A stretch of 64,000 nucleotides of DNA from Candidatus Nitrosopelagicus sp. (GTDB lineage: Archaea; Thermoproteota; Nitrososphaeria; Nitrososphaerales; Nitrosopumilaceae). Every line of letters starts with the position of its first letter. Position 1 is the first letter of the stretch. The notes below the pieces were generated by a model, which did no database searches, was not told where the DNA came from, and worked only from the letters and a program-made list of their open reading frames with translations. Of the stretch, positions 1 to 64,000 are shown piece after piece. Position numbers and translations under genes: made by a program. The stretch covers positions 1 to 64,000 of the forward strand of contig JAOMDA010000001.1 of NCBI GenBank assembly GCA_028345295.1, given 5' to 3'.

Positions 1-2
1 AA

Positions 3-137
3 ATTCCATTAAAAGATGAATATCAAGGTTGTAAATCATGGGTAGAAATAAATTCAGATATTAAATCTGGAAATTCAGTTTTGAGTAATTCAGTAATTGA
101 TTCAAAATTAAAGGAGTTTAAAGAAGTAGTGAATTGA
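3..137 (+). CDS. C-terminal fragment of a DUF1802-like protein (5' end outside window)
   Basis: An open frame enters from the left edge and ends at TGA 135-137, giving 44 residues. The stretch KDEYQGCKSWVEI resembles the conserved tail of DUF1802 proteins (Tyr, Gly-Cys, Ser-Trp-Val-Glu), recalled from memory. The stop overlaps the TTG start of the aldo/keto reductase, suggesting co-transcription. Family assignment is tentative; function unknown. Confidence 0.5.
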   Translation: MPLKDEYQGCKSWVEINSDIKSGNSVLSNSVIDSKLKEFKEVVN

Positions 138-1141
138 AGTATAAAAAATTAGGAAAAAGTGGAATTAAAGTTTCAGAGATTGGTTTTGGGGCGTGGACAA
201 TTGCACTTAATTGGTGGGGAAAAGAAATTGATGCTGATGAAGCAAAAAGAATGCTAAAGAAAGCATATGACTGTGGAATTAATTTTTTTGAGACTGGTGA
301 TATGTATGGTAAAGGTAAAAGTGAGAAACTAATAGGTGAGGCATTCAAAGGAATGAGAAATGAGGTTATAATTTCAACTAAATATGGTTATGATTTTGAA
401 AGTGCTGAACAGATAGGTCATAAAGAACTTCCACAAAAATTTAATGAAAAATTTACTCGAAATGCATTAGAAAAGAGTCTAGAGCGACTTCAAACAGATT
501 ATCTAGATATGTATGGATTACATAATCCAAAAATGTTTCATATACATGATGATTCAATTTTTAAAACACTAAATGATTTACAGAATGAAAGAAAAATTAA
601 AACTTACCAAATTGCATTAGGACCTGCAATTGGTTGGGAACAGGAAGGTCTTGATGCAATGAAAAGGAATAATGTGACGGCAGTTCAAACAGTGTACAAT
701 ATATTAGAACAAACTCCTGGAAATGAATTAATCGATGCTGGCTTGAAAAATGATGTTGGAATTCTAGTTAGAGTTCCTGATGCTTCAGGAATCTTAACAG
801 GTAAAGTAAATGCAGATACAAAAATTGATGAAAAAGATCATCGTTCTGTCAGAAAAGGAGAGTGGATTAAGGCATCATTACAAAAGGTAGAATCTCTAAG
901 ACCAATTGCAGAAAGAAATGGATTAAGTATAACAGAATTAGCTATAAAGTTTATTTTATCAAAGAATGGTATCTCGTCAGTATTTCCTACGGTAATTAGT
1001 GAGGAAGAAATTGAAAATTTTTCATCTATGTCTGATGGAAAATATCTTAATGATTCAGATATGAAGGAAATTGATAAATTATACAATAATTGGTGGGAAA
1101 ATAACCCATATGAGTTGAAGGCCACCATAGATACAACCTAA
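134..1141 (+). CDS. aldo/keto reductase
   Basis: A 335-residue NAD(P)H-dependent oxidoreductase of the aldo/keto reductase TIM-barrel family, in the usual length range. The N-terminus (KLGKSGIKVSEIGFGAW), the MYGKGKSE loop, Lys83 in the STKYGYD strand and the histidine in YGLHNP match the catalytic Tyr-Lys-His pattern. The position five residues before the catalytic Tyr58, normally Asp, is Glu53, which is unusual. TTG at 134 is chosen because it gives the standard family N-terminus and overlaps the upstream stop. Substrate cannot be told from sequence. Confidence 0.9.
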   Translation: MKYKKLGKSGIKVSEIGFGAWTIALNWWGKEIDADEAKRMLKKAYDCGINFFETGDMYGKGKSEKLIGEAFKGMRNEVIISTKYGYDFESAEQIGHKELPQKFNEKFTRNALEKSLERLQTDYLDMYGLHNPKMFHIHDDSIFKTLNDLQNERKIKTYQIALGPAIGWEQEGLDAMKRNNVTAVQTVYNILEQTPGNELIDAGLKNDVGILVRVPDASGILTGKVNADTKIDEKDHRSVRKGEWIKASLQKVESLRPIAERNGLSITELAIKFILSKNGISSVFPTVISEEEIENFSSMSDGKYLNDSDMKEIDKLYNNWWENNPYELKATIDTT

Positions 1142-1209
1142 TTTTTTATTCAAAAATTAAGAATCTTTTCTGATTAAGGTTTAATTGTAGATTAACATAA
1201 TCGAGAATA

Positions 1210-3351
1210 ATGAGGCTACTTTTTTTAGGTGTAGTATGTATGGTGCTATTAACAATTTCAGTTTACTTAATTTCAGATAATACCGCATATGGAGAAGAAC
1301 AAATAATCGCAAACAGTATTGGATTTGAAAACTCAACAATTTTAGAGTTAAAAAATAATAGAGGAAACAACACTGAGATTAATTCAGTAAGAATTTGGTT
1401 AAGTGAGGATAATTCATTTCAATCATTTAAAACAGAAAGAAGCTGGATGGGCAAAAATACTCCCCAGGGAGTAATAATTTTCACAACTCAAGATTCCTTA
1501 AAACCTGGGGAAGTGGTAAAATTTGGAATTAAAACCGAATTTGAAAATCCAATAATTAATTGGAAGGCACTAGATAATAATGACAATATTATAAAAACAG
1601 CACAAACACGTACAGATACAAATGTGGCAGTTTCAGAAAATATAGAAGTTAATCAACCACAATCTGTAGCTATAAAAGATAATTCAATGTTTAGATTAAT
1701 CCCAGATAAACTATCACCTGGTTCAGATTTTAGACTGGTTGGAACTAATTTTGTTCCAGGACAATCATTGAATTTTTACATTAATGAAAAAATTATAGAA
1801 TCTTTTTCATCAGATAAAGATGGAAATTTTCTTATAACAAGTTCGGTTCCATCTGAATTACCTTCTGAAAGAACACAATTTTTAATTTCTGATTCAGTTG
1901 GTGCTGAACAAGAAATTAGTATTAGATTAACAAATTCTGAAAACAGAATAATTTCACAGAGTGTTAATTTAGTATTTGATGAAATTCCAGTCACTACTAA
2001 ACGAGGTGAAACAATTACAATAAATGGAAGTGCAACACCAGAAACTACTGTAACAATTACAACAAACCAACGTGGTATAGGAATAATATCTATCGATACA
2101 ATAACAGCAGGTTTTGATGGACTTTGGTCACATGAAGTCTTTATTTCACCTGATGTTGAATTACAACCTGTAACGATAAAGGTTTCAGATGGAAAAAATA
2201 AGATTGAAAAAAATATTGAGGTTCTATCATCAAAATTAATAAGAATTGAGTCTGCGGAAAAACGCTATGAACAAGGAGACATTATAACATTCAGTGGAAA
2301 TGCTATTGCAAATAATGACTTGCTAGTTTATCTTGAAGATCCAAAGGGTTTGCAAGTATATTCAAATTTGATTAGTGTAGATACATCAGGAATTATTACT
2401 TTTGAGATTCAAACAGAATTAAGCCAAATGAAAGGAACGTATGTTCTACATGCTAATCAAGGCAAAGAAGAAGGTATCAGTGTAGTTGGAATTGGGGAAG
2501 ATCCAGTAGATGTTATTGTTGTTACTACTCCAAAACTAAATCATAATACTAGTGAAAATATTAACATTACAATCCAAGGTCAGCCAAATGCAACAATTTC
2601 AATTATAATTCTTGATGATGGATCAAAAGAAAAAATATCAGATACACTAAATCTAGGACCTGATGGATATTATACGTTTCAAGTTGAAAGTGGTGAATTG
2701 AATACTGGTTCTTATGTTGTAGAAATCAGACATGGAAAAGCTAGAGGAGACACTGTATTTTCAATTGGATTAACACAGGGTTCTGGAATAATAAATATGC
2801 AAACTACAAAAGATGAGTATAATCCTGGAGAACAAATCTTACTAATGGGAAATACTGGTGCTAACTCACTTCTTTCACTGAGTTTTGTCAATTCAGATGG
2901 TATTACTATGAAAAAAATCGATGTATTTTCTGATAAAAATGGTGGATTTAGAACTGATAAATTTAGAATACCTAATGATCCAGATATTGGTCAATGGTCA
3001 ATAAAGGCAAAAAGTGGTGGAAACACTGCAGAGTTTAGTTTTGCAGTTTCAAAAGTTTTAGAGGGTATAGCTGTATTTGTTGATAAAGATTCTAAAACTT
3101 ATTCATTATCAGAAATTCTTACCATATCAGGAGCTGGGGCAAATCCATCAACTGCGATTGACATAGAATTTTATGATATGAGCGGAGATTTAATATCTCA
3201 AAAATTAACAGTTTATGCAACAAAAAATGGTGAATATACTACCTCAGTTCCTCTGCCAAAGATGATTCCAAGTGATTTAGTTCCTGGTGAATTTACAATT
3301 AAGGTTACTGATCCTAAGACAACTTCCTCAATCACAATTACAGTAAACTAG
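1210..3351 (+). CDS. large secreted protein with repeated Ig-like/filamin-type domains
   Basis: A 713-residue exported protein. Residues 1-28 form a signal peptide (Arg, long hydrophobic core, then an AYGEE cleavage-like site). The rest is beta-rich and built from repeating segments of about 90-110 residues with a recurring pattern of Tyr, two or three residues, Gly-Glu, Ile, then Gly-Asn/Ala (for example near residues 355, 535 and 635), typical of bacterial/archaeal Ig-like adhesion or S-layer-associated domains. No C-terminal membrane anchor is visible, so it is probably released or held by protein contacts. It stands alone between the reductase and apt. Function unknown beyond cell-surface location. 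Confidence 0.75.
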   Translation: MRLLFLGVVCMVLLTISVYLISDNTAYGEEQIIANSIGFENSTILELKNNRGNNTEINSVRIWLSEDNSFQSFKTERSWMGKNTPQGVIIFTTQDSLKPGEVVKFGIKTEFENPIINWKALDNNDNIIKTAQTRTDTNVAVSENIEVNQPQSVAIKDNSMFRLIPDKLSPGSDFRLVGTNFVPGQSLNFYINEKIIESFSSDKDGNFLITSSVPSELPSERTQFLISDSVGAEQEISIRLTNSENRIISQSVNLVFDEIPVTTKRGETITINGSATPETTVTITTNQRGIGIISIDTITAGFDGLWSHEVFISPDVELQPVTIKVSDGKNKIEKNIEVLSSKLIRIESAEKRYEQGDIITFSGNAIANNDLLVYLEDPKGLQVYSNLISVDTSGIITFEIQTELSQMKGTYVLHANQGKEEGISVVGIGEDPVDVIVVTTPKLNHNTSENINITIQGQPNATISIIILDDGSKEKISDTLNLGPDGYYTFQVESGELNTGSYVVEIRHGKARGDTVFSIGLTQGSGIINMQTTKDEYNPGEQILLMGNTGANSLLSLSFVNSDGITMKKIDVFSDKNGGFRTDKFRIPNDPDIGQWSIKAKSGGNTAEFSFAVSKVLEGIAVFVDKDSKTYSLSEILTISGAGANPSTAIDIEFYDMSGDLISQKLTVYATKNGEYTTSVPLPKMIPSDLVPGEFTIKVTDPKTTSSITITVN

Positions 3352-3401
3352 CATCATCGTGTCATCTAACGGTTTTTATTTCTGATTTTTTTTGTATTTT
3401 T

Positions 3402-3914
3402 ATGAATCTAAAAGATAAGATTGCTGAATATCCAAACTTTCCTAAAAAGGGAATTCTTTTTAGAGATTTTAGCCCAATACTGAAGGATCCATCAGCACTA
3501 TCCTTTGTGATTGATGAATTCGCAAAAAAATTCCATCCTAACGATGTAGATGTTTTTGCCGGAATTGAATCTAGAGGTTTCATTTTGGCATGTGTATTAG
3601 CTCAAAAATACAATAAAGGTATGGTTTTACTTAGAAAAGCTGGAAAACTGCCTGGTAAAACTGTCAAAGTATCATATTCAATAGAATATGGTAAGGCACA
3701 GATGGAAATTCAGAAAACTGCATTAAAGAAAAATGAACGTGTTTTAATCTGTGATGACTTATTGGCTACGGGTGGAACTGCTAAAGCAGCGGCAAAACTA
3801 GTTGAAAAACTGGAAGCAAAAGTTATTGGCTTTGCATTCATAATTGAATTAACTGAATTAAAAGGAATTGAAAAAATTAAAGAATATAGAACCGAGTCAT
3901 TGGTGGAATATTGA
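3402..3914 (+). CDS. apt: adenine phosphoribosyltransferase
   Basis: 170 residues. Converts adenine and PRPP to AMP and pyrophosphate in the cytoplasm. The PRPP-binding signature lies at residues 114-128 ([15 protein letters not shown]), with the ESRGF loop at 56-60; both are diagnostic of the APRT branch. TGA overlaps the ATG of the MTA phosphorylase gene by one base. The pairing makes sense because that enzyme releases adenine, which this one salvages. Confidence 0.95.
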
Positions 3915-4705
3915 TGGAAGAAACTGCTGAAATAGGAATTTTTGGTGGAACAGGAATTTATGATTCAGGTTTGTTAAAAGATAGTAAAGAAATTACAATT
4001 GAAACACCTTTTGGTAAAACATCTGATTCTATAACTATTGGCGAATTTAATGGAAGAAAAGTTGCATTCATGCCAAGACATGGAAAAAAACACACTATAC
4101 CACCACATTTGATTAACTACAAAGCAAATATCTGGGCATTCAAGGAACTTGGTGTAAAAAGAATCATAGCACCATCTGCAGTAGGAAGTTTAAAAGAAGA
4201 ACTTGAACCAGGACATTTCGCTTTACCATCTCAATTTATTGATTTTACAAAATCAAGAAAAGGCACATTCTCAGAAGATGGAAGGGTTATTCACATATCA
4301 GTAGCAGATCCATTTTGTCCTGAACTACAAAATATCATACTAGATGTAGTAAAAGAACAAGATGTAAAAATACACAAAGATTGTACATATGTCTGCATTG
4401 AAGGACCACGTTTTTCAACTAAGGCTGAATCAAGATTTTTTAGAACCACAGGAGCTGATATTATTGGAATGACATTAGTACCAGAGTGTCAGCTTGCAAG
4501 AGAAGCACAGATTTGTTATGCTTCAATCTCAACTGTCACAGACTATGATGTATGGGCAGAAAAGCCAGTTACTGCAAAAGAAGTAATGGAAACATTATCA
4601 AAAAATGTTAAGGTAGCAAAAACATTACTTACAGTATTAATTGATAAAATTCCAGAAACAAAATCATGCTCATGTGAAAAGGCATTAGAAGAAGCTGAAT
4701 TCTAA
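3914..4705 (+). CDS. mtnP: S-methyl-5'-thioadenosine phosphorylase (PNP/MTAP family)
   Basis: About 263 residues. Phosphorolysis of methylthioadenosine to adenine and methylthioribose-1-phosphate. Visible motifs are the N-terminal GGTGIYDSG phosphate loop, MPRHGKKH, the [14 protein letters not shown] segment, and TDYDVW near the C-terminus, where the Asp marks adenine-type specificity. The C-terminal tail carries a CSC motif. ATG 3914 overlaps the apt stop (TGATG); the TTG at 3911 is a weaker alternative. Forms a two-gene purine-salvage operon with apt. Confidence 0.93.
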
Positions 4706-4986
4706 TCGTCTATAAAAGATTCTTTTGTTAATCCCTCTGGCAGATTTAGGTTTCCTTGTATAAGATTTCGTTGAAGTTCAGCAATGACTTCATCAATATC
4801 AAATCCTAATTCCTTAATCTTACTCTCAACATCATCAGTTAGTTTTACACCTATGTTCTGACCACCTATTCTACCAAATGCTATAGCAGTAAATGGAAAT
4901 GAATTTTCATTAATCTGAAAATCACCTGTGATTTTTGCAGCCATTTGTGTGCCGTCGACTTCTTTGATATTTACTATAATTTCCAA
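4702..4986 (-). CDS. small conserved archaeal protein of unknown function
   Basis: 94 residues, acidic, no membrane segment. A beta-rich N-terminal half (residues 1-45) is followed by a helical half (50-85). No family recognised. It converges with mtnP, overlapping by four bases, and lies seven bases downstream of the zinc-ribbon protein gene, so it is probably the last gene of the 4.7-6.1 kb minus-strand run. Confidence 0.7.
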
Positions 4987-4992
4987 TTAAAC

Positions 4993-5448
4993 TCAGATTT
5001 CAACTGCTTTGTGTATATGATCTAGAACAAGAAAACTTGTATGAAAGTCATCAACTATAGTATAATTGTCAATTTTTAAATCAATAACTTGTTCGTCAGC
5101 AGTCTCAAATTTCAAAATTCCAGTTTCCTTTAGTTTAACTAATTTCCATTTGTCTTTTCCTTTTTGTAATTTGCTAACAATAACTCCCCATTTCTCATCA
5201 TCCTCAATTCTTGGCATTCCAACTATGTCAGTAATTGATTCAATTCCTAATTGTTTTTCTTCACAAAATGATTTCTTACATGATGCACATCTCCAAACAT
5301 CAACAGAACCAATTGTTCTTTCTTCTACATTGATGTTTACAGGAGCAAGATATGTTATCTGGGGATTATCACAGCATTTGTATATTGCAGGTGTTGGTAT
5401 TTTTGCTTCAGTAGAATCATTAGAAGGACTTTCACTCATAAATTTCAC
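4993..5448 (-). CDS. zinc-ribbon protein, function unknown
   Basis: 151 residues from GTG at 5448 (ATG at 5439 is an alternative start). A CC pair near residue 25 and CASCKKSFC near 55 supply likely zinc ligands in the N-terminal third; the rest is mixed alpha/beta. The GTG start overlaps the TGA of the helix-turn-helix gene upstream, indicating one transcript. No specific function can be assigned. Confidence 0.65.
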   Translation of the reverse strand: MKFMSESPSNDSTEAKIPTPAIYKCCDNPQITYLAPVNINVEERTIGSVDVWRCASCKKSFCEEKQLGIESITDIVGMPRIEDDEKWGVIVSKLQKGKDKWKLVKLKETGILKFETADEQVIDLKIDNYTIVDDFHTSFLVLDHIHKAVEI

Positions 5449-5819
5449 TTTCTATTGTTATATTTAGTCCTTGCATCATCATATGGTTTTTCTAAAACTA
5501 CGCCAATATTATCCACTTTTAGATTTTTTTTAAATTCAATCTGTTCACGTTCACACATTTTTCTATACATGTTAACTGCAGTAAATCTTGGGTGCATTGC
5601 TTCAAATTCATTTTCTGGCATATCAATAAAACCACCTAATTTCATCAATTTTTTTGAATTATCTAATGCTTCATCCGTACTTATTTCAAGTTGTTTGGCA
5701 ATATTTTCTGCATTCATCTTTCCATGTACTACAACTAAAAGAAATATTCTTGCCTGAACTGGTAATAGTTTAATTTCAGAAATTAACAAGTTTTCAATCT
5801 GGGAAAAATCAACATTCAT
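5445..5819 (-). CDS. winged-helix transcriptional regulator-like protein
   Basis: 124 residues. Residues 10-75 look like a winged helix: a hydrophobic helix, then MNAENIAKQLEISTDEALDNSKKLMKLGGFI, a recognition-helix pattern as in TrmB/MarR-like archaeal regulators. The C-terminal 50 residues are polar and may help oligomerise. It sits between a two-helix membrane protein and the zinc-ribbon protein, in the same direction with tight spacing. DNA target unknown. Confidence 0.65.
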   Translation of the reverse strand: MNVDFSQIENLLISEIKLLPVQARIFLLVVVHGKMNAENIAKQLEISTDEALDNSKKLMKLGGFIDMPENEFEAMHPRFTAVNMYRKMCEREQIEFKKNLKVDNIGVVLEKPYDDARTKYNNRK

Positions 5820-5825
5820 TTTTAT

Positions 5826-6074
5826 CTAGTTTAATTCAGTTCCATTATCTTGTTTTTTAACAAGTAGTTTTCTCACTATCTTAAAGGAAAATCCTATTGC
5901 AACAAAATTAACAATCAATCCCGTGACAGCACCATAAAGGAGATTATCAGAAAGTTGCCAAACACCAAAGAATGATGCCAAAGTAGGAATTGTAATTATA
6001 ATAGCCACGAATGAGCCTTTTGAAATAATTTCAGTGTTAGATAATTTTTTGGATTTTTCGTTACCAACCATCAC
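5826..6074 (-). CDS. small membrane protein, two transmembrane helices
   Basis: 82 residues. Hydrophobic segments at about 22-42 and 46-65 predict a helical hairpin in the membrane, with charged ends. Starts with two consecutive methionine codons (6074 or 6071). Six bases separate it from the regulator gene downstream. No family recognised. Confidence 0.6.
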   Translation of the reverse strand: MMVGNEKSKKLSNTEIISKGSFVAIIITIPTLASFFGVWQLSDNLLYGAVTGLIVNFVAIGFSFKIVRKLLVKKQDNGTELN

Positions 6075-6114
6075 GAATTAATTGTATATTGGTAATAAAA
6101 ATCAAATATTCAGA

Positions 6115-6588
6115 TCACATTCGTCTAAATTCTCTAATGCCTTTTTCTGTGATTTTTAATTGGATTGATTTTCCAAAAGGACCACTTTTTTCTACTGGTT
6201 TCATGCAACCTCTTCTCTCAAGTTCTTGTAAGATTCTGTCCAGATTATTCACAGACAGATTTCCTCTTTTTTGCAATTCTTCAAATTTTGAAATGTTTGT
6301 CATCAACATACCAAGTACGATTTTTTCTTTAGACCAATTCTTTGTTGAAAATTCCTCCCTGCTGGGTGATTCTGTAAAGTTATCAGAAGGTGATTCTCTA
6401 AAGTTATCAGAAGGTGATTCTCTAAAGTTATCAGAAGGTGATTCTTTGAAGAAATTTCCACGGGGAGTCTCAGGACGAGTAGCGAGATTTGGTTTTAAAC
6501 CAGCACGTCTCAAAATTCTAGGAAGTACTCTGGCTAACGGAATGATCAAAAATATGAGTAAATAAATCCACGAATAATTTGGTTCCAT
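6115..6588 (-). CDS. membrane-anchored winged-helix protein with an octapeptide-repeat linker
   Basis: 157 residues. Residues 8-23 form one transmembrane helix. A linker (about 45-75) holds tandem copies of an octapeptide ESPSDNFR/T. A C-terminal helix-turn-helix-like domain (about 85-157; LDRILQELERRGCMKP, then a wing ending ITEKGIREF) resembles archaeal winged-helix regulators. The design suggests a membrane-tethered DNA-binding or RNA-binding protein. The repeat is described separately. Confidence 0.6.
   Translation of the reverse strand: MEPNYSWIYLLIFLIIPLARVLPRILRRAGLKPNLATRPETPRGNFFKESPSDNFRESPSDNFRESPSDNFTESPSREEFSTKNWSKEKIVLGMLMTNISKFEELQKRGNLSVNNLDRILQELERRGCMKPVEKSGPFGKSIQLKITEKGIREFRRM
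6365..6440 (-). repeat. 24-bp in-frame tandem repeat
   Basis: Three full 24-base units start at 6365, 6389 and 6413, with part of a fourth at 6437. Units two and three are identical and unit one differs at a single base. They encode ESPSDNFR-type octapeptides in the linker between the membrane helix and the winged helix of the surrounding gene. The near identity points to recent slippage or unequal crossover. Confidence 0.95.
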
Positions 6589-6673
6589 ACTATACCATAT
6601 TTAATCAAAAGTAATAATGTATGTGTTAGATTCTATAAATATTCTAAAACAACATACTGGAAACTTCGCATAC

Positions 6674-6681
6674 TATATTTA
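6674..6681 (+). promoter_or_regulatory. TATA element of the prohibitin-like gene
   Basis: TATATTTA centred about 27 bases before the TTG start at 6704, the spacing expected for an archaeal TATA box and a leaderless message. Inferred from position only. Confidence 0.5.
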
Positions 6682-6703
6682 GAGTAAAACCACATCTAAT
6701 GCA

Positions 6704-7567
6704 TTGTCTAAATATCAAAGTCGACCAGTCAAGATCAATTTCGGTGCAGCTAAATTAGTAGTCATTGGAATTATTGTTTTAATCATAATTGGCGTTATGG
6801 TCGGTTCTGCAATATCAATTGTTGATGCAGGATTTAGAGGAGTTTTACTTCACTGGAACGCTGTAGATTTGGTTTCACCCCCACTAGAAGAAGGACTGCA
6901 TTTTATTGTTCCATTCCAAGATTCAGTTATTCCACTTGAAGTTCGTACCTTAAAGTATACAAAATCTACAACATCGGCATCACAAGACCTTCAGACAGTA
7001 TCAACTGAAATTACAGTAAACTATCATCCAGAGCCAAACTCTGTTAACTATCTATACAAAGAAGTTGGTTTGGACTATGAGAACCGTATCATTCAACCAA
7101 CAGTGGAAGAGGTTGTAAAACAGGTAACTGCCAATTATAACGCTGAGGAATTAATTACAAAAAGACCTCAAGTAAAAGCAGACATTGAAGCAGAAATTAG
7201 TAGCCGTCTTGCTGATTTCAACATTACAACTGAAATTGTATCAATTACAGATTTCCAGTTCTCAATATTGTTTGCACAAGCAATTGAAGCTAAAGTAGAA
7301 GCAGAACAACGTGCACTACAAGCAGAAAATGATTTGAAGAGAATTGAGGTCGAAGCAAGACAGTTTGAGGCACAAGCAATAGGTATTGCACAAGCAAACA
7401 TTGCAGAAGCAGCTGGTGAAGCAGAAGCAATTAACATTATCAACCAAGCACTTGCAAACAATCCATTCTATCTAGAATGGCTTAAGACACAACAATGGGA
7501 TGGAGTACTACCACTAGTTGTTGGTGAAGGTGGAACACCATTTATACAAATTCCAACAAAACCTTAG
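6704..7567 (+). CDS. prohibitin/SPFH (band 7) membrane protein
   Basis: 287 residues. A transmembrane helix at about 18-40 is followed by an SPFH domain (about 42-215) with prohibitin-like features (FRGVLLHWNAV, EGLHFIVPF, and the paired VEAEQRALQAENDLKR coiled coil at about 205-250). Such proteins form ring oligomers in membranes and modulate membrane proteases or microdomains. TTG 6704 is the only reasonable start. The 3' end overlaps the convergent small membrane protein gene by four bases. Confidence 0.9.
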   Translation: MSKYQSRPVKINFGAAKLVVIGIIVLIIIGVMVGSAISIVDAGFRGVLLHWNAVDLVSPPLEEGLHFIVPFQDSVIPLEVRTLKYTKSTTSASQDLQTVSTEITVNYHPEPNSVNYLYKEVGLDYENRIIQPTVEEVVKQVTANYNAEELITKRPQVKADIEAEISSRLADFNITTEIVSITDFQFSILFAQAIEAKVEAEQRALQAENDLKRIEVEARQFEAQAIGIAQANIAEAAGEAEAINIINQALANNPFYLEWLKTQQWDGVLPLVVGEGGTPFIQIPTKP

Positions 7568-7857
7568 TTCTTTGGCTTATCTCTCAAGTTATCGTACATT
7601 GATAAGAATTGATCAGGTTCGTTTCTACGATAATGTTTTGCTAAGCGATTAATTTCTGCATCAGATAATTTTTCGCCTTTATTTTCGTTAAACTCTTTGA
7701 TTATCTCAAATTGTGTCTTTTTGATGTTGTATCTTTTCAATGTATTATTGACTGTATTATTTGCCAAGATGTCAAAAATCACATATCTATACACCAGATA
7801 ACCAGATACACCTAAGATTGCGACTATTCCAATTGGAATTATCCAAGCATATACCAT
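7564..7857 (-). CDS. single-pass membrane protein, function unknown
   Basis: 97 residues. A hydrophobic helix at 4-26 is followed by a soluble charged helical region rich in Asn, Lys and Glu. Convergent with the prohibitin-like gene (four-base overlap), as seen for other small accessory membrane proteins in this window. No recognised domain. Confidence 0.6.
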   Translation of the reverse strand: MVYAWIIPIGIVAILGVSGYLVYRYVIFDILANNTVNNTLKRYNIKKTQFEIIKEFNENKGEKLSDAEINRLAKHYRRNEPDQFLSMYDNLRDKPKN

Positions 7858-7971
7858 ATAGATAGTTGATCAGAAGAGTATTTCATTGTTATCTGTTTTT
7901 ATTAAGATTTTATGAATAATTTCCATTAAACATCAAAACCATATAATAACTCGATATTATCATAATAATTT

Positions 7972-8121
7972 ATGGATGATTCATTAACTACGTATGATAA
8001 ATTAAATGAAGATATTCAATTTACTGAAGATGAAACAAGAGAACTTTTGAATCTAAGTGAAAAAGAAATATTGGTTTTGATTCTTTCTGAATTAAAAAAA
8101 ATAACTGCAGATAAAAACTAG
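7972..8121 (+). CDS. short acidic ORF (49 aa)
   Basis: ATG 7972 to TAG 8121. The product is acidic and predicted helical (ETRELLNLSEKEILVLILSE). Coding potential is supported by its codon pattern and by filling an otherwise empty gap between two genes. No family known, and expression is not shown. Confidence 0.4.
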   Translation: MDDSLTTYDKLNEDIQFTEDETRELLNLSEKEILVLILSELKKITADKN

Positions 8122-8207
8122 AAAAATAGAATCTATATCATGTCATACCTTTTTTGAGCAAATAGAACCTGTTATTCTTGCTATTCTTAGGCGTAAATCA
8201 AATATGC

Positions 8208-8215
8208 TTTATATT
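8208..8215 (+). promoter_or_regulatory. TATA element of the Hsp20-like gene
   Basis: TTTATATT lies about 28 bases before the TTG at 8239. This spacing favours 8239 over the longer TTG reading at 8215, which would begin inside the promoter. Confidence 0.5.
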
Positions 8216-8238
8216 TGGTAGATGCTTGTTTTGTCATA

Positions 8239-8703
8239 TTGAGTAAATATAACGCTCCAACAATTTCAGATGGAAAGTCACTAAATTATGTTATTCCAAT
8301 AGCATTATTGATATTTTTTGGTCTAATATACGCCATGACTCTTAGAGGTGATAATGCATTTGTTAGTTTTATCTTAATTGGAATTGCTTTAGTAACTATT
8401 GTTTACTGGACTGGAGTTATCAAAAAAATGGTAGTAACAAACAAGCCAAAATTCAAAGCAAGAGCAACTGAATCAAAGGATTGGGTTTATGATCTAATTA
8501 AAGGAGATCAGGAAACTGTTTTTGTTGCTGAAGTTCCAGGACCTGAAGATAAAATTATGGTAAGATTGATTGATAGAGTTCTTTACATAAGAGGTTCACA
8601 AGGATTTTCAAAGGAAGTTCCAATAGAAGGATCAAATGAAATGCAGATTTCAGATTTCAAATATAGAAATGGTGTCTTAACACTTAGAATAAAAAGTCTA
8701 TAG
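8239..8703 (+). CDS. membrane-anchored Hsp20/alpha-crystallin-like protein
   Basis: 154 residues from the chosen TTG. Two hydrophobic helices (about 17-36 and 43-60) precede a soluble C-terminal domain (about 85-154) that follows the Hsp20 strand pattern: AEVPG, I-x-V-x-L, L-x-I-x-G, F-x-KE-x-P, then YRNGVLTLRI. The GVL-x-L-x-I ending is typical of small heat-shock proteins. Inferred role: chaperoning at the membrane surface. The homology call rests on pattern only, so moderate confidence. Convergent with top6A, overlapping by six bases. Confidence 0.6.
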   Translation: MSKYNAPTISDGKSLNYVIPIALLIFFGLIYAMTLRGDNAFVSFILIGIALVTIVYWTGVIKKMVVTNKPKFKARATESKDWVYDLIKGDQETVFVAEVPGPEDKIMVRLIDRVLYIRGSQGFSKEVPIEGSNEMQISDFKYRNGVLTLRIKSL

Positions 8704-9795
8704 ACTCTTTGCTAATTCTAGTTTTTCAGGAAGATATTTGTCTGTGATGTTTGTTAATCCATATTTTGAAAATGCTTCTAACTCTGCTTTTTTCTTAATT
8801 TTTGTAAATACTTCAAGTTCCTTTTTCCAAATACCTTCTTGATATCTTGGATCTTTTTGCAAATCAAAACAACGTTTGATATCAGATTCTGTCATAGGTA
8901 TAGTTGGTAGTTTGTATTTATCAATGTCAGTAGCCCAAACACCCATCCATTTTGCATCAGGAACAGTTAGTTCTCTGAGATGTGCAGCGTTTGCAGAACC
9001 TGATTTGATTACCATGGCAATATGTTCTCCATAGACATCACCATCAGTTAAAATTACTACAGGTAATTTCATTTCCTCATGTAATCGTTTTAACAAAGTT
9101 CTTGTTGAGCGAGGAGCTTGACCACCAGTATTAATTATTATAGATTTGAATTTCTTATCAACTTGTTCTTCAACAAATCTAGTAAATAGACCACCTTTCT
9201 CTATGGCAATCACAAGCTCAGCACTGGTGTCTGCTAATTGAGCAGATGTCATACTTGGACCAATTGCATACCCATCTGGATGGGTTGAAAGATTCTGTTT
9301 CTTTCCTTCATAGCCTGGAATTGTATACTCAATAGTTAAATCTCCAAATATACTACTTCTCTCCTCAGGAAATACAAAGAAATTCTCTCTGGGTTTTGAT
9401 AAAACTGCTTCTAGATCAACTATTATGTTATCAGATTCACCCTGATCTTCAAAGTCTACTGCAAATGCTTGTGATGAATAATATACATCTCTTAGCGTTG
9501 AAGATTTTTTTTCATGTGTTAATTTATTGGCAAAAAATGCAAGCCATAGCAATTGAGTGAAGGAACGTAATTGTGAAGTATTTCGAGAACTTCGTAATGA
9601 AGTATTTGTTCCAAGTATGTATTGCCTTAGTTTCTTATCATACATTATATTACTAATAGAACGATTTGGAATTGAAAATTTTGGAAATTGTCCATTTTCA
9701 AGGTCTTCATAAACTTGAGCGCCATGTTTTTTAAGAATCTCAATGAGTTCTTTTGATTTATCCTTTTCAGGTTTTTTATTCTGTTTTTTCTTCAA
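8698..9795 (-). CDS. top6A: DNA topoisomerase VI subunit A (Spo11-like)
   Basis: About 365 residues. The cleavage subunit of the A2B2 type IIB topoisomerase, which relaxes and decatenates DNA. A winged-helix domain carries the active-site tyrosine (LRDVYYSSQ, about residue 105), and a Toprim domain carries Glu (AIEKGG, about 199) and the DxD metal site (LTDGDVYG, about 251-253). A strong Shine-Dalgarno AGGAGG at 9802-9807 lies six bases before TTG 9795, so that start is preferred over TTG 9813. The gene begins inside the end of top6B, the usual coupled arrangement. Confidence 0.95.
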   Translation of the reverse strand: MKKKQNKKPEKDKSKELIEILKKHGAQVYEDLENGQFPKFSIPNRSISNIMYDKKLRQYILGTNTSLRSSRNTSQLRSFTQLLWLAFFANKLTHEKKSSTLRDVYYSSQAFAVDFEDQGESDNIIVDLEAVLSKPRENFFVFPEERSSIFGDLTIEYTIPGYEGKKQNLSTHPDGYAIGPSMTSAQLADTSAELVIAIEKGGLFTRFVEEQVDKKFKSIIINTGGQAPRSTRTLLKRLHEEMKLPVVILTDGDVYGEHIAMVIKSGSANAAHLRELTVPDAKWMGVWATDIDKYKLPTIPMTESDIKRCFDLQKDPRYQEGIWKKELEVFTKIKKKAELEAFSKYGLTNITDKYLPEKLELAKSL

Positions 9796-11638
9796 TGTTT
9801 GCCTCCTCTCCAATGTTAGTCTCTTCTTTAATCATTTTTTCATATTTTGGTTCCTTCTTATTTCCTGATAATTCAGTACAAAACTGAGCAATAAGTGGTA
9901 AGTATTTTGAATAGAGATTAGCTCGTTTTTTTGCCATTTCTGCTTTTCCTTTCTTTGACATGTAACCTGCAAGTTTTCTTGAAAGGAATTGTAATGCAAG
10001 ACGTAGTTCTTTTTCTATCTCTGGCCTATCTGCAACATTTTCTTTTCCTACAGTTTTGTAAGGAACTCTAGTTGAACAAATATGTGATACTATGATAAGT
10101 GGTGCCGAATCATTTTTCACTTTGTATCTATTCCAGTCCGTATCTTTGACAACTTTTAGTACCACATCACTTCCCTCATCATATAAGAGTGGTATTCTAT
10201 TTGCGAATCTATAGACAGTAGTACCACGCGATTCAATATTTCCACCATATGCAATGCCCATCTCTATAACAAATGGAAATCCAGAATATGCTGAAGCGGT
10301 TCTTTGAACTACAGCACTAAAATCAGGTTCAAATCTCCTTTCAATACCTTTTTCAAGAGGAATCGCACCAAGTGGTGCCAAGCATGTAGGATCAGGTGAT
10401 CTAAACCCTTCATAGGTTTGTAACGCATCACTAAGTTTTACTAATTCCTGGTCTGTCATGTTTCCTACTCTAGATTCAGGTTTGAATTTGGCAAACTTGC
10501 AAAATTCCACTGCGGATGTTGGTCCAACGCGTTGGAATCTTTTTGTTAAAAAGTGAGTAAGGGATTCACCTTGAACTGTATTTGCCAATTGTTTATAGTA
10601 CGGACTTTCAACATCCATATCAGATACAAGAGTCTGGGAAGTGCTATAATCCCAATATACTAACTTATTATTTCGAAGATCAACGTCTTCAATTCTAACT
10701 CTTTGTAGTTTTTCAAAATCAGCTTCAAGAAATGACATTAAGGCTATTACAACGCGAACAGGTCGTGTTAATGATTTCCATTTCTTTTCAGTTTTTTTCA
10801 TTATGTCGTTGTAGCTGAATTTCTTTTTTGACATACCAAGTTCCTTTCTAACCTTTTCAATCATCTTATCATCTACGTTTGGAATCTGATAATGCGTATC
10901 AACTAACATTCTACGAATTGTCTCGACATCAATTCCATATGGATGAGGTGCAATGATAGTTGGTGCAGGTGGCATAGAACGAATAATTGCCTTATGATGA
11001 AATTTTTCGCCTTTTGGATCATTAAAAGTGATAGTTGCATAAGGCGTAATCAAAGAAGTTTGGTATACATAATCACGAATCTTTGTTCCTGCTTTTGAAT
11101 AATCACCATCTAAACAGATACTAACACTTAATCCTAGTTCACTACTAGGTTTTTCTTCTTTCTTTAATATCACTGGTTTATTTTTTTGTATATCCAAAAG
11201 CATCTCAAAGTCATTCCTAATCTTTCCATCTGAATTACTCTTAACTTTAACAGGTTTGTTTGTTGTAATCTGTCCATAAAGAATTGCCATAGTTGCACCC
11301 AAGCCAAACATTCCACGTGCTTGTTTAAGACCAAACTTTGATCCATAAAGAACAGTTCCAAAAGCTAAAGGAACATGCTTAGGAGGAATTCCAGGGCCAT
11401 TATCTTTTACAGTTAAGATGTATTGTTTTGGATCAGGTTTTTCTGTATTTACAGCCTTTATTGTCATCTCAATATTAGGAAAAACACCACTGTGATCACA
11501 AGCGTCAAGAGAATTTTCTACAAATTCACGTACAGCCGTATAAAGGGAACGTGTAGGATTACTAAATCCTGCTAGATCACGATTACGGTAAAAGAATTCA
11601 CTGGGAGATATTTGATTAAATTGTTCTTTAGAAGACAT
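9776..11638 (-). CDS. top6B: DNA topoisomerase VI subunit B
   Basis: 620 residues. The ATPase subunit that dimerises on ATP binding and drives strand passage. GHKL (Bergerat) motifs are clear: EFVENSLDACD (38-48), DNGPGIP (79-85) and GMFGLGATM (109-117), followed by the H2TH and transducer regions, with a charged C-terminal tail. ATG 11638 overlaps the KH-protein stop by about 11 bases. Part of the minus-strand information-processing run from aIF2-beta to top6A. Confidence 0.96.
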   Translation of the reverse strand: MSSKEQFNQISPSEFFYRNRDLAGFSNPTRSLYTAVREFVENSLDACDHSGVFPNIEMTIKAVNTEKPDPKQYILTVKDNGPGIPPKHVPLAFGTVLYGSKFGLKQARGMFGLGATMAILYGQITTNKPVKVKSNSDGKIRNDFEMLLDIQKNKPVILKKEEKPSSELGLSVSICLDGDYSKAGTKIRDYVYQTSLITPYATITFNDPKGEKFHHKAIIRSMPPAPTIIAPHPYGIDVETIRRMLVDTHYQIPNVDDKMIEKVRKELGMSKKKFSYNDIMKKTEKKWKSLTRPVRVVIALMSFLEADFEKLQRVRIEDVDLRNNKLVYWDYSTSQTLVSDMDVESPYYKQLANTVQGESLTHFLTKRFQRVGPTSAVEFCKFAKFKPESRVGNMTDQELVKLSDALQTYEGFRSPDPTCLAPLGAIPLEKGIERRFEPDFSAVVQRTASAYSGFPFVIEMGIAYGGNIESRGTTVYRFANRIPLLYDEGSDVVLKVVKDTDWNRYKVKNDSAPLIIVSHICSTRVPYKTVGKENVADRPEIEKELRLALQFLSRKLAGYMSKKGKAEMAKKRANLYSKYLPLIAQFCTELSGNKKEPKYEKMIKEETNIGEEANIEEKTE

Positions 11639-12197
11639 CCTGATCTTCCCATATCTTTGCTTTCTCTGCTTTTTCTCTTCTTCTGGCAGATTCTAGTTTT
11701 GTATAAACTGGTCCATGCATACTTCCATTTGATAATGATGAAATTGCATCAACTGCAAGTCTCAATTGATTTGGTTCACCAATTATAGCCACTGTTCTGC
11801 CATAGACAGTGATAGATGCATTAGTTAAATTTTCTATATTCAATCTTGCCTTTCCTCCCTCTCCAATTATCCTTCCCTTAATTCTTTCAATCTGATCTGT
11901 AGATTTTCCAGCAAACTCACGTAAATCAATTACATGTAAACTGTTTTCACCTTTGAGTAATCTAAGTGAATTTTCTGGAGAGAACCCTCTTCCAATTGCA
12001 GTAATAATTTCTATTGCTTTAAATGGTTCAAAATCATCACTAATTTCTTCACTTTTAACTATAACTTGTCCACCGTCACTGTCAATTTCTAATTTTACTG
12101 AACACTTGTTTTCAATATTTTTTTTTGTTTTACCAGACTTCCCAATTAGTACACCTATCCTATCATTAGGTATTCTAATTAATTTTTCAAAGCTCAT
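11628..12197 (-). CDS. KH-domain RNA-binding protein (archaeal Pno1/Dim2 type)
   Basis: 189 residues with two KH domains. The first has GKSGKTKK at 19-26; the second has IIGEGGKAR near residue 110. In eukaryotes Pno1/Dim2 acts in small-subunit ribosome assembly with Nob1 and RIO kinases. The archaeal gene is commonly next to RIO1 and aIF1A, as here. ATG 12197 overlaps the RIO1 stop by four bases. Confidence 0.85.
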   Translation of the reverse strand: MSFEKLIRIPNDRIGVLIGKSGKTKKNIENKCSVKLEIDSDGGQVIVKSEEISDDFEPFKAIEIITAIGRGFSPENSLRLLKGENSLHVIDLREFAGKSTDQIERIKGRIIGEGGKARLNIENLTNASITVYGRTVAIIGEPNQLRLAVDAISSLSNGSMHGPVYTKLESARRREKAEKAKIWEDQDVF

Positions 12198-12973
12198 TTT
12201 GTTATCCTCTCAAAAATATCATCTGGATTCTCAACAGTTAGTCCTCTTTTTACAAAGAAATTAGTGATGTTATTAATGTCTCTTTTTAAGAAATCAGTGG
12301 AATGAGGATGTTCTAAATCAACTGCGGATCCAAGATCAAATAATTTTAGACCATTTTTTGTCTTGAAGATATTATATTCAGAAAAATCACCATGTACAAG
12401 ATTTGCCTTATCGTATAAATCAGATATAATTTTTAAACTCTGGTGATAATCAATCTCAGCCACATCAGATTCAAGTAGATTTTTTTCAGGTCTGCCATTA
12501 CTTCCAACAAATTCCATCACAAGCACATTTTTTGAAATATGTATTGGTTTAACCACATTTATCCCACAATCATAACATTTTGAAATATTCTGAAATTCCT
12601 TTTTAGCCCAAAGATAAACCAGATTTTTTGTGCCTTTTTTGATTTTTTGGAATCTAGGATCTCCAATCATATACTGTGAGCGATTTTTGAAATTTGATGT
12701 ACTAGTAAGATAAACTTTTAGTGCAAGATTAGTCTCTTCTGGTCCAACAGCCCAAAAAAGCACTGATTCTTTTCCAGATTTTACTACTCCATTAACATAA
12801 GAAATTATTTTTGATTTAATTAGATCATACAAAATTAGAACAGTTGTTTTATCCAAAACCTCATTTACTACTTTATTTTTCTTAAACCCATCATCCAAAG
12901 TTTTTTTTCTATCCTTTTTAGATAATTCAGAGTTTATTTTAGATTCAATTTTCTTATCTATATCATCAAACAA
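12194..12973 (-). CDS. rio1: RIO1-type serine kinase/ATPase
   Basis: 259 residues. Implicated in late 40S/30S maturation. RIO features: a glycine-poor nucleotide site SGKESVLFWAVGPEE, the Lys in LALKVYLTS, an insertion before NRSQYMIGDPRF, catalytic LVHGDFSEYNI, and the metal-binding FDLGSAV. The last differs slightly from the usual ID-x-x-Q-A-V. TTG 12973 is the chosen start, 43 bases downstream of aeIF1A, in the same operon. Confidence 0.9.
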   Translation of the reverse strand: MFDDIDKKIESKINSELSKKDRKKTLDDGFKKNKVVNEVLDKTTVLILYDLIKSKIISYVNGVVKSGKESVLFWAVGPEETNLALKVYLTSTSNFKNRSQYMIGDPRFQKIKKGTKNLVYLWAKKEFQNISKCYDCGINVVKPIHISKNVLVMEFVGSNGRPEKNLLESDVAEIDYHQSLKIISDLYDKANLVHGDFSEYNIFKTKNGLKLFDLGSAVDLEHPHSTDFLKRDINNITNFFVKRGLTVENPDDIFERITK

Positions 12974-13016
12974 TGAAATTCTTTGAACCTACCAAGTAAA
13001 ATTCATTTCTAAAACG

Positions 13017-13328
13017 TTAGAAATCTTTTGGGATATGACCATTATCCTTAAGCCAATCAACTTGTGGAATAGTGAATCTCCAAATTATATCCCCACGTTC
13101 ATCTGCTTTAAAATCCCATGGTGCAATGACAACAATATCATTGTCCCTGATCCAAATTCTGCGTTTCAATTTTCCACGTATTCTTCCTCGACGAGTAACA
13201 GCATCAGTACATTTAACAAGAACTTGATCACTTCCTAGTAGTTTAATTACACGACCATAAAGTTCACCTTCTTCTGCAAGTTTTATTTCCTTTAATGCAC
13301 TTTCATTGAGTACTTTACGTTTTCCCAT
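13017..13328 (-). CDS. eif1A: translation initiation factor aeIF1A
   Basis: 103 residues. An OB-fold factor that binds the small-subunit A site and stimulates initiation complex formation. Conserved core: GELYGRVIKLLGSDQVLVKC, RGRIRGKLKRRIWI and DIVVIAPWDF. Basic N-terminus (GKRKVLNE). First of the tightly packed genes aeIF1A, RIO1, KH, top6B, top6A. Confidence 0.95.
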   Translation of the reverse strand: MGKRKVLNESALKEIKLAEEGELYGRVIKLLGSDQVLVKCTDAVTRRGRIRGKLKRRIWIRDNDIVVIAPWDFKADERGDIIWRFTIPQVDWLKDNGHIPKDF

Positions 13329-13366
13329 ACAATTAATCTATTAAATTTTGTATATAATTGTGATGG

Positions 13367-13663
13367 TTACATTTTGATAATAATTAAAAATGGTATACCA
13401 TCAATTAACTTTACACTTTGTTGTGAACCTATACCTAGATTTACTGAAAGTAAAATTGATTCATTTCCAACTAGATTAACATTATTTGATTTTTTTAGAA
13501 GTTCTTTAGCCTCTTCTTGTTCAACAAATTCATCATGATAATAATTTTTATTAATTTTCATTACAGTTTTTCCATTTGAAATTGTTTTTCCAAGTAATTC
13601 CGAGTCACACATATTTAACATGACGTTACCATTACGTGAAATAGTTTTTACTGAGTATAACAT
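13367..13663 (-). CDS. DUF424 family protein
   Basis: About 98 residues from ATG 13663, which overlaps the aIF2-beta stop as TAATG. An upstream-extended reading (to 13702) would run inside aIF2-beta and is unlikely. The strand order and motifs (CDSELLGKTI, NYYHDEFV, the C-terminal VKLIDGIPFLIII) match DUF424, a small archaeal family often beside aIF2-beta. Function is not established; translation-linked by context. Confidence 0.8.
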   Translation of the reverse strand: MLYSVKTISRNGNVMLNMCDSELLGKTISNGKTVMKINKNYYHDEFVEQEEAKELLKKSNNVNLVGNESILLSVNLGIGSQQSVKLIDGIPFLIIIKM

Positions 13664-14079
13664 TATGCGTATTTGCCTTTGATTGTAGATTTTGCTCCAC
13701 AAGCTTCACAAACTAAAAATGATATTCTACTTGCTTTCTCAACTTTGGTATCTGGACTATTACAAGTTGGACATTCAACATAATCTTTTAAGTAGATTCT
13801 GAATAGTCTAGTAAAATCATCAGGATCACGTCTGCCAGTAAAAATAGCCTTGTCACCAACACGTTCTGCAGGTACAGCGAATTCTTTAGATAGATATTGC
13901 AAAATTAGATTAGTATCACGACGAAGAGCTTTTGGAAAATCACTAAAATTCCTAAGTATAGTTTTTTTACCTTCCCAGGTGACTTCTACAGGTGGTAATT
14001 CAAAACGATTATCTGTTTTCACATTAGACATTTTTTTTTCAATTCGTTTTAGAAGTGATTCATACTCAGTCTTTGTCAT
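13663..14079 (-). CDS. eif2b: translation initiation factor aIF2 subunit beta
   Basis: 138 residues. A subunit of the heterotrimer that delivers Met-tRNAi to the ribosome. An N-terminal helix is followed by the alpha/beta core with SKEFAVPAERVGDKAIFTGR, and a C-terminal C4 zinc ribbon (CPTCNSPDT, then CEACGAKS). Ends at TAA overlapping the DUF424 start. Confidence 0.95.
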   Translation of the reverse strand: MTKTEYESLLKRIEKKMSNVKTDNRFELPPVEVTWEGKKTILRNFSDFPKALRRDTNLILQYLSKEFAVPAERVGDKAIFTGRRDPDDFTRLFRIYLKDYVECPTCNSPDTKVEKASRISFLVCEACGAKSTIKGKYA

Positions 14080-14133
14080 ACAATAATGTGAAGATTGCCC
14101 CTATATGGGTTTAATTAGAAAAAAAAGAATATT

Positions 14134-14277
14134 TTATGGTTTACCAATTCTGAAAACATTAGTTCCACATTCTGGGCAAACACCCTTTACAGCTGGTCTT
14201 CCATTTTTTAGAGTTGTTTCTTGTGGATCTTTTATTTCTCTTTTTTCTCTACATTTTACACAGTATGCGGTTGTCAT
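14134..14277 (-). CDS. DUF5679-like small zinc-ribbon protein
   Basis: 47 residues from ATG 14277 to TAA 14134. Two CxxC pairs (YCVKCREK and CPECGTNVF) and the central KNGRPAVKG loop match DUF5679-type mini-proteins that are widespread in archaea. An opposite-strand frame across it (14105-14308) is rejected as a shadow. Lies upstream of, and in the same direction as, aIF2-beta. Likely a nucleic-acid-binding or structural zinc protein; role unknown. Confidence 0.8.
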   Translation of the reverse strand: MTTAYCVKCREKREIKDPQETTLKNGRPAVKGVCPECGTNVFRIGKP

Positions 14278-14496
14278 TATACAAAATCACAAATCTTCTT
14301 CTATTTAGAAAGAGTCTGTAAATAATATTTAACTTCAGGCTAGATGGATTTGATTTTTTATATATGTAAAATGCTCAAAAGCGAAAAAAAAGTTAATTTA
14401 ATTACAATTTTTGACTAATTTGAGTAATTTCTAATTAAAAAAATAAAATGTCTTCCAAAAGTAGTTTAATATTATAATGATATCTGTCATGGTGAT

Positions 14497-14994
14497 ATGA
14501 CATCCAAAAAGGGCATTATTATCACAGGGATAATTTTGGCTGCTATTACTGGTGCTAGTTTTATGATTTGGCAACTTCCTACAGATCTATCAATGACTGT
14601 AGTAGTATCAGATTTTGAATCACACATTCTTGGAATAGATGAACGTTTCAAGATAATTTCTAATGCTGTTGATGAATCATTTGAAGAAATGATTAACGCT
14701 GAGATGACACCAGATGAGTATATTTCAATTGCTGAAATTTCATCAACACAAATTAATTCACAAATAATTGAATTAGTTGAAAGTGAGGCTACAGATGAAT
14801 GGCTAGATAGCTATTTGAATAAATTAGAATCGTTAAGAGCATATAATTCGTATATTAGAGAAACAATAGTACTAGCAAATTTACTTAATGATGATTCTAC
14901 AATGTTTGATAAAGAAGAAATTTTGGCGAAGATTTCCCTCCTAAAACAAGAGTCTATAGACTATGCACAGTTTTCACTTTCTTCTAGACCGTGA
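14497..14994 (+). CDS. exported or membrane-anchored protein, mostly helical
   Basis: 165 residues. A hydrophobic helix at 6-25 acts as signal or anchor; the rest is acidic and helical (about 40-150). A GGTGAT motif complementary to the archaeal 16S 3' end abuts the ATG at 14497. The 218-base gap before it contains AT-rich DNA with a strong TATA-like stretch near 14359 and no convincing gene. Function unknown. Confidence 0.6.
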   Translation: MTSKKGIIITGIILAAITGASFMIWQLPTDLSMTVVVSDFESHILGIDERFKIISNAVDESFEEMINAEMTPDEYISIAEISSTQINSQIIELVESEATDEWLDSYLNKLESLRAYNSYIRETIVLANLLNDDSTMFDKEEILAKISLLKQESIDYAQFSLSSRP

Positions 14995-15062
14995 CTAAAA
15001 TACTAAAACTACTAGTTTCAATGGTTGGAAATCGTTAAATTATAATTTTGCTATAATTATGT

Positions 15063-16205
15063 GTGTCCGAAACAAGAAAGTTAGAAAAAGATATCAAATC
15101 CACATCTGCCTCAAAATTACTAGTAATCTGTGTGGATAGAGACAATGATGTTGGTAAAAAAGCTGGTATTACAACACCGGTAGTTGGAAGAGATGAGTGT
15201 ATCAATGCAGCACAACGTCTAGCATTAGAGGATCCTGAAGATGCAGACTCAAACTCAATATTTTATGCAGTTAAGACATATGAGGATTTAATTAGCAAAG
15301 GGTATGATGTACAGGTCGTTACTGTAGCAGGTGTACATAAAAGAGGAGTTCAAGCAGATGAAAAAATTATTTCTGAAATTAAATCAGTATTAGAAAAGTT
15401 TAGTGCAAATGGTGCAGTAATAGTTTCCGATGGTGAAGATGATGAAATGGTTATACCAATTATTCAAAATGTAATACCAGTTGTTTCAGTACAAAGAGTA
15501 GTAATGCAAGTAAGTCATACTATTGAACATTCGTATGCAGTTTTTGGTAAATTTTTAAAAATGATAGTTTATGATACAAGATATTCAAAGTTCTTTTTGG
15601 GAGTACCAGGTATTTTACTATTAATTGGTGGAATTGGAACAGTTGTTGGCTATACTGCAGAAATTTTTGCAGTGTTAGTAAGTATACTTGGTGGTGCATT
15701 CCTGATTCGAGCATTTGATATAGATAAAGCATGGTCAAATTGGGCAAAACCAACACCGACTGGATTTATTCGAATTTTTAGTTTAGTAACAGGTTTAATT
15801 CTAATACTAGCATCAGTTCCTGCAGGAATTACAACAGTTTATTCGAATACTCAGTTAATAGATATTGATTTTATAGTTGCAATTTCAAATCAACAAATTG
15901 TTGGACAATTCCTTACTGGGATGTTACCATTTTTGTGGATGGGACTTGGAACAATTGCAGGTGGAATATTAGCAAGTAACTGGTTAAATAGAAAATTAAA
16001 ACACATTACTGATGTTCTTCGAATAATTGTTTTAGCTGCATTATATCCAACTGTAGCACAATTTGCAACAATTCTAACAACAAATGAAAGTTCATTTTCG
16101 TTGATTCCACCATTGCTAATTGGTGCTGCAATAACACTGATATCAGCCACGCTATTATTCCGTAGATATAGGAAAAAAGGTGGCGGTCAAATATTAACGG
16201 AGTAA
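15063..16205 (+). CDS. DUF373 family integral membrane protein
   Basis: 380 residues. A cytosolic N-terminal domain (about 15-170), starting LLVICVDRDNDVG and containing GVQADEKI and VSDGEDDE, is characteristic of DUF373. At least five hydrophobic helices follow (about 180-370). Found widely in archaea, often beside prenyltransferase genes as here. Biochemical role unknown. GTG 15063 starts the reading frame at the conserved region. Confidence 0.85.
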   Translation: MSETRKLEKDIKSTSASKLLVICVDRDNDVGKKAGITTPVVGRDECINAAQRLALEDPEDADSNSIFYAVKTYEDLISKGYDVQVVTVAGVHKRGVQADEKIISEIKSVLEKFSANGAVIVSDGEDDEMVIPIIQNVIPVVSVQRVVMQVSHTIEHSYAVFGKFLKMIVYDTRYSKFFLGVPGILLLIGGIGTVVGYTAEIFAVLVSILGGAFLIRAFDIDKAWSNWAKPTPTGFIRIFSLVTGLILILASVPAGITTVYSNTQLIDIDFIVAISNQQIVGQFLTGMLPFLWMGLGTIAGGILASNWLNRKLKHITDVLRIIVLAALYPTVAQFATILTTNESSFSLIPPLLIGAAITLISATLLFRRYRKKGGGQILTE

Positions 16206-16222
16206 AAGACGTAGCACTTCAT

Positions 16223-16984
16223 TTGTCAGGTCTGTATAGCATCTATACAAAAAGACTTCAAAATGAAATTCTAAGAGGAGATATGCCTAATCATATAGCC
16301 ATAATTTTAGATGGGAATAGAAGATGGGCAAAAAGAAATCTTTCAGTGAGTGAAGATGGACATTTTCATGGTGCAGATGCAGTAGAAAACCTTCTTGACT
16401 GGTGTGAAGAGTTTGATATTAAGATAATAACACTGTATGTTCTATCATCTGAGAATCTTGATAGAAAGAATGATGAGTTAGAATATCTTTATGAATTGAT
16501 TAAGACGAGATTGGAAAAATTATACAAAGATCCTAGAATCCACCGAAATAGGATGAGAGTAAAAGCAATAGGAACAGTGAATCTATTACCAGACTCTATT
16601 CAAAATGTATTACAAAGACTAGATAATACAACTAAAGAGTATGATCATCATTTTTTGAATATTGCTATAGCATATGGAGGACAAAATGAACTAGTTGATG
16701 CTGTTAAAAAAATTGGAGATCAGATACAAGAAGGAAGCCTAGAATCTAAGAATATAACTAAAGAAGTAATTGAATCAAACCTATACACATCACATTTACC
16801 TCAATCATCACCTGATATGATCCTACGAACATCTGGTGAAAAAAGAATGAGTGGTTTTTTACTATGGCAAAGTGCATATAGTGAATTAGTGTTTTTAGAT
16901 ATTTTTTGGCCAGAATTTAGAAAAATTGATTTAATGAGAGCCATTAGAACATTTCAAAAAAGAAAGAGAAGGGCTGGGAAATAG
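16223..16984 (+). CDS. uppS: cis-prenyltransferase (undecaprenyl diphosphate synthase family)
   Basis: 253 residues. Condenses isopentenyl diphosphate into long cis-polyprenyl diphosphates, the lipid carriers for glycosylation. Asp30 in LDGNRRWAKRN is the catalytic Asp; the conserved LLRTSGEKRMSGFLLWQ-like region lies near 210-230. TTG 16223 is the start. Follows the DUF373 gene by 17 bases. Confidence 0.93.
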   Translation: MSGLYSIYTKRLQNEILRGDMPNHIAIILDGNRRWAKRNLSVSEDGHFHGADAVENLLDWCEEFDIKIITLYVLSSENLDRKNDELEYLYELIKTRLEKLYKDPRIHRNRMRVKAIGTVNLLPDSIQNVLQRLDNTTKEYDHHFLNIAIAYGGQNELVDAVKKIGDQIQEGSLESKNITKEVIESNLYTSHLPQSSPDMILRTSGEKRMSGFLLWQSAYSELVFLDIFWPEFRKIDLMRAIRTFQKRKRRAGK

Positions 16985-17020
16985 TGATACAATAAATAAT
17001 AGATACAAAAAACGTCTTAA

Positions 17021-17440
17021 ATGCAAAAAGAAACATCTGCAGGAATAATTTTGTATAACGATAAACATGATGAAAGAGAATTTTTAGTATTACAATATCC
17101 TGGTGGTCATTGGGATTTTGTTAAAGGGAAAATGGAAGAATTCGAAGAAACAAAACAAACAGCTATTAGAGAAACAAAAGAAGAAACTGGAATCACAGAT
17201 ATAGAATTTATTGATGGATTTAAAGAAGAAATATCATATACATTTTTTATTAAACATAAACAAATTGATAAAAAAGTTATTTTTTATCTTGCAAAAACAA
17301 ATTCAACTCAAATTCAAATATCAGATGAACATCTTAATTTTGTTTGGCTAAATTTTAAAGATGCTATTGATAAAATAACATATCAGAATGCAAAAATAAT
17401 CTTAACAAAGGCAAATAATTTATTACAAAATAGAATCTAA
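17021..17440 (+). CDS. NUDIX hydrolase
   Basis: 139 residues. A complete NUDIX box (G-x5-E-x7-REx2EExG) reads from GKMEEFEE to REtkEEtGI at about 36-58. Length and the bis-phosphate-type FVKGKMEE context resemble diadenosine tetraphosphate hydrolases, but substrate is uncertain. Overlaps convergent pyrF by 18 bases. Confidence 0.9.
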   Translation: MQKETSAGIILYNDKHDEREFLVLQYPGGHWDFVKGKMEEFEETKQTAIRETKEETGITDIEFIDGFKEEISYTFFIKHKQIDKKVIFYLAKTNSTQIQISDEHLNFVWLNFKDAIDKITYQNAKIILTKANNLLQNRI

Positions 17441-18166
17441 TGCAAGTTGTTTTGCAGTTTTTTTAGGATTTTTAGAATTTATAATAGTTCTACCAACAAT
17501 TAAAAAATTAGAACCGAGTTTTTTGGCTTTTGATGCATTTCCACCTTGAACTCCTACTCCTGGAGAATAAATGTCAAGTTTATTTTTAGTGTTCTCTTTA
17601 CAGAATTTTATAATCTTAGGAAAAGTTGCGCCTACAATTATTCCATCAGTTTTATTTTTTATTGCCCATTCTAAAAATAATTGATATAGAGGAATTTTGG
17701 CGATTTGGTTTTTTTGTACTATCTCTAGTTCATATGAAATTCGTGCCTCGGGTGCACTCATGTGACAAAGTGAAATAACACCTTTACTCTGTTTATGTGA
17801 ATTTTCAACTAAATTCTTTAAACTTTTTGGACCCATAATTGGATTTACAATTACAGCATCAAAATTTAGATCCCAAAGATTCTGTGTAGTAATTAAATTT
17901 GTATTTACAATATCATTTAATTTAATATCAGCAATACATTGTAATCCATGTTGATGTGCAGTTTTATTAATTCTAGATATTTCTTTTTTACCAAGTTGTA
18001 ATAAAAGATGGAAATTAAATTTTAATGCACAAACATGTTCATATAATGTTTTTATATTTTGTATTGTTTTTTCTTCAAGTTTTGGTGTTCTGTAATCATA
18101 ATCATTTGCAAGAATGATCGAGCTTTCTTTAGCAGCCTTTTTTATACGCTCATTGAATTTGGCCAT
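17423..18166 (-). CDS. pyrF: orotidine 5'-phosphate decarboxylase
   Basis: 247 residues. Last step of UMP synthesis. The D-x-K-x2-D active site is visible (IADIKLNDI), with a C-terminal phosphate-binding SPGVGVQGG and IVGRTII. Its start lies within the end of the upstream hypothetical gene (17-base overlap), indicating co-translation. Confidence 0.92.
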   Translation of the reverse strand: MAKFNERIKKAAKESSIILANDYDYRTPKLEEKTIQNIKTLYEHVCALKFNFHLLLQLGKKEISRINKTAHQHGLQCIADIKLNDIVNTNLITTQNLWDLNFDAVIVNPIMGPKSLKNLVENSHKQSKGVISLCHMSAPEARISYELEIVQKNQIAKIPLYQLFLEWAIKNKTDGIIVGATFPKIIKFCKENTKNKLDIYSPGVGVQGGNASKAKKLGSNFLIVGRTIINSKNPKKTAKQLALDSIL

Positions 18167-18812
18167 AATCGACCATTGGATGTGCTTCTTTTAACTTTAT
18201 TATTTTGATATAAGAATAACCATGTTCTCCTGTATGATCAACAAATTCTGGCTCAGAATTTTTTGTTGTGACATACTTCAAAAATGGTTTTTCTGGTTCA
18301 TTGTTTAAAGTTACATGGCAGAAATAGGATGGACCATCTTCATTAAAATTCAAAAATACTCCTAAAAACCATTTTTCCTTATGTGGAAATGAAAATAATG
18401 GGAATGGAGCTTCATCAAATCCATAACTTAGTTTAGCTAGACTTGATACATCCTCAAGTTCAATTGGATGATATTTTTCCTGAGAAATAGATTCATCAGG
18501 TTTTAACGATGTGGGAAGTGATTTTATCTTTATCACAGGTGAATACAATTTGGAATTATCAACTGTAGAATTAACCAAGTCTAATTGCTCTTTTCCTCCA
18601 ATTTGTCCATAGCTTAGAAAATGGCCAATTGTTTCAATAGGTGTGTAATATATTACTGGTTTTTCTTTTAACAAATCCATCTGTACTGATAATACTTTTT
18701 TTCCTTTATGCTCATGTAAGAATGAAACTCTAGGCATTCGTTCTAATGCACATACTAATCTTGTAAATTCTAAAGGTGAACTCAATTGAATATAATTTGG
18801 AAGCTTATCCAT
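18150..18812 (-). CDS. conserved archaeal protein, function unknown
   Basis: 220 residues, soluble, mixed alpha/beta, no clear motif beyond conserved aromatic patches (SYGFDEAPFPLFSF). It overlaps pyrF by 17 bases and follows purA on the same strand, so it may have a role in nucleotide metabolism; that is guilt by association only. Confidence 0.6.
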   Translation of the reverse strand: MDKLPNYIQLSSPLEFTRLVCALERMPRVSFLHEHKGKKVLSVQMDLLKEKPVIYYTPIETIGHFLSYGQIGGKEQLDLVNSTVDNSKLYSPVIKIKSLPTSLKPDESISQEKYHPIELEDVSSLAKLSYGFDEAPFPLFSFPHKEKWFLGVFLNFNEDGPSYFCHVTLNNEPEKPFLKYVTTKNSEPEFVDHTGEHGYSYIKIIKLKEAHPMVDYGQIQ

Positions 18813-18859
18813 CTGTAGATTGTTAAAAAAAATCCAAATTAAAGCTTAACCCTACAAAA

Positions 18860-19861
18860 TCACACGCGTAGATCTATGACCTCATTAATACTAGGACCTG
18901 TTCCAATGAGCGTGACTTTTACGCCTAATTCTTTTTCAATGTTTGTGATGAATGATTTTGCTGCGTCATCCAATTCATCATAAGATGTAACTCCTGCACA
19001 ATTTGGAAATCGAACATCAAGTTTTGTAATGGAAATTTGATTTGCACTACTTAGCATGACTGCACGCTTGGCTAGTACAAAATCAAATTCAGCTGCACGC
19101 CTAAGACGCCCAGTTACAGTTCCAAACTCTTCCCAGCCTTTTGCTGATGTTTCTTCTGCACTTAATTCTCCAGGCATAGGACCAGTTCCAACACGTGTAA
19201 GATACGCTTTGAAAACTACTATAACATCATCTATTTTTTTTGGACCTATACCTACGTCAGCACAGATTCCTGATGCAGTAACATCCTTTGTCGTAACAAA
19301 GGGATAAGTACCATGCCATAATGAAAGATGGGTTCCTTGTGTTCCTTCAATTAAAACATTCTCATTTCTATCTAATGCAGAATTAACTTCAAGTGGAACA
19401 TCAACTAGATATGGTTTTAATTCGTCAATTTCTTTTGCCATTTTAAGAGTACGCATAGCACGTTCTGCATTTGCAGGACCTGTTCCAGACCCAGTACTTC
19501 CAATTTTCTCTTTTAACATACCTTGAGAGTCTGCATCTCTATGTGATTTTTCAATTATTCCACAATTGTAGTCTAAAAATGCCCGCCCTTCAACACCAAA
19601 ATCATTAATCTCTTTTAGTAATACATCAGGATTTACTACAACACCTGGTCCAACCATGACTTTTGCATCTTTATTTAAGAAGCCACTTGGTAACATTCTA
19701 ACCTTGTAAACTTTTTCCCCATCTTTGATGGTATGCCCAGCATTAGGACCAGCACCGCCTCTAACAACTATTGATGGCTTATCATGTAAGGCAAGATATG
19801 AAATAATTTTTCCTTTACCCTCATCTCCAAAAAAACCACCTATTACTACAGTTGATACCAT
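18860..19861 (-). CDS. purA: adenylosuccinate synthetase (short archaeal type)
   Basis: 333 residues, about 100 shorter than bacterial PurA, as in many archaea. Couples GTP hydrolysis to joining IMP and aspartate. The N-terminal P-loop GDEGKGK (residues 9-15), GGAGPNAGHT, EGTQGTHLSLWHGTYPFVT and TGRLRR are all present. Pairs functionally with purB at 35.8 kb. Confidence 0.94.
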   Translation of the reverse strand: MVSTVVIGGFFGDEGKGKIISYLALHDKPSIVVRGGAGPNAGHTIKDGEKVYKVRMLPSGFLNKDAKVMVGPGVVVNPDVLLKEINDFGVEGRAFLDYNCGIIEKSHRDADSQGMLKEKIGSTGSGTGPANAERAMRTLKMAKEIDELKPYLVDVPLEVNSALDRNENVLIEGTQGTHLSLWHGTYPFVTTKDVTASGICADVGIGPKKIDDVIVVFKAYLTRVGTGPMPGELSAEETSAKGWEEFGTVTGRLRRAAEFDFVLAKRAVMLSSANQISITKLDVRFPNCAGVTSYDELDDAAKSFITNIEKELGVKVTLIGTGPSINEVIDLRV

Positions 19862-19936
19862 AATTCAAATTCAAAGTTTCGCGTATTTAATCTATCTACC
19901 AGTTAGTGTTATTATGAAGTTACAAAAGATCTCATT

Positions 19937-20398
19937 ATGTCTGAAGATAATTTTGCTGGCAATATTATAGTAAATCTTGCAAGTTTACCTGATTTTCTAA
20001 GAACCCCAATACTCAAAAAAAGAATGTTAGAGTTTTTCTCTATGAATAATTCTGAAAAAGAGGAGATTATCATTAATGCACTAGAGGCTGGACATACTAT
20101 TCCATTCCCAAACTTTGCAAAGCTTTTCAAAACATGGCTAGAAGTACTTTCTACTGTTACAGAAAAGGAACGATATGATATGTTTTCAAACTACTTCAAA
20201 CAAATCATAAAAGATCCGCAAAAGATAATCTTGTTCAATTTAGATGGAATTTTTGAAATTTTTTTGAGTCTTAAACTAGATCAACAAGGTATTCTGATAA
20301 AATCAATCAAAAATACTTATGATAGTTTAGATGAGGAATCTAGAAGAAGAATGATTCTTCTAACTCCAGGTAATTCAAAAAAGCTTTTTGGATTTTAG
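19937..20398 (+). CDS. helical protein, function unknown
   Basis: 153 residues, almost wholly helical, no membrane segment or signal. Repeated leucine/phenylalanine-rich helices could form an alpha-solenoid or dimer. ATG 19937. Convergent with the YggX-like gene by four bases. No family recognised. Confidence 0.55.
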   Translation: MSEDNFAGNIIVNLASLPDFLRTPILKKRMLEFFSMNNSEKEEIIINALEAGHTIPFPNFAKLFKTWLEVLSTVTEKERYDMFSNYFKQIIKDPQKIILFNLDGIFEIFLSLKLDQQGILIKSIKNTYDSLDEESRRRMILLTPGNSKKLFGF

Positions 20399-20673
20399 GC
20401 TTGCTTTTCTTCAGGATTTCTATTATCCTCGTTTGAATAATCTACATAATCTCCCTCTGGAGTAATTATACCAGCAAAGATCTTTTCATGCTTTCTCACT
20501 ACTTTCCTGTGATCTGCCAAAGACATATCAAGATGCATTTCATTCATTACCATTATTCTCATTTCTTTCCATTCCTCCCAACATTTGTTACATAATGGAT
20601 ACTTTTCAGCTTGTGGTTCTAGCTGTTCAGAATCGGGGATTTCTGCTTTACATTTAGTACAAATTCTTGACAT
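20395..20673 (-). CDS. zinc-ribbon protein with a YggX-like (Fe trafficking) domain
   Basis: 92 residues. An N-terminal C4 ribbon (CTKC at 5-8, CNKC at 28-31) runs straight into a helical region in which W32, W35, NE at 44-45, L48, M50 and HRK at 55-57 align by eye with bacterial YggX (WAQW, INEKKLNMM, EHRK). YggX proteins help protect Fe-S clusters and handle Fe(II). The added ribbon is not in bacterial YggX. Homology is from memory of the E. coli sequence. Confidence 0.6.
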   Translation of the reverse strand: MSRICTKCKAEIPDSEQLEPQAEKYPLCNKCWEEWKEMRIMVMNEMHLDMSLADHRKVVRKHEKIFAGIITPEGDYVDYSNEDNRNPEEKQA

Positions 20674-20730
20674 TAGAAATATCTGAAAAATCTTTCAATT
20701 TATCTCTTATTGGTAAATACAGTAATAGTC

Positions 20731-20961
20731 ATGTATAGTAAAAGTGATATGAAAATTAAGTGTCCAAAATGTAAAGAAATTGCTGAATTAACGCCAGATT
20801 TTTCATTTGTTACATGTACAAAATGTGATTTTGATGTGACTTATGGAGAATATGTAAAATTTATTGCACATAACGATTTAGCATACTCTGACATTTTAGG
20901 TGATTACACAGGAAGTACTGAAGGTGAAACTGCTGGTACACTGGATGATTGGGACGATTAG
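20731..20961 (+). CDS. small zinc-ribbon protein
   Basis: About 76 residues from ATG 20731; ATG 20749 (MKIKCPKC) is equally possible, and TTG 20710 less so. CPKC and CTKC supply four zinc ligands in the first third; the C-terminus is acidic (DDWDD). Divergent from the YggX-like gene, with which it shares a 57-base upstream region. Function unknown. Confidence 0.6.
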   Translation: MYSKSDMKIKCPKCKEIAELTPDFSFVTCTKCDFDVTYGEYVKFIAHNDLAYSDILGDYTGSTEGETAGTLDDWDD

Positions 20962-21003
20962 TCTATAAGACTTAATTAATTTCAAAAAAAGAGTTTTTGC
21001 AGA

Positions 21004-21651
21004 TTGGAATTATTTCTTGAAGGTATTTTGAACTTAATTGGGTTCATAGTTGGATTAATTATAGGTGGCTTTTCATATGTTGGCTACAAAAATACTGGAA
21101 GTCCAGTATTATTTAGATTAACAATTGCATTTTTTGCAATAGGAATAGGTTTTGGAATAATTTGGTCTGCATATATTACAAATGAAATATTTTTTGAAGA
21201 AGAAAAAATTAATCGTGGTATTCAGGCATTAGGATTAGGTATACAAACAATTGGTTATTTTTTTATTGCATTTTCTCATACAATAAAATCATTTTTTCCA
21301 AAATCACGTTATTTTAGATCAGTAGGAATTTTACCATTATTTTTCTTATCGGTTATGAACATAGAACACATCATTAGAGCATTCTCCTTTATTTTATTAG
21401 TTTATGGTGCAATTGAAACAATTGTTTCATACATAGAGGGAAAACAAAAAGGTACATTAGCTGTTGGTGTAGGATTAGCACTACTAGCATTTGGAGAATT
21501 TATTGCATGGTATTCACTAATATTTCCAGAAACAGTACTTTATTCAATATCAATAATAATTAAAATCTCTGGATTACTGTCATTATTTATTCCAATTTCA
21601 AAATTACCACTCAAGAAAATAAAATTTGATGATGATCTTGATCAAGAATAG
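21004..21651 (+). CDS. polytopic membrane protein (about seven helices)
   Basis: 215 residues with hydrophobic segments at about 8-27, 36-58, 72-92, 104-145 (two), 152-172 and 178-200. A short charged C-terminal tail. No catalytic motif or known family; resembles a family of thaumarchaeal seven-helix proteins of unknown role. TTG 21004. Confidence 0.6.
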   Translation: MELFLEGILNLIGFIVGLIIGGFSYVGYKNTGSPVLFRLTIAFFAIGIGFGIIWSAYITNEIFFEEEKINRGIQALGLGIQTIGYFFIAFSHTIKSFFPKSRYFRSVGILPLFFLSVMNIEHIIRAFSFILLVYGAIETIVSYIEGKQKGTLAVGVGLALLAFGEFIAWYSLIFPETVLYSISIIIKISGLLSLFIPISKLPLKKIKFDDDLDQE

Positions 21652-21665
21652 TTCTATAATTCATG

Positions 21666-21705
21666 CGTAAAAGAAAATATCTTTAGAAAGTCAAAATCTT
21701 TTACG
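21666..21705. repeat. 9-bp inverted repeat
   Basis: CGTAAAAGA (21666-21674) and TCTTTTACG (21697-21705) form a perfect inverted repeat with a 22-base spacer, just after the membrane protein stop. Could be a terminator-like hairpin or an operator for the regulator gene downstream. Confidence 0.45.
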
Positions 21706-21726
21706 TAAAAAGTTTAGAGGATATTC

Positions 21727-21763
21727 ATAACAAGATCATATACTTTAGATTTTAGCTTGTTAT
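21727..21763. promoter_or_regulatory. 8-bp inverted repeat flanking the promoter of a winged-helix gene
   Basis: ATAACAAG (21727-21734) and CTTGTTAT (21756-21763) bracket a TATA-like ATATACTTT stretch, ending two bases before the regulator ATG at 21766. The geometry fits an autoregulatory operator. Inference only. Confidence 0.4.
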
Positions 21764-21765
21764 AG

Positions 21766-22053
21766 ATGGTAACTTATAGAACTAAAATAGAAATTATTGG
21801 AGATATTTTAGTATCTGCACAAGAAAAAACCATGGAACAAGATGGTGCTTCAATAATGCATTTAATCAGAAATGTAAATATTTCACATACTAGACTTTCT
21901 AAGATTCTAAGTAATTTAGTTTCACAGGGATTACTAGAACAAGTAAATTCTGATCGAGCCTACAAATATAGAATTAGTGTTGTGGGCAAAGACTTTCTTG
22001 GTGAATACAAGAAATTTAACAAGTTTACAAGTGATTTTGGCTTGACGATTTAA
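21766..22053 (+). CDS. winged-helix transcriptional regulator
   Basis: 95 residues, one compact winged helix: a long first helix (YRTKIEIIGDILVSA), recognition helix SHTRLSKILSNLVSQGLL and wing KYRISVVGKDFLGEY. Paralogous to the protein at 28909-29187 (shared YRT start, SH-S/T-RL core, K-x-F/YL-ExYK-F end). Typical of the thaumarchaeal HTH_45-like family. Confidence 0.8.
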   Translation: MVTYRTKIEIIGDILVSAQEKTMEQDGASIMHLIRNVNISHTRLSKILSNLVSQGLLEQVNSDRAYKYRISVVGKDFLGEYKKFNKFTSDFGLTI

Positions 22054-22098
22054 CCAGTAATTCAATAACATAATAATTATTAAAAATATACAAAATAC

Positions 22099-22701
22099 AT
22101 GAAAAAAGTCTCATGTGATTATAATGGATTAAAAATTGCCTTAGAATCAATTAGAAATGGTGGTGTGCTAATATTTCCTACAGACACAGTTTACGGAATA
22201 GGCTGCGACCCCTATAACAAAGAGGCTGTAAATAGAGTATATACAATCAAAAAACGTAACAAAACAAAAGGAGTTCCAATTTTAGGTTATTCAAAAGCTG
22301 ATTTAGAAAAAATTGTTGTGTTTGATGAAACTACAAAAAAAATTGCTAAGAAATTTTGGCCAGGACAATTAACAATAATTTTACCAGTTAAAGATAAAAA
22401 ATTGAAAGAATCAATGGATGCGACTGATAAAATTGCAGTAAGAGTACCAGACAATAAATGCATTTTATCACTTCTTAAACAATGTAAATTAATAATTGGA
22501 ACTAGTGCAAATCTATCTACAGAAAATTCATTTGTAGAACCTGATCTATGTGCCAAATCAATAACAGGATATGATATATTTCTAGATGGTGGAACACTTG
22601 AAAGTCTAGGTGAGTCTACTATTATTGAGATAGTAAATAAAGAAATTAAAATCTTAAGGAAAGGAGTTATTTCTCAAGAGGAATTATTTTCTTTAGTTTG
22701 A
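22099..22701 (+). CDS. sua5: threonylcarbamoyl-AMP synthase (Sua5/YrdC domain)
   Basis: 200 residues. First step of tRNA t6A37 synthesis: threonine, bicarbonate and ATP to threonylcarbamoyl-AMP. Core motifs: FPTDTVYGIGCD, KKRNKTKGVP, and the C-terminal IEIVNKEIKILRKG. It lacks the extra C-terminal Sua5 domain, so it is the short YrdC form. Next to a Cgi121 (KEOPS) gene that acts in the same pathway. Confidence 0.93.
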   Translation: MKKVSCDYNGLKIALESIRNGGVLIFPTDTVYGIGCDPYNKEAVNRVYTIKKRNKTKGVPILGYSKADLEKIVVFDETTKKIAKKFWPGQLTIILPVKDKKLKESMDATDKIAVRVPDNKCILSLLKQCKLIIGTSANLSTENSFVEPDLCAKSITGYDIFLDGGTLESLGESTIIEIVNKEIKILRKGVISQEELFSLV

Positions 22702-23219
22702 ATTTACTAATCACATGTCAAAGGAATCTAGAAGAACAAACAATTGATGAAATACGTAATCTTTTAGATGAATTTGGTGATTCTAATCCAAAAATATCTA
22801 AAACAGAATTTTCAGGCATAATTCAAGTAAATACCATAATTGATACTATTGAGGTTATAACAAAAATTAGGGAAAAAATTTCTGAAGAACCATGGTTAAT
22901 TAGATTTTGTTCTAGACTTATTCCGATTCAGAAAGAATGTGAATCTAATCTCAATGTGATAAGAAATGAAATTGCGAAGATGATTTTTTGTATAAATAAA
23001 GATCAGACCTATAGAATAACCATAGAAAAAAGAAATTCACAAATGAAATCTCAAGAAATAGTTACACATATTGCAGATTTAATTCCAAATAAGGTATCCT
23101 TAGAATATCCAGATTGGGAAATTGTAATTCAGATAATGGGAAAAATAACTGGAATTGGAATTGTTCCAAAAAATTCTATTTTAAGTGTAAATCGTGAAAA
23201 ACGTTTAGACTCATGTTAG
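22698..23219 (+). CDS. THUMP-domain RNA-binding protein (Tan1-like)
   Basis: 173 residues. TTG 22698 overlaps the Sua5 stop. The C-terminal half (about 75-165) follows the THUMP pattern (YRITIEKRNSQMKSQEIVTHIADLIPNKVSLEYPDWEIVIQI split across strands and helices). Tan1 THUMP proteins help tRNA acetyltransferases in ac4C12 formation; archaeal equivalents are uncharacterised. Genomic link to tRNA modification supports the call. Confidence 0.75.
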   Translation: MNLLITCQRNLEEQTIDEIRNLLDEFGDSNPKISKTEFSGIIQVNTIIDTIEVITKIREKISEEPWLIRFCSRLIPIQKECESNLNVIRNEIAKMIFCINKDQTYRITIEKRNSQMKSQEIVTHIADLIPNKVSLEYPDWEIVIQIMGKITGIGIVPKNSILSVNREKRLDSC

Positions 23220-23987
23220 TATAGAAGATTTTTCTACAAGTAAATCTTCCAGTGGGGAATTAGAATCAATTGAATTAATATGTTTTTTAGAAATATGAAA
23301 ATAATTTTTTAGGAAACGAGAATTATCAACTCTTAAAGGAATTTTACTAATATTATTATTAATATCTGCATACAATTTTTCTAATAGACTTTTTTTACCA
23401 ACTGCAATTAAACAAAAACTAGTTTTTGGATTTAACCCCGCATTTTCAATAGCATAATTAATCTGTGTAGTTCCTGCAAATCGCAACAGAATGTCTGTTT
23501 CTAATTTTTTTGAGAGCATAGTTTTTTCTCTTTTTGCTAAAAGTGATAGAGAAATTATTTTTTTGATATGTGATTTATTAAGTAAGAATTTTGATGAAAT
23601 TGCTTGAATTATTAAATTTGGAAATTTTTTTCTTAATTTATTTAGTGATATATTATCAAAGATGTAAGTTTTTTTCATTTCAAATATTTCAATATTGTTA
23701 GAAAATATTTTTAGTTGTATCCTTGAGAATGTTCCACCATGAATTATTGGAATTATGTTAATTACATCATTATCATTTAGGATTGTGTCATAACCATTAA
23801 GGGCTGAAGAATCAATCTCATTTACTGCAATCAATAAATTTTTTCCGTCAAAAGATGTAGTATTTTCTGGTTTAGTACTAATTAGATAGTCAATTAATTG
23901 TTTAACTGTCAGATTACTCCTATCTAATATGATTTCATCAATATCAAATGATTTTCTTGCACCACCAGTAAATTTTACAGTAATCAT
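23211..23987 (-). CDS. cgi121: Urm1/MoaD-like beta-grasp domain fused to Cgi121 (KEOPS subunit)
   Basis: 258 residues in one uninterrupted frame. Residues 1-85 look like a ubiquitin-fold sulfur carrier: beta-grasp pattern, LTVKQLIDYLI, LLIAVNEIDSS, LNDNDVINIIP, ending His83-Gly84-Gly85 as in Urm1 (LHGG). Residues 88-258 resemble Cgi121/TPRKB, the KEOPS subunit that aids t6A transfer to tRNA (LETDILLRFAGTTQINYAIENAG, IAVG). In free modifiers the GG is C-terminal and is adenylated; here it is internal. Converges with the THUMP gene, which is next to Sua5. Domain calls are by eye. Confidence 0.75.
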   Translation of the reverse strand: MITVKFTGGARKSFDIDEIILDRSNLTVKQLIDYLISTKPENTTSFDGKNLLIAVNEIDSSALNGYDTILNDNDVINIIPIIHGGTFSRIQLKIFSNNIEIFEMKKTYIFDNISLNKLRKKFPNLIIQAISSKFLLNKSHIKKIISLSLLAKREKTMLSKKLETDILLRFAGTTQINYAIENAGLNPKTSFCLIAVGKKSLLEKLYADINNNISKIPLRVDNSRFLKNYFHISKKHINSIDSNSPLEDLLVEKSSILT

Positions 23988-24031
23988 AAAAATCGTTAAA
24001 TTACTTCAAATAATTATTTTTTGATTTATGA

Positions 24032-24403
24032 TTATTCTGATTTCTCTGCATCATTAAGAATTTCTTCAGCTAAGGTTTTCTCTGGTTCTGATGCTGGTTC
24101 TGATGCTGGTTCTGATGCTGGTTCTGATGCTGGTTCTTGGGTTATTTTTGGAGATGTCTTTTCATCCACTTTATTTCTCTCTAAGAATTCTTTTTCATCA
24201 TCAATTATCTTTTGTTTATGTGCCTGAAATTTTTGTTCTCTGAGAAGAATTTTTGTTATATATCCTGCAATTTCATTTTTTAGACTCTTAGAACGTACAA
24301 TTGTAATTTCGTTTAGACGTTTCTTATTCTCAGTAAAATCTACACCAAAACTATCTTTGTATTGCGACAAGATTTCAGTTGAAAGTCGTTTTATTCTATC
24401 CAC
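24032..24403 (-). CDS. rps17e: ribosomal protein eS17 with repeat-bearing C-terminal extension
   Basis: 123 residues. The first 55 or so match archaeal/eukaryotic S17e (RIKRLSTEILSQY, FTENKKRLNEIT, KSLKNEIAGYITK). A charged extension follows, with tandem ASEP tetrapeptides near residues 90-110. Normal archaeal eS17 is about 60-70 residues, so the tail is an addition. GTG 24403. The DNA repeat is listed separately. Confidence 0.85.
   Translation of the reverse strand: MDRIKRLSTEILSQYKDSFGVDFTENKKRLNEITIVRSKSLKNEIAGYITKILLREQKFQAHKQKIIDDEKEFLERNKVDEKTSPKITQEPASEPASEPASEPASEPEKTLAEEILNDAEKSE
24084..24137 (-). repeat. 12-bp in-frame tandem repeat, 4.5 copies
   Basis: Unit GGTTCTGATGCT starts at 24084, 24096, 24108 and 24120, with a half copy to 24137; copies are identical. 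Encodes ASEP repeats in the eS17 tail. Perfect identity suggests recent expansion. Confidence 0.95.
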
Positions 24404-24454
24404 TAAAACAGAACTTTCTAGGTTTTTTATATATGTACCATTTTAGATTAAAAC

Positions 24455-25207
24455 TCAATTAAGATATCTTTGTGAATTTTCTTCAAGAATTTGCACTACT
24501 TCATCATAACTCATATTCAATATTCTTGAGGCACAGAATACTACACTAGGCAGAAATAAGATTTGAGCTGTTTTATGCCCAAAACATCGAGAAAATCTAA
24601 CAGGTCCATCAGTCTCTACTAAAATTTTATCTTGTTGTGTGTTTGCTAGAAGTGTTTGTTTATCATTAGCATATACAAGTAAAGGACCATATGATACATA
24701 AAATCCAAAATCCATTGCCTTTTTTAGTTGTTTTTTACTTCCATCAAACCAATGGAGTAACACATTTTTTATTTTAAACGATGATAAAATATCAAAGATA
24801 TCATCAAGAGTCTTTCTTGAGTGTATTGAAACAGGTTTTTGAAATTTTTCTGCTAAAGATAGTTGATTTGAAAATACCTGCTTTTGTGTTTCCCATTCAT
24901 GTTCAGAGTTAATGTATGTTCTATCAAGACCGATTTCCCCAATACCACTGATCTTACTTTGATTTTCTTTAATCATTTCAAAAACAGGAGTTGGATTATC
25001 TTGAGCCTTTTCAGGATGGACCCCAAGAAATGGTAAAATGTTTTCTGATTGCTCACTTAATTTCATTGTATTTTGGCAAGTATCAAGATCCATTGATACG
25101 CAACAACCCTTGATATGTTGCTTATTCATAGATTCTATAATTAAAGGTAAATCAGATTCATATTCAGGATCTGAAAGATGTATGTGGGCATCAAAAAGCC
25201 AATTCAT
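24455..25207 (-). CDS. TatD-family metal-dependent hydrolase
   Basis: About 250 residues. HxH metal site (FDAHIHLSDPE) at the N-terminus, GEIGLDRTY, SIHSRKTLDDI, VLLHWFDGS, and LVETDGPV mark TatD DNases/amidohydrolases. Start set at ATG 25207; a GTG at 25225 would add six residues. Likely cytoplasmic nuclease; substrate unproven. Confidence 0.88.
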   Translation of the reverse strand: MNWLFDAHIHLSDPEYESDLPLIIESMNKQHIKGCCVSMDLDTCQNTMKLSEQSENILPFLGVHPEKAQDNPTPVFEMIKENQSKISGIGEIGLDRTYINSEHEWETQKQVFSNQLSLAEKFQKPVSIHSRKTLDDIFDILSSFKIKNVLLHWFDGSKKQLKKAMDFGFYVSYGPLLVYANDKQTLLANTQQDKILVETDGPVRFSRCFGHKTAQILFLPSVVFCASRILNMSYDEVVQILEENSQRYLN

Positions 25208-25309
25208 ACTTGAAATTATTTTCACTTACTAAATAGTCTGTACAAATCTATGCAAAAGTGAGATTTTTTTACTCAAAGTGTTTTATCCTCATATTTTTTA
25301 TTATTAGAT

Positions 25310-25531
25310 ATGAAATCTTCAGAACTTGGTCTATCGTCAATGTACAGAATTTTAAAAAAATCAGGTGCTGAGAGAGTAAGCGATGAATCAGCTGATGAAC
25401 TGAGAAGAGTTGTGGAAGAAATTGCGCAAGAAATTGCTAAAAATGCAGTTGAAATGTCAAAGCACGCAGGAAGGAAGACTGTAAAGGCTGAAGACGTAAA
25501 ACTTGCGTCAAAAACATCCTCAAAGTTTTAG
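25310..25531 (+). CDS. archaeal histone
   Basis: 73 residues: a single histone fold (helices at about 8-17, 23-50 and 58-68) with the [16 protein letters not shown] and [13 protein letters not shown] motifs. Dimerises and wraps DNA. Standard length with very short tails. Stands alone upstream of tRNA-Cys. Confidence 0.97.
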
Positions 25532-25572
25532 ATGTAAAGAGTTTAATTGTAAATATTCGTTTTTTAAATTGC

Positions 25573-25644
25573 GGTGACGTGGCAGAGCGGTTATGCGTGA
25601 GCCTGCAAAGCTTATCTAAAGGGGTTCGACTCCCTTCGTCACCT
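25573..25644 (+). tRNA. tRNA-Cys (GCA)
   Basis: Acceptor GGTGACG (25573-25579) pairs with CGTCACC (25637-25643); U73 at 25644 is the cysteine discriminator. D-stem GCA/TGC; anticodon stem TGAGC/GCTTA with loop CTGCAAA, anticodon at 25605-25607. T-stem contains one G-T pair. CCA is not encoded; no intron. Confidence 0.95.
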
Positions 25645-26058
25645 TTCAACTTTTATCATTCCATTCATCCATGGATGCAAAGTACAATAGTATGAATAAA
25701 CTCCAGGCTCAGTAAACGTATAAGAAAATTTTTCATCAGGATCAATATGTCCACTGTCAAATAATCCGTCTGGATTTTCCTGTTGACCACTAGTTACACT
25801 ATGAAATGCAGAATCCTCATTAATCCAGTATACAGTTTCATCAATTTTTGCGACATAGTATGATGGCACATAACACTCATCGTTTGGACCACAATCAGGG
25901 CGAGCAGATTTTATTGGCATTATAATCATGTTTTCAATTTCTTCAACAATTTCAACTTCAGGTGTTTGTTCTGGAATATACTCAAGGTTTACCTGTGAGA
26001 TACCAATTATTATCACAACAATAATTATTGAAGGAATAATTGCAATTTTTTTATTCAT
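25639..26058 (-). CDS. plastocyanin-like blue copper protein (cupredoxin)
   Basis: 139 residues from ATG 26058 (MNKKIAIIPS). A membrane anchor at about 4-24, then a cupredoxin domain with copper ligands His (SAFHSVTS), Cys, His and Met (YYCTLHPWMNGM). Small anchored cupredoxins are abundant in ammonia-oxidising archaea, where they probably replace cytochrome c as electron carriers. The stop codon lies inside the tRNA-Cys 3' acceptor strand on the other strand (six-base overlap). Divergent from the AIPR gene. Confidence 0.92.
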   Translation of the reverse strand: MNKKIAIIPSIIIVVIIIGISQVNLEYIPEQTPEVEIVEEIENMIIMPIKSARPDCGPNDECYVPSYYVAKIDETVYWINEDSAFHSVTSGQQENPDGLFDSGHIDPDEKFSYTFTEPGVYSYYCTLHPWMNGMIKVER

Positions 26059-26147
26059 TCTTTTCGTTTTACATATTTCTTTATGTTTCTTGGTTATCCT
26101 ATAATGACCATATACTTCTAAAGCAAAAGTAATGCAAAAAAACAAAA

Positions 26148-27905
26148 ATGCCACCTAAAGGAGCGAATCTCTTAGAATATAGTGAAGAGGGACGCAATAT
26201 TCTCTCAAAATTTTCTAATCCACCATTAGAAGGATTTGCTATGCATGCAGTAAATGCAAGCATTAGTGAATTTATGAAAAATTCAACTACTACAGTTGAA
26301 AAAGGTCGTGATTATCTTTTGTGGCACTTGATAAATGTTGAAGGGGTTTTAGAAGATTCTGCAGAAAATGCCATAATTGATGGTGGATATGATGAAGGTA
26401 TAGATGCGTATCTATTAGATTCTGACGAAAAAAAGATTAGACTATTCCAGTCAAAATTCGGTTCTTCTCATTCAATAGGTGAAATAGATCAATTCGTTCA
26501 AGATGTAATACGACTAAAAGAAAAAGAACAATCTAAAGTAAAACGTGATGAATTACAATATCTCTGGAAAATTCTTAATGACAAGAAAATAAAGTTAGAA
26601 CTAGTATACATAACAGATCAATTTGTAGATGATTATCAAAATGATAAAGTTAGGGTTATGGGTAGACAGCAGGTATATGAGACACTATGGGAACGTGTCA
26701 AAAAACCTGCCAAAGGTCATAACGCTAGTCTTAAAATTCTAAAACAACCACTTGAACACAAAAACTGCAAAATCTGTGTGGTATCAGCTTTTGATTTAGC
26801 AGAATTGGTAGAAAAAAATGAACATTATATTTTTGAATCAAATATTAGAAAACATCTAGGTGGAAAAGGTTCGATAAATAAGAAAATTTCAAAGACATTA
26901 GAAAATGATCCACATAACTTCTTTGAATGGAATAATGGAATTACAGTTACTGTAGATGATGTTTCAATTAAAAACAATGAATTATTCTTAAAAGGTGCGC
27001 AGATAGTTAATGGGGCACAAACTTCTAAAAGTATTCTAGATAAGAAAAAGAAAGCAAATAATGTGGATGCTGAAGTCTTAGTCACTGTAATTAAAACTAA
27101 AGATGAAGAACATCAAAGAAAGATTACAAAGTATAGAAATTCTCAAAATGCAGTTAAAGGAAAGGATTATGTCTCATTGCAGGATTATTTTGTCTCTATC
27201 CATCACATGCTTGCAAGATTCAATTATTGTTTTGAACATCAACAGGGTTTATGGTTAAATCTTACACCATCTGAGAAAGTCAAATTTCAAGGTGATGAGA
27301 TATTTAACAAATATCTTCCAGAAGTGAAAGATAGATCTAGAATCAAAGATGATTCAGCTATTGCATCATTTGTATCATATTTTATTCAAAAACCAAATGA
27401 AGTCTACGGTGGAATTTCAAAATATCTTCCAAATGGGTCAAAATATGAAACTGTGTTTAATGATGAGTTAGAATGTGATTACAGATATTTCCTATTTCCA
27501 CATTTAATTCGTGAATTTGCTAAAGATCAATTAGGATATGACAGAAAAAGCACCCAAAATAAAAACAAAAGATATGCTCAAAGTCTATTTGTTGCTGTAA
27601 CTGCAAGAGTTATTCACAAAAATATACTTGGAAAAAATGATGATTTCAAAAATGATATTGTAGAATTAGAGAAGATTATTCAGAATTTTGGATTATGTGA
27701 AAAGATTTTGAGAGTGACAGACAGAGTAGTAACCAAATTCCTAGAAGACTCTGCAGTTGAGTCAAAAATTGAAGAATCCAATACTGCTCATAATTTCTTT
27801 TCAAATAATGTATATGGTAATGAAATGCTAAAAATTATTGATAGAAAAATTAGTCAAGAGCAAAACGAAATAGATTATATCAAAAAAACAATTTCTGGTA
27901 TCTAA
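26148..27905 (+). CDS. AIPR-family protein with a PD-(D/E)XK-like N-terminus (putative phage defence)
   Basis: 585 residues. Residues 60-110 show a Mrr-like nuclease pattern: DEGIDAYLL with Asp86, then LFQSKF with Q101-x-K103. From about 225 the AIPR (abortive infection phage resistance) core is visible: ESNIRKHLGG, FFEWNNGITV, GAQIVNGAQTS and KITKYRNSQNAVK. AIPR proteins are linked to abortive infection in bacteria and often lie in defence islands. The gene is alone, divergent from the cupredoxin, within the stretch between tRNA-Cys and tRNA-Thr. Confidence 0.85.
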   Translation: MPPKGANLLEYSEEGRNILSKFSNPPLEGFAMHAVNASISEFMKNSTTTVEKGRDYLLWHLINVEGVLEDSAENAIIDGGYDEGIDAYLLDSDEKKIRLFQSKFGSSHSIGEIDQFVQDVIRLKEKEQSKVKRDELQYLWKILNDKKIKLELVYITDQFVDDYQNDKVRVMGRQQVYETLWERVKKPAKGHNASLKILKQPLEHKNCKICVVSAFDLAELVEKNEHYIFESNIRKHLGGKGSINKKISKTLENDPHNFFEWNNGITVTVDDVSIKNNELFLKGAQIVNGAQTSKSILDKKKKANNVDAEVLVTVIKTKDEEHQRKITKYRNSQNAVKGKDYVSLQDYFVSIHHMLARFNYCFEHQQGLWLNLTPSEKVKFQGDEIFNKYLPEVKDRSRIKDDSAIASFVSYFIQKPNEVYGGISKYLPNGSKYETVFNDELECDYRYFLFPHLIREFAKDQLGYDRKSTQNKNKRYAQSLFVAVTARVIHKNILGKNDDFKNDIVELEKIIQNFGLCEKILRVTDRVVTKFLEDSAVESKIEESNTAHNFFSNNVYGNEMLKIIDRKISQEQNEIDYIKKTISGI

Positions 27906-27913
27906 AAATTCAA

Positions 27914-27974
27914 AATGGTAACAATCCGGCCAGTGTAAAATCTTGCAGGAGGTTACATTGGCCAGACCATTACC
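27914..27974. repeat. two-part inverted repeat (possible structured RNA)
   Basis: GGCCAGTGTAA (27928-27938) pairs with TTACATTGGCC (27953-27963), one G-T. An outer arm AATGGT (27914-27919) pairs with ACCATT (27966-27971). The loop contains TTGCAGGAGG. Lies 9 bases after the AIPR stop; no T-run follows, so it is not a plain terminator. Confidence 0.6.
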
Positions 27975-28054
27975 GATCAGCATACAAAATAGTAGTATTT
28001 AACATAATTTTCTGCTACAAATCATTTTATATTCAAATTATATTTGAAATTTAA

Positions 28055-28225
28055 ATGGCTGGGAAATGTATCGTATGTGAAAAAGATATTGGCAGCATAA
28101 CTTATGTTCCAATGGATGAATGGAAAATTAAAGGGAATCTTTGCAGTAAGTGTTATTCACAAAAAATTGAGGAGCATTATCCAGGTAAACATATTAGAAC
28201 AAATAGACTAGAAGACTTTGAATAA
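28055..28225 (+). CDS. small zinc-finger-like protein (56 aa)
   Basis: ATG 28055 to TAA 28225. Four cysteines in CIVC and CSKC pairs 21 residues apart suggest a zinc-binding knuckle; the C-terminus is charged and helical. An AT-rich TATA-like stretch lies 15-25 bases upstream. No known family. Confidence 0.6.
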   Translation: MAGKCIVCEKDIGSITYVPMDEWKIKGNLCSKCYSQKIEEHYPGKHIRTNRLEDFE

Positions 28226-28239
28226 TTTTTATGAAATTA

Positions 28240-28821
28240 TTATTCTTTATTATATTTATGACGGTTAAAACAATTCCAAGCTAATGAATCATCTTTAACC
28301 TCTTTCTCACTAAGAAATTTAAAATTAGTAACAACTTTTTTCTTTTTTAGTAGATTAACTTGAAAACTCTCATATTTTTTACACTTACATTCTTCGTATA
28401 GGCAATCATTATTTTGTTCATCATCATGATCATCTTTTCTATGCCCACAGTTACATAATTCATCATTTTTTACATCACCAAAGAATTTTTTGCTATAAAC
28501 TGCAAATCTTATAATAGCACTACCATGATGTCCTTTCTTAAATCGATCATAATTGTCTGATATTGGTAAAATTTTGTAGAAATATTTGTTAGTTGAAGGT
28601 TTTCTGGAATCAGCACCTATGATGAACCAATAATCATCTCCTGTTTCTACAAATCTAACCTTGATCGTATGATCATTCCACCAATGCACAGTTTCTAACC
28701 AAAGATTTGATGCTTTTTTCCTTTCAGGAAACATTAGTGCAATATTCATCCTTACATCAAAATATCTATATGCTACACCTAAGAAATCTTCATACCAAAT
28801 GATCGATGTATTTTCAGACAC
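28240..28821 (-). CDS. protein with a CxCGHx4H cysteine/histidine cluster, function unknown
   Basis: 193 residues from GTG 28821. A beta-rich N-terminal domain (about 1-115) with many aromatics is followed by CNCGHRKDDHDDEQN and CLYEECKCKKY (about 122-150), which supply six Cys/His ligands like the CxCGH zinc motif of small archaeal proteins. No function can be assigned. Converges with the 56-aa zinc protein gene. Confidence 0.55.
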   Translation of the reverse strand: MSENTSIIWYEDFLGVAYRYFDVRMNIALMFPERKKASNLWLETVHWWNDHTIKVRFVETGDDYWFIIGADSRKPSTNKYFYKILPISDNYDRFKKGHHGSAIIRFAVYSKKFFGDVKNDELCNCGHRKDDHDDEQNNDCLYEECKCKKYESFQVNLLKKKKVVTNFKFLSEKEVKDDSLAWNCFNRHKYNKE

Positions 28822-28845
28822 GTCACAATGAGAATTTACTGGATA

Positions 28846-28865
28846 TTTATCTCATATCAGATAAA
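28846..28865. promoter_or_regulatory. 7-bp inverted repeat upstream of a winged-helix gene
   Basis: TTTATCT (28846-28852) and AGATAAA (28859-28865), spacer six bases, lies between the divergent genes 28240-28821 and 28909-29187, upstream of a TATTATATC stretch. Candidate operator; inference only. Confidence 0.35.
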
Positions 28866-28908
28866 ACCAAGCAATACTATTATATCACATAGTTAGATGT
28901 TAGTCAAT

Positions 28909-29187
28909 ATGGGATACAGAACTGGAATGCAAATAGTTGCTGACATGCTGTATATTACTGAGCAAACCGGTCAAGAGGGTATCAAAACAACAACACTTCT
29001 GACAAAAGCTAATCTTTCACATTCTAGATTAGAAAAATTTGTAAAAAATCTTACTGGTGCAGGTCTTATGAACAAAATCGATTTTGATGGTAAAAACGTG
29101 TTTGTCATAACCCCAAAAGGAAAACAGTATCTGGAATCTTACAAGAGATTTTCTGATCTTGCAGGTTCTTTTGGTTTAGAATTATAA
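28909..29187 (+). CDS. winged-helix transcriptional regulator (paralogue of 21766-22053)
   Basis: About 92 residues from ATG 28909 (MGYRTG), chosen by alignment with its paralogue; ATG 28897 adds four residues. Recognition helix SHSRLEKFVKNLTGAGLM and wing VFVITPKGKQYLESYK. One-domain DNA-binding protein; target unknown. Confidence 0.8.
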   Translation: MGYRTGMQIVADMLYITEQTGQEGIKTTTLLTKANLSHSRLEKFVKNLTGAGLMNKIDFDGKNVFVITPKGKQYLESYKRFSDLAGSFGLEL

Positions 29188-29189
29188 TT

Positions 29190-29411
29190 TTATTTCTTAA
29201 ACCTTCTTCGTCTTCTTTCACGCCTAAGCTCTTGTTGTTTTTTTCTATTTTGGTAAGAACCGTATATAATTACAACAATAGCCCCAGCTACAGAAGCCCA
29301 AAATAAAGGATAAATTGGCTGTTCACGCAACCCCCCATCAAGTGGAGATAAGAATGCAATTGCCATAGTAACAAGCATCATAGCTAAAACAATTGAGAGA
29401 TATTTACCCAT
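29190..29411 (-). CDS. small membrane protein with basic tail
   Basis: 73 residues. Hydrophobic helices at about 5-22 and 34-52, then a very basic C-terminal tail (RRERRRRRFKK). Divergent from a similarly built two-helix protein at 29460. Role unknown. Confidence 0.55.
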   Translation of the reverse strand: MGKYLSIVLAMMLVTMAIAFLSPLDGGLREQPIYPLFWASVAGAIVVIIYGSYQNRKKQQELRRERRRRRFKK

Positions 29412-29459
29412 AATTAATCTAAATCGTTAAATCATTTATCTTTTTTACTCTAGTCAGCC

Positions 29460-29651
29460 ATGATAAAAAAGCTAGAACTTATAGGATTTGCCTTAGTAGG
29501 AGGAATGATCTACGCGTTTCTAGGATTAATGGCACAAGGAGATCCTATGGGTCAATATATTTTTTGGTCATGTGCAGTTGGGACCTTAGGAATAATTTTG
29601 TATCGTAAACAAAAAAGAAAGAAACAAGAATCTGACGATAATCAAACATGA
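29460..29651 (+). CDS. small membrane protein with charged tail
   Basis: 63 residues, helices at about 7-26 and 32-48, basic then polar tail. Overall plan mirrors the 29190-29411 product. The frame stays open after its TGA for another 56 codons; see next entry. Confidence 0.55.
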   Translation: MIKKLELIGFALVGGMIYAFLGLMAQGDPMGQYIFWSCAVGTLGIILYRKQKRKKQESDDNQT

Positions 29652-29819
29652 AAGGATTGCAATAGATCAACAGCTCAATCAAAACTACACCGACAGATCT
29701 ATAAAGGACTAAACAAGGAATTTATTGTTACATTGACAGAAGAAGAAAATAATTGGTGGAAAGGTCTTGGAGAAGAACTTCAAGAAGATATTGAAACTTT
29801 TGTGGATGAAACTTCCTAA
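29652..29819 (+). other. open reading continuation or short ORF without a standard start
   Basis: The same frame continues after TGA 29649-29651 to TAA 29819, with protein-like composition (QIYKGLNKEF, then an acidic helical end). The only usual start is TTG 29733, giving 28 residues. Could be a decayed gene, a gene with an unusual start, or chance. Confidence 0.25.
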
Positions 29820-29848
29820 CACGTAAAATAATTCTTGTAAAAATTTTA

Positions 29849-29922
29849 AGCCTCGAATGGGATTCGATCCCACGACCTAACGCTTACGAGGCGTTCGCTC
29901 TACCAGGCTGAGCTATCGAGGC
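29849..29922 (-). tRNA. tRNA-Thr (CGT)
   Basis: Acceptor GCCTCGA (from 29922) pairs with TCGAGGC (29850-29856 on the plus strand). Anticodon stem AACGC/GCGTT with loop CTCGTAA. T-loop reads ATCGAAT, with A in place of the usual T54. U73. No intron, CCA not encoded. Confidence 0.94.
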
Positions 29923-29972
29923 ACGAACGATTTGCAGTCAGAGTTTATAAAAAGCCTTTGTGACTTTTAATA

Positions 29973-31259
29973 GTGAAAATATCGATATCTGGACTTAGAG
30001 GAATTTTTGGAAATGATTTAGAGCCAAAAGACGTTTTGCGATTTACAACAAATTTCTCTTCACTAATCAAATCGGGAAAATGTGTAATTGGAAGAGACAC
30101 TAGGTTATCAGGAGAAATAATTATGAATTATGTAGCTGCTGCATTAATGCAATCTGGAATACAAGTATACAATCTAGGAATTGTTCCAACTCCAGTTGTG
30201 TTTAAAGAAGCAAGAAAATATGGTTCTGGAATAATAATCACATCATCCCACAATCCACTTGAATGGAATGGCCTCAAATTTATTTTAGAAGGGAGAGGGA
30301 TTAATGAAAAAGAATTAGAAGTAATTAGTAATGATCAGAAAAGACATGCTTCAACTATAGGTAATGAATCATTTGTTGAGTCAGATTATATTTCAGAATC
30401 TACTAAGATTATAGGAGATGTCAAAGGTAATCCAAAAGTAACCATTGATGTTGGTGGTGGTGCTGCAAAAAAATTTGCAAAAACATTACTAGAACGTATA
30501 GGTTGTCAAGTAAATACAATAAATGAAAACTTACTTACTTCATCACGAGGACCAGATCCTACAGTAGAAACTCTTGATGAATTGATTAAAAATACAAAAG
30601 ATATTGGTTTTGCATTTGATTTGGACTCTGATAGGGTTATAATTGTAAAAGATGGTAAAAAAAAATCTCCTGATATCACACTAAGTATGGGTGTGGTAAA
30701 ATCAATGCAATTAGGATACAAGAAATTCGTACTTAGTACTGATAGTAGTATAGGTATTGAAAAATATATCATAAAAAATGGAGGAACCGTTTGGAGATCA
30801 CGAGTTGGAGAAGCAAATGTAATCCAAACAATGTTAGAAAAAAATGCTGATGCTGGAGGTGAAGGCAGTAGTGGTGGATTCATTTTGCCAGAACATAATT
30901 TCTGTAGAGACGGTCTTTTAACATCCGGATTAATTGCTACTATGCTTGATCAGAATTTCAATGAACATCTAAATTATTTTGAACAATACAAACAATCAAG
31001 GAAAAAAATCTCATTCCCAACAAAACTTCATGATAAAATAATAGAGAAACTAGAAAGTAAATTACATAATAAATATGAAATAGAGTCAATTGATGGTATA
31101 AAATTAAAAATAGATGAAAATAGTTGGGCATTGATTAGAAAATCAAATACTGAGGATATTATTAGAATATCCATAGAATCAAATGATGAATCAAAGATAA
31201 CTAGTTTACAAAACAATATTATAGAATTATTAAATGAGAGCTATGAAGAAATTAAGTGA
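29973..31259 (+). CDS. phosphohexomutase (phosphomannomutase/phosphoglucosamine mutase family)
   Basis: 428 residues. Alpha-D-phosphohexomutase with active-site serine loop TSSHNPLEWNG (about 90), metal loop DLDSDRV (about 217), sugar loop GEGSSGG (about 298) and a C-terminal phosphate-binding domain. Supplies sugar-1-phosphates for glycan or nucleotide-sugar synthesis; exact sugar unknown. GTG 29973. Confidence 0.92.
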   Translation: MKISISGLRGIFGNDLEPKDVLRFTTNFSSLIKSGKCVIGRDTRLSGEIIMNYVAAALMQSGIQVYNLGIVPTPVVFKEARKYGSGIIITSSHNPLEWNGLKFILEGRGINEKELEVISNDQKRHASTIGNESFVESDYISESTKIIGDVKGNPKVTIDVGGGAAKKFAKTLLERIGCQVNTINENLLTSSRGPDPTVETLDELIKNTKDIGFAFDLDSDRVIIVKDGKKKSPDITLSMGVVKSMQLGYKKFVLSTDSSIGIEKYIIKNGGTVWRSRVGEANVIQTMLEKNADAGGEGSSGGFILPEHNFCRDGLLTSGLIATMLDQNFNEHLNYFEQYKQSRKKISFPTKLHDKIIEKLESKLHNKYEIESIDGIKLKIDENSWALIRKSNTEDIIRISIESNDESKITSLQNNIIELLNESYEEIK

Positions 31260-32193
31260 AAGACAAATTATTAGATACTTTCAAAAACAAAATTTAAAAA
31301 AATTTGTTGCTGAAGATGTAGAAATTTTTTTATCTGGAAAAACAAAAGTTGCGACTAGTATAGATACACTAGTCCAAAGCACAGACATCCCACCAAAAAG
31401 TGATTTTTCTGATATTGCTAGAAAGAGTATTGTATCAAGTGTTAGTGATTTTGCATCAAAAGGAATAATTCCAAAATTTTGTATTGTTTCAATTACATTT
31501 CCAAAAAATATTTCAAGAAAACAAGTAGCAAAACTATCAACTGGATTCACTAAAGCGTGTAATGAATTCAATCTGAAATTATTAGGAGGTGATACTAATG
31601 AAGGAAAAGAGATTATAATTCATTCAGTTTTGTTTGGAACACCAGACAAAGTTATTCCTAGAAATGGTGCAAAAATTGGTGATGTGATTATAACAACAGG
31701 TGCCTTTGGATATCAATCTGCGGCATTGGATATAATGAATAAAAAGAGAATTACAACAAAAAAGTTCCTTGCTAAATCTAAAAAATTATTTTTTAGACCT
31801 ATTCCACGCTTAGAATTTGGTTATTCTGCTAGAAATATACTCTCATCATCAATGGATTCTAGTGATGGGCTTTCAACATGCTTAAATGAATTATCAAATC
31901 AGAGTAGAAAGCAATTTGTTATCACAAAACTTCCAGTGAATTCAGATTTGGTTGATTTTACAACAAAAAATAAGATTAATCTTTCAAATCTTGTTTTTAA
32001 TGGTGGGGAAGAATTTGAACTTGTATGTACAGTTTCAGTAAAAAATTTGCCAAAAATTTACAAAATTGCAAAAAGGAAAAAGATCAAATTATTTGAAATT
32101 GGATATGTTACAAGAGGTAAAAATGTGGTTTCTGAAAGTAATGAGAAGCGTTTTACTATTCATGATAAAGGATGGAAACACTTTCAAAATTGA
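31234..32193 (+). CDS. thiL: thiamine-monophosphate kinase-like protein (ThiL/AIRS family)
   Basis: About 319 residues. ATP-dependent kinase fold: SIDTLVQSTDIP, the SSVSDFASKGIIP helix, LLGGDTNEG, GAFGYQSAALD and SMDSSDGLS. Makes thiamine diphosphate from thiamine monophosphate if ThiL proper. Starts inside the phosphohexomutase gene (ATG 31234 or 31243). Confidence 0.82.
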   Translation: MRAMKKLSERQIIRYFQKQNLKKFVAEDVEIFLSGKTKVATSIDTLVQSTDIPPKSDFSDIARKSIVSSVSDFASKGIIPKFCIVSITFPKNISRKQVAKLSTGFTKACNEFNLKLLGGDTNEGKEIIIHSVLFGTPDKVIPRNGAKIGDVIITTGAFGYQSAALDIMNKKRITTKKFLAKSKKLFFRPIPRLEFGYSARNILSSSMDSSDGLSTCLNELSNQSRKQFVITKLPVNSDLVDFTTKNKINLSNLVFNGGEEFELVCTVSVKNLPKIYKIAKRKKIKLFEIGYVTRGKNVVSESNEKRFTIHDKGWKHFQN

Positions 32194-32258
32194 TGTAAAG
32201 TAAAATTTCATTATTCTAAATCTATTCTTTTATAAAGCCATTAATTTGTGGATTTTCA

Positions 32259-32846
32259 TTGTCTGAAACAGAAGCACAGGAAGTAATAGAAGCTGAAAAA
32301 GTTGAAGAGGTTTCTCAAGTAGAGGAAACATCAACTGAGGCAGAAACTAAAACTGAGGTAGAAACTAAAACTGAGGCAGAAACTAAAACTGAGGCAGAAA
32401 CTAAAACTGAAGTAAAACCTACAGAAAAAACTGAAATACAGTCAGAGCCAAAAACAAAAGTGCAAGATAAATGGGGAATTGCACATATTTACAGTAGTTA
32501 CAATAATACAATTATTCATATTACAGATCTTACTGGTGGTGAAACAATTGCAATTAGTTCTGGAGGTCATCATGTTAATGCAGATAGATATGAATCGTCA
32601 CCATTTGCAGCTATGAAAGCAGCTAACGTTGTTGTAGAAGCTGCAAAAATTAAAGGATTCACAGGATTGCATATAAGAGTAAGAGCAGTTGGAGGTGTTG
32701 GTTCTAGAGTTCCAGGACCTGGTGCACAAGCTGCAATTAGAGCACTAGCAAGAGGGGGATTTAGGATAGGTAAAATTGATGATGTCACACCAATTCCTCA
32801 TGATACTACAAGAAAGAAAGGCGGAAAACGCGGTAGAAGAGTCTAG
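32259..32846 (+). CDS. rps11: ribosomal protein uS11 with acidic N-terminal extension
   Basis: 195 residues, about 60 longer than normal uS11. The core starts near residue 70 ([22 protein letters not shown]) and ends with [21 protein letters not shown]. The extension is Glu/Thr/Lys-rich with tandem TEAETK hexapeptides. TTG 32259. The tail is likely disordered. Confidence 0.95.
32334..32405 (+). repeat. 18-bp in-frame tandem repeat, four copies
   Basis: Unit ACTGAGGCAGAAACTAAA starts at 32334, 32352, 32370 and 32388; the second copy differs by one base. Encodes [12 protein letters not shown] repeats of the uS11 extension. Confidence 0.95.
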
Positions 32847-33163
32847 ATTACTTGATCAACAAATTTTACTCTAATTTTACATCCTTGTGATTCAAGAAAA
32901 TTACTCATAAAATTTCCAAATTTCTCGTCTGGTTTGTTTCCTTTTGTTTTTTTAATCACGTCATTAAATTCTTGTGATATTACATTATAGAGATTTGAAT
33001 TAATAGCAATTGAAAAAAATGTCCAACCAAATTTTGATATTGGTTCACTAACTGCATAACCATCAGAAATTTTACAAAGTTTCTGAAGACTATTCATTAT
33101 GTCTATAACTAATATTTGATCTTCAACAAATTTAGTTGTACTAAATTCAAGAACATACACCAT
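32843..33163 (-). CDS. small conserved protein, function unknown
   Basis: 106 residues, mixed alpha/beta, no motif. It is the third gene of a tight minus-strand set with RtcB and PDCD5; the PDCD5 stop and this start share one base. Convergent with uS11 (four-base overlap). Confidence 0.55.
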
Positions 33164-33594
33164 TATACTTCTTCGTCCTCAGAATTACTTTTCTCTTCTG
33201 TGTTAACAAATTTTTCGGAAATTGAAACAAATTTACCATCTTTTTCAACATTGATTTTATTATCCATTCTAACACGAATTCCTACTGAACGAAATAATGT
33301 CAATAATTTTCCACCATCTAATACTTCGTCTATTTCTCCAGATATAATTAATTCCGCTAATTTTTCTTCGACAATTCTTGTTTCATTAGGAAATTGTGAT
33401 TCTGCATTCGTTAGTACCTCTAGACCTCTATGACCAAGTTTTTGTATGATTTTCTCTCTGGGTGTAACACTATTTTTATCATTATTAGATTCATTTTTTT
33501 CTCCTTGCTCATTTTCTTGTTCTGCAAGATTTTTCTGCATTTCAGCTAAACGCTTTGCTTTCAAAATCTCTAATTCTCTATCGTCTTCTGTCAT
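33163..33594 (-). CDS. PDCD5-family DNA-binding protein
   Basis: 143 residues. N-terminal helix with ELEILKAKRLAEMQ, a polar linker, then a three-helix core (GLEVLTNAESQFPNETRIVEEKL, split by turns) and the C-terminal VRMDNKINV. These match archaeal PDCD5/TFAR19 homologues. Linked to RtcB with a four-base overlap. Confidence 0.75.
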   Translation of the reverse strand: MTEDDRELEILKAKRLAEMQKNLAEQENEQGEKNESNNDKNSVTPREKIIQKLGHRGLEVLTNAESQFPNETRIVEEKLAELIISGEIDEVLDGGKLLTLFRSVGIRVRMDNKINVEKDGKFVSISEKFVNTEEKSNSEDEEV

Positions 33595-35039
33595 CCTTTA
33601 ATCACACCAATTGGAACTAATTTTGCTACTTTAGTGGCTATTCCTAGTTCATGTGAAACATTTACTACTGCATCAACATTTTTGTAAGCTTCTGGTGTTT
33701 CTTCAACCACACCGTCACGTGTTAACGATTTGATAAAAATTCCTTTTTCGTTTAGGGATTTTTTTACTTGCTCTTCTGTAAAATTTCTCCTTGCTTTTGA
33801 ACGTGACATCATTCTGCCAGCTCCATGTGCAGTGGAACCAAAACTTTTAGTCATAGAATTTTCTTTTCCAAGCAAAATCCAACTTCCAGTTCCCATCGAA
33901 CCTGGGACCAGAACTGGTTGACCCAGATCTCGATATTTGCTTGGAACTTCATCAAGATTTGAAGGAAATGCTCTAGTTGCACCTTTTCGATGAACCACAA
34001 CTGATTTATTTTTACCATCTATTTTATGATTCTCAACTTTAGCAATGTTATGTGCAACATCATATACCAATTTCATATCAAGATCAGATTCTGTCTGATT
34101 AAACACTCGTTCAAATGATTTTCTTGTCCAATGTGTAATCATTTGTCTATTACTCCATGCAAAATTTAATGCTGCAAACATTGCTGCTCTGTATGATTCT
34201 CCCTCATCAGATCTGTTTGGAACACAAGCTAACTCTCTATCAGCCAAGTTAATATTATATTTTTTCTGGGCCTGCTCTGATATTCTAAGATAATCACTAC
34301 AAACTTGATGACCAAATCCTCTAGAGCCACAATGAATTAATACTGTAACATTACCTTTTTCAATTCCCATTCTTTTTGCTGCTTCCTCATCATGAATCTC
34401 TTCAACTCGTTGAACCTCCAGAAAGTGATTTCCAGAACCAAGACTACCAAGTTGTGGTGCACCACGTTTTCTTGCTTTATCAGAAACTTTGTTAGGATCA
34501 GCATTTGCCATTTGTCCATTCTCTTCACAAACATCAGCGTCATCATTAGAACCATAACCATGCTCAATTGCCCACCTTACACCCCTAACCAAAACCTCAT
34601 CAAGTTCTGATTGATTTAATCTAACAGCACCTTTAGAACCAACTCCTGATGGTATTGATTTGAAAAGATCATTAACTAATTCACCAAGCTTTGGCCTTAC
34701 ATTTTCTTCAGTAAGATTTGTTCGTAAAAGTCTTACACCACAATTAATATCATAGCCAACACCTCCAGGACTAATCATTCCTTCTTCTGCATCCATTGCT
34801 GCAACACCACCAACAGGAAAGCCATAACCTTCATGCCCATCAGGTAATACTACAGAATGTTGTTGTATACCAGGTAAAGTTGCAACATTAATTGCTTGTT
34901 TAATTGTTCTATCAGTCATCATTTTTTCTATTAAGGTTTCATCAGCATAGATAGTTACAGGAACTCTCATTCCAAGAGAGGAATCAGCTTCTATTTGATA
35001 TTCCATATTACCTATTTTTTTTGGTTTTAAATCAGTCAA
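33591..35039 (-). CDS. rtcB: RNA-splicing ligase RtcB
   Basis: 482 residues. GTP/Mn-dependent 3'-phosphate RNA ligase that joins tRNA exons after intron excision. Contains PGGVGYDINCGVRLL (catalytic Cys), HCGSRGFGH and HGAGRMMSRS (guanylated His). Directly relevant because this window carries two tRNA genes with two introns each. Confidence 0.97.
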   Translation of the reverse strand: MTDLKPKKIGNMEYQIEADSSLGMRVPVTIYADETLIEKMMTDRTIKQAINVATLPGIQQHSVVLPDGHEGYGFPVGGVAAMDAEEGMISPGGVGYDINCGVRLLRTNLTEENVRPKLGELVNDLFKSIPSGVGSKGAVRLNQSELDEVLVRGVRWAIEHGYGSNDDADVCEENGQMANADPNKVSDKARKRGAPQLGSLGSGNHFLEVQRVEEIHDEEAAKRMGIEKGNVTVLIHCGSRGFGHQVCSDYLRISEQAQKKYNINLADRELACVPNRSDEGESYRAAMFAALNFAWSNRQMITHWTRKSFERVFNQTESDLDMKLVYDVAHNIAKVENHKIDGKNKSVVVHRKGATRAFPSNLDEVPSKYRDLGQPVLVPGSMGTGSWILLGKENSMTKSFGSTAHGAGRMMSRSKARRNFTEEQVKKSLNEKGIFIKSLTRDGVVEETPEAYKNVDAVVNVSHELGIATKVAKLVPIGVIKG

Positions 35040-35115
35040 TTAGATGGACAAAGTTGAGGTAGAGGCAATTTAAATCAAATTCAACCTCTTGAATAAATTA
35101 AAATGAAATGATAAT

Positions 35116-35775
35116 ATGAATAATTATATGAAAAAAGCAATTGTGCTAGGTGGCTCTAGAGGAATTGGTAAGGCAATTTCAGAATCACTAAAAACACTGG
35201 ATATCGATGTTGTTGCAACATCTAAGGCTGATATTGATACATCAAATATGGAAAGTGTAAAAAAGTTTTTGCAGACCTATTCCAATACAGATATTCTTGT
35301 ACTTAATACAGGAGGGCCACCTATTATTGAATTTAAAAAAATTTCCGAAGAAGATTGGAATAATTATCATAATCAGCTATTTCTTGGATTCTGTACCATT
35401 CTGCAACAAATTTCAATCAATGATAATGGATACATCTTTGTAATAACATCAAATGTGGTTAAAGAACCAAATTCTAAACTTATCATCTCAAGTGCATATA
35501 GAGCCGCATTTTCTAGTGTTTTTAAAATTCTAAGCAAAGAGTTTGCAAAAAGAGAAATTAGTTGTATAAATATCGCACCAGGACCAATCAATACAGATCG
35601 AACCAAAGAATTAATTGATAATATAGATGAATTTGTAGATACACTTCCAATGAGACGCTTAGGAAAACCAGAAGAAATTGGAAATTTTGTAAAATCAATT
35701 ATAGAAAATAATATCAAATATCTTTCAGGCACAATAATTAATTTTGATGGTGCAAACTCGAATTCTCTATTTTAG
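35116..35775 (+). CDS. short-chain dehydrogenase/reductase lacking the usual Lys
   Basis: 219 residues, Rossmann fold: GGSRGIGKAI dinucleotide loop and LNTGGP in place of NNAG. The catalytic region reads SSAYRAAF, so the Tyr is present but the Tyr+4 Lys is Phe. This matches a divergent SDR branch and questions classical catalysis. Substrate unknown. Confidence 0.8.
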   Translation: MNNYMKKAIVLGGSRGIGKAISESLKTLDIDVVATSKADIDTSNMESVKKFLQTYSNTDILVLNTGGPPIIEFKKISEEDWNNYHNQLFLGFCTILQQISINDNGYIFVITSNVVKEPNSKLIISSAYRAAFSSVFKILSKEFAKREISCINIAPGPINTDRTKELIDNIDEFVDTLPMRRLGKPEEIGNFVKSIIENNIKYLSGTIINFDGANSNSLF

Positions 35776-35816
35776 CTAAACATAGATTTATTTTTGTACA
35801 AATTTTAGTAAAAATA

Positions 35817-37178
35817 TTGACAATTCTACCTATAGATAGTGGTCGTTATGGTACAAAAGAAATGCTTGCAATATTTAGTGAGCAAAAAAAGATAGATTAT
35901 CAGTTAGAAATTGAAGCAGCTGCTGCACTATCACAAAGTGAAATCAAAATAATTTCACGCAATGTTGCAAACGATATTGCAAAAATTGCTAAATCTGGTA
36001 AAATCACAAACAAACGAATTAAACAATTAGAGGCAAAAAGTGATCATGATACTGCAGCACTTGTAGAAGCACTAGCAGAAAAATGTAAAAAAGAATCAAG
36101 ACCATGGATTCATTATGGTTTAACAAGTAATGATCTAGTTGATACAAGTAATTCATTACAAATGAGAGATGCTTTAAGAATAATTCAACCAAAAGTTTCT
36201 AAATTATCGCTAATTCTTGCAAAGAATGCTGTAAAATACAAAAATGTTCCAGCAGTTGGAAGAACCCATGGACAACATGCTAGTATCATATCTTTTGGAC
36301 TGAAGTTTGCAAATTGGGCTGCTGAAATGTCTACACATTTAGAAAGATTAGACGAAATAAAAAAACGAATTCTAATATGTAAAACACTTGGTGTTGTTGG
36401 AACTGGTTCTTTGATGGGCAAAAATGCAGTAAAAGTTCAAGAGAATGTATCAAAGAAACTTGGACTTTTTGCAGCAAAAGTAACTACACAAGTTATCCCT
36501 AGAGAAAGATATGCAGAGTATGTATTTCATTTATCACTTTTAGGTGCAACTTTAGAAAAAATTGCTATAGAAATTAGAAATTTACAGAGAACCGAGATTA
36601 GTGAAGTTGCCGAATATTTCAAAAAAGGTCAAATGGGTAGTAGTGCAGTACCTGTTAAAAGAAATCCAATTAAAAGTGAAAGAATATCTTCATTATCAAA
36701 AATTCTAAGAAGCCAAGTTAGTACATCGTTTGAAAATATTCCTTTGTGGCATGAAAGAGATCTATCAAATTCTGCAAATGAAAGATTTGTTATTCCTATG
36801 ACATCAATTCTTCTTGATGAAATGTTAGAAACTATGATTCGTGTTGTCGAAAATCTGCATGTTAATACAAAACGAATTAAAGATAATCTTAACATTACAA
36901 AAGGTCAGATTTTTGCTGAGTTTGTTTTAGAGGCACTAATTAAGAAAGGTATACCAAGATTCAAGGCATATCGGGATGTACAGAGAGTTGCATTTGACGC
37001 ACATAAAAAAGAAATTAACTATATTGATGCATTGCTAAACGATAAAGCTATTTCCTCTGTTCTTTCAAATAAAGAAATAAAATCAATCTTCATTGCAGAA
37101 AATCATCTTGGAGCATCACTCACAATTATTAATAATGTAAACAAACATGTCAAATTATATTCTAAGAAGTTTTCCTAG
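35817..37178 (+). CDS. purB: adenylosuccinate lyase
   Basis: 453 residues. Fumarase/aspartase superfamily; cleaves SAICAR and adenylosuccinate in purine synthesis. Signature GSSAVPVKRNP (usual SSxMPxKxNP, with Val for Met), GRTHGQHA and HYGLTSNDLVDT present. TTG 35817. Works with purA at 18.9 kb. Confidence 0.95.
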   Translation: MTILPIDSGRYGTKEMLAIFSEQKKIDYQLEIEAAAALSQSEIKIISRNVANDIAKIAKSGKITNKRIKQLEAKSDHDTAALVEALAEKCKKESRPWIHYGLTSNDLVDTSNSLQMRDALRIIQPKVSKLSLILAKNAVKYKNVPAVGRTHGQHASIISFGLKFANWAAEMSTHLERLDEIKKRILICKTLGVVGTGSLMGKNAVKVQENVSKKLGLFAAKVTTQVIPRERYAEYVFHLSLLGATLEKIAIEIRNLQRTEISEVAEYFKKGQMGSSAVPVKRNPIKSERISSLSKILRSQVSTSFENIPLWHERDLSNSANERFVIPMTSILLDEMLETMIRVVENLHVNTKRIKDNLNITKGQIFAEFVLEALIKKGIPRFKAYRDVQRVAFDAHKKEINYIDALLNDKAISSVLSNKEIKSIFIAENHLGASLTIINNVNKHVKLYSKKFS

Positions 37179-37953
37179 ATTTTAATAGTGATTTGTGAAT
37201 CTGAGTTCCATACTGCAGTGCTTTTTTCTGTTTATATGCAGAAATTCTAGGTACTTTACATTCTATTGCAAGTTCACGTATAACATGCTTACGTAGTAAA
37301 TCATCAGGACCATGTATTTTTTTACTTATTGGAATTGTTTTTGCATGATCTATGAAGGAATCAGTTAACAGTGGTTGAACAATAGTAACTCCAAACTCTG
37401 AAGACACATTGTTTACTGCAATCATCATATCCTTTTCATTTTTTAATTTTAAATCCATCATTTTTTGAACTTCATTCTCATTAATACTAATGGCTTCACG
37501 ATATGAATTATAACCACAAAATAATTCATCAATTCCATTTGCAGTTATAACTGTAGAAATACCTAAACTTTTTGCTAATTTTGATACATAATAAAATGCA
37601 ATAGAATTTTCATTCCAAGATAGATTATCTGTTTTAATTATATCCTGAATTTTTTCACTTGTCTCTTGAAAAGATTTAGGTTCTATTTCTAAAATATTAT
37701 GTTTGAATTTTAAAATTTCATTAACTTCTTTTGCAAAATTAATGTCATGTGAATCATGAAAACCAATTGTGAGAAGATGTATATCGTATCCTGCATCATG
37801 TAATAGTTTTGCAACAAGAGTACTGTCTACTCCTCCTGAAAAGGCAACACCAACAGAATTATCTAATATACTAGTTTTGATAGCACGCTGAATTTCAGCA
37901 AGTAATTGATTCATAGTTTTGGAAACTGAATTGCATAATTTATTATTGTTCAT
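37162..37953 (-). CDS. stand-alone asparagine-synthase-type ATP pyrophosphatase domain
   Basis: 263 residues. PP-loop SGGVDSTLVAKLL (about 39-51) and TANGIDELFCGY, as in the C-terminal domain of AsnB, but with no N-terminal glutaminase domain. Could use free ammonia, plausible in an ammonia oxidiser, or be a different adenylating enzyme. Overlaps purB by 17 bases, convergent. Confidence 0.75.
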   Translation of the reverse strand: MNNNKLCNSVSKTMNQLLAEIQRAIKTSILDNSVGVAFSGGVDSTLVAKLLHDAGYDIHLLTIGFHDSHDINFAKEVNEILKFKHNILEIEPKSFQETSEKIQDIIKTDNLSWNENSIAFYYVSKLAKSLGISTVITANGIDELFCGYNSYREAISINENEVQKMMDLKLKNEKDMMIAVNNVSSEFGVTIVQPLLTDSFIDHAKTIPISKKIHGPDDLLRKHVIRELAIECKVPRISAYKQKKALQYGTQIHKSLLKSRKTS

Positions 37954-37968
37954 AGATATCCACAGAAC

Positions 37969-38262
37969 ATGGAAAAACTTTCAGATGGAGAGGTTCAAGA
38001 GAATCTAAAAAAATTGAATGGTTGGACTGTTGTAAACGGTAAATTACACAAAGAGATTGAATTTGCCGGTTTTAATGAGGCATGGCAGTTTATGACAATT
38101 GCAGTTACAAAGATTGAAAAGATGAATCATCACCCAGAGTGGTTTAATGTCTATAACAAACTTGTAATTGATCTTATGACACATGATGCAGGCGGAATTA
38201 CTGAAAATGATATCAATCTTGCAAAATACCTAGATAAGATACCAGTTATTCCATCACTTTAG
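37969..38262 (+). CDS. phhB: pterin-4a-carbinolamine dehydratase
   Basis: 97 residues. The family signature EKMNHHPEWFNVYNK followed by THDAGGIT is intact, including the catalytic His pair. Dehydrates 4a-hydroxytetrahydrobiopterin; in archaea the pterin partner is unclear. Confidence 0.93.
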   Translation: MEKLSDGEVQENLKKLNGWTVVNGKLHKEIEFAGFNEAWQFMTIAVTKIEKMNHHPEWFNVYNKLVIDLMTHDAGGITENDINLAKYLDKIPVIPSL

Positions 38263-38293
38263 AGATTTATAGACAAAGATCAAAGTTTTAGAT

Positions 38294-40615
38294 ATGGAAC
38301 CAAAGATTAGTGAAAAAGCATGGGAACCAGTTCTTGAAGAAAAAATTTTAAAAAAATGGCAAGATACAGGGATAAATGATTTTGTAATTCAAGATTCTAA
38401 TTATACAATAGATACACCCCCACCTTATCCTTCAGGGAGACCATGGCATATTGGTGCAGCATCACATTATGCTCAGATAGATATGATTGCAAGAACTGCA
38501 AGAATGTCTGGAAAAAATGTGTATTTCCCAATAGGCATTGATAGAAATGGATTACCTGTTGAGCTGTACACAGAAAAAAAACACAATATAAGAATGCGCG
38601 AAACTGAAAGAGGAGAGTTTCTTGAGTTATGTAAAAATGCATTAGATGATTTGGAAGATGAAATGATTCAGATAATGAAAAGTCTTGGAATAAGTGGTGA
38701 TTTCAAAAATTATTACAGAACAGACAGTGAGGAGTATAGGAAATTTACACAGTCTACGTTCATTGAACTTTGGAAAAAAGGAATTATCTATCTTGCAACA
38801 AGACCAAATAACTATGATTGGGTATCTGGAACAACAATTGCAGATGCTGAAATTGTATATGATGAAATTCCAACTAAATTAGTTTACATGAAATTTTTCA
38901 TTAAAGATACATCTGACAAAATTATCATTGCCAGTACTAGACCTGAATTACTTTGTGCATGTAAAACAGTAATTGTACATCCAGAGGATTCTAGATATTC
39001 AGAATTAATTGGAAAAAAATTGATTGTACCGCTAACAAATAGTGAAGTGGAAATTAAACCTCATCATTCAGCAAAAATGGAATTTGGTTCTGGAGCTGTT
39101 ATGGTATGTAGTTATGGTGATCAAAACGACGTAGCACTATTTCGTGAATTACAATTAGAGGAAGTAGTGGCAATTGGACTTGATGGTAGAATGACAAAAG
39201 ATGCAGGAGATTATGAGGGTCTAAAACCAAAACAGGCACGACAAAAGATAATCGAAGATTTGGAAAACGCCGAATTTGTGGAAAAAATAGAAGATATTTC
39301 CCATAGAACACCATTATCTGAAAGAAGTAAAACTCCAATTGAGATTATTCCAATGGAAGAATATTACCTGAAGCAAAAAGATTCTGTAGAGAAAATGAAG
39401 CACGCTGGGACTCAAATCAAATTCTATCCTGAGATGCATAAACAAATTCTAATGAATTGGCTTGATTCCATTTCTATTGATTGGCCTATTTCAAGAAGAA
39501 GATATTATGGAACAGAAATTCCAATTTGGTATTGTAAGAATTGTTCAGAAGCGTTTGTTCCTGAACCTGGAAAATATTATCGACCTTGGAAAGATGAATG
39601 CCCTGCTAACAAATGTGAAAAATGTGGTAAGACGGAATTTATTGGTGAAGAAAGAACATTTGATACATGGATGGACTCAAGTGTGTCACCATTATTCATT
39701 ACAAAATTCAACGTAGATAATGAATTTTTCAAAAAAACATATCCAACAGGAATTAGACCACAGGCAAAAGATATTGTAAGAACTTGGTTATACTATACAC
39801 TTTTACGATGCGAAGAATTGACAGGTAAGAAACCATGGGCTGAAGCATGGATTATGGGTTATGGATTAGATGAAAAAGGAATGAAGATGAGTAAAAGCAA
39901 GGGAAATGCATTAGATCCATTACCTATTATTCAAAAATCAGGTGCCGACACTTTTCGTTTTTGGAGTGCAAGTGAAATCAATCATGGTTATGATTTTAGA
40001 TGTTCTGAACAAAAAATTGAATCAACAAAAAAATTCCTAAGTAAATTATGGAATGTATCAAGATTTCTTTCTAGTTTTCCAGTAATTAATTCTGCAAATC
40101 TTACTAATACTGATAAATGGATACTATCTGAGCTTGATAAATTAATTTTACAATGTAGAGAGGGTTACTCCCAATATAATTTCTTTATACCAGCAATTGC
40201 ACTAAGAGAATTCACATGGAATATTTTTGCGGCACATTATATTGAGATGGTAAAAGCTAGGGCATATGGAATAGGGTTCCGGGATGAAGAAAGAGATGCT
40301 GCAATTTACACTTTACATAAGGTTTTATCAACAATTCTAAAACTTTTAGCACCAATTACACCATTTATTACAGAACATCTGTGGCAAACACTTTACTCAG
40401 AAGATAGTATTCACAAAGAAAAAATTCCTGAAACTGAAAATGTAGAAGATTTTTCACAATTTACACAGAATATAATTGAATTTAATTCTAAAGTATGGAA
40501 TGATAAAAAGGACAAAAATCTATCACTGAAGGATTCAATTGAAATTGGTGTTCCAGAAAATCTACAACAGTTTAAGAAAGATTTAGTGACAATGCATAAT
40601 TTAAAATCAGATTAA
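38294..40615 (+). CDS. valS: valyl-tRNA synthetase (archaeal type)
   Basis: 773 residues. Class Ia: PYPSGRPWHIGA (HIGH-like) near 42-54, CP1 editing insert (SGTTIADAEIVYDEIP, STRPELLCACKTV), zinc knuckle CKNC/CEKCGKTE, and KMSKSKGNALDP near 530. C-terminal anticodon-binding helices without a long coiled-coil arm. Confidence 0.94.
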   Translation: MEPKISEKAWEPVLEEKILKKWQDTGINDFVIQDSNYTIDTPPPYPSGRPWHIGAASHYAQIDMIARTARMSGKNVYFPIGIDRNGLPVELYTEKKHNIRMRETERGEFLELCKNALDDLEDEMIQIMKSLGISGDFKNYYRTDSEEYRKFTQSTFIELWKKGIIYLATRPNNYDWVSGTTIADAEIVYDEIPTKLVYMKFFIKDTSDKIIIASTRPELLCACKTVIVHPEDSRYSELIGKKLIVPLTNSEVEIKPHHSAKMEFGSGAVMVCSYGDQNDVALFRELQLEEVVAIGLDGRMTKDAGDYEGLKPKQARQKIIEDLENAEFVEKIEDISHRTPLSERSKTPIEIIPMEEYYLKQKDSVEKMKHAGTQIKFYPEMHKQILMNWLDSISIDWPISRRRYYGTEIPIWYCKNCSEAFVPEPGKYYRPWKDECPANKCEKCGKTEFIGEERTFDTWMDSSVSPLFITKFNVDNEFFKKTYPTGIRPQAKDIVRTWLYYTLLRCEELTGKKPWAEAWIMGYGLDEKGMKMSKSKGNALDPLPIIQKSGADTFRFWSASEINHGYDFRCSEQKIESTKKFLSKLWNVSRFLSSFPVINSANLTNTDKWILSELDKLILQCREGYSQYNFFIPAIALREFTWNIFAAHYIEMVKARAYGIGFRDEERDAAIYTLHKVLSTILKLLAPITPFITEHLWQTLYSEDSIHKEKIPETENVEDFSQFTQNIIEFNSKVWNDKKDKNLSLKDSIEIGVPENLQQFKKDLVTMHNLKSD

Positions 40616-41229
40616 GATTTTGAGTCTTTTACCATTTGCACAAAAGATTTGTGTAAAGAAGTATCTCTTGTTAATTCAGGATGAAATGATGTTGCTATGA
40701 TATTTCCTTGCTTGACAGATACTATCTTTTCCTCGAATTTTGCCAAAATTTGGACTTCCTTACCTACATCTGAAACAGATGGTGCACGTATGAAAACTCC
40801 ATTAAACGAAGATATTCCAATTGGATCAAGGGAAATTTCTGCTTCAAATGAGTCTTTTTGTCTTCCAAAAGAATTTCTTTCTATCTTGACATCTAGTAAA
40901 TCAAGTAATGGTTGTTCAACATCACCAACAATCCTATCTTTAGAGTTTTTTGAAAGTAAAATCATACCTGCGCATATACCAAATACTGGCATTCCAGATT
41001 CAATTTTCTCCTTGATTGTTTTTAATGCACCATTGACTAATGACATCTGACCAATCATTGTACTTTCTCCACCTGGAATAATGAGACCGTCTAATTTAGA
41101 AATTTGTTCAGCAGTTTTAACTTGACTAACTGCACCATCAATACCTAATTCACTTAATGATGCCATAACTGATAGAAAATTCTCAGTTACATCACCTTGA
41201 ATTGCCAATACACCAATGTTTAATGTCAA
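40612..41229 (-). CDS. pdxT: pyridoxal 5'-phosphate synthase glutaminase subunit
   Basis: 205 residues. Class I glutamine amidotransferase supplying ammonia to Pdx[10 protein letters not shown], nucleophile Cys in GICAGM, and SFHPELT. Its start overlaps the pdxS stop by four bases. Convergent with valS (four-base overlap). Confidence 0.96.
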
Positions 41230-42194
41230 ACTGTACCACCGCGTTCTTGCATTTTCAATTCTAGATCTTTAACGTCAAGACCAAGTATTGATTGGCGCTC
41301 ATCAATCATTTTTTGAGCTTCTTTTACCTTGTCAGGTTCTTCCCAGAATGTTGTTGCAAGAACAACTGCTCTTGCTCTTTCTTTTGCATCTTCTGCTTTG
41401 AAAATTCCTGAACCAACAAAAATACCATCACAACCTAATGACATTAAATAAGCAGCGTCTGCTGGGGTTGCAATTCCACCAGCGGCAAAATTTACAACTG
41501 GAAGACGACCAATTTTTGCAGTTTCCTCAACAAGACTGTAAGAAACTTTTAGTTCTCTGGCCATTTTCACTAGATCTTGTTTATCACCTGAATCGTAAAT
41601 ACTCTTTATACTGCGAAGTTCATCGTTGACTTTTTTGATATGAGTAATTGCTTCTGCAACATTTCCTGTACCAGGCTCTCCTTTTGTTCTAATCATGGCA
41701 GCACCTTCTTCAACACGCCTTAACGCTTCACCAAGTGAACGTGCACCATTAACAAATGGTGTTGTATAATCCCATTTCCAAATATGATGATATTCATCAG
41801 CTGGTGTTAATACTTCTGATTCATCAATCATATCTACATTAGTCTCAGCAAGTACATTTGCTTCGTAAACATGACCGATTCTACATTTTGCCATTACAGG
41901 TATTGTAACGTTATCCATTATTTCTTGAATGATTCTAATACTTGCCGTCCTTGCTACACCACCTGCTTTTCTTACATCCGATGGTAGTTTATCTAAAACC
42001 ATAACTGAAACTGCACCTGCTTCTTCAGCAATTAGAGCTTGTTCTACAGTTGTAACATCCATTACAACTCCATTTTTTAACATGTGTGCAAAACCCCGTT
42101 TTAATGTAGATGTCCCTCTGGAAATCGAAGTCATTTCGTTTACTTCCTTAATTTCACCTTTAGAATTTGGAATATCACCAGAGAGTGGAATCAT
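41226..42194 (-). CDS. pdxS: pyridoxal 5'-phosphate synthase subunit PdxS
   Basis: 322 residues, (beta/alpha)8 barrel making PLP from ribose-5-P, glyceraldehyde-3-P and ammonia. Conserved [18 protein letters not shown] near the start, [24 protein letters not shown] and [13 protein letters not shown]-terminal extension of about 30 residues. Operon with pdxT. Confidence 0.97.
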
Positions 42195-42218
42195 ATTGAT
42201 ACTATGTTCACTGAATAT

Positions 42219-42749
42219 TTATTCTCTTATACTGTCAAGAATAGATTCAAGTTCAATTTCTACTTCAGTGATAATTGGAGGTATTAATTGGTCTGTAGCC
42301 TCCTGTTCAGGCCAAAATAACTGATTGATTTTTTCGTTATATGTTATTTTTACACCATATTTTACAAAATCACTTATTTCATCTTTTATCACAAATGAAT
42401 CAAAAGGTATTGCCATAAAACCAGTTTCTTTAATCATTGCAATTAATTTTGTTTTTTTATCAGAATCAATCTTGGAGATTTTTTCTGTTGAAGGTGATCC
42501 TTCGTTAACCAATGTATATTGTAATTCGCCATCATTTTTTATAACAAGGATTTCAGTTTGCTGTGCACCAAGTCTTTCAGTTATCCCAAATGAGACTGAA
42601 GTTAAATGATGTTTTGTAAATTCTATTTCAACAATATCGTTTGGATCAATAGCAGTCATTGGAATCTCAGGATTTGTGAGTGGAAGAATTAAAAGAATTG
42701 CAAAAATGATAGGAATTACTCCAACAATTATTAAAATAGGTTTTACCAT
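42219..42749 (-). CDS. membrane-anchored protein, function unknown
   Basis: 176 residues. Signal anchor at 5-27, then a beta-rich extracytoplasmic domain with no cysteines. Upstream of, and in the same direction as, pdxS. Not recognised. Confidence 0.55.
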   Translation of the reverse strand: MVKPILIIVGVIPIIFAILLILPLTNPEIPMTAIDPNDIVEIEFTKHHLTSVSFGITERLGAQQTEILVIKNDGELQYTLVNEGSPSTEKISKIDSDKKTKLIAMIKETGFMAIPFDSFVIKDEISDFVKYGVKITYNEKINQLFWPEQEATDQLIPPIITEVEIELESILDSIRE

Positions 42750-42824
42750 TCAGTTACAAATTGTCTCGTAGTGCAATAAATCTTGGTAATAGTTAAAATT
42801 CAAGCTTGATAATTCATTACTTGT

Positions 42825-42975
42825 GGGGTCGTAGCCTAGCCTGGTAGGGCGACAGTGACTACGAAGTTCACCGCTAAGGGCTCCAGAGGTTAATTCAAGC
42901 TACTGATCAAAAGGATGATGTAAGTTTGGAGCTGTAGTAACCCGTAGGTCGTCGGTTCGATTCCGATCGGCCCCA
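42825..42975 (+). tRNA. tRNA-Trp (CCA) with two introns
   Basis: Acceptor GGGGTCG (42825-42831) pairs with CGGCCCC (42968-42974), A73 at 42975. Removing 42854-42877 (24 nt, between positions 28 and 29) and 42887-42939 (53 nt, 37/38) gives a 74-nt tRNA with anticodon stem ACGGG/CCCGT and loop CTCCAGA. Intron 1 shows bulge ACA, helix GGCG/CGCT and bulge AAG, a clean splice element. Intron 2 is canonical in place but its splice motif is less regular; it contains CTGA and ATGATG, possibly box C/D-like. Confidence 0.9.
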
Positions 42976-42977
42976 CG

Positions 42978-45260
42978 TTACATTTTTTTATTTTTTAATA
43001 CATTTAATGCAGAACCAGCTTTGAACCATTCAATCTGTGATAAATTATACGAGTGTTTTAAAGAAATTTTTTCAGATGTACTGTCAGAGTGATTTAATTC
43101 ACATTCAAAAGATGATTCTGGTGAAAAATTTTCTAATCCAATAATACTAATTTTATCGTCTTCATTGATTTTTTCATAATCATCTACATTTTCAAATGTT
43201 AATGCAAGAACACCTTGTTTTTTTAGATTTGTTTCATGAATTCTTGCAAATGATTTTGCAATTACAAGTACACATTGCAAAAATCTAGGAGTCATTGCAG
43301 CATGTTCACGACTACTTCCTTCACCATAATTAGTATCTCCAACTATAACCCAATTGATATTTTGTTTTTTATATTCTCTAGCAATTTGAGCACAGTTTTC
43401 TATTTCATTTGTTAACATATTTTTTGCATTTCCAACTTCATCATTAAATGCATTAACTGCACCTAAAAGCAAATTATCACTAAGATTATCAATGTGTCCA
43501 CGAAGTCTAAGCCAAGACCCAGCTGGAGAAATATGATCAGTAGTACATTTTCCTTTTGCTTTAATTAATAATGATAATTGGGTAAAGTCATTACCGTTCC
43601 ATGGTTTGAATGGTTCAAGTTTTTGTAATCTATCACTATTTGGATCAATAATTACTTGTACATTCTCTGGATTTTCAGATGGTGGAACATAGATGTCTTC
43701 TGCTAAAACAAATCCTTTCTCAGGTACTTCAGGTGCAATTTCTGGAGGGGATAATTTGAATTTTTTTCCATCTTGAGTTTCAAGTGAATCTTCTAATGGA
43801 TTAAATGATAAACTTCCACCTAGTGCTAAGGCAGTAACTATTTCTGGGCTTGCAATAAAGTTCATTGTATCACGTTTTCCATCATTACGTCCGGGAAAAT
43901 TACGATTAAATGATGTAACTATAGAATTTTTTTCTCCATCTTTGAGTTCTGGTCTATGCCATTGCCCAATACAAGGTCCACATGCATTTGCCAATACAGT
44001 TGCTCCAATTGATTTTAAAGTTTCAATTTGACCATCACGTTCTATTGTTGAACGAATTTGTTCAGAACCAGGAGTAACCAATAAAGGAATTTTTGCTTTT
44101 ATTCCATGAGATTCAGCTTGTTTTGCTATACTAGATGACCTTGACATGTCTTCATATGATGAATTTGTACAACTACCAATCAGTGCAGCGGATATATCAT
44201 CTATGTAATCATTACTAATAACATCATCAGAGAATTTTGAGATTGGTCTTGCCAAATCAGGTGTATGCGGTCCAACAATATGTGGTTCAAGTGTAGATAA
44301 ATCAATTTCAATTACTTTATCGAAATACTCTTCTGGATTATTTTCTATTTCAGAATCAGCTTGTAGTAAATCATTGTATTGATTTGCAAGTTCAGAAATT
44401 TTTTCTCTGTTAGTTGATTTAAGATATACTTCCATACGTTTGTCATATGGAAAAATTGAACATGTTGCGCCTATTTCAGCACCCATATTGGTTATTGTTG
44501 CTTTACCAGTACAACTAATTGATTCTGTACCAGGCCCAAAATACTCAATAATTGAATTAGTTCCTCCTGACACTGAAAGTTCTCCTGCAACATACAGAAT
44601 GACATCTTTTGGTGCAGTCCATCCACTCATTTTTCCTTTTAGATAAACACCGATCCTTTTAGGATAAAGTAATTCCCAAGGTATTCCAGCCATTGTTTCA
44701 GCTGCATCAACACCACCTACACCAATAGCTATCATACCCAATCCACCAGCATTAGGAGTATGTGAATCAGTACCAATCATTAAACCACCAGGAAATGCAT
44801 AATTTTCTAAAACGACTTGATGAATTATTCCTGCACCTGGATTCCAGAAACCAGCACCATATTTACTGGATGCTGATTCTAAAAATTTGTAAACTTCATT
44901 ATTTTCATACATTGCTAATTTAGTATCAGATTTTCCTTCGGTTCTAGCTTGTATGAGATGATCACAATGTACTGTAGTTGGTATTGCTATAGAATCTAAA
45001 CCTGCTTGCATAAATTGTAACATAACCATTTGACCTGTTACATCTTGAAGTGCTACACGATCTGGTTTTAAGAAAACATAGTTTGTTTTTTCATCTAAAT
45101 TATTATCAAGAAATTCATCTTCCAAATGACCGGCAAGAATCTTTTCAGTTAAGGTAAGTGGTCTATTAAGTGCAATTCTAAATTTTTTAACATTTTCTTC
45201 TAATTTTTTGTAAACTTTTTCGACCATTTCAGGTGTAGTTTCAATTTTTATTTTTACCAA
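42978..45260 (-). CDS. aconitate hydratase
   Basis: 760 residues. Fe-S isomerase of citrate to isocitrate in the TCA cycle. Cluster cysteines in GSCTNSS and ACGPCIGQW; IGTDSHTPNAGGLG, the swivel linker, and GEGSSREHA in the C-terminal domain. Length fits the mitochondrial/AcnA type. Starts divergently from 45408 across a 147-base AT-rich gap. Confidence 0.95.
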   Translation of the reverse strand: MVKIKIETTPEMVEKVYKKLEENVKKFRIALNRPLTLTEKILAGHLEDEFLDNNLDEKTNYVFLKPDRVALQDVTGQMVMLQFMQAGLDSIAIPTTVHCDHLIQARTEGKSDTKLAMYENNEVYKFLESASSKYGAGFWNPGAGIIHQVVLENYAFPGGLMIGTDSHTPNAGGLGMIAIGVGGVDAAETMAGIPWELLYPKRIGVYLKGKMSGWTAPKDVILYVAGELSVSGGTNSIIEYFGPGTESISCTGKATITNMGAEIGATCSIFPYDKRMEVYLKSTNREKISELANQYNDLLQADSEIENNPEEYFDKVIEIDLSTLEPHIVGPHTPDLARPISKFSDDVISNDYIDDISAALIGSCTNSSYEDMSRSSSIAKQAESHGIKAKIPLLVTPGSEQIRSTIERDGQIETLKSIGATVLANACGPCIGQWHRPELKDGEKNSIVTSFNRNFPGRNDGKRDTMNFIASPEIVTALALGGSLSFNPLEDSLETQDGKKFKLSPPEIAPEVPEKGFVLAEDIYVPPSENPENVQVIIDPNSDRLQKLEPFKPWNGNDFTQLSLLIKAKGKCTTDHISPAGSWLRLRGHIDNLSDNLLLGAVNAFNDEVGNAKNMLTNEIENCAQIAREYKKQNINWVIVGDTNYGEGSSREHAAMTPRFLQCVLVIAKSFARIHETNLKKQGVLALTFENVDDYEKINEDDKISIIGLENFSPESSFECELNHSDSTSEKISLKHSYNLSQIEWFKAGSALNVLKNKKM

Positions 45261-45407
45261 TACATTAAGATATAATTTTCAGTTTATAAACCGTAATTCA
45301 TAAAACAAGACAAAATTTTCGCATACAGTTATAAGACAAAAACAATAATTTGTTATGTTGATTTTATCTCTAAATTGTAATCTAAAAAAAATTCTGGTGT
45401 CACTAAA

Positions 45408-46040
45408 ATGGTAAAAAAAGGATTTCCTAGTTTTGGAATGTCACAAGCTGGTGCATATGTTACAGCATTAAAAAATTATAATTTACCTGATTTCATATTA
45501 AAACTAGTTGCAAAAGATACTAATTCTGAGCTTTTAGAAAGAGGTAGAATTGATGACAGACTTCAAAGCATGAATGATGATGCACTTGAACTATTAAATA
45601 GAATATTTGTTGATTGTGAAGAAGATAAAAAAGGAAAATTTACACAATATAGATTTTTTGCGTATGTTTCTAGTATGTATCACAAATGTGAAATAATAAT
45701 TAATGAATCAATACCTGGAAAATCTGAGAAAAATCATAAAGTACCTGTTGCAGTAAAAAGTAATGGAATGTATATTGCAATTGCATTCAATAAACCAATA
45801 GGAAATTCTGTGAATAAAAAAGACGTAACAAAATTTTATGAAATTGCTGATGATATCAAAAATGGTGATCATGGCACACAGTTGACAGATGCAATTTATG
45901 GTTCATCAGTTGGATTCAAAGGTGATGCTCTTGTTGAATTAGAGAATCTTAGTAAATCAAGAAATCAAGATCCTGAAAGTAAATTAGAATTTAAAACTGC
46001 AAACTTTGAGAATAGAATATACTTTGTAACAAAGTGTTAG
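45408..46040 (+). CDS. conserved archaeal protein, function unknown
   Basis: 210 residues, soluble. A helical N-terminal half (about 15-100) and a beta-rich C-terminal half with VPVAVKSNGMYIAIAFNK. The strand-Lys-strand look faintly recalls nuclease folds but no catalytic set is complete. Not assigned. Confidence 0.5.
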   Translation: MVKKGFPSFGMSQAGAYVTALKNYNLPDFILKLVAKDTNSELLERGRIDDRLQSMNDDALELLNRIFVDCEEDKKGKFTQYRFFAYVSSMYHKCEIIINESIPGKSEKNHKVPVAVKSNGMYIAIAFNKPIGNSVNKKDVTKFYEIADDIKNGDHGTQLTDAIYGSSVGFKGDALVELENLSKSRNQDPESKLEFKTANFENRIYFVTKC

Positions 46041-46069
46041 ATTACTATTAAAATTATTTTATAGAAAAA

Positions 46070-46636
46070 TTATACAAAACTCGATGTGTCAATAGCTAAA
46101 AACTTTGGTTTACCATCTGTTTTTAGAAATGCATCGTCAAATTGTTCAAAAGGTAAATTATTAAAAAGATGTTGTGTCCAGATATCATGAACATCTTCAA
46201 TATAGCGTTTGTATTTTTTTGATCTTAACATTTCATGACAAATTTCATGTGAAACTACAGTACAATTTTTTTCGGCTAGGAATAATGTATCATTTTGGAC
46301 TTTAGGTTTTTGCCATAATGCCATACCAAAATTTTCAGAATGAAAACCTTCACATCCAGCACAATCAGTCCATATTGGACGAAAGTGTGTAAGATAAAAG
46401 TGATAAATTTCTTTACCACGTTCTCTATGATCCTTTTGTAGAACATGAATATCCAGTTTTTGTAAAATACTACGTGGATGTGTCACCATTTCATCACACT
46501 TTATCTCAAAATCTTTAGAAAATTTTTCTTTTATCCAAACCTGAAAGAAATTTGCCATTTGTTTAATATATTCAAACTCTTGTTTTCGTTGATCAAGTTC
46601 TTCTTCTTTAATAACGAAAATGAAGTGTAGGAGCAT
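46070..46636 (-). CDS. protein with an HExxH metalloprotease-like motif
   Basis: 188 residues. VVSHEICHEML (about residue 130) fits HExxH zinc peptidases; a third ligand could come from HDIWTQH downstream. CAGCEGFH lies before it. No signal peptide. No named family recognised, so peptidase activity is inferred only. Confidence 0.5.
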   Translation of the reverse strand: MLLHFIFVIKEEELDQRKQEFEYIKQMANFFQVWIKEKFSKDFEIKCDEMVTHPRSILQKLDIHVLQKDHRERGKEIYHFYLTHFRPIWTDCAGCEGFHSENFGMALWQKPKVQNDTLFLAEKNCTVVSHEICHEMLRSKKYKRYIEDVHDIWTQHLFNNLPFEQFDDAFLKTDGKPKFLAIDTSSFV

Positions 46637-46649
46637 TATGAAGTTATTT

Positions 46650-46889
46650 TTATGTTTGACCTTCTATTCCCATGAGAGTTAGTGTGGATCTAATCTTCTC
46701 TATTTTTCGAATTTTCCAAGTTATTGTTTCACGTAACGCTTCAACCGTAGATGACTCAATTTTTGCTAGAATGTCATAGGCTCCAAATGTTCCATGTACC
46801 TCAATAATTCCTTCTAAAGTTTTTAGTTGAGAAATTATTGATTCTTCTGAACCAAGTTCACAGTTTATCAAAACATAAGCTGTTGCCAT
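46650..46889 (-). CDS. stand-alone Lrp/AsnC ligand-binding (RAM) domain protein
   Basis: 79 residues: beta-alpha-beta-beta-alpha-beta pattern of the AsnC C-terminal domain (AYVLINCELGSEESII, GTFGAYDILAKIES, IRSTLTLMGIE). No DNA-binding helix, so probably a small-molecule-sensing partner. Confidence 0.85.
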   Translation of the reverse strand: MATAYVLINCELGSEESIISQLKTLEGIIEVHGTFGAYDILAKIESSTVEALRETITWKIRKIEKIRSTLTLMGIEGQT

Positions 46890-46937
46890 GGACTAGTTAT
46901 ACAGTCATGGTATATCAATTATCCTATTACAACGAGC

Positions 46938-47354
46938 TTATTTTTGGGACATCTTTATAATATCATCCCAAATTATTTTTGGAACAGGCATAACTGAAAG
47001 CCTAGAAATTCGTAGCAATTCCCAATTTTTGAATTTTTTTTGTTTTTTTATCGTATCAAGTGTTACAGGATTCTTAAATAATTTCTTAAATCTTACATCA
47101 ACTACTACAAATCGTTCATTTTCTTCTTCTGGATTTGGGTAAGAATCTGATGTTACAGACATTATACCAACCACTTGTCTTTCATCACCTGTATGATAGA
47201 AAAATACTAGATCGCCTTTTTTCATATTTCTAATATGTTTTAGTGCAAGATTGTTGTGAACACCATCCCATATTGTTTTCTTATCTTTTTTCAATTGTAA
47301 AATATTGTAACCACGTGGTCCACTTGGCTCCTGTTTTGCTAACCAATAATTCAT
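46938..47354 (-). CDS. EVE-domain protein
   Basis: About 138 residues from ATG 47354 (MNYWLAKQEP); ATG 47366 is alternative. WLAKQEP, TIWDGVHN, KKGDLVFFYHTG and NWELLRISRLSVMPV match EVE/THYN1 proteins, which bind modified bases in nucleic acids (PUA-like fold). Substrate here unknown. Confidence 0.9.
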   Translation of the reverse strand: MNYWLAKQEPSGPRGYNILQLKKDKKTIWDGVHNNLALKHIRNMKKGDLVFFYHTGDERQVVGIMSVTSDSYPNPEEENERFVVVDVRFKKLFKNPVTLDTIKKQKKFKNWELLRISRLSVMPVPKIIWDDIIKMSQK

Positions 47355-47404
47355 TATATTATACAAAAATAATTAGACAGATATAGATTTAGAATTTTAA
47401 TAAG

Positions 47405-47580
47405 TGTCCCCCGGTTCTGACTCACAAAAAATCATTGGAATTAGCCAATGCCTCTTTTTTGCTCTGAAACCGGGGTTGCCCACAATGTGGCATACCTGGG
47501 TGAATTAGAAATCATTGTAATCATTACGATCTCGTCATCCTAATCCGTCTGTATGCTTGCTCTATTGGGCAAATTTTTTT
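47405..47580 (+). ncRNA. candidate structured non-coding RNA
   Basis: A gene-free 230-base gap holds stem CCCCGGTT/AACCGGGG (47409-47416 with 47468-47475), internal A6/T6 pairing, and apical CATTGG/CCAATG (47433-47438 with 47445-47450). A later TTGCCC (47476-47481) pairs with GGGCAA (47567-47572), followed by seven T residues (47574-47580), a typical terminator on this strand. Twin CTGA tetranucleotides flank the first hairpin, and an ACA follows it, as in guide RNAs, but no known family fits fully. Confidence 0.55.
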
Positions 47581-47584
47581 CTAA

Positions 47585-49240
47585 TTAGTCAAATATTAAT
47601 CCAGATAAATTAATCTCAAACCCCACGACTGACGTTCTAATTCTAAAATTATCAAGAATTTCATTGCATATTTCACCTATCTCACCAATTTTTTTACCAT
47701 TAACATAGATGTCAGCATATCTACCCTTAACAAATAATTCTTGACTTTGTGAGGAGGTTTTAGTTTTACAGTCTATTTTGAACTGAGTTCTAAGAATAGA
47801 TTGTAAAATAGCTTTGATTTCAGAGAAATTTGTATCCTTATGAGCTAATATCACTGCAAGATTAATAGATTCACGGATAGGTTTTCCTTTTGAAAAAACT
47901 ACTCCAGTTTCAAATAATTTTTGTGGGTATATCTCATGAATATTTTTTGATAAATTTTCTAATAATCCTGATAACAGTGAATCACGAAGAATTGTATGCT
48001 CTTGACTCTTTGAATCCAAGACAGAAATCATTTCAGATGAGTTTCTTTTTGTTAGTTCATAAAGAATTTTTTTACTTGTGAGACTGGAATTAAGTACCTC
48101 AAGTAATCCCAGCCCAACAGCAGTTTTAGTAATAAGATCAGTTTTAATTGTCACATTATTCTTTTCTCCAATAGTTATTGAAGGGGATAATTTTGGTTCA
48201 AGATTTTCAATTCCATATCCTAGAGCTATCTCCTCAACTAAATCCATTTCTCCAAAAATATCAAATCGATATCTAGGAATTATACATTTGATTTTTTTAC
48301 CTCGTATACTAGCATCTAATCTGCATTTTTTTAGACATGTTACCATATTAGATTGACTCATTTCTATTCCAAGTATATCAGAAGTAAGTTTTGGATCATA
48401 AATTATAGTACGCTCCTTTAATTGCGGTGTAGAATTTTTATATCCAGTGATTTTTAATTCTTCAAATTCAAATCCAGCCATTTGCAGTGTAGATACAACT
48501 ATAGAAAGTGCATCTTCAACTGAGTCTTTATCAGTACCAGTAACTTCAACTAAGAGATTTTTGGTTTTTGGTGTCACAGTAGTTAATGCAGAATTAATTA
48601 TTGGTGGAATCGATATGATTTGATTTCCATAATCACCAATACATGGAACATTTCTTTGACCTTCAAGAATCCAGCCATAATTTTTACCTACATCAGTACG
48701 TTTTAAAATTTCATCAATTGTTAATTCACTAGAACCATTTAAGGGAACAAAACTAACGTGTCTTCCAGCAACAGCATAATTTAGATGGAATGAACCTATT
48801 TCATCTAATTTATCAGCATCATGCAAACCTATGGAAGATTTCTTTCGCTTTCGACCAATTCCAAGGTGAAGATCCTCTTGCATATTCATTAATTGTTTAA
48901 TTGAATGATCATCTAATTTTCCATTCTTAGCAATTATCCCAGTCACATAAGGTCGACTTGGTATAGATCTCTCAACGGTAAGCGAGAATTTTCCTTTTTT
49001 ATTAATTTTAATTTTTTGAATTCCTTTTTTTATTCCCAATAAACCTTGTAAGCCAATGGCAATACCAAATTCAGTAGAATAATCAGGTCTATTTGGACTA
49101 TATTCAATTCTAATTTCATCACCATCTTGTGATTCAATATCTAAACCAAGAAACGGTAGTACGTCAATAATTTTTTTCTTTGTTATATTACCAGAAACTA
49201 ATTTTTTAATTCTATTAAGATTTAATTCTACTACTGGCAT
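47585..49240 (-). CDS. pheT: phenylalanyl-tRNA synthetase beta subunit
   Basis: 551 residues, archaeal/eukaryotic length. B3/B4 editing domain early, B5 with YRFDIFGEMDLVEEIALGYG, and a C-terminal catalytic-like domain (LRDSLLSGLLENL). Forms (alpha-beta)2 with PheS; genes adjacent, pheS first, one base apart. Confidence 0.96.
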   Translation of the reverse strand: MPVVELNLNRIKKLVSGNITKKKIIDVLPFLGLDIESQDGDEIRIEYSPNRPDYSTEFGIAIGLQGLLGIKKGIQKIKINKKGKFSLTVERSIPSRPYVTGIIAKNGKLDDHSIKQLMNMQEDLHLGIGRKRKKSSIGLHDADKLDEIGSFHLNYAVAGRHVSFVPLNGSSELTIDEILKRTDVGKNYGWILEGQRNVPCIGDYGNQIISIPPIINSALTTVTPKTKNLLVEVTGTDKDSVEDALSIVVSTLQMAGFEFEELKITGYKNSTPQLKERTIIYDPKLTSDILGIEMSQSNMVTCLKKCRLDASIRGKKIKCIIPRYRFDIFGEMDLVEEIALGYGIENLEPKLSPSITIGEKNNVTIKTDLITKTAVGLGLLEVLNSSLTSKKILYELTKRNSSEMISVLDSKSQEHTILRDSLLSGLLENLSKNIHEIYPQKLFETGVVFSKGKPIRESINLAVILAHKDTNFSEIKAILQSILRTQFKIDCKTKTSSQSQELFVKGRYADIYVNGKKIGEIGEICNEILDNFRIRTSVVGFEINLSGLIFD

Positions 49241-49241
49241 G

Positions 49242-50639
49242 TTACACAGTCCTCAACCAATTCAAATTATTATTATAAAATTCTCGTACATCATCTAATT
49301 CATACTTTAACATCGCAATTCGTTCAATTCCACCACCCCAAGCTAAAACAGGTTTGTCTATACCAAGAGGTTTTGTTACTTCAGGTCTAAAAATTCCCAT
49401 TCCAAATAATTCAATCCATTTTCCTAATTTTTCATTGTATACCATTGTTTGTAGGGATGGTTCGGTATATGGAAAAAATGTTGGCCAAAATTTAATTTTT
49501 GTAAGACCAAGTTGTTTGTAGAATTCTTTTTGTATACCCATTAAGTCTCTTAATGTTGTATTATTTCCAATTACAATTCCCTCAATTTGATTAAATTCAA
49601 CAAGATGTTTGTAACTAACCTTTTCATTTCTAAAAACACGACCTAATGAAAATATCCTTGCCTCATCAGGTTTTTGTTCAGCTAGATACTTTATTGTCGC
49701 ACAAGTTGTATGTGTCCTTAAAACCATCTTCTGAGACTCTGAAAGCTTCCAATCATAATGCCAGTTTTGGGAATGTGATTTTGAAACCTGTTTAATTTGA
49801 GTTGGTGTTGCATGTCTCTCAGATTTTTGATTTTCTATGTAGAATGTATCTTGTAATTCTCGTGCAGGATGATCTTGTGGAGTGAATAATGCATCAAAAT
49901 TCCAAAAGCTTGACTGTGTTAAAGTACCTTGAATTTCTGAAAAACCTAACTTGACAAAAATCTCTCGTATCTCATCAATTGTATCTTTTAGTGGATGTGT
50001 TCTTGCTGCATATACTAATGCAGCATTTGCCTCCACATCAATTGCACCTGTATCAGATTGTGTAGTATCAATTTGTACTGCTTTTTCTGTTAATGAAACT
50101 ATTTTTAATTTTTCAGTATTTTGTATGACATAATCTGGTCTTTGTAGTAAAAATTTGAGTGCCAATTTATTCTCAATTCGTTCCTCAGGAATTGATTTAT
50201 CACCGATTAATGAAATTAATTTTTCTTCTGGTGTTTCTGCTGGTTTTTCCTTTGTTGATATTGTTGAGCCTGAATCCGTTTTCTCAATTTTTACCCAACC
50301 ATTTTTTTTAGCATTTGCAATTGCGGCATTAAACCCAGCACCTGACAATGTTTCTCTAACTTGTTCAAATGATTTAGAGCCATCTTTGATCAAATCCATT
50401 AATTTTCTTTCTGGTAAACCATTCTTGAAAGAGTCAACTCCATTTTTTCCAAGTGAAATTGTAACTTTTGATGATTCGTTGACTTTGGCAAATTCCTTTA
50501 ATCGTAACCATTCAATTCCACGTCTAATCTGGTCAATTGACAATTCAGTGGATTCAGAAAGTTGTTCCGGTGTTTGATCTGATTTCTTTTGTAATGAATC
50601 AATAATTTTTTTTTCTATATCATGTAGAACCTGTGACAA
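49242..50639 (-). CDS. pheS: phenylalanyl-tRNA synthetase alpha subunit
   Basis: 465 residues. Two N-terminal winged-helix-like tRNA-binding repeats (about 1-110), then class II core: HPARELQDTFYI, VLRTHTTCATIKYL (motif 2 region), IEGIVIG, and GGGIERIAML (motif 3). Confidence 0.96.
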   Translation of the reverse strand: MSQVLHDIEKKIIDSLQKKSDQTPEQLSESTELSIDQIRRGIEWLRLKEFAKVNESSKVTISLGKNGVDSFKNGLPERKLMDLIKDGSKSFEQVRETLSGAGFNAAIANAKKNGWVKIEKTDSGSTISTKEKPAETPEEKLISLIGDKSIPEERIENKLALKFLLQRPDYVIQNTEKLKIVSLTEKAVQIDTTQSDTGAIDVEANAALVYAARTHPLKDTIDEIREIFVKLGFSEIQGTLTQSSFWNFDALFTPQDHPARELQDTFYIENQKSERHATPTQIKQVSKSHSQNWHYDWKLSESQKMVLRTHTTCATIKYLAEQKPDEARIFSLGRVFRNEKVSYKHLVEFNQIEGIVIGNNTTLRDLMGIQKEFYKQLGLTKIKFWPTFFPYTEPSLQTMVYNEKLGKWIELFGMGIFRPEVTKPLGIDKPVLAWGGGIERIAMLKYELDDVREFYNNNLNWLRTV

Positions 50640-50691
50640 CAGTACAACGTGTTAAAAAGACTTTTTAAAGATTAACCTAAGTCAAACTTGA

Positions 50692-51801
50692 ATGTCATCA
50701 GATGAATTTGTTGTTACTCCATGGCATGTTGAAGGTGACATAGACTATGACAAACTAATCAAGCAATTTGGAACACAAAAGATCTCAAATGAGATACTCA
50801 TAAAACTGCAAAAAATCACAGGTGAAGATCATTTTATGCTGAGAAGAGGTGTGTTTTTTTCACATAGAGATCTAAATTTAATATTAGATAATCACGAAAA
50901 AGGTAAAGAATTCTTTCTCTATACAGGACGAGGCCCTTCTGGACATACACATATTGGTCATTTAGTTCCATGGGTTTTTGCAAAATGGCTTCAGGATAAA
51001 TTTAATGTTAATATGTACTTCCAATTAACTGATGATGAAAAATTCTTTTCAAAGCAAGAACTCTCACTTAAACAAACAAGCAATTTTGCTTTAGAGAATG
51101 CATTAGACTTTATGGCACTAGGATTCGATCCAAAGAAAACAAAGATCATTATAGACACAAAAAACATAAAAACACTATATCCTATCGCTGCAGAGGTTGC
51201 AAAAAAAATTAATTTCTCAAATACAAAGGCTGTTTTTGGATTTACAAATGAAACAAACATTGGAATGATTTTTTATACATCATTACAATCTGCACCATGC
51301 TTCATTGAAGATAAACCAGTATTGATACCACTTGGAGTAGACCAAGATCCGCACTTTAGAATTACAAGAGATATTGCTCAAAAAATTAACCGAGTTAAGC
51401 CAGCACTAATTCATAACATAATGATACCATCACTTTTGGGACCTGGTGGAAAAATGTCTGCCTCAGATGAAAAGAGTACAATCTATACCACAGATTCACC
51501 TGAACAAGTAAAAAAGAAAATTAACAAATATGCATTCTCTGGTGGACAACCAGATATTGATGAACACAGAAAAATTGGAGGAAATCCGGATATTGATGTA
51601 TCATATCAATATCTTAGAATCTTCTTTGAACCTGATGATGATAAATTAAAAAAAATTTATGAAGATTATAAATCAGGAAAGATGCTGACAGGCGAATTGA
51701 AAGGAATTCTCATTGAAAAAATTAATAAATTCTTATCTGTTCATCAGGAAAAAAGAGAACAAGTAAGAAAAAATCTAGATGACTATATGATGAAAGATTG
51801 A
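50692..51801 (+). CDS. trpS: tryptophanyl-tRNA synthetase
   Basis: 369 residues, archaeal/eukaryotic type. TGRGPSGHTHIGHLVPW is the HIGH motif region; GPGGKMSASDEKS is the KMSKS loop. Divergent from pheS. Its substrate tRNA-Trp is at 42.8 kb. Confidence 0.96.
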   Translation: MSSDEFVVTPWHVEGDIDYDKLIKQFGTQKISNEILIKLQKITGEDHFMLRRGVFFSHRDLNLILDNHEKGKEFFLYTGRGPSGHTHIGHLVPWVFAKWLQDKFNVNMYFQLTDDEKFFSKQELSLKQTSNFALENALDFMALGFDPKKTKIIIDTKNIKTLYPIAAEVAKKINFSNTKAVFGFTNETNIGMIFYTSLQSAPCFIEDKPVLIPLGVDQDPHFRITRDIAQKINRVKPALIHNIMIPSLLGPGGKMSASDEKSTIYTTDSPEQVKKKINKYAFSGGQPDIDEHRKIGGNPDIDVSYQYLRIFFEPDDDKLKKIYEDYKSGKMLTGELKGILIEKINKFLSVHQEKREQVRKNLDDYMMKD

Positions 51802-52082
51802 TTAAAACAAAAATTACCTGTCAGGACAAATATGAAGCACAGAAGCTTGCAAGTTTAATTTATGTAAAAGAAGGAAATGAAACATTTATCACAGAAATAT
51901 TAGATGTTTTTGATAATGAAATAGTTTTTTCAATTAAAGATAAATCAGCTCATAGTATGCTTCTCAAGGATGAAAAACAAGTTGAAATATTTACTGATTT
52001 TATCCAATCAGTTATTGAAAAAGAAAACAAAATTGTAGATATATCTACTAACGAAGACAAAGTAGAAATTTTTAAAGAATAA
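51798..52082 (+). CDS. small protein, function unknown
   Basis: 94 residues, TTG 51798 overlapping the trpS stop. Alpha/beta with acidic patches; no family recognised. Probably cotranscribed with trpS. Confidence 0.55.
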   Translation: MIKTKITCQDKYEAQKLASLIYVKEGNETFITEILDVFDNEIVFSIKDKSAHSMLLKDEKQVEIFTDFIQSVIEKENKIVDISTNEDKVEIFKE

Positions 52083-52412
52083 TTAGACTAAAGCCTTGTT
52101 CATTTCAAGAGTCATAATATCTTGAACTTTTAGAAAATACATCTGTGTGGTGTAAGGCATTTTTTGCAGGTTGTTATCTATAGATATCATAAGATATCTA
52201 ACTGCTCTTTTTGAAATATCAAGATTAAATTTCATTGGTAATAGTTCATCTTGATTAACTTTGATTTTATCCTGTAACCATGGTGGAGCCATTTCTTTAG
52301 TGTCAAGTATAATCTTTTGATACCAAAATGAAAGATGATCAGGATGTAATCCTTTTTGTAAATTAATAATATCATTACTCAATTTCTTCATAAGCTGAGA
52401 TGTTGCAGACAT
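52083..52412 (-). CDS. helical thaumarchaeal protein, function unknown
   Basis: 109 residues, helical, with APPWLQDKI and a conserved-looking MKFNLDISKRAVRYL region. Abuts the previous gene tail to tail without a gap. No known domain. Confidence 0.5.
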   Translation of the reverse strand: MSATSQLMKKLSNDIINLQKGLHPDHLSFWYQKIILDTKEMAPPWLQDKIKVNQDELLPMKFNLDISKRAVRYLMISIDNNLQKMPYTTQMYFLKVQDIMTLEMNKALV

Positions 52413-52475
52413 AAAAAATTGTTAAAAATTTTTGTTTTATTATAATTACTCAAACATAGACAAGTTATTAGTCAA

Positions 52476-52937
52476 TTAACGTAACTTTCCGTTAAAATCA
52501 ATCTCCATATCTCTTATTCTAGTAGTAGAAATACGATTGCCATCTTCAGCTAACACCATTGATACAGAGATAATTTTGACAGGTTGAAGGTTTTTCTCAG
52601 CTCTAAGTTTGTTTAAAATTTCACCTTTATCCTGCGTTTCAGTACTTACTATCAATGCTTCAACATTTCCTTCTACTACTGCAGGCCCAAAATCATTTTC
52701 TAATTTTGCAATTTCATATTTAGAGCCTAAAAATTTTTCTTCAATTAATAATTTTAGAGATGAATGCCTTTTTTCATATTTGTTTACTAATTCTTTTCCA
52801 TTTTTTAATGCAAATTTATCTGAAGTTAATCCAATTATTACTTTTTTTGAAATTGCGAATCCCCTTTTTAGTAATGCAATATGACCTGCATGAATAATAT
52901 CAAAAGTTCCTCCTAAGGCAATAATTTCATATTTCAT
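52476..52937 (-). CDS. coaD: phosphopantetheine adenylyltransferase (archaeal)
   Basis: 153 residues. Nucleotidyltransferase with GGTFDIIHAGH near the N-terminus and the C-terminal ISTTRIRDMEID. Penultimate step of coenzyme A synthesis. The family also includes FMN adenylyltransferases, but length and motifs favour PPAT. Confidence 0.88.
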   Translation of the reverse strand: MKYEIIALGGTFDIIHAGHIALLKRGFAISKKVIIGLTSDKFALKNGKELVNKYEKRHSSLKLLIEEKFLGSKYEIAKLENDFGPAVVEGNVEALIVSTETQDKGEILNKLRAEKNLQPVKIISVSMVLAEDGNRISTTRIRDMEIDFNGKLR

Positions 52938-52966
52938 GCTTTAACTAGAATTTATTTTAAAATAAA

Positions 52967-54046
52967 CTACGCGGCGTTAACATGTATAAGTAATATTTCA
53001 CCTGGTGGGGATAATACGATATTATCATCATTCCACAAATAGGTTTCAATAAAAAATAACCCTTCCTTTTCTGGAATCCAAACTATATTGGGCTTTTCAG
53101 GTAAATTCTCAGAAAGAGTTGCATTTTTTGAAGAAATGAATTCTACTAATCCAGATTCAGCATTTTTAATTTGAACATACAATATGTAAGGTTCTTGAAC
53201 AGACATGGATGTGAATTCTTGCATTAAAATCTCTGCTTCAATTCTAACAGGACTAAAAATAATAGAATTCTCTTGTTTGATATTAGTCACTTTAACTTCA
53301 TTTATTGCAAAAATCTTATTTTGTGAAATTATTTTTTCTTCATTAATAATCTCAATATTTGATAAATAATTATCTGATTGTGCTACTACATAGTAATCAA
53401 CTGATCTAGGATTTAAAGTGCCATTAATTGAAAAATTTTGTGAAATACCTGAGCTAATAGGATTATCTAAAGTAATGCTAGATATGTTAACAATTCTGGG
53501 TGGTTGAAATACATCAAAAGACATCAAGTATATTTTGATATTTCTTGCATCATTATTTCCAATGTTAGTAAGCTTTCCAGAAAGATCTAGAGAATTACTT
53601 ATTTCAAGTGAATCTATCTGAATTAACAGAGAAGTTTGTATCTCAGGTGAAGAATCAAAACCTAATAACGTTACACCAATTCGTGAAATTGAAGAGTCTG
53701 GCATTGAAGATTTTAGAATAAAAGGTGCATTTTCTTGTGGTGGTATTGAATTAAAAATTGTATAACCTATAACAGAATCAATTGGTTCATCTGATATATC
53801 ATTATAAAAACTTGCTAAAATTCTAACTTTAGAAATTGGAAAATCTCGATTATTACTAATTTCTCCAAGGATTACAGTATATCCACTTTCATCTTTGAAA
53901 CTATATGGATGCATATTAACAAAAAAAACTCCTTCACCCTTTTCAGTTTGAATTTGCCCAAAACCTTCCAAGATTGGAAATGAAATTATAGCTAGTAACA
54001 AAAATATCATGAAATTTTTGAATTTGAATAATTTCCTTAATTGCAA
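52967..54046 (-). CDS. secreted beta-rich surface protein
   Basis: 359 residues. Signal sequence at about 10-30, then tandem beta-sandwich-like regions (GEISNNRDFPISKVRI, GKLTNIGNNDARNIKIYL) resembling FxLYD/CARDB-type domains. No C-terminal anchor seen. Cell-surface role by location; function unknown. Confidence 0.65.
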   Translation of the reverse strand: MQLRKLFKFKNFMIFLLLAIISFPILEGFGQIQTEKGEGVFFVNMHPYSFKDESGYTVILGEISNNRDFPISKVRILASFYNDISDEPIDSVIGYTIFNSIPPQENAPFILKSSMPDSSISRIGVTLLGFDSSPEIQTSLLIQIDSLEISNSLDLSGKLTNIGNNDARNIKIYLMSFDVFQPPRIVNISSITLDNPISSGISQNFSINGTLNPRSVDYYVVAQSDNYLSNIEIINEEKIISQNKIFAINEVKVTNIKQENSIIFSPVRIEAEILMQEFTSMSVQEPYILYVQIKNAESGLVEFISSKNATLSENLPEKPNIVWIPEKEGLFFIETYLWNDDNIVLSPPGEILLIHVNAA

Positions 54047-54128
54047 TATAATATCAATATTAATTAGATTATGTTAATGATGCGACTATGAAAAATTATA
54101 AAATAAGTAAAAAGAGTTTGTTTGAAGA

Positions 54129-54251
54129 TTATCTTCTTTTTCGCATTCCAGTAATTGCAAACCAGTAAACTAATCCTGGTGCTAGACCTACAATAAGTGG
54201 AATCCAAACTGCTATTGAGGCTTCATAACCTGCCATGTTTATTTTTGCCAT
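54129..54251 (-). CDS. single-helix small membrane protein (40 aa)
   Basis: ATG 54251. One hydrophobic helix (about 12-34) with a basic end (MRKRR). A longer frame through tRNA-Ala is rejected. May be a small subunit of a membrane complex; unknown. Confidence 0.55.
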   Translation of the reverse strand: MAKINMAGYEASIAVWIPLIVGLAPGLVYWFAITGMRKRR

Positions 54252-54330
54252 AGTTATGATATTTAAATCCACCCCCAAAAGTCGAAATTCGAAGCAGATC
54301 GTAGCATTAGCATATATACATAATATGAAG

Positions 54331-54404
54331 TGGACTCGCTGGGATTTGAACCCAGGACCCCTCGCGTGCAAGGCGAGTATTCTACCAGTCTGAACTACAA
54401 GCCC
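54331..54404 (-). tRNA. tRNA-Ala (TGC)
   Basis: Acceptor GGGCTTG pairs with CGAGTCC and keeps the G3-U70 alanine identity pair. Anticodon stem CTCGC/GCGAG, loop CTTGCAC. A73. No intron; CCA not encoded. Confidence 0.96.
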
Positions 54405-54492
54405 ATTAACTGCTTCAATAATTGTGAGAGTTTAATTGTTGTCTTTTAGAACATTTGTAATCCTTTTATTTACTGTAGAAAGTGATTTGTTC

Positions 54493-55050
54493 ATGGCAAA
54501 AATGGAATCAGTTATTTCATTAAAAACTGGAGATAGTGCACCAGAATTTAGTCTCAAAGGAATTGATGATGAGATGCATTCTCTTAATGATTATTCAAAA
54601 AAAGGATTGTTGATAATTTTCATGTGCAATCATTGTCCATTTGTAAAAGCAAAAATTGAAGCAATTAAAGAAATACATAACAAATTCAAAGATGATATTT
54701 CAATTGTAGGTATTAACAGCAATGATTCTGTGAAATATCCAGATGATAATTTTGATAGTATGAAAAATGTTGCTAATGAAAAAGGTCTTGAAATTGATTA
54801 CTTGGTAGATGAGACACAAAATACTGCAAAGAAATATGGCGCAGTTTGTACACCTGATCCATTCCTATTTGATTCAGAAAAGAAATTAGTGTTTCATGGA
54901 CGTATTGATGATGCAATGAATCCAGAAGCAGAAGTAACCGAAAAAGTGATGATTATCAATATTAAGAAATTTCTTAATGGAGAAAAAATTGAAAAAGATT
55001 TTGATCCTTCAATTGGCTGCTCAATTAAGTGGAAAGAGCAGCAAACTTAA
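54493..55050 (+). CDS. thioredoxin-like redoxin (AhpC/TSA family)
   Basis: About 185 residues from ATG 54493 (MAKMES). Thioredoxin fold with CNHCPF, an atypical CxxC, near residue 45, and GDSAPEFSLKGID and FHGRIDD. Resembles thioredoxin-family proteins of the peroxiredoxin-like class; redox partner unknown. Confidence 0.85.
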   Translation: MAKMESVISLKTGDSAPEFSLKGIDDEMHSLNDYSKKGLLIIFMCNHCPFVKAKIEAIKEIHNKFKDDISIVGINSNDSVKYPDDNFDSMKNVANEKGLEIDYLVDETQNTAKKYGAVCTPDPFLFDSEKKLVFHGRIDDAMNPEAEVTEKVMIINIKKFLNGEKIEKDFDPSIGCSIKWKEQQT

Positions 55051-55075
55051 ATGAGCAAATTCAAGAAAATTCGTG

Positions 55076-55150
55076 GGGCTCGTAGCTCAGCTTGGCTAGA
55101 GCGTTCGACTGATAATCGAAAGGCCATGAGTTCGAATCTCATCGGGCCCA
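55076..55150 (+). tRNA. tRNA-Ile (GAT)
   Basis: Acceptor GGGCTCG (55076-55082) pairs with CGGGCCC (55143-55149), one T-G. Anticodon stem TTCGA/TCGAA, loop CTGATAA. A73 at 55150. No intron. Confidence 0.95.
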
Positions 55151-55155
55151 TTTAA

Positions 55156-56055
55156 TCATTTTAGGCTACTATTTTCATATTTAGTTTGTGACCACTGGAT
55201 TATGTCTTCTAGTTTTTCGGTAAGAAGATCAGATTTGATTTTTACTTTTTTTCCTACTTTACCTGATAATATTAAGAATAGATTTTTTTCAGTTTTTCCT
55301 TTTATTGAATCAAATGATTCTGAAAAGAATTTTAGACCCTCCTCAGTGGATGAAAAAACCACTATGAGCATAAGATCCTGTTTAGATTTCCAAATTTTTG
55401 TTAGCATTTTTTTTAGATCAAGATCAAAAAGTACATCAATTGCTGATGACATATCACCTAAAGAGAAAACATTCCATCCATCTGATCTAAATACTGCTGA
55501 AGCTGCTTCAGAATATAAGATACTTTGTAAGTCAGAGGATAATACAATAACATTTTTGTTAGATTTTTGATTAAAATGACCTAGATTAATAACTTGAATT
55601 GATTTTGATATAATACCATTCAAAAATTGTTGTTCCGATTTTCCAATTCTTCCAGCATTAAATGAAGTGTTAATTTGAATTGTTGATGGAATAACGACTT
55701 CTGTCATCAATTTAGTAACATTTGCATTTGAACTAATACAATTTCGAATTAGATTATAAACTGCTGATTCTGAACCTTGTGTTAGAAATCCCAAATATTT
55801 TTCTTGTACTTTAAAGTAATCATCTGGAAATTTGAGATTTTCAGTGCCTTCTTCAATTAACCACAAATTAAGATTTCCAATATTTTTTTGTTTTATGATT
55901 CCCTCTGCAGCAAAAACATTAAGAAACTTGGTCATTGTAACACGGTTTATTCCAAGTTTTGTAGAAATTTCAACTCCAGATAATCCTGTCTTTGAATCAC
56001 TTAGTAAATTAATTAGACGTGCTTTAACTTCATTATCATTATAACCACGTGCCAT
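55156..56055 (-). CDS. helix-turn-helix protein with a cobalamin-binding-domain-like region
   Basis: 299 residues. An N-terminal winged helix (about 10-70; LSGVEISTKLGINRVTMTKFL) is followed by a region (about 110-160) with IPSTIQINTSFNAGRIGKSE spacing like the B12-binding cap (PAL-x2-IG-x2-W-x2-G-x-I). A Rossmann-like part follows (NVIVLSSDLQ, GWNVFSLGD). The DxHxxG B12 ligand loop is absent. Architecture recalls CarH/LitR-type regulators. Inference by eye. Confidence 0.5.
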   Translation of the reverse strand: MARGYNDNEVKARLINLLSDSKTGLSGVEISTKLGINRVTMTKFLNVFAAEGIIKQKNIGNLNLWLIEEGTENLKFPDDYFKVQEKYLGFLTQGSESAVYNLIRNCISSNANVTKLMTEVVIPSTIQINTSFNAGRIGKSEQQFLNGIISKSIQVINLGHFNQKSNKNVIVLSSDLQSILYSEAASAVFRSDGWNVFSLGDMSSAIDVLFDLDLKKMLTKIWKSKQDLMLIVVFSSTEEGLKFFSESFDSIKGKTEKNLFLILSGKVGKKVKIKSDLLTEKLEDIIQWSQTKYENSSLK

Positions 56056-56182
56056 ATTGCACTAGTTTCTCACTATAGTATAAAGGATAATTGTGATATG
56101 GAATAGTTTACCTATATGCAATAATTTTTACTAAAAAAACATTATATACTTGGTACTTTAAAATACGGTTAGAGAAGGTAAA

Positions 56183-56569
56183 ATGCCAAAACCAGGATTC
56201 AAATCAATTACTATTTCAGAATCAGTTTATGAAAAATTTCATGATGTCTATGAAAAGAATAAAGATAAACTAACAATGAAGGGTGTCAACAGTTTTGCTG
56301 GATACATAACTTACATGCTGGAGGATAAAATGCAAAAGGACAAAACTTTTGCAAAATATGCACCAAAATTAGAATTAATTTCAATTGAAGACGATAGAGT
56401 GATTATTAAAAATAATATCCAAAATAGAATAGCTGAGATTGTTTACCAACGTGGGGAACTCTACTGTCAACTTTGTGAAGTAAAAGATTGTCACTGTATT
56501 GGATATGTCTGGTCAATTCCAGAGATTTATGAAAAACTAAGCTCCAAAGGTATTAGACATTCAAAATAA
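56183..56569 (+). CDS. thaumarchaeal protein with N-terminal RHH-like and C-terminal Cys motif
   Basis: 128 residues. The start (FKSITISESVYEKFHDVYEKN) looks like a ribbon-helix-helix DNA-binding entry; the C-terminus has CQLCEVKDCHC, a likely metal site. Possibly a metal-sensing regulator. Own TATA-like element about 30 bases upstream. Confidence 0.55.
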   Translation: MPKPGFKSITISESVYEKFHDVYEKNKDKLTMKGVNSFAGYITYMLEDKMQKDKTFAKYAPKLELISIEDDRVIIKNNIQNRIAEIVYQRGELYCQLCEVKDCHCIGYVWSIPEIYEKLSSKGIRHSK

Positions 56570-56573
56570 AAAG

Positions 56574-56696
56574 TGGAGGAGGAGGGATTCGAACCCTCGA
56601 ACTCCTGAGAGACGGGATCACCCATTTTTATGATCTTAAGTCCCGCGTGTCCAAAAGCATTTTTTGCTTTCTTTGGCCAGGCTTGACTACCCCTCC
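56574..56696 (-). tRNA. tRNA-Leu (TAA) with two introns
   Basis: Acceptor GGAGGGG (from 56696) pairs with CTCCTCC; A73 at 56574. Long variable arm. Intron 1, 56649-56670 (22 nt), sits in the D arm (positions 23/24): helix CCAA/TTGG, bulges AGA and ACA, inner stem AAGCA/TGCTT. Intron 2, 56619-56634 (16 nt), is at 37/38: helix CTTA/TGGG, bulges AGA and TGA. Removing both gives 85 nt, loop CTTAAGA, stem CGGGA/TCCCG and D-stem GTC/GAC. Confidence 0.92.
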
Positions 56697-56790
56697 ACTA
56701 ACAAAACTAGATTTTGCGAGAAATTTAACGTTTAGTGTTTCAGGTTTTTCAGTCAAGAATTATAAGGATTCCATTTAACCAAGTTTTCAT

Positions 56791-56864
56791 GCTCCGATAG
56801 CTCAGCCTGGTAGAGCGTTACATTGGTAATGTAAAGGTCGTGGGTTCAGATCCCACTCGGAGCT
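56791..56864 (+). tRNA. tRNA-Thr (GGT)
   Basis: Acceptor GCTCCGA pairs with TCGGAGC (56857-56863). Anticodon stem TTACA/TGTAA, loop TTGGTAA. U73 at 56864. No intron. The convergent methylase stop begins at the next base. Confidence 0.96.
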
Positions 56865-57725
56865 TTAATAATTTTTTATTAAAACTTCTTTGTGTCCAGT
56901 TCTCTTTTGGGAGTTAGAATTGATCGCTCTATTTACAGCAATTTCTTTAACTTTCCATTTCTTTGATGAGAATATTTTTTTGACTATTTTTGTATTCGAA
57001 TTTGACAGCAGTACATGAGAGCCATTAGAGTTTAGCTGATTTGCTAAATCAGCCAATCTCTGAAGGTCATCTTCTGTGAAATCTCGATGAGTGTAACTAG
57101 TGAAGTTTGCAGTATCACTAACTGGTTGATATGGAGGATCAAAATATACAAAATCACCTTTTTTGGTATCCTTCAAAATTGATTCAAAATCTCGACATGA
57201 AATTTTGATTTTATCAGACTGCAAAAATTTGCTCACTGTGGTTAAATTTTCCCTGTTCACAATATTGGGATTTGTATATCTACCCAAAGGGACATTAAAT
57301 TTACCCTTACTATTTACACGGTATAATCCGTTAAAACAGGTTTTATTCAAAAATAGTAATCGTGAGACTTTTTCAATCTGGCTTTTTGGCTCTTGCTTTC
57401 TTATCTCATAATAGTATCCAGTAGAATCCTTATGGTAGTTTTCTGAATGATTTTCAAGTGATTCGATTAATCTTCCTAGTTTATCCCTAATTGTTACATA
57501 TGCTAAAACCAGATCCGAATTCAAATCAGAAACACTACATTTGAGATTAGGCTTCTTTGCAAGTAAATCAAACAATACAGCCCCACCACCTAGAAATGGC
57601 TCAAAATATGTTCCAAATTTCTTAGGAAAGTTTTTCTCCAATTCTGTTAAAAGTTGCCTTTTTCCGCCAGCCCATTTTACAAATGGTTTTGGTTCTAGTG
57701 CTACCTGCTGATATTCTTGTGCCAA
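56865..57725 (-). CDS. DNA adenine methyltransferase (Dam/D12 class)
   Basis: 286 residues. N6-adenine methylase of the alpha class: KWAGGKRQLLTEL (SAM motif I) at about 14-26, then EPFLGGGAVLF, and catalytic FDPPYQP. No restriction enzyme or specificity partner nearby, so an orphan. Dam relatives often methylate GATC; target here unknown. Flanked by tRNA-Leu and tRNA-Thr. Confidence 0.9.
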   Translation of the reverse strand: MAQEYQQVALEPKPFVKWAGGKRQLLTELEKNFPKKFGTYFEPFLGGGAVLFDLLAKKPNLKCSVSDLNSDLVLAYVTIRDKLGRLIESLENHSENYHKDSTGYYYEIRKQEPKSQIEKVSRLLFLNKTCFNGLYRVNSKGKFNVPLGRYTNPNIVNRENLTTVSKFLQSDKIKISCRDFESILKDTKKGDFVYFDPPYQPVSDTANFTSYTHRDFTEDDLQRLADLANQLNSNGSHVLLSNSNTKIVKKIFSSKKWKVKEIAVNRAINSNSQKRTGHKEVLIKNY

Positions 57726-57890
57726 GGCTCATTACTTTCGTAATGAGGTTTTCTCTAGGCAAGTTAATCGAAGATCACTAAGTGTGTTGTTCTTTTTGGC
57801 AAATATTTTAAATACAAATTTCGTTTTTTTTGAAAATTCTAAGGCAGAGCCTAGGAATAATCAATAAAATGAAAAGAGGTTGGGTTTTTT

Positions 57891-58541
57891 CTAATCCCAC
57901 TTTGACCAAGCGGCCATCCATCTGTATGTCCACGTTGTTAGTTTACAACCTAAGGCTGTGAACGTAACTGATAGTACTGCTCCAGCACCTGCACCAAGTG
58001 CAACTGGGCTGTTGTAGAATTTACCTACCTGCGGCTCTATCGGTGTCATATATGGTGGTAACGTTGGTCTCGGATACTTGAAAGCAGTCTCTAGTGGATC
58101 TGCCACCGTAATCAAATTAACCATATTGAATAGTGGCAACGACATTCCAACTAAGACTCCGCCGAACAGTATCAAGGAGTGCTTATTCTTCTTTGTTGCC
58201 CAGTATGCCAGATCCAACAGCATTGCTGACGGAAGCCAAACTGGTGTAACGATGAAGTCATATGGGTAACCTAAAGCGAACCATGCACCTTTAGCAATCC
58301 AAGTATAGACTGTCATAATCAGCGCATAATACGTTGCGGTTCCTGGAACTCCAGTAAATGTCAGATAATACGATGCACCTACTGCAAGCATCAATGTTTG
58401 AGATATTGAGAATACTACAAACGATGTCCAGGCCCAATCAGTATAGAAGATGTAGTCTCCTGCGTTAATTGTTAGCAGAGTTGAATTGACTGCGACTACT
58501 ACTATGAATAAGTAGTGAGTACATCGTCTAAGCCAGACCAT
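57891..58541 (-). CDS. amoA: ammonia monooxygenase subunit A
   Basis: 216 residues, archaeal AmoA length. Integral membrane subunit of the enzyme oxidising ammonia to hydroxylamine. About six hydrophobic helices; the VWLRRCTHYLFIVVVAVNST start and the TDWAWTSFVVFS region are the archaeal barcode sequence. Higher GC than neighbours, consistent with high expression. Own TATA element 27 bases upstream, and the amoX terminator lies before it. Confidence 0.98.
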   Translation of the reverse strand: MVWLRRCTHYLFIVVVAVNSTLLTINAGDYIFYTDWAWTSFVVFSISQTLMLAVGASYYLTFTGVPGTATYYALIMTVYTWIAKGAWFALGYPYDFIVTPVWLPSAMLLDLAYWATKKNKHSLILFGGVLVGMSLPLFNMVNLITVADPLETAFKYPRPTLPPYMTPIEPQVGKFYNSPVALGAGAGAVLSVTFTALGCKLTTWTYRWMAAWSKWD

Positions 58542-58563
58542 TAGACTTAGTCCAGACAGTGAG

Positions 58564-58573
58564 TATATAAAAA
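58564..58573 (-). promoter_or_regulatory. TATA element of amoA
   Basis: TATATAAAAA on the plus strand (TTTTTATATA on the coding strand), centred 27 bases before the ATG at 58541, implying a nearly leaderless amoA message. Confidence 0.65.
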
Positions 58574-58622
58574 TTTGGTAAAATCACGTGATCGCCTACA
58601 CGCCTAATTAAATATAAAAAGG

Positions 58623-58639
58623 AAAAAGTCCACGAGGAC
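58623..58639 (-). terminator. terminator after amoX
   Basis: GTCC/GGAC hairpin (58628-58639), followed on the minus strand by TTTTT and further T-rich DNA. It falls between the amoX stop and the amoA promoter, separating transcripts. Confidence 0.6.
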
Positions 58640-58648
58640 AGTTTTTGG

Positions 58649-59008
58649 TTAGTGACCTACGAACATTACGATTGCAATGGTACCAATTGTTACGCCGCCT
58701 AATACGCCGCCTACTATACCATTACTGTTCTTTCTTGTACCCTCTTCCATTACTTTGACACAGAAGAGATAACCAATTGCTTCTACTATGGTCAGGACGA
58801 TAAATGCATAGTGACCACTTGGGGTTGGATATGCCCAAGGATATACGAAATATCCCGCTGCAGTACCACCAAATGTTGCTAGCCATGCTGCGATAAATGA
58901 TGCTGTAATCATTCCTGTCATGTTTTCTACACGACGGCCTATCATTTTCTCGACGTCTGCAGAACCTGCTCCGCCTCCGCCTGAGCCAAAACCTTTTGGT
59001 AAAGTCAT
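58649..59008 (-). CDS. amoX: AMO-associated membrane protein AmoX
   Basis: 119 residues, the protein long known as the conserved ORF between archaeal amoA and amoC. A glycine-rich N-terminus (GSGGGGAGSADVEK) precedes three membrane helices (about 33-55, 66-84, 94-117). Biochemical work on archaeal AMO places AmoX in the complex. Confidence 0.93.
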   Translation of the reverse strand: MTLPKGFGSGGGGAGSADVEKMIGRRVENMTGMITASFIAAWLATFGGTAAGYFVYPWAYPTPSGHYAFIVLTIVEAIGYLFCVKVMEEGTRKNSNGIVGGVLGGVTIGTIAIVMFVGH

Positions 59009-59031
59009 ATTGAATATCTACTCGTCAGAAT

Positions 59032-59042
59032 CTTTTTAAATC
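59032..59042 (-). promoter_or_regulatory. TATA element of amoX
   Basis: TTTAAAAAGA (coding strand) about 27 bases before the ATG at 59008. Confidence 0.5.
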
Positions 59043-59093
59043 TTTCCTAAATCCTGTGCCTGACCCGATCACTTTCAGTAGGAGAAATAAAAG

Positions 59094-59116
59094 AAAAAAG
59101 GATACGAATTCGTACC
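59094..59116 (-). terminator. terminator after amoC
   Basis: Six-bp stem GGTACG/CGTATC with AATT loop (59101-59116), then a T6 run on the minus strand (59094-59099), five bases after the amoC stop. Confidence 0.7.
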
Positions 59117-59120
59117 TTGA

Positions 59121-59684
59121 TTATGGTATGGATCTGCTGTACAATTTGCCTTCTAAGGCCATCTTGTACATTTCAGCAACATAGGGGTTTTCACCAGGTG
59201 TTTCTGCACCTAATTCAACGAGTCTTGCATAGACTCTAACTACATAAGCTAGAGCACCCATGAAGGCTACTACAACTCCCATGTTAAACATCCAATGATT
59301 TGGTACTGCGAAGATTTCTTCGACAAACCAAAAGTGCCACATCTCGTTAACTCCAATTGTAAACATAGTTGCTAGATAACCTAGAACAGTCATCTTTAGA
59401 CCTGTATTCATAGAGTTGTTTGGTCCTCTCAATACTGGGACTTTTCTATCATAGATTGCAACAAATCCCCATCCAAGTGGTAGTGCTACAAAGTGAGAGT
59501 ATAACCACCAATGTGCTGGAGTAAATGCTGAGTCTCTAATAGAAGTCTGATGGAGTGAACCATCGACAAAATTGTCGACTTCAACGGATGCAGCTGTTGA
59601 TCCCATTGCAATGACTACTAACCAGATTTTCTTTAGTCTCTGGATTTCGACTTCCTTTGGGAGTAATGCGGGCATCTGTGCCAT
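59121..59684 (-). CDS. amoC: ammonia monooxygenase subunit C
   Basis: 187 residues with about five membrane helices. The copper-site pattern D-x3-H-x12-H is intact at D41, H45 and H58 (DGSLH, then the second His), as in PmoC CuC. VGVNEMWHFWFVEE-like segment near 110-125. Divergent from amoB across 262 bases. Confidence 0.97.
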   Translation of the reverse strand: MAQMPALLPKEVEIQRLKKIWLVVIAMGSTAASVEVDNFVDGSLHQTSIRDSAFTPAHWWLYSHFVALPLGWGFVAIYDRKVPVLRGPNNSMNTGLKMTVLGYLATMFTIGVNEMWHFWFVEEIFAVPNHWMFNMGVVVAFMGALAYVVRVYARLVELGAETPGENPYVAEMYKMALEGKLYSRSIP

Positions 59685-59707
59685 AGTATTGTATTGTATT
59701 CTTACTC

Positions 59708-59713
59708 ATATAA
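59708..59713 (-). promoter_or_regulatory. TATA element of amoC
   Basis: ATATAA on the plus strand (TTATAT on the coding strand), centred about 27 bases before the amoC ATG. Confidence 0.6.
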
Positions 59714-59836
59714 GCCACGAGCTTTAAAAAATAGAATTTTTTTAAAAATATTACAATATTAATACATAATTCTGTATAATATTTCTATTTTATTTCTAAT
59801 AAATTGGAATTATTATATACTAATTTTGATTCAAGG

Positions 59837-59853
59837 TCAATGATAATCATTGA
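59837..59853. promoter_or_regulatory. 17-bp perfect palindrome between amoC and amoB
   Basis: TCAATGAT-A-ATCATTGA. The inner 13 bases, AATGATAATCATT, equal the core of the bacterial Fur-box consensus. Lies between the divergent amoC and amoB promoters, so could be an operator. May also be chance in AT-rich DNA. Confidence 0.4.
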
Positions 59854-59902
59854 TGTTAATCATTATGTATGAATAGAAATAGATCGTGGTGTAAGTTAAA
59901 AC

Positions 59903-59908
59903 TTATAT
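59903..59908 (+). promoter_or_regulatory. TATA element of amoB
   Basis: TTATAT about 41 bases before ATG 59947, predicting a leader of about 15 bases. Confidence 0.5.
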
Positions 59909-59946
59909 CATTCTTTTTTCGCTTGTACTATAGTTAAGGTAATACA

Positions 59947-60513
59947 ATGGTTGATAAAATAACTATAGCATTTGTTCTGGGAGCCGTTTTAGTCCTAGGT
60001 GGTTTAGGACCAAACATAGCAACAATGATCCAAACAGCAGAAGGACACGGTGTACAGGCACAATTGCAAAGTCGTTTCGTCAGAATAGAAGACGAAACAT
60101 TCAACAGACAATCCCTACAAACCGGTGAAGTAATTACTCTTACTGGCTCATTCGTCAGTTTGGTTGATAAACCGCTACGAGCATGGTCATCAATCTTTTC
60201 AGAGTCTACAAATGCAGGTAACAGATGGGAAATGTTGGCTAGAGACCCACCAGGTAATGTTTTCAGCATTCCTGGAAACAGTGTAGTTGATTATGAATTA
60301 TCAGCACGTGCTCTAGAACCTGGAGTTTACCACGTCCATACTCAACTCAATATTGAGAAAGTAGGACCTGGACTTGGACCTGGACAAACAGTTGTTGTAG
60401 AAGGAGAACCAATTCTCAAACCAATTCCATATACCAATATTGCATATCAGTCAATAATCATTGGAGTCGGTTATGTGATAACATTTGCAACACGACCTTG
60501 GCAAGTAATCTAA
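59947..60513 (+). CDS. amoB: ammonia monooxygenase subunit B
   Basis: 188 residues. A signal anchor (1-28), extracytoplasmic cupredoxin-like domain, and one C-terminal membrane helix (about 163-180). H34 (EGHGVQ) and H129/H131 (YHVHTQ) correspond to the three CuB histidines of PmoB. Shorter than bacterial AmoB, as usual in archaea. A T-rich tract (60521-60538) after the stop may terminate transcription. Confidence 0.97.
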   Translation: MVDKITIAFVLGAVLVLGGLGPNIATMIQTAEGHGVQAQLQSRFVRIEDETFNRQSLQTGEVITLTGSFVSLVDKPLRAWSSIFSESTNAGNRWEMLARDPPGNVFSIPGNSVVDYELSARALEPGVYHVHTQLNIEKVGPGLGPGQTVVVEGEPILKPIPYTNIAYQSIIIGVGYVITFATRPWQVI

Positions 60514-60714
60514 ACCCAAAACCTCTTTTTCCTTTTATTCACTAGGTTACTGTAAGGTGTATTGCTTAATTTTATTATTTAAGAAAAAATAAAAAAGTTA
60601 AGTAATACTTAATTTTTAATGTGATTCTAGGCGTAAAAAAAATTTCAGAGTATAATTACTTTTATGATCAAAAATATAATATGGTATATGGGGATAAATT
60701 TCAAAATTAACTAC

Positions 60715-61014
60715 ATGGATATTCATGAAAGTTATTTCAAGGGTAAGGTGGAATTTCGTGGAGATGAATATACAATCAATTTACAAAATGAGAGAAGAGG
60801 TAAAGTCCTGAAACTTCCGTTTGATTTGCCAGAAAAAAATAACAAAATCCTAGTTAGAATGACTGGTCCAAATGTAGTAGTAGAAGACTTCTTGCCATTT
60901 TGTGGCAAATCAGAATGGGTGGAGATAGATTCTGATGCAATTACATTTTATGTTGCAGATCATCAAGATCAATTTGATACATTAGAAATTATTGATGATT
61001 TATCAGAGGCTTAG
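60715..61014 (+). CDS. small acidic protein, function unknown
   Basis: About 99 residues from ATG 60715 (MDIHESYF); upstream starts at 60664 and 60688 are possible. Beta-rich, acidic C-terminus. A TATA-like AATATAATA near 60674 favours a start downstream of 60700. No family recognised. Confidence 0.55.
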   Translation: MDIHESYFKGKVEFRGDEYTINLQNERRGKVLKLPFDLPEKNNKILVRMTGPNVVVEDFLPFCGKSEWVEIDSDAITFYVADHQDQFDTLEIIDDLSEA

Positions 61015-61036
61015 AAAAGACTTTATGCACTAATAG

Positions 61037-61570
61037 ATGACTTTAGCCATGAATTGGCCTGGTATGGGTGATCCTGCAAAACGTAAGAAAACACTGAGAT
61101 TTCTAGCAGTGACTGCAATAATTGCAATTTCTGTTGGTGTTGCAAGTAGCCTGGTTCAAGGTCAGCTAGGCCAGAATGATCCTCTCAAAGTCTGCATAAA
61201 TGAACGAGATACACAATTTGTTATTTCTGCAACATTGGAACTTTATGTTGATGGAAATAAAGCAGATATTCCAGCCAATGTTGGATTTGAGGATGGATGT
61301 CAAAGATCACTTTACACTTTAACAGATGATGGAACAATATATGCAGAATGGATGGAGGAATATCAATTTGAAATTGGTCACTTTTTGTGGTCATGGGATT
61401 TCCCAATAAGAGACATGGTACTTGATGAATCTAGAATGATAGTAAATGGAAAAGAATCACCAAATTTCATAAATGAATTACTGGTAGATGGCTATCATTA
61501 CAGGGCAGAATTTACATCAAAAGATTACGATTCAGCAAAAGATGCTGACTTTATGCCACCAGATCTATAA
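61037..61570 (+). CDS. membrane-anchored extracytoplasmic protein next to amo
   Basis: 177 residues (ATG 61049 possible). Basic N-terminus, membrane helix at about 21-40, then an outside domain with two cysteines (VCINERD and DGCQRS) that could form a disulfide. Conserved-looking aromatic core. Position beside amo is suggestive only. Confidence 0.6.
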   Translation: MTLAMNWPGMGDPAKRKKTLRFLAVTAIIAISVGVASSLVQGQLGQNDPLKVCINERDTQFVISATLELYVDGNKADIPANVGFEDGCQRSLYTLTDDGTIYAEWMEEYQFEIGHFLWSWDFPIRDMVLDESRMIVNGKESPNFINELLVDGYHYRAEFTSKDYDSAKDADFMPPDL

Positions 61571-61616
61571 TAGTAATCCAAAGTAAAAATAATAGAAAAG
61601 AGAAAAGATTGAAGGT

Positions 61617-61886
61617 TTACCAGTATTTTCCGTTATCTGGAATTAAGCCGATGCCCTCATTTTCAAAGTGTCTGTCAAGTTCATCAACCCATCTTTCACG
61701 ATTGTCTTTGTATCCCCAGCCATGAACACGTACCCAATATGCAATCAATGCAAGAAGGAATATTGTGAACATAATTGTTCCGAAGATGTATACCATAACA
61801 TCGTAGAATAGTGGATCATAGTTTGGACCTAATTGACCGGTTAAACTAGACAGTATACTCAAGATTGTTCCGAATATAGGAATCAT
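61617..61886 (-). CDS. two-helix membrane protein with amo-like composition
   Basis: About 89 residues from ATG 61886, preferred over ATG 61901 because a TATA-like GTTTATATC sits 28 bases upstream. Helices at about 2-20 and 28-52, then a soluble tail (WVRVHGWGYKDNRERWVDEL). GC and amino-acid use resemble AmoA/AmoC. Candidate additional AMO subunit of the AmoY/AmoZ kind, by inference. Confidence 0.65.
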   Translation of the reverse strand: MIPIFGTILSILSSLTGQLGPNYDPLFYDVMVYIFGTIMFTIFLLALIAYWVRVHGWGYKDNRERWVDELDRHFENEGIGLIPDNGKYW

Positions 61887-61991
61887 CAGTAAAACGAGCA
61901 TATCAGGTCGATATAAACATTTTTCTCACTATTATAGGAAAAGGGATCAGCTTTCGCTAGGAAGTGGATAATAAAAGAAGAAAGTGAGGTT

Positions 61992-62330
61992 TTATCCTCT
62001 GCCTTGAGCAGCGTATTTACCGCTTCTGCCTCTGACGAAGAATGCTCCTGCGATGCCACCGAATATAGCAGCTGCAATTGCAGATGCACCAAGAACACCA
62101 TCAGCGTCCATGTATGGAGTACCAGAACCAGCACCTGGGTTATTACCAGCATACTCAACTTTACGTTTTGCTAGTTCTAAGGTGTCTTCAAGAGACATTT
62201 TTGGATATGATACACCACCTTCACCACTTCCACCTGTACCACCAGAGCCCATATACTGAGCAAAGGCTGGAGCAGTTGACAGTGATATAATTACCGCAAA
62301 TAATGCGCCTAAGAGTAATCTTTTGTACAT
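61992..62330 (-). CDS. exported single-pass membrane protein near amo
   Basis: 112 residues. A clear signal peptide (LLLGALFAVIISLSTAPAFA, cleaved near residue 25), a Gly/Ser-rich start to the mature chain, helix KMSLEDTLELAKRKVEYAG, and a C-terminal membrane helix (about 78-98) with a basic cytoplasmic end. Composition and GC resemble the amo genes. Candidate AMO-associated subunit; not proven. Confidence 0.65.
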   Translation of the reverse strand: MYKRLLLGALFAVIISLSTAPAFAQYMGSGGTGGSGEGGVSYPKMSLEDTLELAKRKVEYAGNNPGAGSGTPYMDADGVLGASAIAAAIFGGIAGAFFVRGRSGKYAAQGRG

Positions 62331-62423
62331 TTGTATCTGAGAATCTGTGGCTAGAGTTATTATTTAACTTTTATCTAATTTGTGTCAAGATACATTTAAT
62401 TTTGAACCTAATCAAGCGTGCGT

Positions 62424-62873
62424 ATGGGAAGATTACACACTCATAATCATGGAAAGTCACATTCGATTAGACCAATCGATCTGAAAAAACCTGATTGGAT
62501 AACACAAAGTCCAGCTGAGATCGAGGAATTGATTGTAAAATATTCAAAAGATGGTATGACAAGTAGCCAAATAGGGATAAAATTACGAGACCAACATGCA
62601 ATCCCTCTTGTAAGACCAATTATCAAAAAAAGAATTTCTCAGGTTCTTGAAGAAAACAAGCTTACACCAGAAATTCCTGAGGACCTAAATAATATTGTAT
62701 TAAAAGCAGTTAATTTACAAAAACACCTAAAGGAGAATAAAAGTGACAATAGAAATGTTAGATCCCTTGAGCTAATTGAGGCCAAAGTCCATAGACTTTC
62801 AACGCATTACAAGAAGGTAGGAATTCTTCCAAAAAAATGGAAGTATAAATCAGTGGTCGCACAACTAGAATAA
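62424..62873 (+). CDS. rps15: ribosomal protein uS15
   Basis: About 149 residues from ATG 62424 (GRLHTHNHGKSHSIRP, the archaeal uS15 start). Core with SQIGIKLRDQHAIP and SLELIEAKVHRLSTHYKK. TAA overlaps the next ATG by one base. Confidence 0.96.
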   Translation: MGRLHTHNHGKSHSIRPIDLKKPDWITQSPAEIEELIVKYSKDGMTSSQIGIKLRDQHAIPLVRPIIKKRISQVLEENKLTPEIPEDLNNIVLKAVNLQKHLKENKSDNRNVRSLELIEAKVHRLSTHYKKVGILPKKWKYKSVVAQLE

Positions 62874-64000
62874 TGGGAAAAAAGATTCAAGAATCACTTT
62901 CATATTTTGCTGATCGGGTTTCTGATTCAATAAAATCAAATAAGAAAATCTTAGTAACTACCCATATTGATTGTGATGGTCTTACGTCAGGGTCAATTAT
63001 CACAAAGGCTTTGATTAGAAAGGGTGCAAAATGTACTGTTAGAACAACTAATGAATTCAGTCAGACTCTAATCGAAAAAATGCAAAAAGAAACAAGAGAT
63101 TTGCATATTATTACAGACCTTGGAGGTGGTTTTGGAAAAATACTAGATGAAAAACTAGGAGATAATTGGCTTGTCTTGGATCATCATGAAATTCCTGATG
63201 ATGAAATTGATAATAATAGAATTATCAATGCATGGAAATTTGGTTTTGATGGTGGAGTTGAAATTTGTGCAGGAGGAATGACATATCTTGCAGCAGTAGC
63301 ATTAGAAAAAGAAAACCAGGATCTTTCAAGTATTGCAGTAATCTCAGCATTAGGTGATAGACAAGATCAGGGTGAAAAAAAATCATTTACAGGAAAAAAC
63401 TTGGAAATTGCAAGAACAGCCAAAAGTTTAGGATTAGTAGATATTGATTTAGATTTACTTTTAGTTGGTCGAGAAACAAGACCACTTTCAGATGCTCTTG
63501 CATTTACCTCACAACCATTTATCGAGGGCTTGACATGGAATAGAAGTGCATGCCTATCAATTCTAAATTCTGCAGGAATTAGACTCAAAGAAGGTGCAAG
63601 ATGGAGAGTTACTGCAGACTTGGAACAAGATGAAAAACGGGATATTATTGAGGCTATAACTAAATTTGCTCAAGGCAAAAATGCAACACAGATTATGAAT
63701 GATTTGATTGGATTTACATATACATTCCCAAGGGAGGATAGGCGAAGTTTTCTTAGAGATGGTAGAGAGTTTTCTACTATGTTAAATTCTTGTGGACGGA
63801 TTAGTAGATCTGGTGTTGGAATATCAATTTGTATGGGCGATAGAAATAAGATGCTAGAAGAAGGCAAAAAAATACTTGCTGAATATCGTGGCATGATTAG
63901 AAATTACATGAATGTCTTATCGAATGAACGCTGGAGAATGAGCAATTCAGAAAATTATGTGATGGTAAATGGAGAGGGACTTGTACCTGAAACAATGACT
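62873..64000 (+). CDS. RecJ/GAN-like DHH phosphoesterase (3' end outside window)
   Basis: 376 residues visible, no stop. DHH-superfamily motifs: THIDCDGLTSGSI (motif I), TDLGGG, LDHHEIPDD (DHH) and SALGDRQDQG. Archaeal RecJ-like proteins (GAN) are exonucleases associated with GINS/MCM, and the gene commonly follows uS15. ATG overlaps the uS15 stop. Confidence 0.9.
   Translation, partial: MGKKIQESLSYFADRVSDSIKSNKKILVTTHIDCDGLTSGSIITKALIRKGAKCTVRTTNEFSQTLIEKMQKETRDLHIITDLGGGFGKILDEKLGDNWLVLDHHEIPDDEIDNNRIINAWKFGFDGGVEICAGGMTYLAAVALEKENQDLSSIAVISALGDRQDQGEKKSFTGKNLEIARTAKSLGLVDIDLDLLLVGRETRPLSDALAFTSQPFIEGLTWNRSACLSILNSAGIRLKEGARWRVTADLEQDEKRDIIEAITKFAQGKNATQIMNDLIGFTYTFPREDRRSFLRDGREFSTMLNSCGRISRSGVGISICMGDRNKMLEEGKKILAEYRGMIRNYMNVLSNERWRMSNSENYVMVNGEGLVPETMT

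Follow-up and report, generated by a model that had tools for sequence, protein, structure and literature searches.

A Urm1-like modifier joined to the KEOPS subunit Cgi121 through a conserved His-Gly-Gly in Nitrosopumilaceae: a candidate JAMM-processed precursor

In eukaryotes, ubiquitin is fused to ribosomal proteins, so that a modifier ending in Gly-Gly is made as the N-terminal part of a protein related to translation. For Haloferax, it was reported that a linear fusion of SAMP1 to MoaE is cut by HvJAMM1 in vitro precisely behind the Gly-Gly and that cleavage in vivo is lost when the Gly-Gly is deleted, and natural fusions of a ubiquitin-like (Ubl) protein to MoaE occur in species other than Haloferax (PMC4443979). 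In Caldiarchaeum, CsJAMM cuts SAMP precursors and CsRpn11 processes pro-ubiquitin (PMC6043591). A Ubl-Cgi121 fusion was described by Makarova & Koonin in 2010 in all Thaumarchaea then sequenced; they noted that it is co-transcribed with S17 and suggested a link, perhaps regulatory or perhaps between Ubl, KEOPS and tRNA modification (PMC2948915). Our literature search found no paper on cleavage of the Ubl-Cgi121 fusion.

The window analysed here is a stretch of 64,000 nucleotides from Candidatus Nitrosopelagicus sp. (assembly GCA_028345295.1, contig JAOMDA010000001.1). An earlier note, made from the letters of this DNA, had drawn attention to an open reading frame at 23211-23987. These coordinates proved exact with a correction of the strand: the frame lies on the minus strand (P0001, 258 codons from an ATG start, encoding 258 aa), and a plus-strand reading was ruled out by many stops. 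Pfam and NCBIfam identify the gene as a Ubl-Cgi121 fusion, and the closest named relative of its protein comes from a Candidatus Nitrosopelagicus MAG (75% identity), which places the window in a marine member of the ammonia-oxidising Nitrosopumilaceae. Residues 1-85 (23733..23987, minus strand) matched Pfam ThiS over residues 4-85 (1.9e-10, or 1.9e-11 with residues 1-85 alone) and Pfam Urm1 over residues 2-85 (7.5e-5). Since both matches reach the last profile position, the beta-grasp domain is whole, with its end at His83-Gly84-Gly85 (HGG; 23733..23741, minus strand), where the earlier note had put it. In an AlphaFold2 model made with 36 relatives (mean pLDDT 90.4), the fusion has two confident domains and the sole segment below pLDDT 50 is residues 83-86, H-G-G-T; the junction between the domains is predicted to be flexible. 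Foldseek with the Ubl side of this model returned Urm1 (2k9x, and 6yuc, Uba4-Urm1), SAMP1 and MoaD. Failure of the N-terminal half to match a beta-grasp fold had been named beforehand as the outcome that would overturn its reading as a ubiquitin-fold sulfur carrier, and a match was found instead, with Pfam and Foldseek in agreement. The fold of the Urm1/SAMP/ThiS/MoaD carriers is thus present, but the free C-terminal Gly-Gly of a sulfur carrier is absent from the encoded protein, in which the Gly-Gly is internal and would become free only after cleavage.

The sequence after the HGG is Cgi121-like, as had been supposed, and the domain occupies residues ~90-258 (23214..23720, minus strand). Pfam CGI-121 matched residues 123-233 (5.7e-8), the NCBIfam Cgi121 equivalog NF011465 was over its cut-off (2e-34), and Foldseek with the Cgi121 side recovered the solved KEOPS Cgi121 chains 8up5, 7kjt, 8unk and 4ww7. 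MjCgi121 contacts the tRNA CCA tail through Phe21, Gln28, Lys56, Met60, Gln71, Ile72, Ile76 and Gly80 (PMC7718258). We mapped these contacts by profile alignment with the chain numbering shifted by two, which placed seven of them on Q128, K160, T164, Q175, I176, I180 and G184. Q175, I176 and G184 are invariant in all 87 distinct fusion proteins collected (see below), I180 is retained in 83/87 and Q128 in 80/87. Lys56 aligns to the variable K160, next to which K161 is Lys in 83 of the 87, and the Met60 position is Thr164 here and Thr in 76/87. Phe21 falls on residue 122, a position occupied by Phe, Tyr or His, but this placement is uncertain. Most CCA-binding residues of Cgi121 are therefore present, and judged by these residues the Cgi121 half looks functional. 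Other genes of the t6A pathway accompany it, with Sua5 in the window and Kae1/TsaD in the window's genome.

The fusion gene stands 44 bases downstream of the gene for ribosomal protein S17e (24032..24403, minus strand; Pfam 7.8e-16), and the two, being on the same strand, are probably co-transcribed. The neighbours named in the earlier note are both there, transcribed towards the fusion from the other strand: Sua5/TsaC, the threonylcarbamoyl-AMP synthase of the t6A pathway (22099..22701, plus strand; TIGR00057 2e-49), and a THUMP-domain protein (22698..23219, plus strand; Pfam THUMP 1.8e-6), the 3' end of whose gene overlaps that of the fusion gene by 9 bases. This layout is conserved among loci with enough flank, with S17e and TatD upstream in the same orientation in 70/70, the convergent THUMP gene downstream in 76/76 and Sua5 downstream in 68/76; all these relatives lie within or near Nitrosopumilaceae, so the conserved gene order may be mere inheritance. 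The window also holds perfect or near-perfect tandem repeats inside coding sequence, namely 12-base units at 24082-24137 in the S17e C-terminus (EPAS), 24-base units at 6365-6445 in a 157-residue protein (ESPSDNFR) and 18-base units at 32333-32410 in the ribosomal S11 N-terminus. An AIPR-family protein (26148-27905, plus strand; 1.1e-44), of a family linked to phage-defence loci, lies near a 193-residue protein without a Pfam match (28240-28821, minus strand), and a D12-class N6-adenine DNA methyltransferase is encoded at 56865-57725 (minus strand; 2.2e-66).

Both the Gly-Gly and the fusion persist in relatives; lack of conservation of the Gly-Gly in close relatives, the other outcome named beforehand as overturning the reading, was thus not seen either. 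HGG is invariant in 87/87 distinct fusion proteins, derived from 117 loci; whole-protein searches, free of motif bias, supplied 35 of them, and the other 52 came from a scan with two patterns, one containing HGG, 35 of these 52 also carrying the Cgi121-side pattern. By parsimony on a FastTree tree of the 87, the codons of H83, G84 and G85 changed 9, 30 and 31 times with no amino-acid change, and residues 86-98 underwent 10-33 amino-acid changes per site. The alignment and codon counts delimit a variable linker at residues 86-89 (23721..23732, minus strand), whose first residue, immediately past the Gly-Gly, is Thr here, Ser in 59 and Ala in 21 of the 87. HGG is not there by chance, and the codon pattern indicates that it is under codon-level purifying selection in the fusion. 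Fold stability gives no obvious reason for the constancy of Gly84 and Gly85, because they belong to a predicted flexible tail; the constant HGG at the join makes it probable that the two halves are separated once the chain has been made, and we regard it as the predicted motif of cleavage and activation.

Each of the 21 single-contig Nitrosopumilaceae genomes (21/21) contains exactly two ThiS-type domains by PF02597, one in the Cgi121 fusion and one in a frame of 438-498 residues with an E1, and PF09138 gave no further credible match in Nitrosopumilaceae. No separate Urm1 was found in this family with either profile, which divergent Ubls can escape (PF02597 missed the Cgi121-linked Ubl of genome G045). 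As both ThiS-type domains are N-terminal parts of longer frames, a free Ubl active with E1 seems to need processing. In the six E1 fusions read, the Ubl part ends in GG (AVAGG/AVSGG) just before the E1. The Ubl-E1 fusion of the window's genome (L074, 3046-4374, G000:C12) has an internal AVAGG before its E1 domain, and there and in several relatives its gene is directly downstream of a threonine synthase-like gene.

This Ubl-E1 fusion is the single E1 of the window's genome, which also encodes two Prok-JAB proteins and one NcsA-like protein, most closely related among solved structures to a U34-tRNA thiolase (2e-52). The first Prok-JAB protein (141 aa, HSHP...PSNTD) matched P. furiosus JAMM1 (4.7e-13) and also the desampylase model, under that model's cut-off; in the second, Glu replaces the motif Asp. 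Two features expected of a JAMM-processed precursor are found together: a conserved Gly-Gly followed by dispensable residues, and a JAMM in the genome. Gene order elsewhere, Ubl-Cgi121-E1 in G103 and G110 and JAMM-Ubl-E1 in G040 and G044, supports a link of the Ubl with E1 and JAMM. The Cgi121 of G103:C59 and G110:C69 (L198, L201) is short, seemingly without the C-terminal part.

In one class-wide sample, the fusion is present in one open frame in 67 of 69 Nitrosopumilaceae genomes. Most other sampled families of the order and class have a separate Ubl gene directly before Cgi121, and the unfused Ubl ends at HGG followed by a stop, or at HGG plus 1-10 residues (GGS, GGCL, GGMVGV, GGCLRYDGEVE and others). 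Cgi121 was not found beside the Ubl in G043, G145, G151, G163 (f8) and G044, and another stretch stands between the two in G061 and G065. Fusions of Ubl to Cgi121 that keep HGG occur outside Nitrosopumilaceae in G159 (f8), G104 (f24) and G101/G106 (f22); since f8 and f22 also have members with separate genes, fusion probably took place several times, independently in several lineages. In G046 (L042, G046:C62:2200-4700), the partner joined to the Ubl through HGG is a phosphoribosyltransferase (Pribosyltran 3.4e-16), and Cgi121 is the next gene, overlapping that of this fusion.

These data also bear on what else the fusion could be. It might stay intact, with the Ubl as a permanent adaptor that docks KEOPS to a partner (e.g. 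E1, NcsA or the proteasome) and HGG as a docking or linker element. In favour of this, the near-universal retention of the fusion in Nitrosopumilaceae shows that it is compatible with function, and Cgi121 has kept most tRNA-CCA contact residues; however, constant glycines in a disordered tail beside changing residues, and unfused homologs that end exactly at HGG, would both be left unexplained, and we consider this unlikely. Another reading starts from the many unfused pairs whose HGG codons contain the ATG of Cgi121 (CATGGNGG), where a single indel can fuse both genes: HGG would be inert inheritance, trapped at the junction by such an indel. This accounts for the place of HGG but not for its persistence, and with ~30 synonymous and 0 non-synonymous changes per Gly codon it is largely refuted already by the codon test and very improbable.

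Two Nitrosopumilaceae genomes carry the gene re-split at the junction, G086 with HGGA and then TGA, and G156 with HGGGKNKRKL and Cgi121 in another, overlapping frame; sequencing error may be the source of these splits. They would suit a route that dispenses with a protease, in which a programmed frameshift or a premature stop at HGG would give free Ubl, or an internal start would give free Cgi121. Near the junction of the 87 genes, however, neither a conserved alternative-frame stop nor a conserved internal start exists, and on this ground a programmed frameshift or early stop and internal Cgi121 initiation in fused genes were rejected; such a route is just as improbable as inert inheritance. 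That the Ubl tail has no E1-dependent role and the domain merely stabilises or regulates Cgi121 or KEOPS is hardly credible, as the fusion that persists after HGG loss in G050 (L041, G050:C77:1-2100; LHCSAF, the sole such case seen) is one incomplete genome against 87/87 and against the Ubl-Cgi121-E1 order described above. The G050 genome is 82% complete and Kae1, E1 and JAMM are all absent from it; the missing E1 and JAMM mean little because the genome is incomplete and Kae1 is missing too, and its GG loss, in what is also the sole sampled genome of its family, therefore cannot serve as a knock-out made by nature for the E1/JAMM pathway.

We favour the reading, with a probability of roughly 0.7, that the protein is a pro-modifier cut by a JAMM protease after HGG, which would yield a sulfur carrier or modifier and a KEOPS subunit. 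The ubiquitin-precursor idea of the earlier note is thereby strengthened on comparative grounds (HGG under selection, a junction predicted to be flexible, closed genomes in which no free Ubl was detected, the presence of JAMM and E1, and repeated fusion and splitting precisely at HGG); the cut, the cutting enzyme and the sulfur or conjugation targets are what we infer. The Urm1-like domain and Cgi121 would be translated as a single chain, which a single-domain JAMM metalloprotease (desampylase) would cut after HGG, i.e. after Gly85. One product would be the mature Ubl with a free Gly-Gly carboxylate; once adenylated by the genome's E1, it could pass sulfur on to tRNA (NcsA, s2U34), be conjugated to proteins, or both. 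The other, Cgi121 with a new N-terminus, would join Kae1, Bud32 and Pcc1 and, with Sua5, make t6A37. The fusion would go back to an operon with a Cgi121 start that in many cases overlaps the codons for HGG, and would fix a 1:1 supply of Ubl and Cgi121, both serving anticodon-loop modification; a shared substrate may be the reason for this coupling. Some points speak against the pro-modifier: NcsA-type thiolases may accept other sulfur sources, so s2U34 need not use the Cgi121-linked Ubl; sulfur relay could also draw on the Ubl that is part of the Ubl-E1 protein; a divergent free Ubl may have escaped the profiles; and G050 keeps the fusion without GG, which shows that the fold does not depend on it.

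A bolder extension, which we hold only tentatively and regard as rather doubtful, is that cleavage acts as a maturation switch. Uncut Ubl-Cgi121 would be inactive or differently active, the JAMM cut would set the supply of wobble-uridine thiolation or urmylation and of t6A, and every Urm1/SAMP-type protein of Nitrosopumilaceae, the E1-fused Ubl included, would start as an inactive precursor; one protease step would then tune two anticodon-loop modifications. If the pro-modifier reading is right, these abundant marine ammonia oxidisers make their Ubls solely as precursors with an internal Gly-Gly, the fate of one Ubl is bound 1:1 to that of a t6A-complex subunit, and U34 thiolation (or urmylation) is tied to t6A37 in one gene. 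The fusion would be the natural counterpart of the engineered SAMP fusions, in parallel to the ubiquitin-ribosomal protein fusions of eukaryotes. The predicted cut is fixed to a single residue, which makes it testable by mass spectrometry.

The likeness to those eukaryotic fusions lies in a GG-ended modifier placed N-terminal to a translation-related protein, whereas here the modifier is of the Urm1 type, a JAMM rather than a cysteine DUB is the expected protease, and the partner modifies tRNA. The fusion is the one described by Makarova & Koonin in 2010, likewise adjoining S17 (PMC2948915), and the "new link" between thio-modification or urmylation and t6A that the earlier note proposed is not new, both the fusion and the idea of a link having been published in that account. 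As far as that account of the fusion goes, it discusses neither the conserved HGG at the junction nor cleavage of a precursor, and neither the missing free Ubl nor the gene pair with an HGG end outside Nitrosopumilaceae (PMC2948915). The present analysis adds a test of selection on HGG, the flexibility predicted for the junction, the HGG-ended gene pair with its repeated joining and splitting, and the finding that no free Ubl was detected. The Caldiarchaeum precursors, as in the pro-modifier reading, carry a GG with extra residues that a JAMM-family protease takes off, but the tail of CsUb-pre has 9 residues and the tail here is a whole protein of ~170 residues (PMC6043591). In the SAMP1-MoaE/HvJAMM1 system of Haloferax, as in the model proposed here, a Ubl is joined via GG to a partner and a JAMM protease gives two active proteins; that linear fusion was engineered and its partner belongs to molybdopterin synthase, whereas the present fusion is natural and its partner belongs to KEOPS (PMC4443979).
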